The translations under genes were made by a program, and so were the position numbers. DNA of 64,000 nucleotides from Mugil cephalus (lineage: Eukaryota; Chordata; Actinopteri; Mugiliformes; Mugilidae): NCBI RefSeq assembly GCF_022458985.1, contig NC_061776.1, positions 11,922,591 to 11,986,590 of the forward strand, given 5' to 3'. This document shows, piece after piece, positions 1 to 64,000 of the stretch (the stretch's first letter is position 1; each line of letters begins with the position of its first letter). Under the pieces are notes generated by a model. It did no database searches. It saw nothing but the letters and a program-made list of their open reading frames with translations, and was not told where the DNA came from.

Positions 1-2147
1 TCTCACACCGTCGCTCACGTGTTCATCACCGCCTCGGCTGCATGAGCTTGTTATTGTGCACGACTTATCAAAAGGTGGAGAAGAGGGCGGGGAGATGATG
101 ACAATCCTTGAGTCAACCAATGGATTGTTTAGTACGCCATGTGTATTTTCTTCGTTTCCCATTATCAGTGAGCAAGGTGACATCCGATACATGTGAGCAC
201 ATAAGAAAAACAGCACAGGCGTCTATAAATACCAAAGAGATAATCTCTGCAGGAATGAGTCAACATTACTTATCACTATTGATTGATAAAATACATAAAT
301 GTCAGGTACGCTCAGGTTGTAGTCCAAGCACCGGTCAATTCAAACATGCTTCAACCAAGTTCTCTACGGTCTGGATTCTGGCACCTTCCCGTCTGGTTTA
401 CCTCAAAAAGCTGAGGACACACTACCAGATTTTATCAGTCGGCATGGGTGGTTAGCATTAAAATCTGTTAAGAGTCTGAGGGAGTTAAGACACAAATATG
501 CAAGTGCGTGAGGGGAACAGACCTAACCTGACCTCAGTCGCAGTCAACGAAACCGAATCAACCAAACCAAACTGAGACGGATCTGGACGCAATCGAGTGG
601 TGTAAACTGATTATCGACCCAACTGCTAAAACATGTAGCCGACTGCCAATGAAAAAGACAGAGTGAGAAGCAGCAGAAGCATCAAAACAACGTTGGCAAA
701 CAGCGAGAGCAAGAGAGCGGCGACAAACCAAACCTGGATCGCAGGAAAGGAGGAGAGATTAATCGAGTTGTGGCAGTGGCACGAGCGCTTATATAATGTT
801 TGTTGGTGGCATACCACAACTGTTGCCAACTGTCAAGAGTTTGAAGCGCTCACTTGGTTTCACAAATCATGTAGTTTGTGATACCTGATCAGACTCAACC
901 ATTCAGCATGTGATCCCCAGTCTCTCAATCGTCGCACAAAAATCTGCTGAAGTCTGTTCGTTAGTGTATACTCCTGGTCTTTTCAAAATCTGCATACTGT
1001 GAAAGTTGTGTAGCATTTACTTTATAGCTATTGTACACATAACCAAACATTTAAGAACATGACTAAACTTGTCAGCAGTCTGGAAGTAATATACAGAACC
1101 AAGAAGAGATTGACGAAGCTTTATACAGCCGAGTGAATTAGAAAGATATTTAAGTTTCTCAGCTGTTTTTTCTAACCTTCCAGCTCTGTGTGTTTCTGTG
1201 ATAAAAGCCAATACACTTTTCTTTAGTGTCACATATTTTGCACCCTGAAGTAGACTCGACTGTCACATAAAATCTTTACAGAATAGCTTGGAGGCAGGTT
1301 TTTTTTTGTTTTTTTTTACTTAATACACTGCAGAGCTATAACTGTCAAGCATTAAGGCCTACACTGGATTGATTTTAAAGTTTATTGTATTTTATTGAAG
1401 TGTAAAAATAGTGTGTGTGCAAAAATACCCGACTAGGACATCCATAAACATAATGTATAAGGCTCTTCCAATAAGGCCTCTGACCAACCGTCCCATCTGC
1501 TGAGCTCTTTATAAGCTCTACCAAAGAAAACACACAAGCCTACCGAGTTGAGACTGTGGGTTTGGCCTCCTCCTGTGCTAGAATCTGTTCTGTGTTCAAG
1601 ACTCTGACAAGAGCCATTAATAGATGTATAAATACTTTCTCGTGTTTGAAATAACCCAGCCACAAGCGAATAAACCAAGCAAGAAGCAACGCATTAATCT
1701 TTAACTGCATACTTGTAGTTTTTATCTGGAATGATGCAAAGCACATTTGCTTCAACTGTGTGACAAATGGATCAGTCCTGTTACTGAGTTTACTAACCAA
1801 ACCATAGTGGGTTCATGTTACTCTCTTTCAAGTATTAGATTACACCAAACAGCAAACTCATTATACGTGTAAAATAATCCATGGCAATCGGGCAATAATA
1901 GGCAGTGATGGCTTTCGTTTTTACTCATTTTGCACCCCTAGAAAAACACACATCATTCATTCAGGGCGACAGTTTAATTCCTTATTCTCAACACTGTATA
2001 CAAATTCCTGGCGAGTGTGAATTTGGCGACACAGTAAGTGGAAACGGACAAAGCCCCAACACAAAATCTGCCATGTAGGATTGAGACTGCCCAGCCTAAA
2101 ATAGTGTTTGTTTTGTTGCTTTTCAACACACAACCTCTTTCTTAGTG

Positions 2148-2450
2148 TTTTCTCATCTTCTTAGTAGGGTCGCGGGCTTGAGGCAGGGTACACCCTGGAC
2201 AGGTCGCCAGTCTATCGCAGGGCCAACACGTAGACAAACAACCATTAGCACTCACACCTGGGGTCAATTTAGGTTCAACAATTAGCCCAACGCACCTGTC
2301 TTTTGGAGGTGGGAGGAAACCGGAGTATCCGGAGGAAACAGAGAACATGCAGACTCCATCCAGAAAGGCCAGAGTTGGACTCGAACCTGGACCTTCTCGC
2401 TGGGAGGCATCGGTGCTAACCACCGAGCCGCTAAATGGTACATTTGCAGT
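2148..2450 (-). repeat. Teleost dispersed repeat, copy 1
   Basis: This carries the hallmark text of a dispersed repeat that is very common in teleosts: a segment reading GGAGGAAACCGGAGTATCCGG, then ACATGCAGACTCCA, then TCGAACCTGGACC and TGCTAACCACCGAGCCGC. Its reverse complement resembles the 3' flank of the novel gene near 52.78-52.95 kb (GAATGGTTGTTTGTCT). The element class is not certain from the sequence alone; no intact open frame remains. Confidence 0.6.
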
Positions 2451-2582
2451 CTATGGTGCTGTGACACTGCCCGGTCGAGTCCAAGCGGGACGTACATGTC
2501 TAAGTAACATCCACATGAATGCCAGGTTCAAAAGCTTCCCAGCCGAACACGGATTTGTCATAAGATGGTCAATGTCATTTAC

Positions 2583-2624
2583 TTCCCCCGTTAGAGGTCA
2601 TAATGTTGTGGCTGATCGCTGTAT
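2583..2624 (+). mobile_element. Terminal fragment of a Tc1-like element
   Basis: The fragment contains GGTCATAATGTTGTGGCTGA, matching the terminus found at several other places in this window. Only the end of the element is recognisable. Confidence 0.5.
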
Positions 2625-3299
2625 TTTGACTTGGATGTTACACTGTACTGGTGCATACTTTTAATACTTAGTACAAGCAATACTGGCTAACTAGAGTCTC
2701 CAAAATGACCATCAATTAAGTTCATTACCTCTGTAAAAATGGGTTTGTTAAACTCGGCATTTAAGAAGCTGATTATTTCACATGGCGGATGTATTACGCT
2801 ATAATTATACTACTGCGCAGTGCTATGCAAGGGCCTTACGCAAGTCAGGCTAATTATGTTTCTATGTCCTGCTTCACTTTTAACAGTGGCAACTGAAACT
2901 GTAGCCAAAAGTTTGCCACACACAAATGTCTGTATCTCCAAACCTGCTCAGCTAAACCTCACCGATTCTTTATTGATCTAAAACAATCAAAACTCACAGA
3001 GATGGAAAACAAACCAGAAATACTAATAAGTTACATATCTGGGGAAGTGGAGTCAACAATGCAACAGGAGCAACAGCAGCAGCATAAATTACGCATTACA
3101 TGGTATACACTTTAATTAATACACTTAAATTAGTAAACAACAAGGTTAATGTGCTGCCACTGACTTTTTTTTCATGTGTATTGCAAAACAAATGACAGTG
3201 AGTGGTGAATCAGTGCTCACACCACATATAAATAAAATGCCTTTAGGAGTAAAGAGGTGTTTCCTGCCGTCTAATCTATTTAAAAACACCCGTGTGGTA

Positions 3300-4190
3300 C
3301 AGGTGTCTCGTTTGCTGATGTGTCAGCGCTGCTCACAAGCCGAGACCTCTGCTGCAACAAGCCGCAAATCGCGCAACGTTACTGACACGGGACACAAGCG
3401 CTTTGAGGACACACTGCGGAAATAAGCAGGGCATGAAATAAAACTCAAATCACGTCCACCGAGCCGTGAAAAAAAACGCCAGAGACGTTCGCCACTTGCA
3501 CAAATTCAAACCGTACCCGGTGCAGTGACGCATAGTGGACGTAGAGGAAAAAGAAAATGAATGGAGACGGCTAGCTGTTTTTAACCCTGTGCTAGCCTCG
3601 ATGTTAGCGTTTGGTTTAACGTTATCGTGTCAGTTTCTGGGTCTTCAGTGTCCACGAAATGCAAATGCCTTTATTTGTTATGCTACGAATGTGCTGTGCA
3701 ATATTTTCACTACAGTCGACGTTTTTCATTAATTAAAATACCCGAGCGCAGCTAAAATAAATAATTGTAAATAACTGTTAGCCAGCTTACATGCTAGCTA
3801 ACGTTAGCCGAGGGTGGACTGAACATTATCGAAAGAGAGAAGCGACGGGCTGAAGACGGGCTGAAATGGTCCCGTCCACCCCGGCTCACCTTTGGGTTGC
3901 TTCAGCTGGACGCCGCCGGGTGGTGAAGGGGTGTCGCGGTGTCCTCAGCGAGTCCCCATGTCATGTAGCTTTGGGGAGCCTCCTCCTGACGTGTCCGTCC
4001 CTGGACCACCGTGGCCGACTGGTGTGTGGCAGCTGAGGCTGAAGTTGACGGGACGGGGAGACGCACAGCGGCGGCGCACTCGCACAACTAGTGGGACAAC
4101 TCGGCTCAGTGCACGGGTTCAAGTCCGCGCACTGGTGATGTCATGCGCAAAAACAAATAGCCGGCTCCGACGCATAATTTACTGTTATGA
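3300..4190 (-). promoter_or_regulatory. GC-rich promoter region
   Basis: Base composition turns GC- and CpG-rich relative to the AT-rich flanks, most strongly between 3850 and 4100. This is typical of a vertebrate housekeeping promoter. It encloses a minus-strand non-coding exon with a clean donor, so transcription probably runs leftward out of the window. Confidence 0.45.
3890..4100 (-). other. Putative non-coding first exon, perhaps lpin2
   Basis: Read on the minus strand, the GC-rich segment ends in CAACCCAAAG followed by a consensus donor GTGAGC (donor bases 3884-3889). It holds no credible start codon in a long frame, so it looks like a 5'UTR exon whose coding part lies left of the window. 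The upstream limit (transcription start) is a guess. The lpin2 suggestion rests only on established human gene order, LPIN2-MYOM1-MYL12A, with LPIN2 on the same strand as MYOM1. No lipin protein sequence is visible. Confidence 0.4.
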
Positions 4191-4403
4191 ATGATTGATT
4201 GACAAATCTCTGTTATGATGCGTGGAACTATTTGGGGACCTCCAAATAGTTCATTATACGAGCAATACAAACAGGTAGAAATTAACCCCTTTAATGCAAA
4301 TCAATACATGCAAATTTATGTATATGTAGGCACGTTTGCAGGTATATATGTCTATACATTTATATTTTTATATATGTGTGTGGGTATGCTAACTGTCCAC
4401 ACT

Positions 4404-4860
4404 TTATATCAACCACAACATTAAAACCACTGACCACAAAAGTAAATAACATTGACCATCCTGTGACAATTCAATGTTCTGCTTTTGCACCTGGCATTGT
4501 GTGGATGTTACCTGGACATGTAGTAGTCTACCACCCACCTAGACCAGACCAGGCACCCCCACTACCCCATAGCAATGACACTCTTTTTAATGGCAGCAGC
4601 CAAGGTACACACACAAAAACAACTCAAGAAACGTGCACCTGGCCTCCAAATTCACTAGATTGCAAACTGATCAAGTATCTATGGGTTGATCCACAGAGAC
4701 CCTACAGACCATCCCAACGAACCCAAAGATTCCCACTGACAACATGGTTTTGCTGGTATAGTCACTGATTGATATGTTATTGTCAATTCTCTGATGAGTC
4801 ACACTTGTTTTGGAGGCAGGCAGGCAGATGACATAATGTTATGCCTGGTCAGTGTTTACA
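4404..4860 (+). mobile_element. Non-autonomous Tc1-like element with transposase relic
   Basis: Ends resembling inverted repeats bracket about 455 bp: CAACCACAACATTAAAACCAC on the left and ACATAATGTTATGCCTGGTC on the right. The interior encodes a degenerate peptide with WPPNS...LIKYLW, corresponding to the Tc1/mariner transposase motif WPPxSPDLNPIExLW. The catalytic Glu of that motif is Lys here, and the upstream catalytic region is missing. This is a decayed, non-coding derivative. Confidence 0.65.
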
Positions 4861-5695
4861 TATAACTGTTTGAATCTCATCTCATCTAATCCTTAGAAAA
4901 TGAATGATCTGTTATTGGGGATTGTTTCAGACAAAGGCAACCCTCTCAAAAACAGCTGCATCTGCACTAAAAGGAGTGCCTCAAAGAGAAACAGACATAA
5001 CTTGATCATTAGTTCGTCAGCCTCAAACCAAACGCTTCAGGGAGGATTCCATGTGTGATTTCCTTAAATTGTACCTGCAATACAGCATTCCCCCAACTGT
5101 CAGCACAACGTTCTGACTGTGACGCTCATACGAACACATGTACCTCGTATGTCTGTACTATTTTCTTTAACACCTTTAACTGAAATGGTTTTCACACTCA
5201 CAGTGTTTACCTGCTCCACCTTTCCTAAAAAACAGTCGATGTCTACACCTACAGCTCGCATGCGTCCGTGCGTACACATGATGCACGCTAACAGTATATG
5301 CTAACACATAACACAAACCAGATAACTGATAAAGAGTTCATGTCACATTTTTTCCTTTATTTTTTGTTTTTACATCGCGAAAACCTCTGGGTCACTTGAT
5401 TCGAGAGGTCAAAGGTCAACTACACATAATACTGTAATATAAGAATACAGCATTTTGCTTTTAATGGCCTTTTTTTATTATTTTTTAAAACAAAGATTAA
5501 TAACAGATAAATTCCTTCCCACACATTGCATTAACTGCTAATAGTAGCCACAGGTGACAGGGGACCTGCCAAGCAACTACAGCACACAGTTATTCTCTCT
5601 GAATCCCATTCATAGTTTCCTTCCTTGACAAGCAATGCCCAAAGCTCTTTAGCCCAGCACACGAAAGACGCAAGAGGAAGCAGCTGTATTCAAGA
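4861..5695. other. Spacer downstream of myom1
   Basis: AT-rich sequence without a convincing exon or RNA gene. It separates the putative leftward promoter from the 3' end of myom1. Confidence 0.4.
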
Positions 5696-5701
5696 TTTAT
5701 T
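5696..5701 (-). terminator. myom1: Poly(A) signal of myom1
   Basis: A minus-strand AATAAA lies about 95 bases beyond the myom1 stop codon and is the first canonical signal downstream. It implies a short 3'UTR. Confidence 0.6.
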
Positions 5702-5796
5702 GAACTGCTTTGTTGCACCGGCATGTGCCGGGGTAAAATGCTTTGGAGGCAGCACGGTCGTTAATCTTCTTTACGTCACTACGCTTGCATCTTCCT

Positions 5797-8700
5797 TTAG
5801 TCTTTCTTCTCCTCCTTGTTCTCCTCGTCTTCTGGGTTGTACACGCTGACGGTGAACTCGCCGGCCTCCGTGCCGTACTTGTTCTTGACCATCAGGGCGT
5901 ATTTGCCAGAGTCGGTGGTGGTGACGGCGGCAATCGTGATGCTGGCGAACTTGCCGTGCTCGAACTTGAGCTTGTAGCGGTCGTCGGACTGCAGCTCCTT
6001 GTCGTTCTTTACCCACCACACCTCAGGCACGGGCTCGCCCCAGACGTTGCCCGTCAGGTTCAGGGACTAAAGCGAAAGAGAAAGAAAGAAAACAGGTTTC
6101 CAGGGTATTGATGTGGTCGCAGAATTCAGAAGAAAGAGGAACACACACACACACACACACACAAAAACAAAACAGAGTGAGAGAGTAATTACTTACCTTG
6201 CCCTCTTGGATTGCAACCACATCTGGCAAGCCTCCAACAACACGGGCACGATCTGAGCAAGAAAAACAGTGGTGAGCCAAGCACGTCAACTGTCACAGTC
6301 GCTGAGTAGTGAGCATTTCCCTGTTAAACAGCATAATATTCACCAACACCGACAGTGTTAGCTGGAATAATATTCAATATTTGATCAGTGTGGTAATTTC
6401 ATCTACAAATGAGCCCATTTCTATTAATGAGATATATGCATATTCAATTCCCCTGAACCAGAGTTAAAATAAATAAATAAATAAAATAATAATAATAATA
6501 ATAATAATAGAGGTCTCTCTATCCAGGAAAAGTCGCATCATGTCACAGAGCCATGTCTCCTGGGAGCAAGGAATAAATAACCACTTACTTCTCTCTGCGA
6601 TGGCAGCAGCTCTGCGCAGGGAAAAGAGACAGAGATTGTCAGAAGCATCTTAAAATGATATCAGTTAGTGCTAAGCTACACAATAGCAGGAAGTATATTT
6701 TGAGTGCTTATGAAAGGACTTGGAAAGTACACAGATACTATTTTAAGTTTGTGACGACTGTTACTATTTATTCGTGTAAACATCCTCTTCAGGGAAAGTC
6801 AGAAGGATTGAGTCAGATGAGTCTGTTTACTTACTTGAGCCTTTGGAATTCTTCAAATGCTTCCTCCCATGCTGCACCAACACAAATCAGCAATTATAAT
6901 TTAGTTACACAAGCCAAAGTTAATAGGATGTAATGCTCTTTGAGCGTGGAGAATCTCTCTCCTTTTTGACTTTAAAAACTTTCCCTCACCCTTTCCGGAC
7001 AGATCAAAGACTCTCTTCACACCGTCCTTGCCATCAAAGATGTCTATGGTGTATTTGCCCTTGTCCTTCTCAGTGGGCTCATTGATCTTAAGCCACAGCT
7101 GCTCTCCTGTAACTCCGGACTTAACTCTCTCGGAGGCGGCAATCTTAGCATCTCTGAGGAGGAAAACAGGGACACAGAGATCAAGTCGTGTTTTATTTGC
7201 TGAAATCCAAGTCACGGCGACGTAGGGCGCAAACAGGAAGCAGCTCACTCTTAAAACCCAAGCAATCAATCAGCCCCTGTACTTTAACAAAATCGCACGT
7301 GAGATGAGATTTTTCACCCATCTGTGGTTTGTCTTCTTATGATACACCAGAAGATTGTTCAGGGAAGCTGAGACTTTCCCTCAAAAGCGTCGCTTTACTG
7401 TGCAGTATGAATCACTGGAGCCTATAGCAGCAAAACCCATTTCAGAATACAATAGAAGGATATTGTCTTATGTAATGCGCAGTATATCTCTGCTGTCACA
7501 TATGTAAATCCTGTTGTGGTAGAATACACAGAGACTTTGCAGGCACCTCCACCATCATTGTGACGTTTAATGAAAACACACACTTTTGTTGTAAATTAGT
7601 AAAATATGCACAAAATTTGCTCTGTTGATGCTGTTGATTAACGCGTGTCTGCTTCAAGTGCATGCAAGACTACAGTTTTTTCCATTCTGTTTGATCTTTA
7701 GTCGATTGTTGTCATGCATACTGTATGTACTGTATCCCCTTTTATGTGCTTTGACGTTGTCTTGCCACCTTTTTGTTTGATTTCTTTCTTTGTGTAGCAT
7801 CGGAGGAATCGCAAATTAGCCTTACGGCTAAATCTGACACATTTAGAACGTGTTGTCGTCTTAACGAGCGTTGATCCGTCCTCAAAAAAGTGCAGAAAAT
7901 ATGTCACAGTCTCGGTTTATCTGTTATAGGAGTGTAGATGTTGGTATGTTACATTATGAGTAATTAATGTGTTGAACTATATACATTTTTTAAAACGGTT
8001 GCATGTATCATGATCGTTAATTTTCAAAAAGGATATCAAATATGAACATGAACTGGTTGTATTTTTGTTACGTACTTCTGCAGCCAACCAACGCGCAGGT
8101 CCTCATGGTGATATGTGACCGTGGAATAGAGAGTGATGCCGTGTTCGGTGCTGAGAATCTGGATGTCGCTGGAAGAGTTGGCTAGAGGGGAAATAATCAA
8201 AAAACACGCATTTATTGCTATTCCTTGGAAGAGGCTGTTGTCTGTGTTTTTTTCTTTGTGTTTCTTTCAGTGAGTGGACTACATGATGTGCTTCATTACC
8301 GCCTGGCAAGTGTGAATTATAATGACTCACCAATAACCCTGAACAGCTCATTCATTACAGCCTGGTATCCTGAGGAAAATGATGATAGCACTTGTTAATG
8401 TCATGCTCTCTCTCTTTTTTTTTGCAGCACTGATTTCCACTTTTCTACTTAATTTGCCACTCATGAAATTCATGAAGGGGGCCGTACCTGCGTCTGTCAG
8501 ATTGAAGGTGCTCTTATCTTTGCCTCTCTCATCCCTCAGGAAGACCTCGTAAATGCCCGCGTCGTGCTTTGAGATCTAGGGTGTCATATAAAAGTCACAT
8601 TAGTGTCCTTGAGGCAATAATGAGTTCCCTCCAACCTCATAGAGAGGTGAATACAGAATCATTCTTAGGACAGATAACAGACAGTGGAATAGCCACACAG

Positions 8701-11700
8701 AGACCAACTAAACCGAAAAGGCAAGCTTTTCTCCCGCCCGTGATGCTGCAGGCGATTAAAGGAAAACAGGGTGGAGGAAAACATGTAGAAGGTGAGACGA
8801 GGAGGACACATGGAGAAATCAGGCGTCAACTTATGGCAGAAAGATTATGTCCAGACTTTAGGTCTTGGTGGCGGGCGAACGTCGTCTGCAGGTGGTTTTT
8901 TCCCTTCTTTTTCTTTCTTTTCCTGTTGCTTAATAACCCACTGTGAATTAGACAGATAAGCCAGTTATTGCAAATGCGACAGAAGCTCGTGCAATGACAA
9001 CAACCCTCCGTTATGGAATAATGATGACACAGTTTCAATGGAGCATGGATATAACTTCACTCGCTCTGGTTCCTTAATAATGAACCGGATGAACGGGAAA
9101 GCTGGGTTCTGTTGAAGCGAGGTTGTGTAAGGTTCCTGTCCAGTTAAAGAAAACAGAGATCGGCGTGCCTTCAAAGAGTGGGCACGGAAGCCAGGCAATA
9201 GTTGTGTGCTCCGTGGTAAAATGGAGGTTTTTGTCAATGGAGTCCGGTGGCTTCGAAGAGAACATAGATCAATGTAACGGCTTCCAATCCCCGATGGCTG
9301 TAGGTTAAGTGGTGATAACATTCTAAATATAGCAAATGCTCAAACCGATTTATTTGGTTGGGTGGAGTTTCTGTTAGGTGGCGAAAATAGCATTTACTGT
9401 TGACACATCCTTGTCAGTTTATTGCTTGGCGACTCCCGTCTGCTTCTCCAAACTGGGGGACGCATCTCGTACAACCTCACTCCACAAGAAACCAAACTAT
9501 CCCTTGTCACAAATGGACCTTTTACATGTTTGAGTAAGGAGGCCAGAGGAGTGAATACAGCATTAGAAATGAAGTGGAAGAATGAATGACACAGATAAAC
9601 CACATGCTGCACTGCCGTCACGCGGCCGTAAGCGTTGAAAAGTACAACCTCTGAGCCTCTAATATCCAAACTGATCACTTCACAGCGAGAATGAAAAGTT
9701 CAAAAGAGAATGATTTGGCTCTTGTCCGTTGTTCTGACTCTGTTGGGATATTTTTAAAAGTGCTTCATCATTTATGATTCTGTGCGTCAGAGAGCGGTCG
9801 GCCGGCAGTGCAGCATCTAGTCAAGCTCTACAGCAAAAGCGTAGCTGCGCCAGCATCACTTTTTTAGCTCTTTACTCATGAGCTCTTCCCAGAGCAAGGC
9901 CTCCTATGTAACGGCTGACCTTTCCGATATTAAAGGTCAGCTCGCTGTCCTTCATCTCGATCTTCTTCGCGTCCTCGTCTTCCTCAGCAATCTCAATGCT
10001 GTCCTTCAGCCAAATGATCTCGGTCTCCGCTCTGACATTTCCGATCTGCGACATGAAGAAGCGTTGAGGGAAAACATCTTTGAAAAGACAGCAGTGCAAG
10101 CATTTACAGTCACTTTCGTTACCTTGCATTTCAACAGCACATCACATTCTGGAGTAACGGCGAAGTCGAGGTACTCCACAAAGTGAGGGCCTGTGGACAT
10201 TGAATAAAAAGGTAATTACAGAAACATGCTTGAGTAATTAGCATTAAAATTGCGCAGCAGGAGAAGAGAGATTCATTACCTTGTTTCCTGACCCATTCGG
10301 CTCTTTCAAATTCTGATTTCTTTTGGAGCTCTCTGAATTCTGCACAAAGTTAACATGAATGTTACAGTGTATCAGCACATCCTGTCCATCCAAAAATAAA
10401 TAAGAGACGACAGAGAGGAAAGGTTGTCTTCTGCTGCCCCTCGATGGATAAAGAGTTTAACTGCAGCAAAAGGCAGGGATGGCTCTCCTCTCTAAACACA
10501 AATTCAACAGTCTCACTTCTTTTCTTACCATCTCCAATTAGCACCAGGCTAGTTGTACCCTTAGCCTTTCCGTCCACCAGGTTAAAGGTGAACGTCCCCT
10601 CGTCCGTCACTTCCAGAGAGTCCATGAACATTTCGATGATGCCGGTGGACTTGTCGAAGTTCATCGTGTATTTCTAGAACGCGACGAAGGTCCAGAGGTG
10701 ACCAGCTGACACAGAACGGCACCATCGTGATGGGAGACTAATTAGACCTGGATCCCTACCTGTCCCTGAGTGATGATGACGTCGTTGAAGACGTACTCCA
10801 CTTGGCAATCGGAGGTCCATTTCTCGACCTCAGTCCAGAATCGCACGCGGCCCTTCTCGAGCAGCTCCATGGACATTTCGTTCTTGAAGGGAATAACTGG
10901 AGAGAGGCGGACATTGTTGATATCTTGCATGGAGCCAACTACACAGTCTACTGTGTTGATGCTGGTGTTAAATGATTCTGTGCTACAGGTAATTCACCTG
11001 GGAACTTGTGCTCATGGCTGAGATCCAGAAGGCGTCTGAGACCTGAAAACAACACAAAGGCGAAATGAGCGAATGACCTCCATAAACTGACCTACAGCAA
11101 CGAATGATCAAGACAAAAATATCTCAGTGTAACAGAGGGGAACTGGAAGCAGCTGTTGGGGCAGGATGACAGACGGGAGTTTACACAGCCAAGACTCACC
11201 CTCCTCAGTGAGCGTGTAGCTGGAGGAAATGCCTTCAGTGTTGGTGACCTCACAGGAGAAAGTGCCCAGATCCTCCAGGGAAGGACTGTTGAAGATGGCT
11301 CTGGATCTGAAAGAAAAGCAAACAAGGAAATCAGTTTTGACCTGGATTTGTAGATGCGTGGATGCTTTCTTCATCGGGGAACTTTAAGTGGACTTACTTG
11401 CCCCCTTGGGTGACGACAGTGAGGCGAGAGGTGTCTGTGATTGCCTTGTAGTTCTTGGACCAAATGAACTCAGAGCCCTCGCTCATCTCAGAGCACTCGA
11501 ACACCATAGAAATCACGCCGTCGTCGTCCACGTCCACGTAAATCTCTTTAGTGCCTGAGAAAGAAAAAAATAAACGACACTGTGAAGAAAAGACAGCAGG
11601 GGCAAATAATAAAAATGGAAGACATGACAGTGAGTCGACAGCAGAAATCACGGATCAACACCGAGAAATGGCGATTTTCTGCGTTCCCTCCAGACTTTCC

Positions 11701-14700
11701 AGACCCGCGTTGGAACACTGTGCAAGGGAATGTGTGAGTTGCATAATAACACACTCACCAGGGCGAGTCTGGGCCAGGACTGGACCCAAGACGGCTGAGG
11801 GCTTTCCAACTCCGGCAAGATTTTGAGCACGAACGTGGAAGACGTAGGACGTACCGGCCTTCAGCCCGGTGACCTGGATCAGCACATGAGGAGTCGAGGG
11901 AAAGTTAAAAACAACGGAGCCTTTAGTCGCTTAAAAGCACATTTCACATGAAGATATATACGGGAAGGGCCGAGTTGTTCGAAATATAACAAATGCATCT
12001 TCCTCACCTTCATATATTTCATCTTGTTGGCCTTCTCATGGACGGCCTTCCAGCCCTTCTCACCAGCCGAGGCCTCCTTGATGTCCAGGTAGTAGCCGTT
12101 GACTGGGCTGCGGCCGTCAAAGGCAGGCGGCTCCCACAGGACCACGACTGAAGTGTCACGGACCTCCAGCACGTGAAGACCAACAGGGCGACCTTGGAGA
12201 ATAAAAGATACAAGGAGTGAACAGTGTAGGGATAAATCTGGATCCTAACGCAAATGACTGCACAAATATTTTGTTTCAAAAATGAGTGTATAGTCAGTAA
12301 AAAGCTAACAATGTAAGCCTTTGCTCCTGAAATGCAACTATTATTATTGGAATTCATTGGTATAGCACAGAATACATTTTAATGGGACAATTACTCTCTT
12401 TATTGTTTTTTTTCGTATCGTATTACACAAGAGAAGGAATCAGAACTGCTTAAAAATCTAAAAACCGGTACTGTTCAGTATTTTTAGTTTGAATAATAGC
12501 AGCATTTGATTGATTGATCATCACTACGGTCCACTCTAATCTCTATAAACCTAATTTCATGAATGTATTATGTTTGGATGAGCGTGTTGCCTCATACCTG
12601 GAACAGTAATGGTCCACTCCTTACACTCCAGAGCTGCACTGGGAAGAGAGGCCCTACTCACACCTGCCATGTTCATTGCACGCACTTGGAACTGGTAGAG
12701 GACATTCTCCTTCAGGTTCTCAGCCTAATACAAACAAAAAGAAAATAATTGGAAGCAGGTGAAAAGCTTACAGATGAAGTGAGCCTGTTCAATGGCTTCC
12801 CGAAGTGCAAGGCCTCACTTTATAAGAGGTTGTAGTCAGTGCCTGGTGGTTCATTTCGTGCCATTTCCCAACAACATCTCCCTTCACGGTCCTGTAGTCC
12901 ACGAAATATCCCCTGACATCGGCTCCTCCGTTGTCTGCGGGCGCGCTCCAGGAGAGCACCATGTAGTCTCTGACAGCCTCCACCAGGGTTATACCGGTGG
13001 GCTTACCGGGCACGGCTGTGGTGGGAACGTACAAGTCGGTCAACGTGATTTGTGACAGAAAATGTGAAGTAGCAGTGTGTCCGGGGAGGTGTTTTTCAGA
13101 CATTCAAGCCCTTTTTATTCAATGAAAAAGCATATCATATACATAGCTCGACACTGGCCAAACATTACAGAGAACTCAGTGGTCATTAGTGTTAAAATAT
13201 CATAGTAAATACATGCTACATGCTTTGCATAAACAACAAATAGACTCTTTTTAGTGTCCGTATAAAGGATAAAATACTCACGCTCAGGACCAGAAGCACA
13301 CTAAGAAAATCTCCGAAGCCAGGCGAGACTCTCATTAGGATCATGCTCTTTAAGAATGTTTAAGCCTTCACCTTTGGCCATGCAGCAAGAGGAACTCCTG
13401 AGGAGTTATCAAATAGCAAAACAGAACCCCCAGCGTTTATTTATACAGATGGCAATACTAATAAAAAAAAGCATTGTGAAACATAATCTGATTTGTCAAT
13501 ATAAAATGTAAGAATGGGAAAATGTCGAGTTAGAGATGAGTATGACGTGCAGGCACATGCATTACTGTGTAACCACCAGCTGTTGGATAAACCACATGTA
13601 TAGATGAAACAAACTGAGCTGTATTAGATTGAAACATCAGAAATGTGGACAATAATGAAAGATGGCGGGATACGGAGAGGAACTGGAGTGATGAAAGCTA
13701 TGAAACAGTTATGAGCTCCTCTTAAAATGTGTGTACCCTCTTAACAATCACACCTTGGATGAATTTTTAAAAATAGCTGGGAGGATGGAGCAGAGGGAGA
13801 GAGACAGCGGGTTCAACTCTGCAGGCAAAGCGAACGGTGGAGAAGAATTACGATGAGGACACTCACAGATGGCAGCCTGGACGACCACAGCATCAGAATC
13901 GGAGGAGTTCTGGCTGTATCCGGCCGCGTTTACCGCCTTCACCCTGAACACGTAGTTCGCTCCGGTGGTCAGGCCGTGGCACACAAATCTAATCAGAGAA
14001 AAGACATCATAATTTCACGCTGGTACAGAAACAACAGGTCGCTGCACTTTAATTAAACACCAAAAGCAGGTAACGTCTGCACGACAAATGTCATTTTCTT
14101 TCTTTGAGTGAACAATGGGAGAATAACTGTGCCCACCTGGTCTGCTTGACTGGTTTGTTGTTGCAGGGCATCCAGACATCTGTGCCCACCACGCTGCATT
14201 CAATGTAATAGCCCACCAGCTGAATGACTTCCTTAGAGGCTGCCCAGGAGACCACCACAGAGGTGGCGGTGTTCCTGGTGGCAACTGGATTGCCTGGAGC
14301 TGATGGCAGGTCTGTTAGAGAAAGAAACGGGGCAGTAAGAAAACGAGACTAAGAATCTGTGATTAAATACAGTTTAGAAACAGGAACAAAATACAGAAAA
14401 GTGGAATTGATGAGACCTTTTATGCAGAGAAACGGGACTGTGTGGGAGTCCCTGTATGCAATGGCGGTATATACGCTCTTGCAAGGTTGTCCAGCTCACC
14501 CAGTTTATCTCCAACTGTAGTTTCTCCGGTGGGCACAGACGGCTCGCCCACGCCTGCGGAGTTGCAGCAGCGCACACGGAAGTTGTAGGATTTGCCCTCT
14601 GCCAGGTCAAACAGGGCAAAGCGGGGAGACTTCACCGGCGTACTGGTGTTCACTCTCTGCCAGGTGTCGGACCCTGAAATACACTGTGATCAACAGAGAG

Positions 14701-17700
14701 CCGGAGAAACGTTAGAGACGGAGGCCGACAACACGACTGCAGTCGGGGATCAGGGTAAGCCAGCCATACAGAAAACAAAAGGGAGGTTGGCTGTCAAGTC
14801 TCCAGATGGTGCTCTTCACATACATAAAGGTTAACGGTAAAATGCCAAGCTTTTCTGCTACCGTTTCATTTCAATAGGTCAGTTATTAGCCGTAAATCTG
14901 TCGGGGAGGATAGGAAGGATTTAGGGCGGCAGGAATGTGCTGCGATATTTCTTGCGTGATCAGTTTTTACATTAGCATAGCAACACTAACATGGCAGCCT
15001 CTGAGATGTGAGTAGAGAGTGGAGTAGGGAGTTTTCTGTTTTCTCCTCACCTTCTCGATGTAGTACATGACTCCTTCGTGACCCCTCTGCACAGGGGGCT
15101 TCCAGGCGAGCACCACATAGCTCTTGGTTGCCTCAGTAACCACGACATCAGTCGGTTCTCCGGGGATCACGCCGACTGGGGAGAGGTGAAGACATCATTT
15201 GGAAGTGGCCGCTTCAACTGATCACTGACGCAAGTCAGTTCAAATGGGTTATAATTACTGGTGTAGCTTCATTTCAGCACTGATACCAAAACTTTGTTAT
15301 TTTTAAGGATGAGAAAAATAAACTACTCCCATTTTCTGTCGTATTGCAGAAATTCTCACACAGTATTTAGGTATTCGTGAAGAAATCCAAGACTTCTGCC
15401 TTGCATAATAACTAAAAACATGTATTTGCACTGATCCAAGTTAATAAGTTGTCAGTCCCACTGTCTTCTGCATTGTTTTTGTTTACTTACAGTAAGATAT
15501 TAAATAAGTTCAATGTGCCATTACTGCACAATAGAATTACTGACGCACCAGATAAAACAATTCATTTGCACGAATCAGTATTTCAGCTCTATTTACAGGA
15601 AATAATAAGATAACAGGGCTTCCATGCTGTGCCGCATATATGTAAATGGCTTCCACTTCCTGCTGTGTGATGACGACAGCAGCGATTTCTGTGAAGGAGA
15701 CGCATTCAGGTGGGATGCGGATGATAGGAGGCAGGGCTCAGTCCGGGTTCAATCTCATCCCGGTAACTGTAGCTATAAATTCTTAAGCCAACTGAAGATT
15801 AAAACCTCCAACACAGCAAGAGGTGGGCATACCTGTGGGATCCTCCTCTGTGAACTTGATCATCCCAGTCCAAGGTGCAGAGGGCCCGGCTGTGAGAGAA
15901 AATAACAGAAATCCATAAAAGATTTAGCCGCGGGCTTTGTCGAAATGTGTCGACGGGCGCAGTTCTCACCTCTGAGGCGGGCTCTGTCGGAGGGATCCAT
16001 GGCAACCACGGCCTCGGAGACGCGGGATGGGCGGCTGACTCCCGCCTTGTTCAGGGCACGCACTCTGAAGACGTAAGAGCGGCCCTCCACCAGGCCTGTG
16101 ACGGGGAAGCGGGCGTACTTCACTGGGACATCATTACACTGAGCCCAGTGATGGGTGCCCACCTCACACCTGTTAACACAAAACATATGTAAATTACATT
16201 TGCACTGTGATTACTATGTAAAAGCACTTTGATACATACAATGTACTAGTTGATCTGAACAGGTGTTGCATAAGACTTTACTGGTATGCGCAGTTATCGT
16301 TGACAGTTTTTCTGTATATCCTTCAAAAAGAATTATAATATACCCTGTATGTAAACTGACTCATAGTTTCCTTCGTCCATATATTGTAAATTCTAAGAGG
16401 CTGAGCTGACCCACCTGTCGATGTAGTATCCCAGGATGGAGCTGCTGCCCTCCACCGCTGGCTGCTTCCAGGTCACCACCACATAATCCTTGTTGGCATC
16501 ATGACAGTGCACATCCAGGGGGGCCACGGGAACCCCCTCCAGCTCCACTTCGGCATCTGATCCGCACACACAAACTTGTAAGTTACGCCGTTTCTAAATC
16601 AGGTTGATCTCCATCACACACTCAGTTTCCATTTTCTGACCTACTTATGTCTTTACAGTATGGTGTACGTGGCAGCCATGCAGCTCGCTAAGTTACGTTC
16701 ATTTACATCTTAGTGCATTACAAAGAATTTCTGGTGATTTTCTTGTATACATAGGCATTTCGGTTCAAACCAATCACACCTGCTCTGAGGGGTTTTCTGA
16801 TATAGAAACCAGATTCCTCACAGGAAACCAAACACCTCATGTCAGACAGAGTGTCATGTCAGTCAGAGACATTAAGCAGAATTAACATGCTGTGTCACTT
16901 TACACAAAACCACAGACCACAGATCAAGTTTCATGATGTTTGAACTGAAATCACTGTACCTCTCACAAACACATAGGCAGAGTAGGAGTCAAATCCGGAT
17001 TTGGTGTTGACGCGCAGGGTGTACATGCCCTCATCTTCTTTGTTGAGGTGATTAAGGGTGAGAATGGCACGATCCCCAGTCCAGATGGTGTGCACCCATT
17101 TAGAAGGCTTCAAGGGCACAGCTGGTAGTCAATAACGAAAAAAAAAAAGGTGGGAACGGATACATGAATGGATTAATACATATAGAAGCAGCGTAGACTA
17201 TATATGAAAGAACACAGTACTGCCATTTCAATCTCCTACTTACAGTTTCTGTACCACACGACTTCCGGCTGGTATTTCTTCACAGTGGGATAAATGATGA
17301 CAGTGCAGCCCAGACTCAGTGTCTCCCCTTCACGGCCAAAGGCCACTTCAAATTTATCAATGATGGTTGTTTCAAAAGTGACACCATGCTCGGGACAGAA
17401 ACCATCTGGGGACATGGAAACAAATCAAAATCAGGAACCTGGTACAATCATAGTATGACATCTAGTAGACATTTTCTTCAATAGTCGCTCTGTTGTTTTT
17501 CCACATCCACCAGCTCCTGATGGATAATACCTGTCTGTTTGGCTTGTCTTCACCTTCTGATTGCTAACATGGTCTGACTTTAGCATTGAGCAGGTAGTTC
17601 ACATCATTGACTTTTAGATTGCTTTCGGTTAAAACAATTGCCTGCAATGGCTGATGATGGAGTTGGCGATAATGAACACAGAGGGTGCTGAAATACTAAA

Positions 17701-20700
17701 TCTTGTCTGAAATGCTAAAAGTCCCCTAAAGCGCTGGATGGCCTCTAAAATGTTACACAGCCTCTAAATGCTAAATTGCCCCTAAAGCGCTACATCAAAA
17801 ATATTGTGAGGCTGTTAAAATGTTAGGTGGCCTCTAAAACTAAAATGCTTTAAGTGGAATAGATGCTAAAATGCTAAACAGCATAGCTTCTAAAATAGTA
17901 CATAGCTGCGAAATTGCCTCTAAAATACAAACTCTTTTATAAAATGCTAAATAACCCACAATGAACTACACAACCTGTAAATGTTACAAAGCTACTAAAA
18001 TGCCACTTAGCCTCTTAAAATTTTATACAGTACCTATTTTAAACTAAATAACCCATGAAATGACAAATACACAGTATATATAACCATCTTACGTGGTTTA
18101 GGATCAAGTGGGCCTGCTTCCTCGCCCTCTTGGAACCCTGTGGAGAAAAACTCTCAGTCAGTAACCTTGTCGCTTTGCTTGTAACTCTGACAAATTGTAA
18201 CGCAAGCACACAAATTACGTTACACTAGTAAATGAGCCGGATAGACTTTCCTGCTGCAACCTCCGAAGCCATTTGACTCCTGATAAATACTTTTAACACA
18301 ACGTGGGGTTACACTGAGCTTTAAAGTGGCTCTATTTTAAACCTTTGAACTTTGACCTCTGAACTGAGGGAAACAAGAGCTGCTGCAGGGAAGACGGGAA
18401 GAAAAACAGTTTCACCAGTTACCTACTTTTCACAACAATAGTGGCTGTGGATGACGCTTCCCCTTTCACATTGAGGACAGAGGCGCGATACTGAGCAGTA
18501 TCAAAGAAATCGCAGCTGGAAATAAAATGTCACAAGTTATCTTTAGTGCACGAAGTGCTTCAGAAGATAAAAGCATTCAGGTTTGGATAATGTGCGTCGT
18601 TGGAACACGTCACTACTTCTGACGGAGGCCATGCAGTGAGAGGTGAATGATTACCTACTTCTTGATCTCCAGGGAGTGCATGTTGTAATTGCTCTCGGCT
18701 GTGTACTTGTCAGGGTGGGCCTTGGCATCAATGAGCACATTATTTTTGTACCTTGAAGACAGCGGAGAGACAGCTTGTTTATTTTTACCTTTGTCTTCAG
18801 AGACTTTAATTGCAGCGTTCATGTTGCAGCTATGGAAAATGGACCGATGACGGCAGCTTTCGGATGGAAACTTCTCTAATGACACACATGCACATGACGG
18901 ATTGCTCTCAACGGCCTCTTGTGAGTCAGAGGAGGTGGAGGATAATGAACTTGAAGCGTAACTCACCAAGCAATCCTGGGTTTGGGCCATCCAGCCACAG
19001 TGCAGTGCAGCTTCACAGTCTTGCCCTCCCAGACAGTCTGTCCACGGGGCTTGACAATAAACTCTGGAAGGTGCATGAGGCTGTCCGGGTTCATTTTCTT
19101 GCGGAACTCTGACCATTCCTCCATCTACAGCATGGGAATGAATTCAAGTTGAGTTTATCTGAGGGATTTCTGAAGGTTCCCCCTGTCATTGCAAATCCAC
19201 ATGTGAATGAAAAGGATTTACCGTCCTGCATAGTTCCAGGCGTTCAGCGGATTCTCTGATATGGGTTGATCTTGTTTTCTTCTCCACCTTGACTTCCATA
19301 GCCTCCCTGGCCTCCCTGACAAACAGGTTCCTCATGGCCACATAGTTAATCCCCTCCTCTGTTACGTCCTCCTCCTGGGCCTCCATCAGACCACGAACCA
19401 CTTCATGACTGAAACAAACCGAAACACGAGCATATGGAAAAACATCCGACAAAACATCAGCTGTGTTCGGCAGACTCTTTACTCACTTGGCTCTGAATAC
19501 GGGGATAACATAGCCGATAACTTCTTTGTCCGTGTCCATCGCCAGGTAGGTGCGTTTGGCTCTCTTGGGTAGCGGGCTCAGTTTAACCACCTCCTGCCCC
19601 TTCTCTGTCTTCACAGACTTCTTCAGGCTTAGAGGCAACAGACAACAGTCAGTTTATTTGGCCTTCAGTGGCTCCATGCACATATTGTGTTATATGCAAA
19701 GTATATTACGACAATGTTGCACCTTAAAACTGAACCTGAAAACCAACAATCACATGATCCATGGTCGTACTCAGAAGACTGTGGTGTCAAAGCCTGATTT
19801 TGCTTACTTGTCTGTGCCACTGACCTCCACTGAATATTAAAAATACATCAGCAAGGAGCACTGGAGAAACTAAATTGTCTTAATCCTTGGAAGTTAATAG
19901 TCCCAGTTAAATGTAACATCTAGGCCCGTTTAAGAAAACTGTCAGTAATGAGAAAATGCACCATTACACTGGACAAACCCAGGCACTAAAACTAAGCTAA
20001 GACAAGAACAACAGAACTCGCTGGAGGTTTATTGAGGACGTTTCATCCAGGGGGCTTCTTCTTTAAGGGACCTCAAGCAAGTGCAGTTATCTCTAGTTGA
20101 ACTACACCAAGTAAGTGGTCTACAACAACCACCCCGCAAAACACTCCAACCTTCGTTAGGCTGATGTTTTATCTTCTAATTTGAAGTATTAATTTAACTC
20201 TAGGATCAGTTAAGAAGCTGTATTTTATTTGTTGTGATTTAAACTCTGGAACTTTGGAAACTGGAAACTGCGTCCATGCATCACAGTTATTTGTAGAAAA
20301 TGAGGAAAACAATTGTAAAGCTGCAGTGCAATTCCAAAAATAACAACACACTGCATGTATAAAACTTTAAATAAATGTGCCGGTTACATAAATACATATT
20401 CAGCCGAAGCTACAGTCCAGTTACTCAGAGACGAAGGTGTATATTTCCGTCCAGCCTCCAGGACCCTGGCCCATATTACACTCTGACTCATTTACCTATC
20501 AGCCTCTCTGGCCTCCACGTTGTCAGCTGGGGTTTATAAATGGAAGCGGAACTGGTGGGTACGCAGCCAGGTGGAAAGGTTCAATTTAGAGCTCCGCTTT
20601 TGCTCATAATCTCCGCCAAGCCCGCCCTAGTCATTCCATTTGGCCTGGAAGGAGAGGCGGGATCCGACGGCTTTGATAAACTGTATTCCATATTGGGGAG

Positions 20701-22253
20701 ATAGGATCAAGTAGATGGAAGGGCTCTCAATGCACAGCAGAGAGGTGCAGTCGAAGATGAGACTCACAAAAGGCTTTGGCGTTGTCAAGAAGTTCCTCCT
20801 GCTGCTGCTGAGTCACCATGTGAATGGAAAGGAAGTCTTTGGTTGAGTGTGAAAGAAAGTTAGAGGTAGAAAAAGTTTTACAGGTGAACAGAGCAGCTGG
20901 GTTTAGAAGCTACTGTCGGTTCCGGTTTCAAGATTTGAAGGACACAGTTTCCACTTTCACCCTTTCAGAAACTCTGGACACAGAGAAACTATGCTCACTA
21001 ATTATTTCGACAAGCCTTGTGTTGTGAGTGTGTGTGGCTGCGATCTCATGACTTCCATACAGTGTCCCTACAGTTGCCCTAATGGCACCGTCTCATGCCA
21101 TGTCTACAGAAATAGCCCTGCTGTCCACGAATGTATCTGGCAGCCCTTCACTACAGCTGAGATTCCTTCCTCGGCCCCATTTAGAAAGCTTTCCTGGTTC
21201 CAACATGTACACTGAGGCCGGCGGCTTGAAGGACAAAGAAACTGCTCTCAACACAAACATGTTGACAAGCGATTGTTGGCATTCCTTTGACAAATCATCG
21301 TTGTCATCTAACGGAGAATTTCACATACAGGTTCAACCAGCTGAAAGTGTTGAACAGCGTTTTTAAAGAGTTTTTAGAGCTACGGACGCAAAAGATCCAC
21401 TATTCATCTATTATTTTCTACTTTAACCAACGTTGGTCAGTAAAATATCGAACAAGAGAAAAAAAAAGTTTCACGTACAACTACAAACATCACAACAATA
21501 CAGAGGTGTGGACTCAGATTGCACAATAACACAAAACAGGTCTTGAAATCTGAATCCGACTGGACTGGTTTGAGATTTAATGGTGAATAATCAGACCTTC
21601 TGTGAGATTTGAAAGTAAAAACACTAGGTTCTAATCCACAGATTGAATATATAACTACACAACACATAGACAGAATACATTTAACACGGCTTTGAAAGGT
21701 AAATTGTGCACATTTCGTTGAGAAAGGATGCATTATTAACTTGAATTTGCCATCCTGCTGTTGACTGGAGAAGAATATGACGCGATCTTGTTAAAAATAA
21801 AGGCCTGACATCATAAAAGATGGACATCAATGGGTATATGAAGCAACAGCAGCAAGAAAGCGCTTGTTCTTGATAAAATAAATAAATAACTTTGACCTAC
21901 ATGTTTTTTATTTCTTGCTACTCATTGCACTTCACTACAGGCCCAGAAGACAGTGCTGAATATTTGAAAGCTTGAACGCGTTCTTCTCCACTGAAGTTCT
22001 GGAAGCGGCAGGTCACACCTCATTTTTATTTTAAAGCTTTTCTGATATCACCCAGCTTGGTTACATGAGCTTTGGACCTCGCATCTGCTGCACTCCTACC
22101 CTCTTACCGGTGGCTGGTGGACTTGAAAGTGGAGAACGACTTCTGGCTAACGGACGACTTGGTGCTCAGGTAATAGCTGCTCTCATATTGACGCTGCTGC
22201 TTCTCCTCCTGTTGATGCTGCTGCTTCTTTGTCACTTGTAACGACTGCGACAT
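5797..22253 (-). CDS. myom1: Myomesin-1 (sarcomeric M-band protein), 36 coding exons
   Basis: Myomesin cross-links myosin and titin in the sarcomeric M-band. Coding exons in transcript order: 22108-22253, 19487-19627, 19222-19408, 18967-19124, 18659-18751, 18427-18515, 18093-18137, 17244-17405, 16960-17121, 16415-16556, 15970-16169, 15833-15889, 15051-15175, 14500-14683, 14137-14311, 13867-13988, 12819-13015, 12598-12724, 12008-12192, 11759-11873, 11398-11554, 11200-11306, 10998-11042, 10760-10896, 10529-10673, 10280-10339, 10123-10190, 9920-10045, 8488-8575, 8331-8369, 8076-8181, 6990-7153, 6835-6871, 6589-6611, 6197-6252, 5797-6066. They join in phase to 4440 nt, 1479 residues. Layout: Gln/Ser-rich head, two Ig (about 175-271, 287-394), five FnIII (395-937), then five Ig, the last ending in NKYGTEAGEFTVSVY. 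MYOM1 rather than MYOM2/3 is supported by RLRAGPSAPWTG, QRGHEGVMYY and VKSPRFALFDLAEGKSY, and by the adjacent myl12. The EH linker of the long mammalian isoform is absent between FnIII-3 and FnIII-4. Confidence 0.93.
6141..6163. repeat. (CA)n microsatellite in myom1 intron
   Basis: Uninterrupted AC dinucleotide run in the last intron of myom1. Confidence 0.95.
6466..6509. repeat. AAAT/AAT simple repeat in myom1 intron
   Basis: Tandem AAAT units passing into AAT units, in the intron before the 23-nt exon. Confidence 0.9.
17670..18065. repeat. Degenerate CTAAAATG minisatellite in myom1 intron
   Basis: About fifteen diverged copies of CCTCTAAAATGCTAAA-like units, spaced roughly 20-30 bases, fill most of one myom1 intron. 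Examples are CTCTAAAATGTTACA, CTCTAAATGCTAAATT and GATGCTAAAATGCTAAAC. Divergence between copies suggests an old array. Confidence 0.75.
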
Positions 22254-24539
22254 CCTGAAGGCCGCTTCGCCAACTTACAAAGACCGTGTCCTTTACTTTA
22301 CCAGCTCTGCAAATCAATCTCACCGTTATCATTATTATAACAGATTGGTTCCTGAGCCGGGGGGGTTAGTTTACAGCCGGGACGGTGATTAGATATTAAG
22401 GGTGATGGTTTAAGCGATGAGCTACAGTTTGAAAGACTTTTTTTAATCATGACGTTAAAATGGTTATTATGATTTTGATGAAGAAGTGTTAGCTCGGGTT
22501 ATGATCTACTTCTAACATGTTAAATGAAGCAGCAGGTAGAAAATAATATCGATTTCACAAGACGCTCAACGTGTGATTTTAGATCTTCAGATGATCTGCA
22601 GCGGTGGAATTACAAAATATCTTGTAGAGAACTAAAAAATATGGTGACATGCAAAGATTTACTGGAAAAGGGTTCAAATGTAGTTGGTATTATTTGAATG
22701 AATGGACTGGTAAATCATCAGTAATATTATAATAAGTTAAATATTTATTAATTTGGCTAATACGATGCCAGAGAAAGAGCAATAAATGCCCATCAGAAAT
22801 TCTAAATTGCATTATATTGAAAGTTGCTTGTTTCACTAAAGGTTTTCAGTCAGATCAGAATCTGTGAATTTTTAATATTTACACATGAGGAAAAGCAACA
22901 GTACAAAAGTATAGATTGTCAGAACTGTTGCACGTTTATTTAAGTCCACTGAGTAGTTAGTCGACTAAAAGTTAAAGCTCCAGTAGGTATCGCTCAAGTT
23001 GGACAGGTTGAAAACAGGAGCGGCTTCCTCTGCGCACAGTCCCGTCATAGTCGTCATTGTGTAACCTCAGGGATTAACACGTAATGTGAGAACTGCAGTT
23101 CATCTGCACTTGAAAACAAAAGACTACACAGAAACGCATTTCTACCGGATCTGTCCTTGAGCAGCACCTACTGCAGAGAGTCTGCTCTCTAGAGCGACAC
23201 ACTGAACGCCACTGTAAGCCATGAACGCACATACAGAGTGGATGGAGATAGAGATATGTGTCATTAAAACATTTTTAATGTGAAGTCAATGCTAAATGGA
23301 GAGATGAAGATAAAATTTCACTACAATCTCACATGCAGTATAACCTGCTAGTGTCTTAAAAGGAAGAAACCCTTGTTAGTGCAACAGAGACAATAAAAGA
23401 TGAATTAAAAACATGATCAAAAATACATCAGTAGAGTGGAAGCAGGCCTCGGGCCTTATCGATTCAGGGTTTTAAAAGGTAGCCAAATGAAACAAACTAG
23501 AAGAGCAATTAGTCTGTGTGAGGAAAAAATCAAAGACATACATGTATCACTCACCACTAATAAAAATCCACAGTCGCTGAGAAGAGGAGAAATTGTGCGT
23601 AATTCCAAAAGTAGCTAAAGCAAGTTCGGATCTAGGCAAAGCAGCAGGGTGAGGGGCAGTGGACAGGACGGCAGTCCACAGAACAAAAATAATGCTGCCA
23701 CTCGGCAGAATGCACAAGACACCGTCAGGACCTTTTAAGGTTGGGACAGCTTTAAATTTAGACCATGAGACCACGAGAAGGGCCGGAGGAGCTGAGGAGC
23801 CTCTGCTGGGTCTGGCCCTTCACTGAGTGCTGAAACTTAAGGGGGAAATGCAGGAGTCCGTGGGGACAAACAGTGGGTCTGGTAAATTAAATGGCAATAG
23901 AAGGAGATTGGGTGCATTCGACCAGTGGGGTGAGCTGACATTGACACAAGTTTGTGCCAAAGCCAGCACACACATCTCACAGCACAAATCTGAACTGCCT
24001 CTAGTGTGTCTAAATGAACAAAACCTTTAAATCTGCTGGGTTTTTACCGCATGTTGTTTGAGCGGCAGGGCTGCAGCAAGATGACACCACAAACTGCTTC
24101 CACTGTCTCAAATTACCTTCACCTACTGATCAGTTTTCCAGCTTACTTATTCGTAATCAATGTGTAGTCAGTCTGAGGTGCACAATGCGTGTAGTCAATC
24201 CGCTCCAAAATCTGATATTTAGATAAAGAAATCAAAATAAACCCTTGATTAAAGGCTTGATTAGTTGTAACCACTGCTTGAAAGGATGAACCATGTTTGT
24301 CGGCTGCACGGGTGGTTGCTGCCACCTGGTGGTGAAACACATTAACTACATTGTTTCTAGTATGGATAGATTAAATTAGAATGATTAAAATAAAGCTTTA
24401 TACGTAATTGTGCCAAGGTGAGAATATATTTACAATATATTTACGAGTATCAGTCTGTGTAATAATTAAAAAAAAAGAAATAAGTTGACCTAACAACATG
24501 GAACATTCCAGACGGTTCGGTCCTACCTGCTTCGCTCTG
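22254..24539. other. Divergent intergenic region between myom1 and myl12
   Basis: No coding exon was recognised. The region should hold the myom1 promoter and 5'UTR on its left side and the myl12 promoter on its right. A CTCF-like site lies at 24318-24332. The remainder is AT-rich and unremarkable by eye. Confidence 0.5.
24318..24332 (-). promoter_or_regulatory. CTCF-type binding motif
   Basis: The minus strand reads CCACCAGGTGGCAGC, a near-perfect fit to the vertebrate CTCF core CCASYAGRKGGCAS. It sits between the divergent myom1 and myl12 genes, where an insulator would make sense. Occupancy cannot be judged from sequence. Confidence 0.55.
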
Positions 24540-24544
24540 ATTGG
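24540..24544 (-). promoter_or_regulatory. myl12: Inverted CCAAT box upstream of myl12
   Basis: ATTGG in the context CTGATTGGTCAG lies a few tens of bases before the likely myl12 first exon, a usual position for an NF-Y site. Confidence 0.45.
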
Positions 24545-24574
24545 TCAGTTCGTGAAGCCGGAAATAAAACATCT

Positions 24575-24660
24575 ATGGTCCCTCTTCATCAGCCTGTGTT
24601 GATGTTCTGGTAGCTGTGTGTGCAGCTTTTTAACACTAATACCTAGACGTTTTCACAAAG
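24575..24660 (+). other. myl12: Likely non-coding first exon of myl12
   Basis: A donor (CACAAAG followed by GTGGGT) at 24660/24661 and an acceptor (GTTACAG) before 25248 bracket an intron placing a 5'UTR exon here. The 5' end is approximate. The MYL12/MYL9 family usually has such a leader exon with the ATG in exon 2. Confidence 0.6.
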
Positions 24661-25191
24661 GTGGGTGTTTTAATATTCGCCAGTCCAGCGCACATTGAGG
24701 CCACGTAATGTTTGGACTCAAAAAAGAGTACGTTTTAACTGTGAACTGACCTCGGCTAGCTCGGCTAAAGCCAGCCTGGTCAGTCTGGTTATGTAGGTCA
24801 ACAGTGGTTTAGCTGGCTAGTGAATAAAATGTGAAAACTATCACTCTCCGATTACTATTCTATGATATTTTGGTTCTTACATTTATTGTTGTCACCCAGT
24901 ATACGGTAAGCGATGCTAGCATAATTTGATGTGATCGTGGCTTGACGACACATTCTGTATCTCCTGCATAAAAAATGTTATGTAAAATACATGTTGAGGG
25001 AGTTTAGGTAATAACATTTATTTTTTACCCAGAAAGCTCATAAAGTACACTAATTCTGTAAATTCAAATACGTAAATGAACATCATTGATGGAGTCAAAC
25101 CTGTGTATTACAATGTGTATTTAGTTGCTTCTGCATTGCTTCCTGTTTTGAAGTGCATCATAATGAATACAACTAAAACGTCATTATTTAA

Positions 25192-26020
<829 letters not shown>

Positions 26021-27294
26021 GGGCAGCACTGGACGAGGTTTTATCTGTACTTCATGTTTTAAGTTAGGTCAGCTGTATCTTGTTACTTGGCTCACGAAAA
26101 GGCTTCACTGTGGTATAGCTATACTGAAGGTCATTCCTTTAAGCTGCTTTTTTGAACCTCTGGGTGACACCCCTCCACTACTACTATTAAAGCTCATTTG
26201 CACATCTGTGACATCACTAAAGGGTCAATATAAGCTAGTAAAGATGTATGAAAAGACCCTCATGGATAAAGCTGGAAATTAACTGACACAAGATGTTTGT
26301 TACGTATTTTGTAGGATATTTAATGATTGAGATTAAATTGTGTTCCGAGATGAATCACAGATGCTGTTAAGTCTTAAATGTTTATTTTAAAACAAAGGAA
26401 TATGGACGGGATGTTCTACAGATACATCATCAAACGCTAGATGTGACAATTGTGGTTTGTTGATGAATCTTCATGCAGAATCCATGTGCTATATAATGAA
26501 AAGTATGTGGAGAGCATTGTTTCTTGGGTTATTTTATTGGTATGAAATAGGGCTGTATTTATTTTATCAACTTATCTTTTAGTTTGTGACATACAGTATA
26601 TCATTGTTGATTCTCAAACCATATTTAGTTGAAGATCGGATATGAAGAAAACCTGACATTAGACACTTTGTTTACAATCAAATTTGATTATTTTGACTTG
26701 TTGTCTTAATTCCTGTTTCAACAACACGTGTGCACAGTGACATCATTAAAGAAATGTTCCCAGTTTGGTGTGCATGGGCCTGACTTCATCTCCACATGAC
26801 AGTTTTTAGGATTAAATGAACAGGACACATTATTGCTAACATGCCTGTGGCCAAAGTGGAGCAAAGTTACAACAGTTTGATCAAAATCTCGATAAGTGTA
26901 ACGTCCATATGGTGAACACGCTAAAATGCGATAAAAAGGGGGAGTAGACACAGACATTTGATATTAGCAGTACTACTATGTTGGGATGTTTTTTTCAAAG
27001 GATCCACATACTTTAACACAAATGAAAGCACCTCCCACCGCTTCATGGAGTGTCTGTGGTTACAACGACTCAGACAGCGCTTCATTTCTCTCTTCAAACC
27101 AGACAATGTGTCTGTGATGTACCCAGCGTCTGCGCTGATAACCGGCATCCGTCTTTTTCGCTGAATCCTTTACGTCGAAGATTCTCTCGCACACATCACA
27201 CCAACAATAAATAAACCAGGATCTGCTTCACACTGGAAGCTTTCTGTACACTCTGCCATTGCTCACAGAGCAATGTATAACACAGGAGGCTCAG
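26021..27294. other. Convergent spacer between myl12 and bag1
   Basis: This holds the 3'UTRs of the convergent myl12 and bag1 genes plus AT-rich spacer. No further exon is recognised. It marks a junction between gene neighbourhoods that are separate in human (MYOM1/MYL12 and BAG1/CHMP5). Confidence 0.5.
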
Positions 27295-28701
27295 CTAGTC
27301 TGCCAGGGCGAGGTTTTTCGACTGGATCTTCGAAAGGTGGTCTGAGATGCAAGCCTCAATCTTATCGCACTGGGCAAGGAAATCCTACGGACAAATATTC
27401 ACTCGTTATTGGATTTTCAGTTAAAATGACATAGTTTAATTTACAGAAAAAATAATGACATAAACTCACTTGCACCGTCTTTACAAGTCCCTTTTTCTTC
27501 ATCCTGCAGTCATTAAAATTTTCTGGGACAGTCTGTTAAAAGAGGAGCAGTTCAACGGTTTGTTTCATATCGCTTATAAATAAAACATGCCCTTAAAAAA
27601 TGCACTAAAATAGATTACCAGAGCATCTATCTGCTCCAGTATCTTCATGAACTGCTCTGCAGCTATTTTCACTCTGTGGTCTAGTTTACCCAGCGCCTCT
27701 GCCTGGAGGTCTTTGGCCAGGAAGCCCTGTGGAAGAAAAAAACAAACAAAACAACATAAATATAACAAGAGAAATATATTGTGTATTGCTGCATCTGAAA
27801 AGAAAACATGGTTATTTACTTACATTTTTTAGTCCAGTCAGCTCTCCGTCTACCTTCTCCAGCTTTTTAGCCGTCTGCTCCACAGATTTCTCGATGTCTT
27901 TCAGCTTCCTCAGTTCAGCCTCTTCCTCTGGACTGTTCTGTTTGTAGATCATTATCAGTACTTGACCAAACACAAAACAGAGATGTGTGACGTGCAAAGG
28001 AGCATACCCGCTTTCCAATCATCATGAGTTTGCAGCCTTCTTTTACTCCATAGCTAGATAGGCTCTCCTCCATGTCCTTCAGTGATTTCCCTGGGATTTA
28101 CGTGATATGGTTAGAACCAGATATAAAATATGAAACCGATGATCACGAAAGTAAGAGACGTGCAGCCTACCCTTGAAGATGAGTTTCTGTGAGGCAGATG
28201 GGACCCCAGTGGCTTGCATGAGAGCCTCTGACAGGTCTTTAACAGTCAGTCCTTTACCATTATCATCCTGGCCTGTCAGTGTGATGCTGTGCTTAGTTGA
28301 TCCTAAATTAGGAGAGTGACAAAAAATGAAGCTCCTTGTGTGTCGATTATTTTCTGAACAGACTGATCATTATCACCCGATAGCTCCAATAAACCACGGA
28401 CGTAAAGCGAAGCAAAGGAAAAACGCACACACATCTTCACGTCTTGATAAAAAAATGCCGGCACCGTAGATTAATTGGGAGACGGAAGAAGATTTATTAA
28501 ATAAATTTAACAAATAATAAGTAACAGCTAAACTCGAAATGCTTGGTAACAGCTACATTAGCTAACCATCTCCTAGCTGCGATCAACACGTTACTAAACG
28601 CACAATTATAAAGGTGACATCTCGTAATTATCATGTAATGTAATTAACAATCATATTACTGTACCATATGCGACTGTCACGGTTAGCGTTTGGTCTGACA
28701 T
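27295..28701 (-). CDS. bag1: BAG family molecular chaperone regulator 1
   Basis: BAG1 is an Hsp70/Hsc70 nucleotide-exchange co-chaperone with an N-terminal ubiquitin-like domain linking chaperones to the proteasome. Coding exons in transcript order are 28665-28701, 28171-28302, 28008-28090, 27824-27937, 27619-27726, 27470-27532 and 27295-27384. They give 627 nt and 208 residues, close to the short mammalian isoform. The ubiquitin-like fold spans about residues 1-85, with [16 protein letters not shown] in its second half. The BAG three-helix bundle follows, with [40 protein letters not shown] and the Hsp70-facing segment [19 protein letters not shown]. The start is the ATG in AAAATGTCAGACC. 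No upstream extension matching the long nuclear isoform is apparent. Confidence 0.95.
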
Positions 28702-28796
28702 TTTGCTTTTCAGCGTCTTTAAATCACCACCATTGACTGTATATATACCACAACATGAAATGCACCGCTAACCAACTGTTGCTGGTTGCTAACTAC

Positions 28797-28814
28797 TTCC
28801 GGGATAACCCGGAA
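28797..28814. promoter_or_regulatory. bag1: Perfect inverted pair of ETS-type sites upstream of bag1
   Basis: TTCCGGG-ATAA-CCCGGAA is an exact inverted repeat about 100 bp upstream of the bag1 ATG. CCGGAA is the ETS/GABP core typical of housekeeping promoters. Confidence 0.5.
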
Positions 28815-29100
28815 ATAGTTCTTCTTCTCTTTCTCTTTTTTCTCTCTCTTTTTTTAGACTTTGTCTTTAGGATACAGTCAAGGATTTCAACACGGGGCAA
28901 TGGAGCAACAAATAAAAACGACACTGTAACCAACTCAATGCTCTTATTTTTTTTTGAATAAAAGTAATATGCATTTGTGGAACAAAACAAGCGCGCTTAT
29001 TTTTGAGCTCTGCTTTTATTCCAGATACTTGTAGAAAACAAAGTTAAACTTGGAGTTACCGCACGATTTTGGACTGGGGGGACGTCAGGCCACGTCAGCT

Positions 29101-29194
29101 GGCTCTGTGGCGCAATGGATAGCGCATTGGACTTCTAGTTAAGAGCACTTGAGAAGTGATTCAAAGGTTGTGGGTTCGAGTCCCACCAGAGTCG
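29101..29194 (+). tRNA. tRNA-Arg (anticodon TCT) with a 21-nt intron
   Basis: The acceptor stem GGCTCTG (29101-29107) pairs perfectly with CAGAGTC (29187-29193), with G as discriminator base. The D arm is GCGCAATGGATAGCGC, the anticodon loop CTTCTAA carries TCT at 29134-29136, and the T arm is GGGTTCGAGTCCC. A 21-nt intron (29138-29158) sits after base 37, the canonical place, and leaves a 73-nt mature tRNA. Internal A and B boxes are intact and a TTTT terminator follows at 29197. Vertebrate tRNA-Arg(TCT) genes commonly have this intron. It lies in the spacer between chmp5 and bag1 on the opposite strand. Confidence 0.97.
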
Positions 29195-29570
29195 CATTTT
29201 TATACTTTTACTTTTAAAACTGCGTATTAATATAAAGCAGGTTTTATGTTTTTCTGTCTGCACTGTCTTGTAATTAATTTTGCTTTATATATTTGGGAAT
29301 TCCCTTGCATTACTGCAACATCCTCACTTTATTTCAGTATTTCTGTGTTTGTATTCTCTGAAGAAAGTTAGGACAGAACAAAGGTTTCTAAATATAAATG
29401 CTATAAATAGAATAAATGTATCTTATATATCTATTGATGTTTGGCAATAAGCTCAAGCACAAAGTACAGCTGAGAAGGATAATTACTTATTCAAGTTTTG
29501 TGACCAAAACTTGCATAAATAAGATCATAATCAACAAACTACCACCTCAGGGTTAAATTAAAGCACATCA

Positions 29571-29576
29571 TTTATT
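29571..29576 (-). terminator. chmp5: Poly(A) signal of chmp5
   Basis: A minus-strand AATAAA about 390 bases past the chmp5 stop codon, the first canonical one seen in that direction. Confidence 0.5.
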
Positions 29577-29959
29577 TTGCATGTTTTGAAATAACCCCGC
29601 AGATTATTTTAACAGGCTTAGTGACAATCCTCTCCACAACTCAAAATGATCATAACTAAACAACACAATAAAAGCAGCAACAAACACAAATAAATTAATA
29701 CTAACACAGGTGAGTAACACTGACAAGTTGTTGAGTATGACTAGGGTTTGTTTGTTTTTTTTAAAAAAAGGTTCAGTATGTTACAAGGCCACATGCTAGC
29801 ACGGTAGTAGTAACAATACACAACCCAACACTGGGACAGCTTCAAAATTGTAGTGTTCTCAGGTCAAACTGTTTAGTTTTCTTTTTGCATGTATAAGTGT
29901 TACCCTACATATAAAAGTGTTTCCAGTCGAAGTGCAGTCGTTTTTAATCTGTTCCTCGT

Positions 29960-33461
<3,502 letters not shown>

Positions 33462-33700
33462 TTTTTTTTCTAAACGCAGCAACTAGCGTTCTTTAGAAAA
33501 TACACAAAAACAACACATAAAAAAAACGGGACAGGGGATTTCTTCTTCACTGAGGACACCCGGAAGCAACGGTCCAGACGCAAAACGATCCCATTGGTTG
33601 GCGTGAACTGCGGCGACCAATGAGGGGCCGAGGCCCGCGGCTGCCCCCCGGCGGTGAGTGGAGGAACCGCAGCCTCCCATTTAAACCTTTTGTCCGCTTA
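33462..33700 (-). promoter_or_regulatory. chmp5: chmp5 promoter with paired CCAAT boxes
   Basis: A GC-rich block directly upstream of the chmp5 ATG contains ATTGG at 33593-33597 and CCAAT at 33617-33621 in opposite orientations, about 20 bp apart. This suggests an NF-Y-driven TATA-less promoter. The 5'UTR lies within it. Confidence 0.5.
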
Positions 33701-35552
33701 TGACACCGCATCCATCACCAGGCTTTGTTACACTTCCTCTGCAGGAAAGCTGGAATTAAAGATGGGGTTTGGACTGTTTGATCGTCCAAAACCTATCTTT
33801 ATCATTTAATAAAATACACACTCCCCAGTGTCACTTTATGATATGTTATAAGGAGTAATTTACTTATTTAGAAAGAACATTGATCTTAATAATAAGTGTG
33901 TCACTGTTAGACAGCTGAATAATTTTCAAATATATTATGTTTTAAGAACCATTATTATATCTGTGAAAAAAAAATCACAGTTGTTAAGATTATAAAGCAA
34001 AAACTGGGCATTAGCCATTAGGCTTAATAAAAAGCCAAATCAAATACAAAGCTAAAACAAATAAAGCAGATACAGCTAATGATGTTCATGTTTATGCAAT
34101 AGCTGGTTCTTAGGGTGGAGACTAAATGTATTGTAAGGGGTGCCCTCATGGGTACTAATCAGAGTAAATATTTGGCAATTAAAATTGAAATGAAGATTTT
34201 GTCGTCCAGATCTGTTAACATGTAATATTATTAGTTGAGTTAAATGCCTGCACTAGTGGCATTATTGTTGTAGCAAGTTCAAGTGGAGCTAGTTTATATA
34301 CTTTATTTTGATAAATGTGAGGGATCATTAAATTATTTTACCATTTTTAGCAGATAATTTAATTAAATTAACCTAATGCTGCAACTACTAGTACTTACTT
34401 GTGTTTATTATTATATAACTTCGGTCTGCCTTTCAGTTAATCATTTTGTCCATCAATCATAAGAGATGATAATGAAACATTCCCTCTGTGGTTCCCTGTA
34501 ATCGGTGTTGACATCTTCTACATCTAAATTAGTTTTTTATCTGTGACCATCAGATCAATGCTGAGTTCAGTTCGGTTTGATTTATCGCATCAATAACAAT
34601 CCAAACGGTCCCAAAATCCTTTAATCAATCTGAAGCATGAATCCTCCGGAGCACGCACTGAGATGACCCCTGTCAACAGAAATAAACCTTCTTGGAAATT
34701 GACACTTAGTAAGTGGATGTAATACGTGAAAGTCTCATTAAGGACCAGATTTTCAGCTTTGAAAGCTTGTGAAAAACCTCTCTCCTCCTGCACGCTGACA
34801 ATTACTTTGGCTTTTTAGCTCTTGAATCCGTCACAGAAGCCTCTCTGTACAGTGGACAATTACACCATTTACCTTCGAAGACAGCCCTGCATAGCGGCCA
34901 AACCTAAATCCATTCATTTTTTTTTACATTCATAACGGAGGACATCATGTCTTCAGGGAAAATCACCTACAAAGATTTCTTTTTCACAGAACTGTAACCA
35001 GCGCCTGTGAGAAATGTCCGAGGTGTTGCCAAGCAATTTATTCACCACGTATAACGATATCTATTACTGCTCATAAACCCGTTTTAATGAGAGCTTTATT
35101 AAAAGTGGTATGGATTAATTGCCTCTTACTACACCCTGATCTAATAACACAGAACGCTAATACACGTAATGACAAATTGCAAATTGACATTCCATTTTCC
35201 TCCCCAACCTGTGTTATCTTTAGCACGCAGCTTATGCAACCTGTGGAGATTTTCCTTAGGACAATTAGATCCCAAATTGGAACCGAGAGCCTGTTTCTGA
35301 GCCGGGCTTCATCTAATGGCTCACTAATGCAGGCACACCTTGAGAGACAGTGGCAAAGAACAGGGGGGGAGAAGAAAAAAAAAAAGTCGTAATCTCTGTA
35401 ATTATGGCTGACAGTTTCATCAATGCACACAAGGACAGATTGATTTAATTTGCCTCTCAAACCTCTGTTGTCTGTGCACCATTAGGACTGTCAGCCGCCG
35501 CAAAGAGAGCTTCCTTGTTCTGAAGCCTTTGACAAATGCCAGCTGGAGGAAA

Positions 35553-35576
35553 AATGAATAAATAAATAAATAAAAC
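35553..35576. repeat. (AATA)n simple repeat
   Basis: Short run of AATA units inside the chmp5-oprk1 spacer. Confidence 0.85.
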
Positions 35577-36221
35577 ACAATTCTTTGTAATAAAAGAAAA
35601 AAATGCACTAGTGAGGTCAGAGTTTGATGGGTATCGCATCTCTTTCAGGGGTAACTCCTTCTCAGAAAGTCCTCCAAACTAAATTACAGAGTACTGACCT
35701 CTCCGCAGTGGCTCACATGACCTTTTTGTTCCTTCAATTTAATGCACTCTTGGCTTCCTGAACTTTTAGACATGCACTTAAGAAGTACTCTCCCTCTTTT
35801 TTATTTTTGATCTCTCGCCATTATTTGCCGAAGTAGCAACGCAAAACCTGCTCGGATCAGGAGCTGTAATTTTGTTCTTTGACTTAATTATGACGTTAAT
35901 TTACACAACGCTCAAATAATAAGGACCTCATTCAGTTAATGATGTTATTTAGCGCTTCACGATGCACTGAAAGACGTGGTATTACTTCTAAGTGCTGCAA
36001 TTTTAGGCCCGAGTCTTGAGTCACTCCAAGGTCTGGAGCATTTGGGACAACACGGTAACTCTCAAACCCCGTCCTCTGGTTGCCTAGGTAACATGCTTGC
36101 GTCTTTTCCAGCCGAAAAAGTGAGCTAGGAGAACTTAAGGACGTTGGTAACGTGTGGATCGAGCTACAGTAGCTCTTCTTCTTCTGGATTCAATCGACCG
36201 TCCACCGTCAGTGTTATTTAC

Positions 36222-36265
36222 TTCTCCTGTCGGTGGTTTTAATGTTGTGGCTGATCCGTCTGAAT
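36222..36265 (+). mobile_element. Terminal fragment of a Tc1-like element
   Basis: Contains GGTGGTTTTAATGTTGTGGC, the same terminus as in the other Tc1-like remnants of this window. No interior sequence is recognised. Confidence 0.5.
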
Positions 36266-37213
36266 GCAATGGTCAGGATCTTGCAGCTGAATGCACAGAG
36301 CAGGAGGCAGGAATGACTGGACGTAAACTAATGTCTACTGTTAACAGCTGATGTGATTGTGGTGTACACTGCATGGAAGAGTATTCAGATATTCAGCTTT
36401 GCAGCAAAGAGCAGGTCCAGCTGGTGCTGTTCCTCCAATGCAACACGCCGCCACCTAAAAAATATTTACACACACGCACAAAAAAAAGTCTCCTCACACA
36501 GGGTCTAATTAGCAGTAACCGCACATGCCCTACAATTAGCACAACAAATCTTTTGGCATGCTCACCATGGAAACACCAATGTTTTATCTGACTCGAGTTA
36601 CTGAATGGGGAGGTGGGTTCAAGTCTCACAGTGATGCATGTTTTACTTCCTTGGATCCACATGGATTAGGGGCAATTAGGGCCCATGCTCCTAAGACCAC
36701 ACAAGTTCACACTTTAGCTTTATTGTGACTTTATTTATTTTTTTAACATTCAAAGCCAAAAGATACATCAAAATATCCAACAGATACAACAGCAGCCAAA
36801 GAGGGCACGTTATATGTACACGAGGCTCGGATCTGGGCTCAGTCTGGCTGATATTGTCTTAATGAATACAGATCGTTTATTTCATGATGATGATCAAGAG
36901 ACACGTACCACAACCAAGCAAACAAATCCTCTGTAAGGCTTTGATCTATTATCTATCTAATCTAATCTAATCTAACTACTGCAGTTTGAACATACAGGAT
37001 ATAGGTATGAGTACAAAACTGACTCATTGCTGATCTTCTGAAGCAAGCACAATACGATTTATAGTCCGACACAATTTCTGGAATAGCTACTTTATCAGTT
37101 TTAAACAAGTAAGTATATTAGTAGTCAGCTCTATAAAAAGATCTGCCTGATCTTGTGGTTTAAACCACGTGGAATGAAAGAAATCCAACATACACTACCA
37201 AAAGTACTGTATT

Positions 37214-37253
37214 TGTATATATATATATGTATATATATACATATATATATATT
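37214..37253. repeat. (AT)n microsatellite, imperfect
   Basis: Alternating TA dinucleotides with single GT and CA interruptions; the tract is self-complementary. Confidence 0.85.
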
Positions 37254-38547
37254 CACATTTGTGTGTTTGTGTGATTTATTTATTTTTTTTAATCAATGAA
37301 CTGCTCAGTAACGTACACCTAATAAGCTGAAAAGATGACAGTAGTTAACATTCAGTCGCACTAAACACTAAAAACCCTGTTGCATTAATACGGGGTGTTA
37401 TTATCATGCTGGCTTGTTGCCTTGGAGCCCTCTGCCCAGTTTTCACATTAAGTTTGAGACGATGTGAGAACGCGCCGCGCAGTCAACATCCCCCTCGACG
37501 AGGCGCGGCATCGCAGCTGGAAATGTTCAGCGGTGCGGAACAGCGTGGGATGTGATGATACTTTAGTTGAGCTTCACAGAACAATGTGTTGACAATGAAG
37601 CTCCATCAAGTCAACGCCCCGGTCAAGGAGAAAACACTCGGATTCAGGCTGTTGACTGATTGAGATGTGAATTACAGAGGATTCATCCCTGAGAGGTTTT
37701 TAAATGTCCCGCAGAGATTCTCTGTCAAAAGGCTGTTCACGAGTTAACAGTAACAGCCAAGCAACAAACTGCAACTCACCTAAGCACAATGCTCGTTTTG
37801 GGTGCTGCTCCCGGAATAACCGGGGACAATCACTGTCCATTGTGTGCCCCGAGCAAAGCTTGATCTTTCTGTATTCACGAGAACCATATTATTCATTTGA
37901 ATGTCAAAGGTAGAGGACGACGTACAAGATCAGCTCGATTAAATGTGAACGGACACCACATGAATGGTTTTGGTTTCTCTTGGATATCTTTTTTTTTTTT
38001 TTTTGCACTACCATGAACAATGTCAAAATTTATTTCTCGTCCACCTTTGACTTCTTCGCATATGGATGTCATAAAGCATGAGATATACAGAGATTAAGGT
38101 TCCAGCTAGGCTTTTTTCTCCTCGAGGCATCTTTGCACTCATATGTCTAATAGGTTTATTTTAAAGTCTGATTTTATTCTATATCTTTCTTTATGTTAAC
38201 AAAAAAAAAAAAAAAACTCAAAAGCACAATAATCAACACTATGAAAAAAGAAGTAGAGCAACTATTTGCTGGTCCAGCACTTGTCCAGGGAGTATTCATG
38301 GCAGCAGACTAGATATTGTTTGGTTCAGGTCTTTCCATGGGATTTGTTATCGTGTAGATTAACACCAGGTTTATTCTTTAACTTTAGATTTTTTCCAGAT
38401 TCTCTGATCAATACGCTGGACACAGAAATAGCCCCCCCTGCCTTCTCTCTAGACTCTCGCTCAGATTGCAGTGGTGATTTGCGTCAACCCCAGGTCATTG
38501 GAGTCCTCCCAGCTCTGATAGCGCGTAGGGGACATGTCCAACGCTAG

Positions 38548-41292
38548 TCATACAGGCCTGGCCTGCCTCATATCTCCGCGAGTTTCTGTAGGGCACGAGT
38601 GATCCCGCAGAGTGCTTCTCACTCGGCTCACCCCCTGAGAGTCACCGTGTCCCTGGAGTCCGGGGCAGCAAAAGTCCCTGAAGCACCTCTTGAAGTTCTC
38701 GTCCAGGAAAGCGTACAGGATGGGGTTGAGGCTGCTGTTGGTGTAGCCCAGCGCCACGCAGAAGAAGTAGGCGGCCATGACGGCAGTAGTCTCGGGCACG
38801 TTCCCCGACAGGGCCTTGACCAGGATGAAGATGTGGATGGGCGTCCAGCACACCACGAAGACGGCGACCACCACCAGCACCAAACGGGTGATCCGGCGAA
38901 GGTTGCGGTCCTTCTCGCGCGAGCCCGACAGCAGGCGCACACTCTTCAGACGCATGACCATCAGCGTGTAGCACACGGTGATGATGATGACCGGGGCCAC
39001 AAAGGCGAAGATGAAGACGCAGATCTTCATCAGGGTGTCCCAGTAGGAGTACGGCTCAGGGAACTGCAAAGCACATTCGGTGGTCCCTGTGAAAAAGATT
39101 TGACCAAATCAGATTCACAAAAACATTCGCGCACCAAGCTAGCTACTTTTTCTGCAAGATTAGCGCGCTAATTTTGCTTATTTAGCAGATATGGCACAAG
39201 ACGCAAATGTGATTTTAGTCCTGCATACAGTCAATTAGTGGACATTGTCCTCAGCAGCACACACACCAGACTTACTCATTATGAATGCTAAACAGGAGGT
39301 TCAATGTAAAGTACTGGCAAAAACAAACTGAAAAGATAACTAAAGGGCATGGAAGTCATTCAAGCTTCATTTGATTCCACCCAATACTTGTCAGGGTTTC
39401 CTAAAGTTACCTGACACCTGCAAGCTCAACAAGATTTATCCTTTGAAAGCTGTGAATGTCAATGCAAGGTTTCAAGGCAATCAATCCGGTAATGAATCTA
39501 GACTATCCCTCAGTCAAAGTTGACAACAACAGTCCAGCAACTTGTTATTCTTGGACCTCTAGCAAGGCTAATAAGTATGCAGAGTGATCACGTAGTGTCG
39601 TCATTACAGAAGTTCCAAAATTACTTCCATCATCTGGTCTAACAGCTCTGAGTAAAGTGCACTGTACTTGCAATGAATGGAGCTTGAAAGAAAAGAAAAT
39701 CGTTCAAGGTTTATTCTTGGGGAAGGAAACCCTACTACCTCCCCTACACTGCGGGCTTATCGTGGAATCTAAAGCAGCCAACTGAGATAATTGAGGTAAT
39801 CTTTCCGAGGGACGCTGAAATGTAAAGGAGATGTACGATTTAAATCGCCTGTCCTTGCTTTGTCCTTTCCCCACTCACAGAAGGTACGCTCTGCCTCTGC
39901 ACCAGACACACATACAAATAAATGGAGGAGACACGAGAAGAGGGACTTGTAAATCGCTGCTACACGGCTAAACGGTCAGTGTACCGTTATTGGTTTTGGT
40001 GCTGCCAAGCACCATGGCAGGGATGCCGGCGGCCGACGACAGCAGCCAGATGATCACGTTGATGATTTTGGCTTTGACGGGCGTGCGGAAATCCAAGGCC
40101 TTAACGGGGTGGCACACGGCCACGTAGCGGTCCACGCTCATCATGGTCAGCGTGAAGATGCTGGTGAACATGTTGTAGTAGTCGATGGAGATGAAGACCT
40201 TGCACGCCACCTCGCCGAACGGCCAGGAGCTGAGCAGGTAGTCGGTGCTCTGGAAGGGCATGGTGGTGGTGACCAGAGCGTCGGCTACGGCCAGGTTGAA
40301 GATGTAGATGTTGGTGGCTGTTTTCATTTTGGTGTATCTGTAAGTGGGAGACGAGGTGCGAATGAGGAGTCTCTGATCATTTAAATCCTTTAAATGAAGC
40401 AGGAGATTAACGCAATCACCTTTGGAGATGAAGGTTAATTGACAATGTGCTTAGCTCAACAGCCTGCGTGACATGAGGTGAGACAAAAAACAAAAGAAAA
40501 ATCTCTGTTTCACATCCATCTTGAAACGTGGCCTTCATTTTGATCTCAGCCACACACCTCTGTCTTGCAGGGTTGTGACACTGTTGTGTTGACTCAGTTT
40601 GCTCACAGACAGAGGTGTAAATACCCGCCACTGCACTCGGTCCCCGTAGTTCATGCTACGGTAAGTGTTTGCACGAGCAACAAGACAAAGCGATGCCAGG
40701 GTTGGGGCCGTGTTTATACAGCAGATAAAGACACTTGAAGCGGGTATGAGAGCGGCATGAGGCAGGGCGTCACGTTTAGACATCTAGACAACAGACAAAC
40801 AGACACCTGCGACTGCACACAGGACTGTGTTTGTGCTGCATTTCCTGCAGCAGTGAGTGTTTCCAGGGCCACACTGTGCTGTGACATGTCTCACTGTCAC
40901 ACACAAAAATGCACACAAAGCAAAAAAAAACAACAACAACAACAAAAAAAAACCTTCCGACTGGCTCAATCTGCTTATACTGCAGATAAGGATCCTTCGA
41001 ATAGGCTACATTTAAAAAGTCTGGCCACACTCCCTAATTCTGGAGCATCATCACGGGTCGGACCACACCCACGTTTGAAACAGGCCTTAATTTCGATCTA
41101 AGCTGCACACTTGTGAAAGTTTGTGAATGGATGTGGGACGCTATGACTTTATCTTTTAACAATCTGCCCACAGACACCCAGACAGGCAGACGAAAACAGA
41201 CAGACACCTGGCAAAGCTAAAACCTATGTGGGGTGGTTCCTCGCGACAGGATGTGTCATCTGGATCGTGTATTGCCATGACACACACACACG

Positions 41293-41334
<42 letters not shown>

Positions 41335-41889
41335 CATACAAAAGTTGAAAACAACCAGGCTGTAAAGACCTGGAATTGTTATACTGTGTAGCCACTGGTT
41401 AAAAGATAATTCTATTAAAATAAAATAAAAACACACACATATTATCATATTGTAACAACACACACTGGTGCAAAAAAAGGAAAAAAAAATTACTAGAGAT
41501 TCAATTGATATGTATATATAAGTATATCATGTCCTATATTAACACTATTTTACATTTACTGATGTGACCATACATTTGCTTTTGACACGACATGCGCATT
41601 TTGCATATTTCCAAGTTAGAAAAAAAAAAAAAACTCACCGAATGATGACATACATCACCAAACAGTTTCCCACCAAGCCCACCACAAACACCACGGAGTA
41701 CACGGCGACTATGATGGGGATGATGGGCGACATCGGCTCGGGCTCAGCATCCCAGGTGCCGTTGGGGGTGTAGTTGAAGATGTCCGACTCCGACAAGCCG
41801 GGCTGCCAGGTGAAGTTTGGGACGCACTCCCCCGGCTGGCCCGAGGGACACCGGTCCTCCTTGAAGATGTGCACCACGCCGCTCTCCAT
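38548..41889 (-). CDS. oprk1: Kappa-type opioid receptor (class A GPCR)
   Basis: A Gi/o-coupled receptor for dynorphin-type opioid peptides in the plasma membrane. Coding exons are 41639-41889, 39985-40337 and 38548-39086. The 353-nt middle exon is the size seen in all opioid receptor genes. They give 1143 nt and 380 residues, as in human KOR. The N-terminus has sequons at N25, N39 and N43. Seven transmembrane helices are evident. D103 (2.50), D136 (3.32), the C129-C206 disulfide pair, the DRY motif and NPILY are intact. Subtype is indicated by [29 protein letters not shown] and a tail SRVRSTLRD ending in RPV. Departures from mammalian KOR: Lys292 where human has Glu297, Asp116 where human has Val118, and a less acidic second extracellular loop. 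The exon 2 donor GTACAC is weak. A non-coding upstream exon may exist. Confidence 0.93.
41281..41333. repeat. (CA)n microsatellite in oprk1 intron 1
   Basis: About 50 bases of CA dinucleotide with two CG substitutions. Confidence 0.95.
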
Positions 41890-44800
41890 GGTGCTGGTCG
41901 CTGATGCTGCGGGGCGTAAACTGGCCGCTCAACTTGGACTAATGTCAGCCCGGAGACTGAATCTGGGTCTCACACGCGTGCTAAAATAAAATAAAATAAA
42001 AAAAAAATAAAAGAAAAAGAAAGAAAGACAAATGGAAACGTGGTCTATTGGTGCGGACTGTGGGTTCTGTGAGAGAGAAAACGCGCGCACCAGCCGGCGC
42101 TCAAGGACATTATTACACAAGTGTATCAACACCTTACCTGATTTTGTTTCCCTGCTTCCCAAAAGTTAATTCACTTGAATAAAAAAAAAAAAAAAATTAA
42201 AACAGCCTCAGCAGCTGTTAAGGACGCTTGGTGACGTGCGACTGAAATCCAGATGCACAGAATGTGGCGGGTTTCTGGGTAGTTGGCGAACGAGCAAATG
42301 CACTGCCTGTGCCACCGCTGCGTCCTCGACGGTGCGCACTGGAAGCCCGCACTGCACATTCAGTGACATCAGAGGCTGAGCCAACACATATGACTGAGTA
42401 TCCAGCCAGAAGAAGGTCTCCAAACACCCGATAAGCTGGAAATATAACCAGCTCTGTTTAAATTGGCTTTTGCATGATTTGCGGTGCAAGTAATTACTAA
42501 TCACTTATGGCATGCCACCATTACAGCATCTTATTCCAGGTTAAAATATCTTACGTTTTTTTTAAGATATTTTGATGAGTTCACAAGTTGCCAAGGCAAG
42601 CAGTACGTCAACAACACATGCACATCTTGAAATAGTTTGAATTCCCATTAATGCTGCTATAAAATCTTCCCTAGCAACTCCCCTGAGATGTTCCTCCGCA
42701 ATACGAAAAGGCACATTGAAGAGGCATGAAGTGCGAGAAGGACATTTGATAACAACCCTCAGATGATTGCATCTATGTCTGGCCAGCAGCATCAAGGGGT
42801 AAGAAATATGGCTTCAAAGAAAAACTGATCATTTCCCCATCACCATGTTTTGACTGCTCTCTGGTTAAATTCCTTCCTGCTCTAAGAGCAGAGCAGCCTT
42901 TTCTTTTTTTTTTTTTTTTTACTGCCTCTCACATGTCCTCATAATTTACACCTCCTTTCATGTGCATCTCCTTCATTTTTATCCCCTTAACACGACTCTA
43001 AAAAAAAACACCACTGCAGTGGCACGAAGTCAAAACAGCACCAAGAGCTCGAGATGAAAAAATCTGTAAATGGAAAAGCTCTCCTCTCAGCAGGAATCGC
43101 AGGCTATCCCTCTCCTCGACACCGCCACCTCCCACCCCCAACATAGTAGATATCAGGTCATAATTAAGTGGGGGAAGTTTCCCTTCCCTCCGTTCATACA
43201 TGAACAGCTGTTGCTTGGAGACCCATTGTGGCCAGGTGTTGCTTAAGTGACAAAGCCTTTCTGCGAGTTTGTCTCCATTGTCGAGGAGGGCACAGGCTTC
43301 AGTTGTTGTTTCTTCCCTTTTTTTTTTTCCGGTCATTGTAAATGGTTGGTAAACGTTCACTACTTGAACCTTGACCCGACAGTAGCAGAGGATGAATCAC
43401 GCCTTTCCTCACATCAGATCCAGTGGAGGAAAAAAGATGCTAAATCTTAATGTATATATAACAAAGCTGTGTTTCCACATAGATACGATCTGCTAGTCTT
43501 CCTCTGGCACTTGAAACATTTTGTTTTTAATTTGAGCTCAAGAGAAGGAAAAGGAGAAGGAGGAGGAGGAGGAGATTAAGCGCTTGTTATGTAACCTGCA
43601 GCAGTTGAGGTCAAGAACAAACTCCCCCCTTTCAGTGAACTGAACCCGAGGTGCTGTCTGCTCGGTGAGAAGCTCCAGTTAATGATTTCACGATGGAGAC
43701 GTGCACTGGACACAAAGGGAAAACATTCTGTGAAGCAATTACTCTCTTTTGTTGGGATTTCCCAGATGTTTACGCAACAATTGTTTCGAGCGTTCTTCTC
43801 CATCAGACAGTGACTGTTTCTCAGAATGGGTTTCAGTTTTAAGTCACCCTACAACTATATTATTGATTAGTCTTCAAAACATCCACCTCCACTCCCACAC
43901 TAGACCGGTTACCGCGAGCAACTAGAAAGAAGGAACAGCAGAACAGCCTGGACATTGGTGATGACAGAAGAAAAAAAAAAATACCAGATTTACATTTGAA
44001 GTTTAAGTGTTAGTCTACTGGATCTGCTGGAAATAAGGCTTGTAAGAGCAATAGGAGTGAGAGTGAACTCTTAAAATTCTCTGTAGAGCCGAGGGGAACC
44101 GAAGAGCTAGCTGCTACTCTGTGGGTTGGTCACCTTTTAGAATACAATCATTTGACCATGTGATTAAATAAATGGGAGTTTGAATGTGAAAACCTTCTTT
44201 TTACTCCAAACTTCCATCACTGTATTCGCCCATTGCGATCAAGGCCATTCCTTCATCTTCCCTTTCATGTTTTTTAACAAGGGATAACACTGTAGTTTAA
44301 AATCCTGGGTTAACCCTTCAGTTGTCTTCTCATCGGTGGCTTTGCCCTCTCTGGTCAAAAGTGACCTGGTCTGTTTGACTATTTATATTGTCTGATAACT
44401 ACTGCCATGAGGAGAAGACCACATTTTTTATAAAATTATGTAACATGAAAACATTTTACCTAGAGGACAGGAGGAAAGAAGGAAAAGATTCAATGAACGA
44501 TCAAATTCTTTTTATGATCTTTGATAACTCACCTGTAATAGAAATACTGTTGTCACTAACAGTTTTTCATAAACGTATTCATAGCCATAACCTTCCTACT
44601 CTCTCTGGGGGATTTCAGGACGGGTTTTGCGAATCATCTTGAGTCTATTTTGGTAAACCACCCCCATCCTAATTTCCTGTCCATCCCGTTGTCCCGTTCC
44701 CACCCTTTGTCTGGAGATACAGTGTCACTCTGGCATCTGTATTTGTACAGTTCAATTTTCATTTAATTCTCTCCAGCTGATCCTCTCAAGCCATATCGAA

Positions 44801-47800
44801 CAGTGGGCGGGAGCCTTGATCTGTGAAGCTGAATCTCCAGGTCCATCCACAGACAGTCTGTGAGACAGTCAAGGCCACCCCAGTGATGTCATGACTCTGG
44901 TTCGTTATTGTGCTCATAAGGTAATAGAAATCCATTATCTGCATCCTATGGCAACAGGATTTCTTCTGCGACCTTTCTGGATCTGGAGGCATTCATCGCT
45001 CCCTCAGTTGTGACCTGCCTCCTTGTCCTTGCCCTGATGCTGCCACCGCCGTGCTGCACAGTAGAGATTTGATTTATTTGGTTCAGAGCACGCTCCCCTG
45101 TTCTCCACACTCACGCCGGGGTCCGGTAATCTGTTCCTATTGATGAGATATGGGGTGATTTCTATAACTACAGATTACTCCCATCAAGATCCATTTGCAG
45201 AACTCACGATGGTGCCTCATCATTTTCCCGATGTGTATTTCAATCACGGCGCTTTGTTTGAAATCACAAGAGAGAGGGGGGAAAACAAAGACGGACTCGG
45301 GAAAAAGGCCTTATTATTAGCTTCATGACAATAGGCTAGAAACAGGGTTTTCTCTAGTAGCTAGGAAGGGTTGTGCTCTTTGTCCCCGTCAGGAACAAGA
45401 GTTAACCGCAGGTGCTCCCAGTTAAAACACAGATTAGATTAAAATACTAATAGTGTCCTGTGACGTGTTAAAATCCACGTACGCGTAAAGACTGCAAACC
45501 GAGCGGCCCCTTATCAGGACAAATGCATCCAGCGAGTTCGAGCGAGGGGAGCTTTGTATGCGGACGCCGTGCTGCCTCACAAACATCCACAGGTATCCAG
45601 ATGGTGCGGTCACGCCAGGTCTTCCCGGTTCTGCTCTGGATGAAAATGACTTGGTTGCTGAAAATGTGATCGGCATGTGTTGCTGCTCTGGCCCTTCTTT
45701 AGGGGATTCAGCGGCGGTTTGGCACCGGCGTTTTCTTTCTGCTCTAATTTGGTCAAAAGCAGACACTCGTTGAGAGAGTACTGCACAATGTCCTCAGATT
45801 ACATCGGATTCGGCCATTACTGTTGTTAGATACAATGAAACCAATAAGACAACAATCCCTTTGTTTGCTTTTTTTTTTTTTTGGCAGGGTACAGGGATTA
45901 TGCTAAGTGGGTGCTGTTTAAAGCGAGAGGCCGCGGCGGCTTAAGTTCTCTTGATAACACACACCTGCCAAACACCTTGGACATTGTCCAGAGGAGAACG
46001 GGTGCTGCTACGTGTTAGCAGGTGTTAAGAAAAGCATCCTCATTTTACTAATTGTGAATAAAACTTTCGCACAGCACTGAACATCCGCAGTGTAGAGCCA
46101 CTGACGTACTGGAGCTTTGCATTGTGTGTCAGTAGTGTATGGTCGTTCGTTTTTATTTTATTAATTGTAGAACTATTTGTAAGGGTTTAAATCGTCCATT
46201 CTTAAATGATTTATCCTCTACTGTGTCTTAACAGTCTAAGCTCCCAAAACTCAGCATTCAGCTATCAAACGCTCTGTAAACCCAGGAATAAATCTTCAAG
46301 AAATTATCCATGTGAGCTGGGTTTTTTTTTTTTTTTTTTTTAATTTAACAGCCAGAGTATCGTCTGAAATTACAACCTAGAGTGACTGCACACAAAAAAT
46401 GATTACAGTGCACCTGCGCTTGGCTATAAACGATATGAAATCATACTCTGAACCCCTTGAGAATCCATTAATTCCACTGTGGTGTGTCATGCATGAGATA
46501 CTGAGAGGTATCCACAACTTAATGCTGCACACAGCAGCAGCTTTTTTTTTTTTTTTAATTCAGGCATGAGTTCAAGGTGTAAGCAACACACTCGTATTTG
46601 TCATTCTCCTTAGACGCGGCCCTAAATCAAGCATCACGCTGCGCTGCTGTCGGCACAGCCTTGTTTTGATCGTAGCCATGGGAACGGACAGTTTCTGACC
46701 CATGGTTACAAGAGCAAAGGGATTTGATCGATGAAGCGAGGCAACAATACCCGTCGCCTTGAAAGCTGATGTAACAATCTGCCGGGCAGGGTGAATAAAA
46801 GTGTCAAACGCAAACAGTCGGGGAGCGTGAACCACAAAACTTATTTTTATTTGCCCTTGACGTGTTAAACAGCATGAATATTCAGGAAACATGCAAAACG
46901 CAGTGTCGAGAGGGAAGGAATCAAAAAAGATCGAACGGCCGAGACCAGTCGTACTGTGAGAAGGCACTTGCATCAGGGGAGTTTCATCTAGACACCAAAC
47001 CTCAGAGGCTGACTGTGCACACAAACACCTGCTTTCACTTTTGTCTTGACCCTGAGCAACACGGGTGGGTAGCATAATAAAGAAAAGAAAAAAACATCTG
47101 TTTCAAGGGTCAGGATTCACACAGTTGTTGCAGATGAGCACGCACAGGGACCATTGTGAGCCTCTAAATTGTGTTTGGAGAGCAAGGCAGGGTCAGGCTC
47201 CTGCAGCCCAAAGGCCGTAAGCCCGAACATAAATATTGGATGTGGGCACGTTCCAGCTCTGCACCAAGTTTTAAAACAGACAGAAAGTTGATTTTTGAAT
47301 TTTACAAAGATTAAGGACAAGGTGTTCTTTATCTACCAAGGTGAAATGTTAGTACACGGGAGAAATAAAGGGCGTCTGCCGGAAAGTTTAGGAGAAGGTT
47401 CGTCATATGTGAGAATATGTGACTTTCGCAGTTAAACAACATCGTCCACATGGAGTTTAACTGAAGGCATCTGGAAGCAGATTTCCCATGGGCACGTTGC
47501 TGCCAGCTTGGATGTCTGTCTGCATCATGTATAAGCAGCTTTGAGTACAGCACACTGTAGCTATTGTAAATACTCATACACTGTGTCATGAAAAAGTTTG
47601 GCTACGCCCGGGCAAACACAACATTCCGTTAATATTTGATGTGCAAAAATTATTGCACGGGTGAAGTAAATGCTGTTGGTTTTTCAATTATTTGTTCAAT
47701 TTGATTTTCGTTTTTTCTTTCTTTCTTTCTTTAAATGTGAAAATATGAAAAATTGTCAATTCAAAGTAAAATTTCACATCCCCCTGTAGTACCTCCAGGG

Positions 47801-48562
47801 ACCACCTTTGACTTTGTTTATAAGACGTTACCAGGCTGTCGCCATCAGTTGGAACCAGCCCTCTCTCAGTAAACATTTTATTCCTTCAGTGATGAGCTGA
47901 TACTGGTTCATATTCAGCAGCCCACGCTCATCTTCAAGTTGTAGACATGTCTGTAATAAAGTGAATTTACAAAGAGCAAGTATCTTCCAGAGTATTAGTG
48001 ATGCATTTGTGTTTATTTAATATTTTAAACTGAGTTGATTGTCATTTATAGTCTGTCGACGTCATGAATGCGAAGGCTAAAAGATTTAAACTGTAAATCT
48101 ACACAAGCTAACATTGATGTAGTATCTTTGTAGTATTTTTATCACAAGCATAAACTTAGGAGCAACTATTCGTTACCACAAATGTTGTCCCATCAATCTC
48201 TCACATAACATTAGTTCTATTCTTCAAATAGTGAGAAAAGAACTGAAAGTAGCTCTTGAAAATTTGTAGAAATCTGATATTTGTTAGATCTTTTTTGCTG
48301 AGGCATGAAGACATTTCAGGAGTTGGAGACCAACAAAACCAACAAAATTCCCCAACAAGATTTTCAGCTTGTTACTCATTCTTTATGTTTCCTTTTGGTG
48401 TGTCACTATTACACAGAGGAATTTATTATTTTTTATTTGCATTGAATAAGTTTTACATCGAGCTTGAAGGTCAAGATAAATTTATTTATGGTTTGACTGG
48501 TTGATTGATTGATTAATTGAGATCACCTCTCATATGTCCACACTGACCTGATATAATGTTCC
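41890..48562. other. Gene-poor region upstream of oprk1
   Basis: In about 6.7 kb I find no supported exon or RNA gene. Homopolymer tracts occur near 42.19, 42.91, 46.33 and 46.54 kb and a CTTT run near 47.72 kb. Non-repetitive stretches such as 45.05-45.35 kb look like ordinary or possibly conserved regulatory DNA, which cannot be decided without alignment. The oprk1 promoter and 5'UTR should lie at the left end. Confidence 0.45.
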
Positions 48563-48700
48563 GATGGAATGTGATGTCATTGCTGTAACTAAGTTACTTT
48601 TTTAAAGAAGTAATCTGATTACTTTTTCAAGGTAACTATGGTAACACTGGTTGCCATGGAATGTATGTCAGAATCTTTGATGGTATGTGATGTCATCATG
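48563..48700 (+). repeat. Palindromic repeat remnant and direct repeats upstream of the novel gene
   Basis: AAGTAATC-T-GATTACTT is a perfect inverted repeat (near 48606-48622), next to TAACTAAGTTAC and GGTAACTATGGTAACACTGG. This text resembles a common teleost hAT-like element beginning CAGTGTT. Two direct repeats, GATGGAATGTGATGTCATT and GATGGTATGTGATGTCATCA, flank it and carry CRE-like TGATGTCA. Its class is an inference. Confidence 0.45.
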
Positions 48701-48728
48701 GCTTTGATCTGTAGAATGTTGCTGTGAG

Positions 48729-48736
48729 TATAAATA
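48729..48736 (+). promoter_or_regulatory. TATA box of the novel repeat gene
   Basis: TATAAATA followed by GGG lies about 150 bp before the first in-frame ATG (48878). Initiation would be expected near 48760. The match is strong and correctly placed for the downstream reading frame. Confidence 0.6.
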
Positions 48737-48877
48737 GGGATCAGCTCCTAAAAGCCACACGTGAGTTATTGATCGGTAAACCTACCAGAAGACACACAGC
48801 GAGCGAACGTGAAGATTACTTCATATTCAACACAGCAACAGTCAGAGATTCGAACAGTAAACACTATTCGATTTGAA

Positions 48878-49741
48878 ATGGAGACCAGTGCTACAAACAG
48901 CTACAAGGTTCACAGAACCTTTAAAGTTACCCTGCGTAACTTTAGGCACCAAGTCTACATTCCAAAGAAGTCTGCCATGACGTCTGCAGAGGAAAACAAG
49001 GAGAAGTCTCAGCCAACGGACTCCAGGAAAATCACTGTTAACTTCCAGGAGGAGGTTGAGCAGAACATCAGCATCCAGCTCAACAACGAAGACTTTCCAG
49101 CTCTCCAGACCGAGCCGACTCAACCCCAGGAGTCACAGAAGAACTCCAAGGCCGCTAACCTGAGGGGACCCCGTAAACAGAAGAAGGACAAGATGGCAGT
49201 TAAAATGACCTACGCGCAGGCAACCAAACGTGCATCACTTGCCAACTCGCCTACACTGTCCCCCACAGCCGCCGAAGTACCTGGTACAGCAACTGAAGTA
49301 CCAGCCACAGCTATCACAGTATCTGATGCAGCTCCAGGGATTCCTGTCGCAGCTCCCACAGTACGTGAGCCAGCTACTGGCATTAGAGCTGCCTGCCTGC
49401 CGCATTTCCAGATGTGCCTGCACCCACAGTCTCCGATAGAATGCCTGCCGCATTATCTCCAGAGAGTGGCATTCTGCCATATCTCCAGATATGGCTACTG
49501 CATTTCCAGAAGTGCCTGCTGCATCTCCAGAAATGCCTGCCGCATTTCCAGATGTGCCTGCCACATCTCCAGAGGTGCCTGCCGCATTTCCAGAAGTGCT
49601 TGCCATATCTCCAGATATGGCTACTGCATTTCCAGAAGTGTCTGCCGCATCTCCTGGAATGCCTGCCGCATTTCCAGATGTGCCTGCCACATCTCCAGAG
49701 ACCAGTGCTACAAACCGCTACAAGGTTCACAGAACCTTTAA
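48878..49741 (+). pseudogene. First, frame-broken unit of the novel repeat gene
   Basis: I do not recognise this protein. The ATG opens METSATNSYKVHRTFKVTL, a conserved block of about 105 residues with FQEEVEQNISIQLNNEDFPA, LRGPRKQKKDK and TYAQATK. It then reaches VPGTATE-type heptads and REPAT. After about 49380 the frame slips, and again near 49465-49475, so the heptad array is read as meaningless CHISRGACRIS-type peptide until the stop at 49741. The offset to the next unit is 817 bp, not a multiple of three, whereas units 2 and 3 are 792 bp apart. Either this unit is a decayed copy, an intron or frameshift joins it to the main frame, or the assembly is wrong here. It holds the only start codon near the TATA box. 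Confidence 0.5.
48881..49697 (+). repeat. Tandem unit 1 (817 bp, diverged)
   Basis: Starts at GAGACCAGTGCTACAAAC, as do units 2 and 3. It is nearly identical to them across the first 500 bases but has an altered heptad part with extra and missing bases. Confidence 0.85.
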
Positions 49742-52691
49742 AGTTACCCTGCGTGACTTTAGGCACCAAGTCTACATTCCAAAGAAGTCTGCCATGACGT
49801 CTGCAGAGGAAAACCAGGAGAAGTCTCAGCCAACGGACTCCAGGAAAATCACTTCTAACTTCCAGGAGGAGGTTGAGCAGAACATCAGCATCCAGCTCAA
49901 CAATGAAGACTTTCCAGCTCTCCAGACCGAGCCGACTCAACCCCAGGAGTCACAGAAGAACTCCAAGGCCGCTAACCTGAGGGGACCCCGTAAACAGAAG
50001 AAGGACAAGATGGCAGTTAAAAAGACCTACGCGCAGGCAACCAAACCTGCATCACTTGCCAACTCGCCTACACTGTCCCCCACAGCCGCCGAAGTACCTG
50101 GTACAGCAACTGAAGTACCAGCCACAGCTATCACAGTATCTGATGCAGCTCCAGGGATTCCTGTCGCAGCTCCCACAGTACGTGAGCCAGCTACTGAAAT
50201 GCCTGCCGCATTTCCAGATGTGCCTGCCACATCTCCAGAGATGCCTGCCGCATTTCCAGAAGTGCCTGCCATATCTCCAGATATGGCTACTGCATTTCCA
50301 GAAATGTCTGCCGCATCTCCAGAAATGCCTGCCGCATTTCCAGATGTGCCTGCCACATCTCCAGAGGTGCCTGCCGCATTTCCAGAAGTGCTTGCCATAT
50401 CTCCAGATATGGCTACTGCATTTCCAGAAGTGTCTGCCGCATCTCCAGGAATGCCTGCCGCATTTCCAGATGTGCCTGCCACATCTCCAGAGACCAGTGC
50501 TACAAACCGCTACAAGGTTCACAGAACCTTTAAAGTTACCCTGCGTGACTTTAGGCACCAAGTCTACATTCCAAAGAAGTCTGCCATGACGTCTGCAGAG
50601 GAAAACCAGGAGAAGTCTCAGCCAACGGACTCCAGGAAAATCACTTCTAACTTCCAGGAGGAGGTTGAGCAGAACATCAGCATCCAGCTCAACAATGAAG
50701 ACTTTCCAGCTCTCCAGACCGAGCCGACTCAACCCCAGGAGTCACAGAAGAACTCCAAGGCCGCTAACCTGAGGGGACCCCGTAAACAGAAGAAGGACAA
50801 GATGGCAGTTAAAATGACCTACGCGCAGGCAACCAAACGTGCATCACTTGCCACCTCGCCTACACTGTCCCCAACAGCAGCCGAAGTACCTGGTACAGCA
50901 ACTGAAGTACCAGCCACAGCTATCACAGTATCTGATGCAGCTCCAGGGATTCCTGTCGCCGCTCCCACAGTACGTGAGCCAGCTACTGAAATGCCTGCCG
51001 CATTTCCAGATGTGCTTGCCACATCTCCAGAGATGCCTGCCGCATTTCCAGAAGTGCTTGCCATATCTCCAGATATGGCTACTGCATTTCCAGAAGTGTC
51101 TGCCGCATTTCCAGAAATGCCTGCCGCATTTCCAGATGTGCCTGCAGCATTTCCAGAAGTGCCTGCCATATCTCCAGATATGGCTACTGCTTTTCCAGAA
51201 GTGCCTGCCACATCTCCAGAAATGCCTGCCGCATTTCCAGATGTGCCTGCCGCATTTCCAGATGTGCCTGCAGCATTTCCAGAAGTGTCTGCCACATCTC
51301 CAGATGTGTCCGCCACATCTCCAGAAGTGCCTGTCGCGTCTCCATATGTGCCTGCTGCATGTCCAGAAGTACCCGCTGCAGCTCCTGCTGTAGATGGTGC
51401 ATCTCCAGAGATTCCTGTAGCAGCACCCACAGCACCTCCGCCAACTTCTGGGTTGGCAGCTGGAGACACCCTTCCACAGGCTGCCATGAGGCCTTCAACA
51501 GGGCCATACAGGATGGACACGAGGTCTAAAGTCCAACGTTCCACACGGCCAGATAGGATGGACACAAGACCTAAAGTCCAACCAGGACCAAAACCGATGG
51601 ATTGGATACCTAAATTACAGCAATCCACACCAAAGAAACGGGCTGAGACAAAACCTAAAGTGGAGCCATCTACCATGCTCCAATGTGCAGTTCCAGAAAT
51701 GCCCGTCACTGCTCTCAACGTACCTGCTGCACCAAACCCTGCACAGACCACCACAAAGATCAAAGTGCAACCTTTGGCATTGCCAAAACTGATGGAGCTG
51801 ACACCTAAATTGTCATCTTCCACCAGGCCAATACCTGTCAATGCCAAACTGCGCCCCACAACTTTCACCCTGCAAAGACTGGAGTCTACTACAGAGCCCA
51901 CACAGCAGCCTGCAGCAACTAAAGTACATCCAATTCTCCAAATGCTGCGTGGAAACACAACTGAGAAACCACAGCCTGCTGTCAAGCCTGAACTCACCAG
52001 CACTGGGATCAAGAACGACACCTTACTTCAGATCTCGGAGATGGAGTTTCAAAGAATTCTGGGTGAAGGGACAGACAAGATCTCCTCCTTGGAGAAAGAA
52101 AAGGCTGCTCTAAGAAAAGAGTTGGAGCAACTGAAAGAACAGCTCACTGCCCAAGGAAAAGAGGCAAAAGAAGAGATGGCTCTTCTTCATCAGGAGCTCA
52201 GCAAGAAGACAGAGATGCATGGAAATGTCTTCCTGAAGGGTAAACAGCTACAAGAGGCTCTCCAGTCAGAAGAGCAAAAAAGGAAGGAAGCCGAGGCCTG
52301 TCTTCAACAACAAGCAGAGGAGACCACTAAAGTTAAAGCTGCACTGACTCTAATGCGGACTCAGATGGATGAGCAACAGCGTCAGTGGGAGGAGGAGAAA
52401 CTCCACTACCTTTCTGAGAATGCAGAGATCACAGCAACTATGACGGCTGCAGCTACCAAGACGCAGGAGGACCTGGAAAACCAAAAAAGACAGTGGGACC
52501 AGGAAAGGGCCAACCTCCAGCAACATTTACAATCCGTGACCGAGGCCCTCGAGAAAACGGTGGAGGAGGGGGAAAACTCCAGAGAGGCATCAATGGACAG
52601 ACATCTGGAACAGCAGGTTGAGGAGGCACCAAAAAAGGCAAAGAAGAAATCTCTGAAGAAGCGATTCATCAACCTTTTCCGAAGAACTTGA
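49491..52691 (+). CDS. Novel intronless protein: tandem units, heptad array, coiled coil
   Basis: Unrecognised. A single uninterrupted frame of 1066 codons with no splice sites needed. The ATG used lies inside the heptad array of unit 1, so the true N-terminus is uncertain (see the TATA box and ATG at 48878). Order: end of array 1; unit 2 block from residue 70; heptad array 2; unit 3 block from 334; heptad array 3 (residues 501-647); a Pro/Lys/Arg-rich region with repeated RMDTRSKVQ/RMDTRPKVQ (about 660-830); a long Glu/Lys/Gln-rich coiled coil (about 843-1046) containing EKEKAALRKELEQLKEQL; and a highly basic tail KKSLKKRFINLFRRT. There is no signal peptide or membrane segment. Each block carries NNEDFPALQ, like a short motif I recall from CNOT2. 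It lies between oprk1 and atp6v1h, which are close neighbours in human, in the opposite orientation. Single-exon structure and downstream poly(A) hint at retroposed origin. Confidence 0.7.
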   Translation: MATAFPEVPAASPEMPAAFPDVPATSPEVPAAFPEVLAISPDMATAFPEVSAASPGMPAAFPDVPATSPETSATNRYKVHRTFKVTLRDFRHQVYIPKKSAMTSAEENQEKSQPTDSRKITSNFQEEVEQNISIQLNNEDFPALQTEPTQPQESQKNSKAANLRGPRKQKKDKMAVKKTYAQATKPASLANSPTLSPTAAEVPGTATEVPATAITVSDAAPGIPVAAPTVREPATEMPAAFPDVPATSPEMPAAFPEVPAISPDMATAFPEMSAASPEMPAAFPDVPATSPEVPAAFPEVLAISPDMATAFPEVSAASPGMPAAFPDVPATSPETSATNRYKVHRTFKVTLRDFRHQVYIPKKSAMTSAEENQEKSQPTDSRKITSNFQEEVEQNISIQLNNEDFPALQTEPTQPQESQKNSKAANLRGPRKQKKDKMAVKMTYAQATKRASLATSPTLSPTAAEVPGTATEVPATAITVSDAAPGIPVAAPTVREPATEMPAAFPDVLATSPEMPAAFPEVLAISPDMATAFPEVSAAFPEMPAAFPDVPAAFPEVPAISPDMATAFPEVPATSPEMPAAFPDVPAAFPDVPAAFPEVSATSPDVSATSPEVPVASPYVPAACPEVPAAAPAVDGASPEIPVAAPTAPPPTSGLAAGDTLPQAAMRPSTGPYRMDTRSKVQRSTRPDRMDTRPKVQPGPKPMDWIPKLQQSTPKKRAETKPKVEPSTMLQCAVPEMPVTALNVPAAPNPAQTTTKIKVQPLALPKLMELTPKLSSSTRPIPVNAKLRPTTFTLQRLESTTEPTQQPAATKVHPILQMLRGNTTEKPQPAVKPELTSTGIKNDTLLQISEMEFQRILGEGTDKISSLEKEKAALRKELEQLKEQLTAQGKEAKEEMALLHQELSKKTEMHGNVFLKGKQLQEALQSEEQKRKEAEACLQQQAEETTKVKAALTLMRTQMDEQQRQWEEEKLHYLSENAEITATMTAAATKTQEDLENQKRQWDQERANLQQHLQSVTEALEKTVEEGENSREASMDRHLEQQVEEAPKKAKKKSLKKRFINLFRRT
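49698..50489 (+). repeat. Tandem unit 2 (792 bp)
   Basis: Exactly 264 codons long and nearly identical to the start of unit 3. The few differences include AAAAAGACC versus AAAATGACC and AAACCTGC versus AAACGTGC. The near identity implies a recent duplication or gene conversion. Confidence 0.92.
50199..50492 (+). repeat. Heptad-coding array 2 (14 x 21 bp)
   Basis: Fourteen consecutive 21-bp units encode MPAAFPD, VPATSPE, MPAAFPE, VPAISPD, MATAFPE and similar. They fit the consensus [MV]PA[AT][FS]P[DE] and run straight into the next GAGACCAGTGC block. Confidence 0.92.
50490..51431 (+). repeat. Tandem unit 3 with expanded heptad array
   Basis: The conserved block is followed at 50991-51431 by 21 heptads instead of 14. 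The last five drift in sequence (VPVASPY, VPAACPE, VPAAAPA, VDGASPE, IPVAAPT) before the unique C-terminal part begins. The expansion and edge decay are what unequal exchange inside an array would leave. Confidence 0.9.
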
Positions 52692-52769
52692 GAGACCCAG
52701 CCTCAGTCTGACCTCTGTCATAACCGCTGTCCTATCACCCACTCCCCGTCCAAAACCCCCATTTTTGTT

Positions 52770-53060
52770 TATTGTTGTGTGAATGTGAGTGTGAATGGTT
52801 GTTTGTCTCTGTGTGTTTGTCCTGTGATGGAGCCCTGGCCAGAGTGGCCTAGTGTCTCTCTGTGTTAACCCTGTGATGTACTGGCAGCCTGTCCTTACGG
52901 TATTGGACAAAAACATCATTTGTCCATTGCCTGCTGGAAGAAGCTCCAGACATCAACAGGTGTATGCTCTAACATCTACGGACAATGAATGAATGAGTGA
53001 ATGAATGAGTGTCTTCATTAACAGCATAAAAATAAAAAAAAAAAAAAAAAAAAAAAAATA
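52770..53060 (+). repeat. Teleost dispersed repeat copy 2 with terminal poly(A)
   Basis: GTGAGTGTGAATGGTTGTTT and CCTGTGATG...CTGGCAGCCTGTCC match the reverse complement of the repeat near 2.2 kb. The element runs through GCTGGAAGAAGCTCCAG and GAATGAATG units into AATAAA and an A tract of about 27 bases. It forms the probable 3'UTR and poly(A) region of the novel gene. Confidence 0.6.
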
Positions 53061-54811
53061 TCTGAATTCAAACTATTGTTTTCTTATCGATAACACTAAA
53101 CCTGTTTGACTTTAACAACATCACGTAATCACACAGTTATTCATATTAACATGCTAGTACAGCATATATATCCACACATATCTACATAATACACTTACTT
53201 GCACTGTAGATTCTTGTGATTTTGTTGGTGTGTTATGTTGATGCCTGTGTATGTTTGTGTACAAGCTACTGGACACGTGAATGAATGAAGTATTTTTCTA
53301 TTCAATTCTACATTTCACTTTTATTTCAATGTTGTTATTGTCACGTGAATGGTGACTAGTCGACCTGATGCTTAAAAAGGGCATGGATGGATGGACAACT
53401 GGACGATGAAGTTTTTTTTTTAAATGCCAAAACCATAACAATAATAATAATTACACCCACGCCTTTCCTTTACAAATGTGTAGACACTGATAGGGGTGTT
53501 TCGGTCTTAAGGGATTCTAAGGAGATTTTTAAAAAATTACTTGAAGGTAAAAACAAAAACAAAAGCAAAAACAGCCTTGGGTTCTGTTTTTTGGTCATAT
53601 TTAAATCTGATTTAATCCTTTATCAACACCTAAGTACATCCCAACAGCTGCCTCTATAAGGAGACCCTGAACTTGTTGATTGTTGCCATGAGTGCTGAAT
53701 GAGCAGAAATATTAACGTAAATACAAACACCTATGTACAGCCAAGGACAAGGACTTTATTCAAATTCAGATGGGAGTGCTCCACCGGCAAAGAGCCCTTT
53801 AAGAGCCACTAATTAACAACAAATGGGATATGGAGATGTGTGGAAGCATTGTCCTCGAGGACCGAAGGTTTCTGGTCTTTCAGAACACAGCTGTGAGACT
53901 TGAAACTGAATTTACTCCAAGACCTTGAAGCTCGTCCAGTGAATCACCCCCCAAATGCTGAACAGGAGGCGTTTTTAGACTCCTCAACACATTACATGAA
54001 AACATTTTAAAGGGATTCTGATTTGGATGAGGATCCACGATTAATGTGACAGGGTGAAGTCTGTACCGCAGGTGACCTGAAGGTCTTGACTGTCGCTGAA
54101 GGATCAGATCGAGGCGGCAACAATTATAGGGTGGGAAATTATTCCTCTAAAATAGTGGGTGACTCACATTCCTTTTCATTTTGTTTTACATGAAGAATAC
54201 GTCAAGTCAAACCCAGATACACACACTTAATTATCCGTTTGCCTGCCTTCTACGAGCCACCCCGTCCCACGTCCCCCTTCTTATAACCAGCTCTATCACT
54301 TCCAGAACGTCTGCACTAAAACCGTCCACCAACCTGACGCTGCCGTATGTATAACCTCACCAGCTCTTACCTCAATACATTTTTGTTCCCCCCTGATTAA
54401 AGTGTAGCGTAAACTGTGTGAGATTAGGAGAATCTTTCCACTGTAGCTGACCTCTGGTTACTTCATTCAGGCTGAATTGAAGATGGGAAAAAAAAGAAAA
54501 TAATTCTCTGCATTACTTCCATTTTCACTACAAACCTTATGACACATAAATAACTGATTTTCATTTCACAAGCTCACAAGATTTTCTTCTTGTGACTTCT
54601 CCCTGAAGGCAGATTTGAGCAAAAATGGCATCAAAAGCTATTTGAAAAAAAGAAAAAAAGAAAAAGAAATGTTGTTACACAGGTGTTGTGACACATTCTG
54701 CTGCCTCCACTAAATAAGGTCTGGGAAGAAAACTCACTAATCTTATCAAGTCGGTCGTTGCATTTGTACCCTCATCAGTCACTGATGAAAACAAAGACAC
54801 AGATAAGCATC
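53061..54811. other. Spacer between the novel gene and atp6v1h
   Basis: AT-rich sequence with no supported exon. The first 350 bases contain another GGATGGATGGA tail typical of the same dispersed repeat. Confidence 0.4.
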
Positions 54812-54817
54812 TTTATT
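54812..54817 (-). terminator. atp6v1h: Poly(A) signal of atp6v1h
   Basis: A minus-strand AATAAA about 330 bases past the atp6v1h stop codon defines the likely 3' end of the transcript. Confidence 0.55.
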
Positions 54818-55145
54818 GAGATTGTTACAACGTTTTACAGGTAAGACTTAAATAAGTTTTTCTTTTTTTTATAGTTTTGTACATCATCACAGACATAAAG
54901 TGCGACTTCAATCACCACACGTCACTTAGCTTGGAGGGCACGACACGAAGCACGACAGTCAAATCAAATAACACCGAGGATCATCTGGGGTGCGGCTGGA
55001 AGGGGGAAACCACACCGTTTGTTTCAAGTCATTACACGAAGTGAAGGGCTGATTATTAAAATGGACCAAAACAGACCGACGTACGCACACACGTTCACAC
55101 TCATCCACACGATGATACGCTAACACACACATGCACAGGAGCTGT

Positions 55146-55215
55146 TCAGCTTCGGGCTGCCACCGCTGGAGCCTGCTGCTGATCGGTGGACTGGAGCTGT
55201 CTTCCCAGGTACTCC
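55146..55215 (-). CDS. atp6v1h: V-type proton ATPase subunit H, last coding exon (partial gene)
   Basis: Subunit H is the regulatory V1 subunit that couples or silences the V-ATPase proton pump. After an acceptor CTCTCGCAG, the exon completes a split Trp codon and reads EYLGRQLQSTDQQQ, then APAVAARS and a stop. Mammalian ATP6V1H ends EYLGKQLQSEQPQTAAARS, so the match is clear despite the short length. ATP6V1H lies next to OPRK1 on the same strand in human, which agrees with this placement. The remaining exons must lie to the right, beyond the window or unrecognised. The 3'UTR continues leftward to the signal near 54.81 kb. Confidence 0.85.
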
Positions 55216-55261
55216 CTGCGAGAGACAAAATAAAACACCTTGTTAGTCCCTTTAGAGTCAT

Positions 55262-55867
55262 TCAGTGCATTTACATGCAGAGCTTAATCGAGCTATGCTC
55301 AAAATTCGACTTTCTGACTACAGTCCTTGTCTCAATTTACATGCAGCGCAAGAAAATCGAACAACTGTTCTCCTCCTCCACACTAGGTGGCGATACGTGT
55401 CTTTTCAGCGGGATAATACCACATTAATACGGCCCGATTTCCGGTTGACCTGATGCGTGATATAATAAATAAGAGTCGTTCATGCGGCAGACCGGCATTT
55501 CAAACAACAACCAGACGGATAATAGTACATTTTTTAATCTTGTACGTGATGTTCGCGCTACTTCTGGTGCAGGTAAGATCCGCGCTATCCCTCAGATGGC
55601 TCCATTTTGCTCTTTTTCTTCTTCTGCGATCGGCTTTCTTGGATGTTTTTGTTCCGGGGTCACACGCCAGCGCAGCAGTTGTGGAGAATGCGCACACGCA
55701 GTATCCGATGAAAACTCTGATTCCAATCGGATTGCCTGGGTGTCTCAATCGGATAATGAGAACTCCGATTGTAATCAGAGTAATGTGGTTACATGCACTT
55801 AAGTTCTCCTGTTATAGCCCGATTGAGGCAATAATTCTTTTTTTTCACGTGCATGTAAACGCACTGA
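55262..55867. mobile_element. Non-autonomous DNA transposon with terminal inverted repeats
   Basis: The left end TCAGTGCATTTACATGCAG matches the reverse complement of the right end, TCAGTGCGTTTACATGCAC, at 18 to 19 bases with two mismatches. The 606-bp interior has inverted and direct copies of TTACATGCA and of a CCGATTGTAATCAGAG/CCAATCGGATTGCC type motif. It encodes no transposase. It also carries CCACACTAGGTGGCG, close to a CTCF core. The 202-codon open frame across it is not protein-like. Confidence 0.65.
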
Positions 55868-56513
55868 TTCCCATGCCCCCGCGCCAGAAAACAAGACTTG
55901 CACATAGTTGGATGGTCCTGCAACCAATCAGAGCCATTTTTTGTGAACAAATTCATCTCCACCGCACTCAGATGACATGTATGACCATGAAGCTGGTGCT
56001 CCAACCAAACCACATGATTGGTTGGGCAGATCTTTACCGGATCTTAATCAATTCCCAATGAAGTGACCCTAGACCAACTTAAGTCGGGTTGACTTTCAGG
56101 CTAAACAGACTCTGATGACAAGTGAGTGTAGCTACACAAGGCTTAAAAATATTATTGGTGTTATGGTGCAAATTAAGACCAAAAAATAGTTTGACATCTT
56201 GTAGTTTTCTCATTTGTTTTCTTGGGGACAATTATGGAGAAAAAAATATCAACCACTCTCATCTGAAACTCCCAACACCAACCAATTATCTTAGCTCTGA
56301 TAGAGAAACAAGGGAGACGTAAATCTGACAACACTAAAAGCTCATTAATGAACACGTTATATCTTGTATGTTTACAAAAACCTGATTATTACTAAACTTA
56401 GATTAGATAGAGTATTTATAGAGGGGTTTCACGGTGCGTCATAAATCCGGAGGCACTAGGCCAAGTAAACAAAGCGCACGGACTGAAATAGATCGTGGAA
56501 AAAGGTGACGTGA

Positions 56514-56760
56514 TGCTGTGTTTTTGGCTGTACCAATCGGCACTCTGCGAAAAACGTTTGGAATTTTATAGACTCCTTATTAGAAATCAGGAACAATAAT
56601 GCCAGAAGTTATCAGAGGAAAGGAGGGGCTTGTGGATGGCGAAGCTAAACCAGGATCTACGAGGCAAAACTCTGGACAAAGTCCAAATTTGCTGGACCCA
56701 TTTCTTGTCAGATAATTTAAATGTTGATACAGCTGATACAGATGAAACAGCTACAAACAG
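56514..56760 (+). pseudogene. THAP zinc-finger relic, frameshifted
   Basis: In one frame the DNA reads CCVFGCTNRHSAKNVWNF, the start of a C2CH THAP finger with its Cys pair. After about 56630 the adjacent frame continues LWMAKLNQDLRGKTLDKVQ and then ICWTHFLSDN, giving the C-x2-H end. The spacing fits a THAP domain of about 60 residues, but a one-base slip separates the halves, a stop precedes the first Cys, and the AVPTIF-type box is missing. THAP fingers occur in host genes and in P-like and other DNA transposons, and this looks like the latter kind of debris. Confidence 0.55.
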
Positions 56761-59388
56761 CAATAATTCACCACTTTCCACAATCCTCTTCAGTCCAGGG
56801 GTTTGTTTACCTTGAGCTGCTGGCGTCTTCTCGATTTATGACAGGCTCATGAAAGCCCTCTATTAGACAGATACAGTCACTTCATTTAAATTAAAGGAAA
56901 CACAGTATCTGGGGTCTGTGATCTTGAGTTGGACCAATTCTGATGTAATAATGTCCAACTACTCCTCCTCCTCATTTAATGCACTCGCTGGCAGAATGGT
57001 CCTTGTTTTTCTTTAATAAGGGTTTTGATGGAGCCCACATTTTAAAAATATATGAGATCCTTGCAGTTATTCCGAACCACGTGCTGAAATATGATGCCAT
57101 TATTTTAAAAGGTCACATTTCTCTCTCAGGTGTCTTCTTGGCAGTAACATTTCCACATACTCTGTAGCACCTTATTGCAAGCAGAAAATACCTAACGTCT
57201 GTCAGACGCCTGAAAATGCAAAAGGATAAAAAAAAAAAAAAAGATATCTGACGTTAGGGAATATTGTCTCGTTAAAAGCAAATATTAAAGCCATTGTTTC
57301 GCCACCACTTCCTACTTTTATGTTTGCAGAATGGGATGTTTCTATATTTGCACCAATTTAAGTATGAATCACAGCAGTGAGTTAATACTGCAGCCATGAC
57401 AGAGAGCTACCATCTTTTATGTGTTACTGTTTCATGTTGGTCCTCCTTAAAATGCCAAATATTGCTCATCTCTGGTTTCAGCCTCCACATCTGCACTGAA
57501 ATGTTCATCTCTTTGTTTAATATGTCGATAACAGATTCCTGAAAAAAATAAATAAAAATAATCAAAGTATAAATGTCTAACTGTTCTGTTCTGTGCTTTT
57601 GCTTCACATCTCCATCTCATGTACGAGTTTATCCGCGGTGTCATGGCAATCGTTGAGAAGTCAGTAATGATCTTAAGGTAGTTTGCAAATAGCAGTCACA
57701 AGTTAATTCAGAATACAGCCTGTGAGTTAATAAATGCAGCCGGTGGTAATTGGAAGGATGAGTTATAAAGTCAGTTTCATGCAGCTGACGCACTTCGGGA
57801 TGTGCGTCTGTGCATCTGCTTTACGAATTCAAACCTACACAGATAAATGAGTCGTGGAGGTTAAGCACCGCGTGATGTGAAGTAATATTCACAGAGAAAC
57901 TGAATAAAGTGGCTCGGAGTGTGATTCTGCATCAATTCATTTGTGATAGTCAACACGCTGTGCTGCCCTCACAATCCACCTCACTTTTGTATCGCGGTAA
58001 AAGAAACACTTTAAGGCTATTTTATATCCCGCAAGATGTTTTTTCTGTTTGTGATCAACTTGAATGTAGTTTAAAGCCTCATACTTGAATAGTAATAAAA
58101 GATATTCCGTGTACAAATTAAAACCCATTTTCAGTGCTTTTATCTTTAGAATAAAACACAAGCGTGGTAGAGACAAACCAAACAGATAAAGAACTACAAG
58201 GCAACGAAGGCCGACTGTGACTTCACCTCAAGTTACCTGTGGCTGGGAGAAAAAAAAAAAAAATGAAAAGGTGAAAATGCTGCAAAGGCCAATGGCCAGC
58301 TGGCACATTTACACATTTACTCTGAAAAGGAAATGACTTCCAGGAAACTGAAAGACATACTAATAGCTAGGGAGCTAGGGGGAGCCGAACTATCAGAGCT
58401 GATCTGAGTCATGCTGATCACTTGGGTCTACAGTTTATTAATTCTGGATGATCACACGATTGTGAAAATATCCGTTCATTTGAATGTGAAGATTAGATTA
58501 AAACTGTCAAATGAGATGAGGCGTCTGCGTGTTCCCTATGAACTTCTGTCCCCCCCACGCACTGGTTCTCCAAGTTGAAGAGTAGGAGTGATTTCTCTCA
58601 GAGGATCCATCATGCCGTGTAACAGTATGGGATGGGACAGAGTGGAAAAGTTAAGGCCACAGACCCTCATCGACTGCCCGACACCAGCTAATGTGCCGAC
58701 TATGGGCTTGTTGTATCATGGCCCTAGGGCAGATTCAACTCTCTTACAATGACACATAATATTATAGATTACTGTGGCCCATGCTCGCTAATGAAACCTA
58801 CCAACCTAGCATTGACCCAGTTAGCAGTAAAAATCAAAGCATGTGGGTTTACAAACAAGCTGATGTAAGTGTGAATCACTGTTTATATGCAGCCTACTTA
58901 CCGTGAAGACTACAGACTAGAGCATTAAGACCACAAACAGCGCTAACCTTCTGAATGGGCAGGTCACGCCAGGCATTGCCCACTGATGCTTGTATTGACA
59001 TCAGAGGCACTATTTTTACGGGATTGTGTAAGGACCACTCTTCCGGTATTCACAACCTGGCAAACCGATTCTCTTGTTCATATCCAAGTTCAAGATTTTT
59101 CAGAAACCACTAAGTGAACTATAAGTTAATATATCGCAATTTAGTCACAAAATAAAATTAATCACAAAAGAGTTATATTATTCATTCATTATTCATTATC
59201 TTTTCATTCTCGTTCTACAATGGGTTACCTGGTCATTAGCTTGCTAAACTTTTAGCCATGGGGCCTTCTAGATGTCAACAGTTGCCTAGCAACAGTTGCG
59301 GGGCTTAGCTGGAGGCAAAACATCTCAAACACTGTAGCCTGTAGTTAGCACGCTAGCTAGCATATTTCAACGGACTGTTTTGGCAAGA

Positions 59389-59574
59389 ATGGACGAGGAA
59401 AACGCGTATTTTAGAGAATATACTAACATAATCACTTCCCGAGGCCGTGAGTGTTATTTTCAAAAGTTTACTCCGACTGATGGGGTTATTCACTACACTC
59501 TCACTCGCTGGACGGACGTTTTGACCGAACGTGGACACAGAGGGGATGAAGTCTGGTCTGTCTTTATCAAGTGA
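59389..59574 (+). other. Unidentified short reading frame
   Basis: An ATG-initiated frame of 61 codons begins MDEENAYFREYTNIITS and contains RECYFQKFTPTDGVIHYTL. Composition is protein-like and less AT-rich than its surroundings, but I do not recognise the family. It may be a fragment of a dispersed element in the atp6v1h intron. Confidence 0.25.
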
Positions 59575-61769
59575 AGCCTCTCCAACAAAGATATTACAAG
59601 ACGTAAGTGGAACCGCTTTGGAGGGTAACAAATTCAACTTCTGTTTGGACACCCCAGAAACATGCAACTCACGTTGAGTTAGCTAGTGGTTAGCATTAGC
59701 ATTAATATCTAACAAGAACCCTCTAAATAATTATTAACTTAACGTAATTTGAGTCACAATTTAGTCTTATTCAGGCTGAAACTGATGATGCATTACCAAC
59801 TAATCTTATCTGATATGAAGTGTGCATTGTTTATTGTTGATCGTCTCATTCCAATCCTTTCTTTTAATCAGCCAAACCAAAGTTGTCTACAACTGGCACT
59901 GGCTGGTATGTGATAATACTTCAAGCTAGTGTTTTTGATTTTTCGGTTTTGGCTCCAAAAAATACAGTAAGAGGACATTTCCAGAATCTACAGCGACAGT
60001 GCAGACCCCTGCGCAGACCCTGGTGCTGTAACTGACGTGCACCTATGAGCCATGGCGACACAGGGCGGTCTGCTTGGTTGATATTCCTGTTTTAGTATTT
60101 CCGGCAGCTTCTCCATCTCCGCAACTTTCAAGCTGATTGTTTTGGATGAATAAAGATGGAACACATTGAGGAAAGGTTAACTGAGGAGGTTCGGAAATAA
60201 AAACATTTGTAGGGCTTGTGTTTGGTGAAATTTTGCCAAAAGTTTCAGTAGCCATTGTTAAAATTGAAGCAGGAAGTTCCACTCGCGTTTAGGTGGCGTT
60301 GTTACAGAGTATAACACCGTCTTAACATTAAGATTCCACACTTTCACTGGGAAACACTTTGTACTTTGTACACAATTAACAAAGGAGGTGAAAAAGAAAT
60401 AAGTACATAATGAAATCTATCAAGCCTAGCGCGCTTTGAGACAAACTGTCTCAGTTCATACAGGAATACAAATAAGGACTAAATGAATTGCAACACAAAG
60501 CTGCATTTTTTCCCTTGAAATCAACACTATGTTCAAGTGTGGACTGAAAATAGGGAACGTGTTCTTTTCAATCTCCATCCAAGGTCAATTTACACATCCT
60601 GTTATTTATTTCACCCCCCTTTGCCTCTGGCAAATCTGAACACAAATTTGGATATTATGATGGTCGTAAAAGGCAGCTATTGAATTGCGATCTATTATGT
60701 TAGATCATCTCTGTAGGGTGGACTGTACTTCATTTTCAACAATAGCTGTCAATAGCTGACGGGCTTCAACAACAGACAAACTTATTCACGATCCAGAAAT
60801 ACATTAAAGGAAACTACTTTCCAAAGCACACTAAAGGGCACAAAGATAAATAACAGTATTCACACATTCATCACCGCTGTTGTCATGACAGCCGGGGCCT
60901 TAGGTGGGTAGGGACAAGAAGATCTTCTCCTGGAAACAACAACGGCGCGGCAACCCACTCAAGGTGACAGTGGGTGCGGTGAGCCGCAATGGAAAAAAAA
61001 AATCTTTTTGGTGGGTGAATGAGACTCCAAAGTTTGAAAAAAAAAGGTTTTTGTAATTTTCTCATTCTAAAGAGTATTGACACATTTTGCTTTCAAGGAG
61101 GGAGTGAATGTAGGCAGCAGATAATTCAATATGATGGAACAACCTTAAGACACAACCCCCCCCACCCCGCACATAATGGGTCTTGTCGAGTGGAAAAGCC
61201 AGATGACGTGAACAACAATGTCCTATTTTCATCTTTCTTCCTTTCTTTTCCGGGAAATTTAATTATTTAATTAGAAACACAAACCGATCACCGCATCGCT
61301 CTGACAGCTCAAATACGGCAACCTGTCACCTGAAACTGTGCTCGTCACAAAGGTGGGTAAGCGTGGGTGTTTAATGTCTAGAAGTAGAAGTCCAAGGAAA
61401 CACAGGAACTGAGTAACGTCCTCGGCTGTGACTAGTGTCCTCGGCTTTTGAATTGACCCACAGCTGCTTTCACAAAGTTGAAAACAGGCTGTGAATGATG
61501 AAATGTGCCTTTCATTCCACATAAAATCTAATCAGCTTTGTCCTGGTATGAAGGTGTGAGCTGAATTTTTTTACACAAGTTAGAAAACTAGACCAGCAAT
61601 GCTTGATTGATTCTAGTACTTCAGTCTTCTCTCTCTTTATTTGGTATTTTATCCAGTATGTTTTTGTGTGGGGATTTTTGCCTTTATTTTTTTGGTAAAC
61701 AAAGACAAATTGCTAAGCTATTCGAGTGTCTGCAGGATTCACTGGAACAAGCAAGAGGAACTCTCATCA

Positions 61770-62290
61770 ACGCTCCCAGGACCCAAAGACACCACAGGAC
61801 ACCCTCAGATGTCCTACAGGTGGGCGGTATAACCAAAAATGTGTATTTTTCAAAACTCTAACAGTATCATGGTATATCATGGTATTTTTTTTTCATGCAT
61901 AATCACAACATTGATGTGATGATGACGGTTACATTTATTCTGACATATTTATTGATACTTATTTAAACTGTAATGGCAACAACAGCGCAAGCGCCTACCA
62001 TAATATATATTTTTTTCTTATTCACAAACAGCTAAAATCGGGGACATTTTTGTTGACAGCTTTTGCCGGGGGATTGTTTATCCAAAACACTAAAAACAAC
62101 CGACACCTTTCTTTTCTTCTTCTCGTTCCGTTCATCCATTTTTTGGACCTTTTCCATCGTCACCACGCCTCGCAGTGACGCAGTTGCACCACGTGTCTCG
62201 ACCCTACTGTGACCATTCCCGTCCAGAATATGGTCCCTTCACAATATTAGGCGGGTGGTATTAATGTTGTGGCTAATCGGTGGATGTCAT
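61770..62290 (+). mobile_element. Scattered Tc1-like fragments
   Basis: CCAGGACCCAAAGACACCAC and ACAGGACACCCTCAG (61776-61810) match the interior of the chmp5-intron copy. CACAATATTAGGCGGGTGGT followed by ATTAATGTTGTGGCTAATCGG (62240-62285) matches its terminus. About 430 bp of unrelated sequence lies between them. Confidence 0.5.
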
Positions 62291-64000
62291 AAGAGACATA
62301 TCAACAGCACAAAAATAAAAAAAAATATCCTGGGCTTTTTGCAGGTTCCTGCATCTGCCCCATTTACCATCTGCAAAACATTTTTTTCTTCTATCCATAA
62401 TTTTCTGTTTGAGATAAAGAATTATTATTATTATTATTTTTAAATCAACCACTGAGTGTTACAGTATTCATTTCTGTGAAAGCCTAACGGTAGATATCAG
62501 ATTTTATTTCTTCTTGGTTACCAAAAAACCTTTTGTGTTGCTCTGAATAAATATCCATGATAACACGTTCACTCCAGTGATCATATAGTTTACACGGAAC
62601 ATTACTTAGGGGTAGGAAGCACTACACCCTGATATTAAACACAATACCTACATACACAGTTGCTCGGGGAACTGAGTGTATGTGTTTTAGATAGTGGCCG
62701 CAAAACACATTTATTTCCACTTGCTGGTTTTTAGTGTTTCCAAGCAATTCAGGACAAGGGGGGAAAAAAAAGCAGACAAACACAATAACTGAGAAACTAA
62801 AGAGTTGTGAGCTTCCATATGTAATAAATAATAAAGTGACTGTGCTGCTGCTGGTCTGAATGGATGGAGGCAGATCCTGAAATTTCCCGAGAGCTGTGGC
62901 CAAATTATGCACGGATTCACTGTACAGTTAAAAATAAACTTCTCAGAGGTTTATGGTTGATGTATATGTACATCAAATGTTACATTCTGGTGTGTGTCTT
63001 TATCAGCTGGCACATACTCTCCGTTTAAATTACCATTCTAGCAAATGTGTGAATTAAGATCCACACTTACTCCACTTATTTCCAGCTGATCGTACACATT
63101 GTTAATTAAAGCCGTGGCGCAGGTGGTTCTAGCTGTTTTGGCTCATTAGGCCTCTTCTCAGGATTGTGTGGACATGTGCAAACCATTACTGACTGTTTAC
63201 TGTACGTAAATGAGAACAAATATTTGGACAAAAAGCTCTCTCTCCACCCATGAGCCTGGTACGAGCTACTGTAACAACGCCGCAAATGTACAAAGGCAGA
63301 ATATTAAGAGATTCTTTCCTGACACAATATGAAACATAACACACTGATGAATAATAATTCTTCTCTTAATGCGTTTAATCTTGTTAAAACAATTTAAGTC
63401 CCACTTTTATTGGAAAATACAGATTCTCTGAATATGCCATTACTGTTAATTTATGCATTTTAACACTACTTCACGTTTCCACATGACGCATGTTTCAATT
63501 TGCAAAATGAGGTGTTTCCAGATCTCTATGGATTCCAGTAGGATAAAAACATTCTTAACTTTTCAAGAACAATTTGTAAAATCTAGAGTTTGGTTTAAAC
63601 TGGATAATTGATAAATTGTAAGAATTTATGGTTGTGCACCAGAACTGACCGGCTCATTTTGGAGTTAACACTTTAACATTGTGCTGGGTCGTAAATTGGA
63701 CAGCAGCAGCTTTTTGGAACCAATCAAAACTCTGTGCAATATGTTGCTGGAAAGCTAATTTTCTTCTGACTGAAGCCATCACAGGATTCAACCAAACACA
63801 GCCGACACGACCAACAGAAAACAAACAAAACTGTGAAATTTTCGAGCCTTTTTGCGCAAACTATCTCACTGTCCACAGATTTAAAATCTTAGCAATTATA
63901 TTATATTCCAATTTTTAGCGTTTTTTAATTCCCAGCGTGCTGTCATTTTTTGTATATTCTTTCAAATTTGACATTGTCTCTTATAATTTTTTTGTATATA

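Follow-up and report, generated by a model that had tools for sequence, protein, structure and literature searches.

The stretch of DNA analysed here, referred to below as the window, comprises 64,000 nucleotides of the Mugil cephalus genome. In its last quarter lies a locus that is probably a protein-coding gene, composed of recently duplicated repeats and a long coiled coil. The features of the locus and its clearest neighbour are as follows, with positions counted from the first letter of the window:

38551..39108, minus strand: opioid-receptor-type exon
48563..48696, plus strand: two copies of GATGGWATGTGATGTCAT, 116 nt apart and ahead of the TATA box
48632..48663, plus strand: two near-palindromes of X-box-like sequence, candidate promoter elements that precede the TATA box
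48729..48737, plus strand: TATA box TATAAATAG, with the first ATG 149 bases further on
48878..49741, plus strand: frame from the natural start, 287 aa, covering the unit 1 block and then the heptad array read out of frame
48881..49375, plus strand: unit 1, basic block and degenerate heptads
49365..49488, plus strand: hypothetical intron, the shortest listed (124 bases), covering the aberrant stretch
49376..49480, plus strand: aberrant stretch of the unit 1 array, with 25 net extra bases relative to unit 2, mostly insertions, that break the frame
49698..50195, plus strand: unit 2, basic block and degenerate heptads
50196..50489, plus strand: heptad array 2, with 14 repeats of 21 bp
50490..50987, plus strand: unit 3, basic block and degenerate heptads
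50988..51428, plus strand: heptad array 3, with 21 repeats of 21 bp, of which the final ones are degenerate
51429..52001, plus strand: basic Pro/Thr-rich linker with short imperfect repeats (TRF: 45-bp unit at 51494-51582)
52002..52691, plus strand: coiled coil and basic C-terminal tail (KKSLKKRFINLFRRT), from hydrophobic periodicity and helix prediction
53028..53058, plus strand: A-run holding AATAAA at 53031

The preliminary description had placed the gene between oprk1 and atp6v1h. The first neighbour is represented by the exon at 38551-39108, which we take to be that of an opioid receptor. The second is weakly supported: a query protein matched over 17 residues at 55214-55164 (minus strand; E 0.48), and a chance-looking match elsewhere reached E 0.16. 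Peptide probes for both neighbouring genes were found in one case out of 19, that one being from the opioid receptor, and a Pfam search of the six frames of 54-64 kb found nothing.

The repeated blocks start at 48881, 49698 and 50490. Units 2 and 3 are 792 bp apart, and a comparison of 49491-50282 with 50283-51074 shows 12 differences in 792 positions, which bears out the earlier account of two 792-bp in-frame units. The unit then described as diverged is unit 1. At the protein level its block shares 96% identity with the unit 2 block (98% for the unit 3 block), and strong divergence is limited to its array, at 49376-49480. Five degenerate heptads follow each block, and regular 21-bp units come after them. 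Heptads of the [MV]PA[AT][FS]P[DE] type do follow each block as was claimed, in unit 1 only past a break: the regular units of array 1 lie beyond the disturbed stretch, with the in-frame units from 49488 comprising nine that were examined and a tenth at 49677-49697. Array 3 is divergent at its outer edge as well. Duplication of the 792-bp unit and expansion of the 21-bp minisatellite would account for the growth of the gene.

An open frame of 1066 codons is present at 49491-52691 on the plus strand (stop-to-stop opening 49440-52688), as initially reported. Its first ATG, at 49491, lies inside a heptad array, 613 bases past 48878, and seven other ATGs precede it counting from 48757. A scanning ribosome is therefore not expected at 49491 unless two frames have been joined. 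The first ATG after 48757 is at 48878; it has a good context (GAAATGG) and opens unit 1. The whole 1066-codon stretch is without a stop, though a break sits upstream: the frame from 48878 requires a net +1 shift in order to continue into the long frame. The 1066-codon frame is not the natural translation product, and the gene taken as a whole cannot be called "uninterrupted": read from its natural ATG, it breaks in the unit 1 array. The data agree with the general description, that of an unrecognised gene combining tandem units, heptads and a coiled coil. With its frame broken near the natural start, the gene may or may not still make a full-length protein.

The break was located by aligning unit 1 with unit 2. 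Outside 49376-49480, the two align over 349 and 324 bases with four differences and no gaps. Within that stretch, three of four gap costs gave 26 extra bases, one missing base and one to three substitutions, and the stiffest gap cost gave 25 extra bases and 15 substitutions. At the loosest gap cost there were nine insertion runs, six of them of 3-6 bases and three of a single base. Ordinary decay yields mainly substitutions, so the stretch looks like a complex local event, an unhomogenised array edge or an assembly fault.

One consequence could be that the gene was recently inactivated, as a pseudogene or null allele in which the insertions in the unit 1 array end translation at 49741 and the rest has stayed open through youth. 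The net +1 frame break is present in the sequence, no homopolymer of more than three bases occurs in 49376-49480 that would suggest a simple sequencing error, and the differences among the copies are compatible with neutrality. Against inactivation, neither stops nor frameshifts occur in the 433 codons at the 3' end or in the remainder of the 1066-codon frame, so that any inactivation must be very young, and 26 inserted bases, one missing base and one to three substitutions within approximately 100 bp (three of four gap costs) would be an odd event. We consider this reading unlikely, although it deserves to be taken seriously.

A fault of assembly or gap filling over a hard repeat, with the gene itself continuous, would be a special case of the reading that we prefer, and we rate it as no likelier than inactivation. 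The aberrant stretch differs from unit 2 almost purely by insertions, unlike ordinary decay, and is located in a 21-bp repeat. Such a fault is less readily reconciled with insertion runs of which six in nine are 3-6 bases long and three are single bases (loosest cost), or with the 15 substitutions at the stiffest gap cost. The outer edge of array 3 is divergent too, so a divergent array edge can be natural.

The frame could also be restored by splicing. The preliminary description had called the gene intronless, a label that is unproven because splicing from a donor at 49365 could bring the reading back into frame. In a crude splice scan, with frame-restoring pairs pre-filtered for the right phase, GTGAG at 49365 was the best donor in 48878-49739, lying at the 94th percentile among GT sites of the window and having the required phase. 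It is the donor in every one of the eight frame-restoring pairs listed. The nearest acceptor, at 49488 (96th percentile among AG sites of the window), gives the 124-base intron, and the other candidate introns end at 49530-49698. By arithmetic, removal of 49365-49488 joins the frame from 48878 to the long frame, giving 1229 codons.

Such an exitron-like intron would explain the aberrant stretch as sequence that diverged because it is non-coding in unit 1. In its favour, the best-scoring donor has the appropriate phase, acceptors that restore the frame follow shortly after the aberrant stretch, and the strong divergence does not extend beyond 49376-49480, within the proposed intron, with flanks showing four differences and no gaps. 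Exitrons are already a described class (PMC4484396). Several points count against it: position -1 of the donor is a C and its score is 1.02 bits, the acceptor has a weak tract, and the donor sequence of 49365 recurs in units 2 and 3. The 124-base pair ranks sixth of the eight listed, behind acceptors 49614, 49677, 49593, 49551 and 49530 and ahead of two others. Since five pairs outscore it, the splice sites do not single out one intron, and the candidate intron is a lead whose end is not fixed by its sites. Overall, we find it improbable that an intron of this kind is the explanation. Programmed +1 frameshifting was set aside as exotic; a single +1 shift in the frame overlap at 49440-49741 would join the frames. 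We lean slightly towards the view that the living gene has a continuous message across the first array, through an assembly fault or splicing.

The evidence that the locus encodes a protein is unevenly distributed. The length of open frame within the arrays says little, since further frames, on either strand, stay open there for approximately 100-400 codons. The case for coding rests on the 3' part, with its 433 open codons and its mean heptad hydrophobic pattern (0 of 500 shuffles). In 51390-52691, which is mostly non-repeat, the 433 open codons exceed the longest opening in any of 2000 mononucleotide shuffles (234) or 2000 second-order simulations (385). A single reverse frame stays open there as well, for 212 codons.

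The repeats themselves give no sign of selection. Between copies, nonsynonymous and synonymous differences numbered 7 and 1 (units 1 and 2), 6 and 4 (units 1 and 3), and 3 and 3 (units 2 and 3), for approximately 378 nonsynonymous and 117 synonymous sites. The Ka/Ks comparison between copies, which had been proposed as a check on the gene, could be carried out and has almost no power at three to seven nonsynonymous and one to four synonymous differences per pair; its outcome is compatible with neutrality. No purifying selection among the copies was evident in any of the three pairs, with the few differences that they offer. A codon test of the heptads against one consensus took in 44 units, 25 of them distinct, with the array 1 unit at 49677-49697 left out. 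Its N/S ratio in the coding frame was 1.13, the highest of the six frames (0.48-0.97 in the other five), so the arrays show no constraint on amino acids.

These results bear on the idea that the locus does not encode a protein and is a minisatellite-rich stretch with a chance open frame. The heptads are open in several registers on both strands, the repeats are without a sign of selection, and the 3' part has its 212-codon reverse frame, all of which would be expected of such a stretch. An open 3' part that combines coiled-coil periodicity with a confident predicted helix would not be expected of it, and we hold a chance frame to be very unlikely.

The preliminary description's roughly 200-residue coiled coil at the C-terminus was borne out by two lines of analysis. 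Within the last 229 residues, the heptad hydrophobic periodicity of residues 26-200 averaged 0.392, as compared with 0.216 in shuffles, and was reached by none of 500; the best single coiled-coil window was matched by 14 of 500 shuffles. AlphaFold, using the sequence alone, predicted a single helix at residues 3-227 of these 229 with a mean pLDDT of 87.4. The heptad periodicity and the long predicted helix place the C-terminal part in the coiled-coil structural class.

Charge alternates along the chain, with a pI of 9.8 for the block, 4.1 for the heptad array, 10.2 for the linker (51390-52001) and 11.2 for the last 23 residues. The model of the block is of low confidence (mean pLDDT 47.2), which fits disorder; it contains long strands at residues 8-27 and 49-67, amounting at most to a beta hairpin, and pLDDT falls below 50 from residue 76 on. 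The layout, the repeat identities, the charge pattern and the helix prediction are results of the analysis; expression, dimerisation and a binding partner are inferences. The product may be a disordered, multivalent protein that forms a dimer or oligomer through its C-terminal coiled coil. Its basic blocks and tail would bind an acidic partner, such as nucleic acid, a microtubule or a membrane, and its proline-rich heptads would act as extended acidic spacers. The whole would be a multivalent scaffold with several basic contact sites per chain. Judged from the sequence, a multivalent scaffold appears to be the most economical reading, and the scaffold or RNP role that had been offered earlier as a guess seems reasonable given basic and acidic modules together with a coiled coil.

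A bolder version would make the locus a member of an undescribed fish-lineage gene family, in which the duplicated basic block is a new beta-hairpin module that binds nucleic acid or microtubules, carried on acidic proline heptads and clustered by the coiled coil, and in which one coding array has turned into an intron (donor 49365). We give this combination very little credence. If true, it would be a tandem coding repeat caught while becoming non-coding.

The gene appears to have a promoter of its own. The TATA box claimed for it is present as TATAAATAG at 48729, and 9-mers of this type occur three times in the whole window, both strands counted. Upstream of it, GATGGWATGTGATGTCAT is presumably a CRE-like core. 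The consensus used for the promoter scan is what we take to be the X-box (RFX-type) consensus; matches with two mismatches lie at 48632-48645 (both strands) and 48650-48663. X-box-like matches with at most two mismatches number 12 in the whole window, some sites being counted on both strands, against 3.04 expected, and none of 100 shuffles reached 12. Because of this window-wide excess, such sites are not specific to the promoter of this gene. The well-placed sites at 48632-48663 hint at germ-cell or ciliary expression, a lead drawn from the promoter motifs. As a separate observation, the X-box-like palindromes range over 15993-48663, and those at 36-43 kb flank the opioid-receptor exon on either side. 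A heat-shock promoter was considered and rejected: no heat-shock element with at most one mismatch occurs between a match ending at 46888 and a match starting at 49630, and across the entire window 25 matches compare with 21.94 expected.

At the 3' end, the poly(A) region of the preliminary description was recovered as the AATAAA at 53031 within the A-run at 53028-53058. It is the only AATAAA or ATTAAA in the 510 bases searched past the stop (52691-53200). This end of the gene raises the prospect of a retrocopy or transposon-derived gene, in which the intronless body, the A-run and the TGAATGAA repeat tail would represent an inserted reverse-transcribed message or a LINE/SINE-linked piece. The 1066-codon frame needs no intron and an A-run of about 30 bases lies at the 3' end. 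Ahead of the A-run are TGAATGAATGAG repeats, which presumably resemble the 3' ends of L2-type elements. Two exact 7-base repeats are common to both flanks, as chance can also give. Single-exon genes make up nearly 28% of zebrafish orphan genes as compared with 6% of conserved genes, and retroposition is named as one cause, in a 2013 survey (PMC3599513). A retroposed origin is made distinctly doubtful by other features: no exact flanking repeat longer than 7 nt was found between 48600-48800 and 53025-53130 (exact repeats only), the AATAAA lies inside the A-run and not 10-30 bases ahead of it, the locus has its own TATA box upstream, and no transposon family was found in Pfam.

Relatives were sought in collections that do not include fish. 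Four query stretches yielded no Pfam-A match above the curated cut-off; the best scores, which we took as chance, were 17.7 bits for RNA_pol_Rbc25 (cut-off 25.1) and 17.2 bits for eIF3_N (cut-off 26.8). Among PDB sequences there was no significant match, the best being that of the coiled-coil part to YibL (E 0.07), and a profile of the block had no match there at E up to 10. In viral contigs, 18 pattern-matching stretches for the last 229 residues and 31 for the unit 1 block included no confirmed relative; nor was any of 31 pattern-matching stretches confirmed in bacterial genomes, which were searched with the C-terminal 313 residues only. The earlier statement that the protein belongs to no assignable family thus holds for Pfam, PDB sequences, viral contigs and, for those 313 residues, bacterial genomes. 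We infer that the gene is most likely young and lineage-restricted. The literature that came up, judged by titles and the first lines of abstracts, contained no description of such a gene, which is no proof of novelty.

Taken as a whole, we favour a young or fast-evolving, lineage-restricted protein-coding gene of one exon or nearly so, with a probability of roughly 0.5 for the full reading. In order, it would have its own TATA promoter, its start codon at 48878, and three basic blocks that are nearly identical, each followed by an acidic array of Pro/Ala heptads; a basic linker would then lead into the C-terminal coiled coil, which carries a basic tail.

Known genes offer partial parallels. 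By description only, the protein may be likened to FSCB and CABYR of the sperm fibrous sheath, in which proline-rich repeats occur in a scaffold-like protein. FSCB has a single coding exon; we know of no long C-terminal coiled coil in it. Proteins of the involucrin and trichohyalin type are also comparable by description only, in that they have one large coding exon which expanded as short blocks of codons were duplicated in tandem. They differ in their repeat and genomic setting, and no EF-hand family was among the Pfam matches here. In the zebrafish survey (PMC3599513), orphan genes resemble the present gene in having no recognisable family and in the over-representation of single-exon genes, and many new genes are expressed in the reproductive system. 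Their mean protein length is given there as approximately 131 aa, unlike the 1066-aa repeat-built frame at this locus.

Lineage-specific, repeat-built orphan proteins are already known as a kind, and this locus would probably add a further member. If expressed, it would give a fish genome one more unclassified repeat-built coiled-coil protein, and would be a clear example of a coding minisatellite that expands, homogenises and, in one copy, loses its frame. It also cautions that the longest frame of a repeat-rich locus may differ from the one that is translated.

Two other elements were observed in the window. A MITE-like element of 606 bp at 55262-55867 adjoins the supposed last exon of atp6v1h. 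It is bounded by 18-nt inverted repeats, TCAGTGCATTTACATGCA and TGCATGTAAACGCACTGA, that are 94% complementary, and contains most of a 214-codon open stretch at 55417-56058. A tRNA-Arg (TCT) gene at 29101-29195 was found by both Rfam and ARAGORN, and its length of 94-95 bases suggests an intron.
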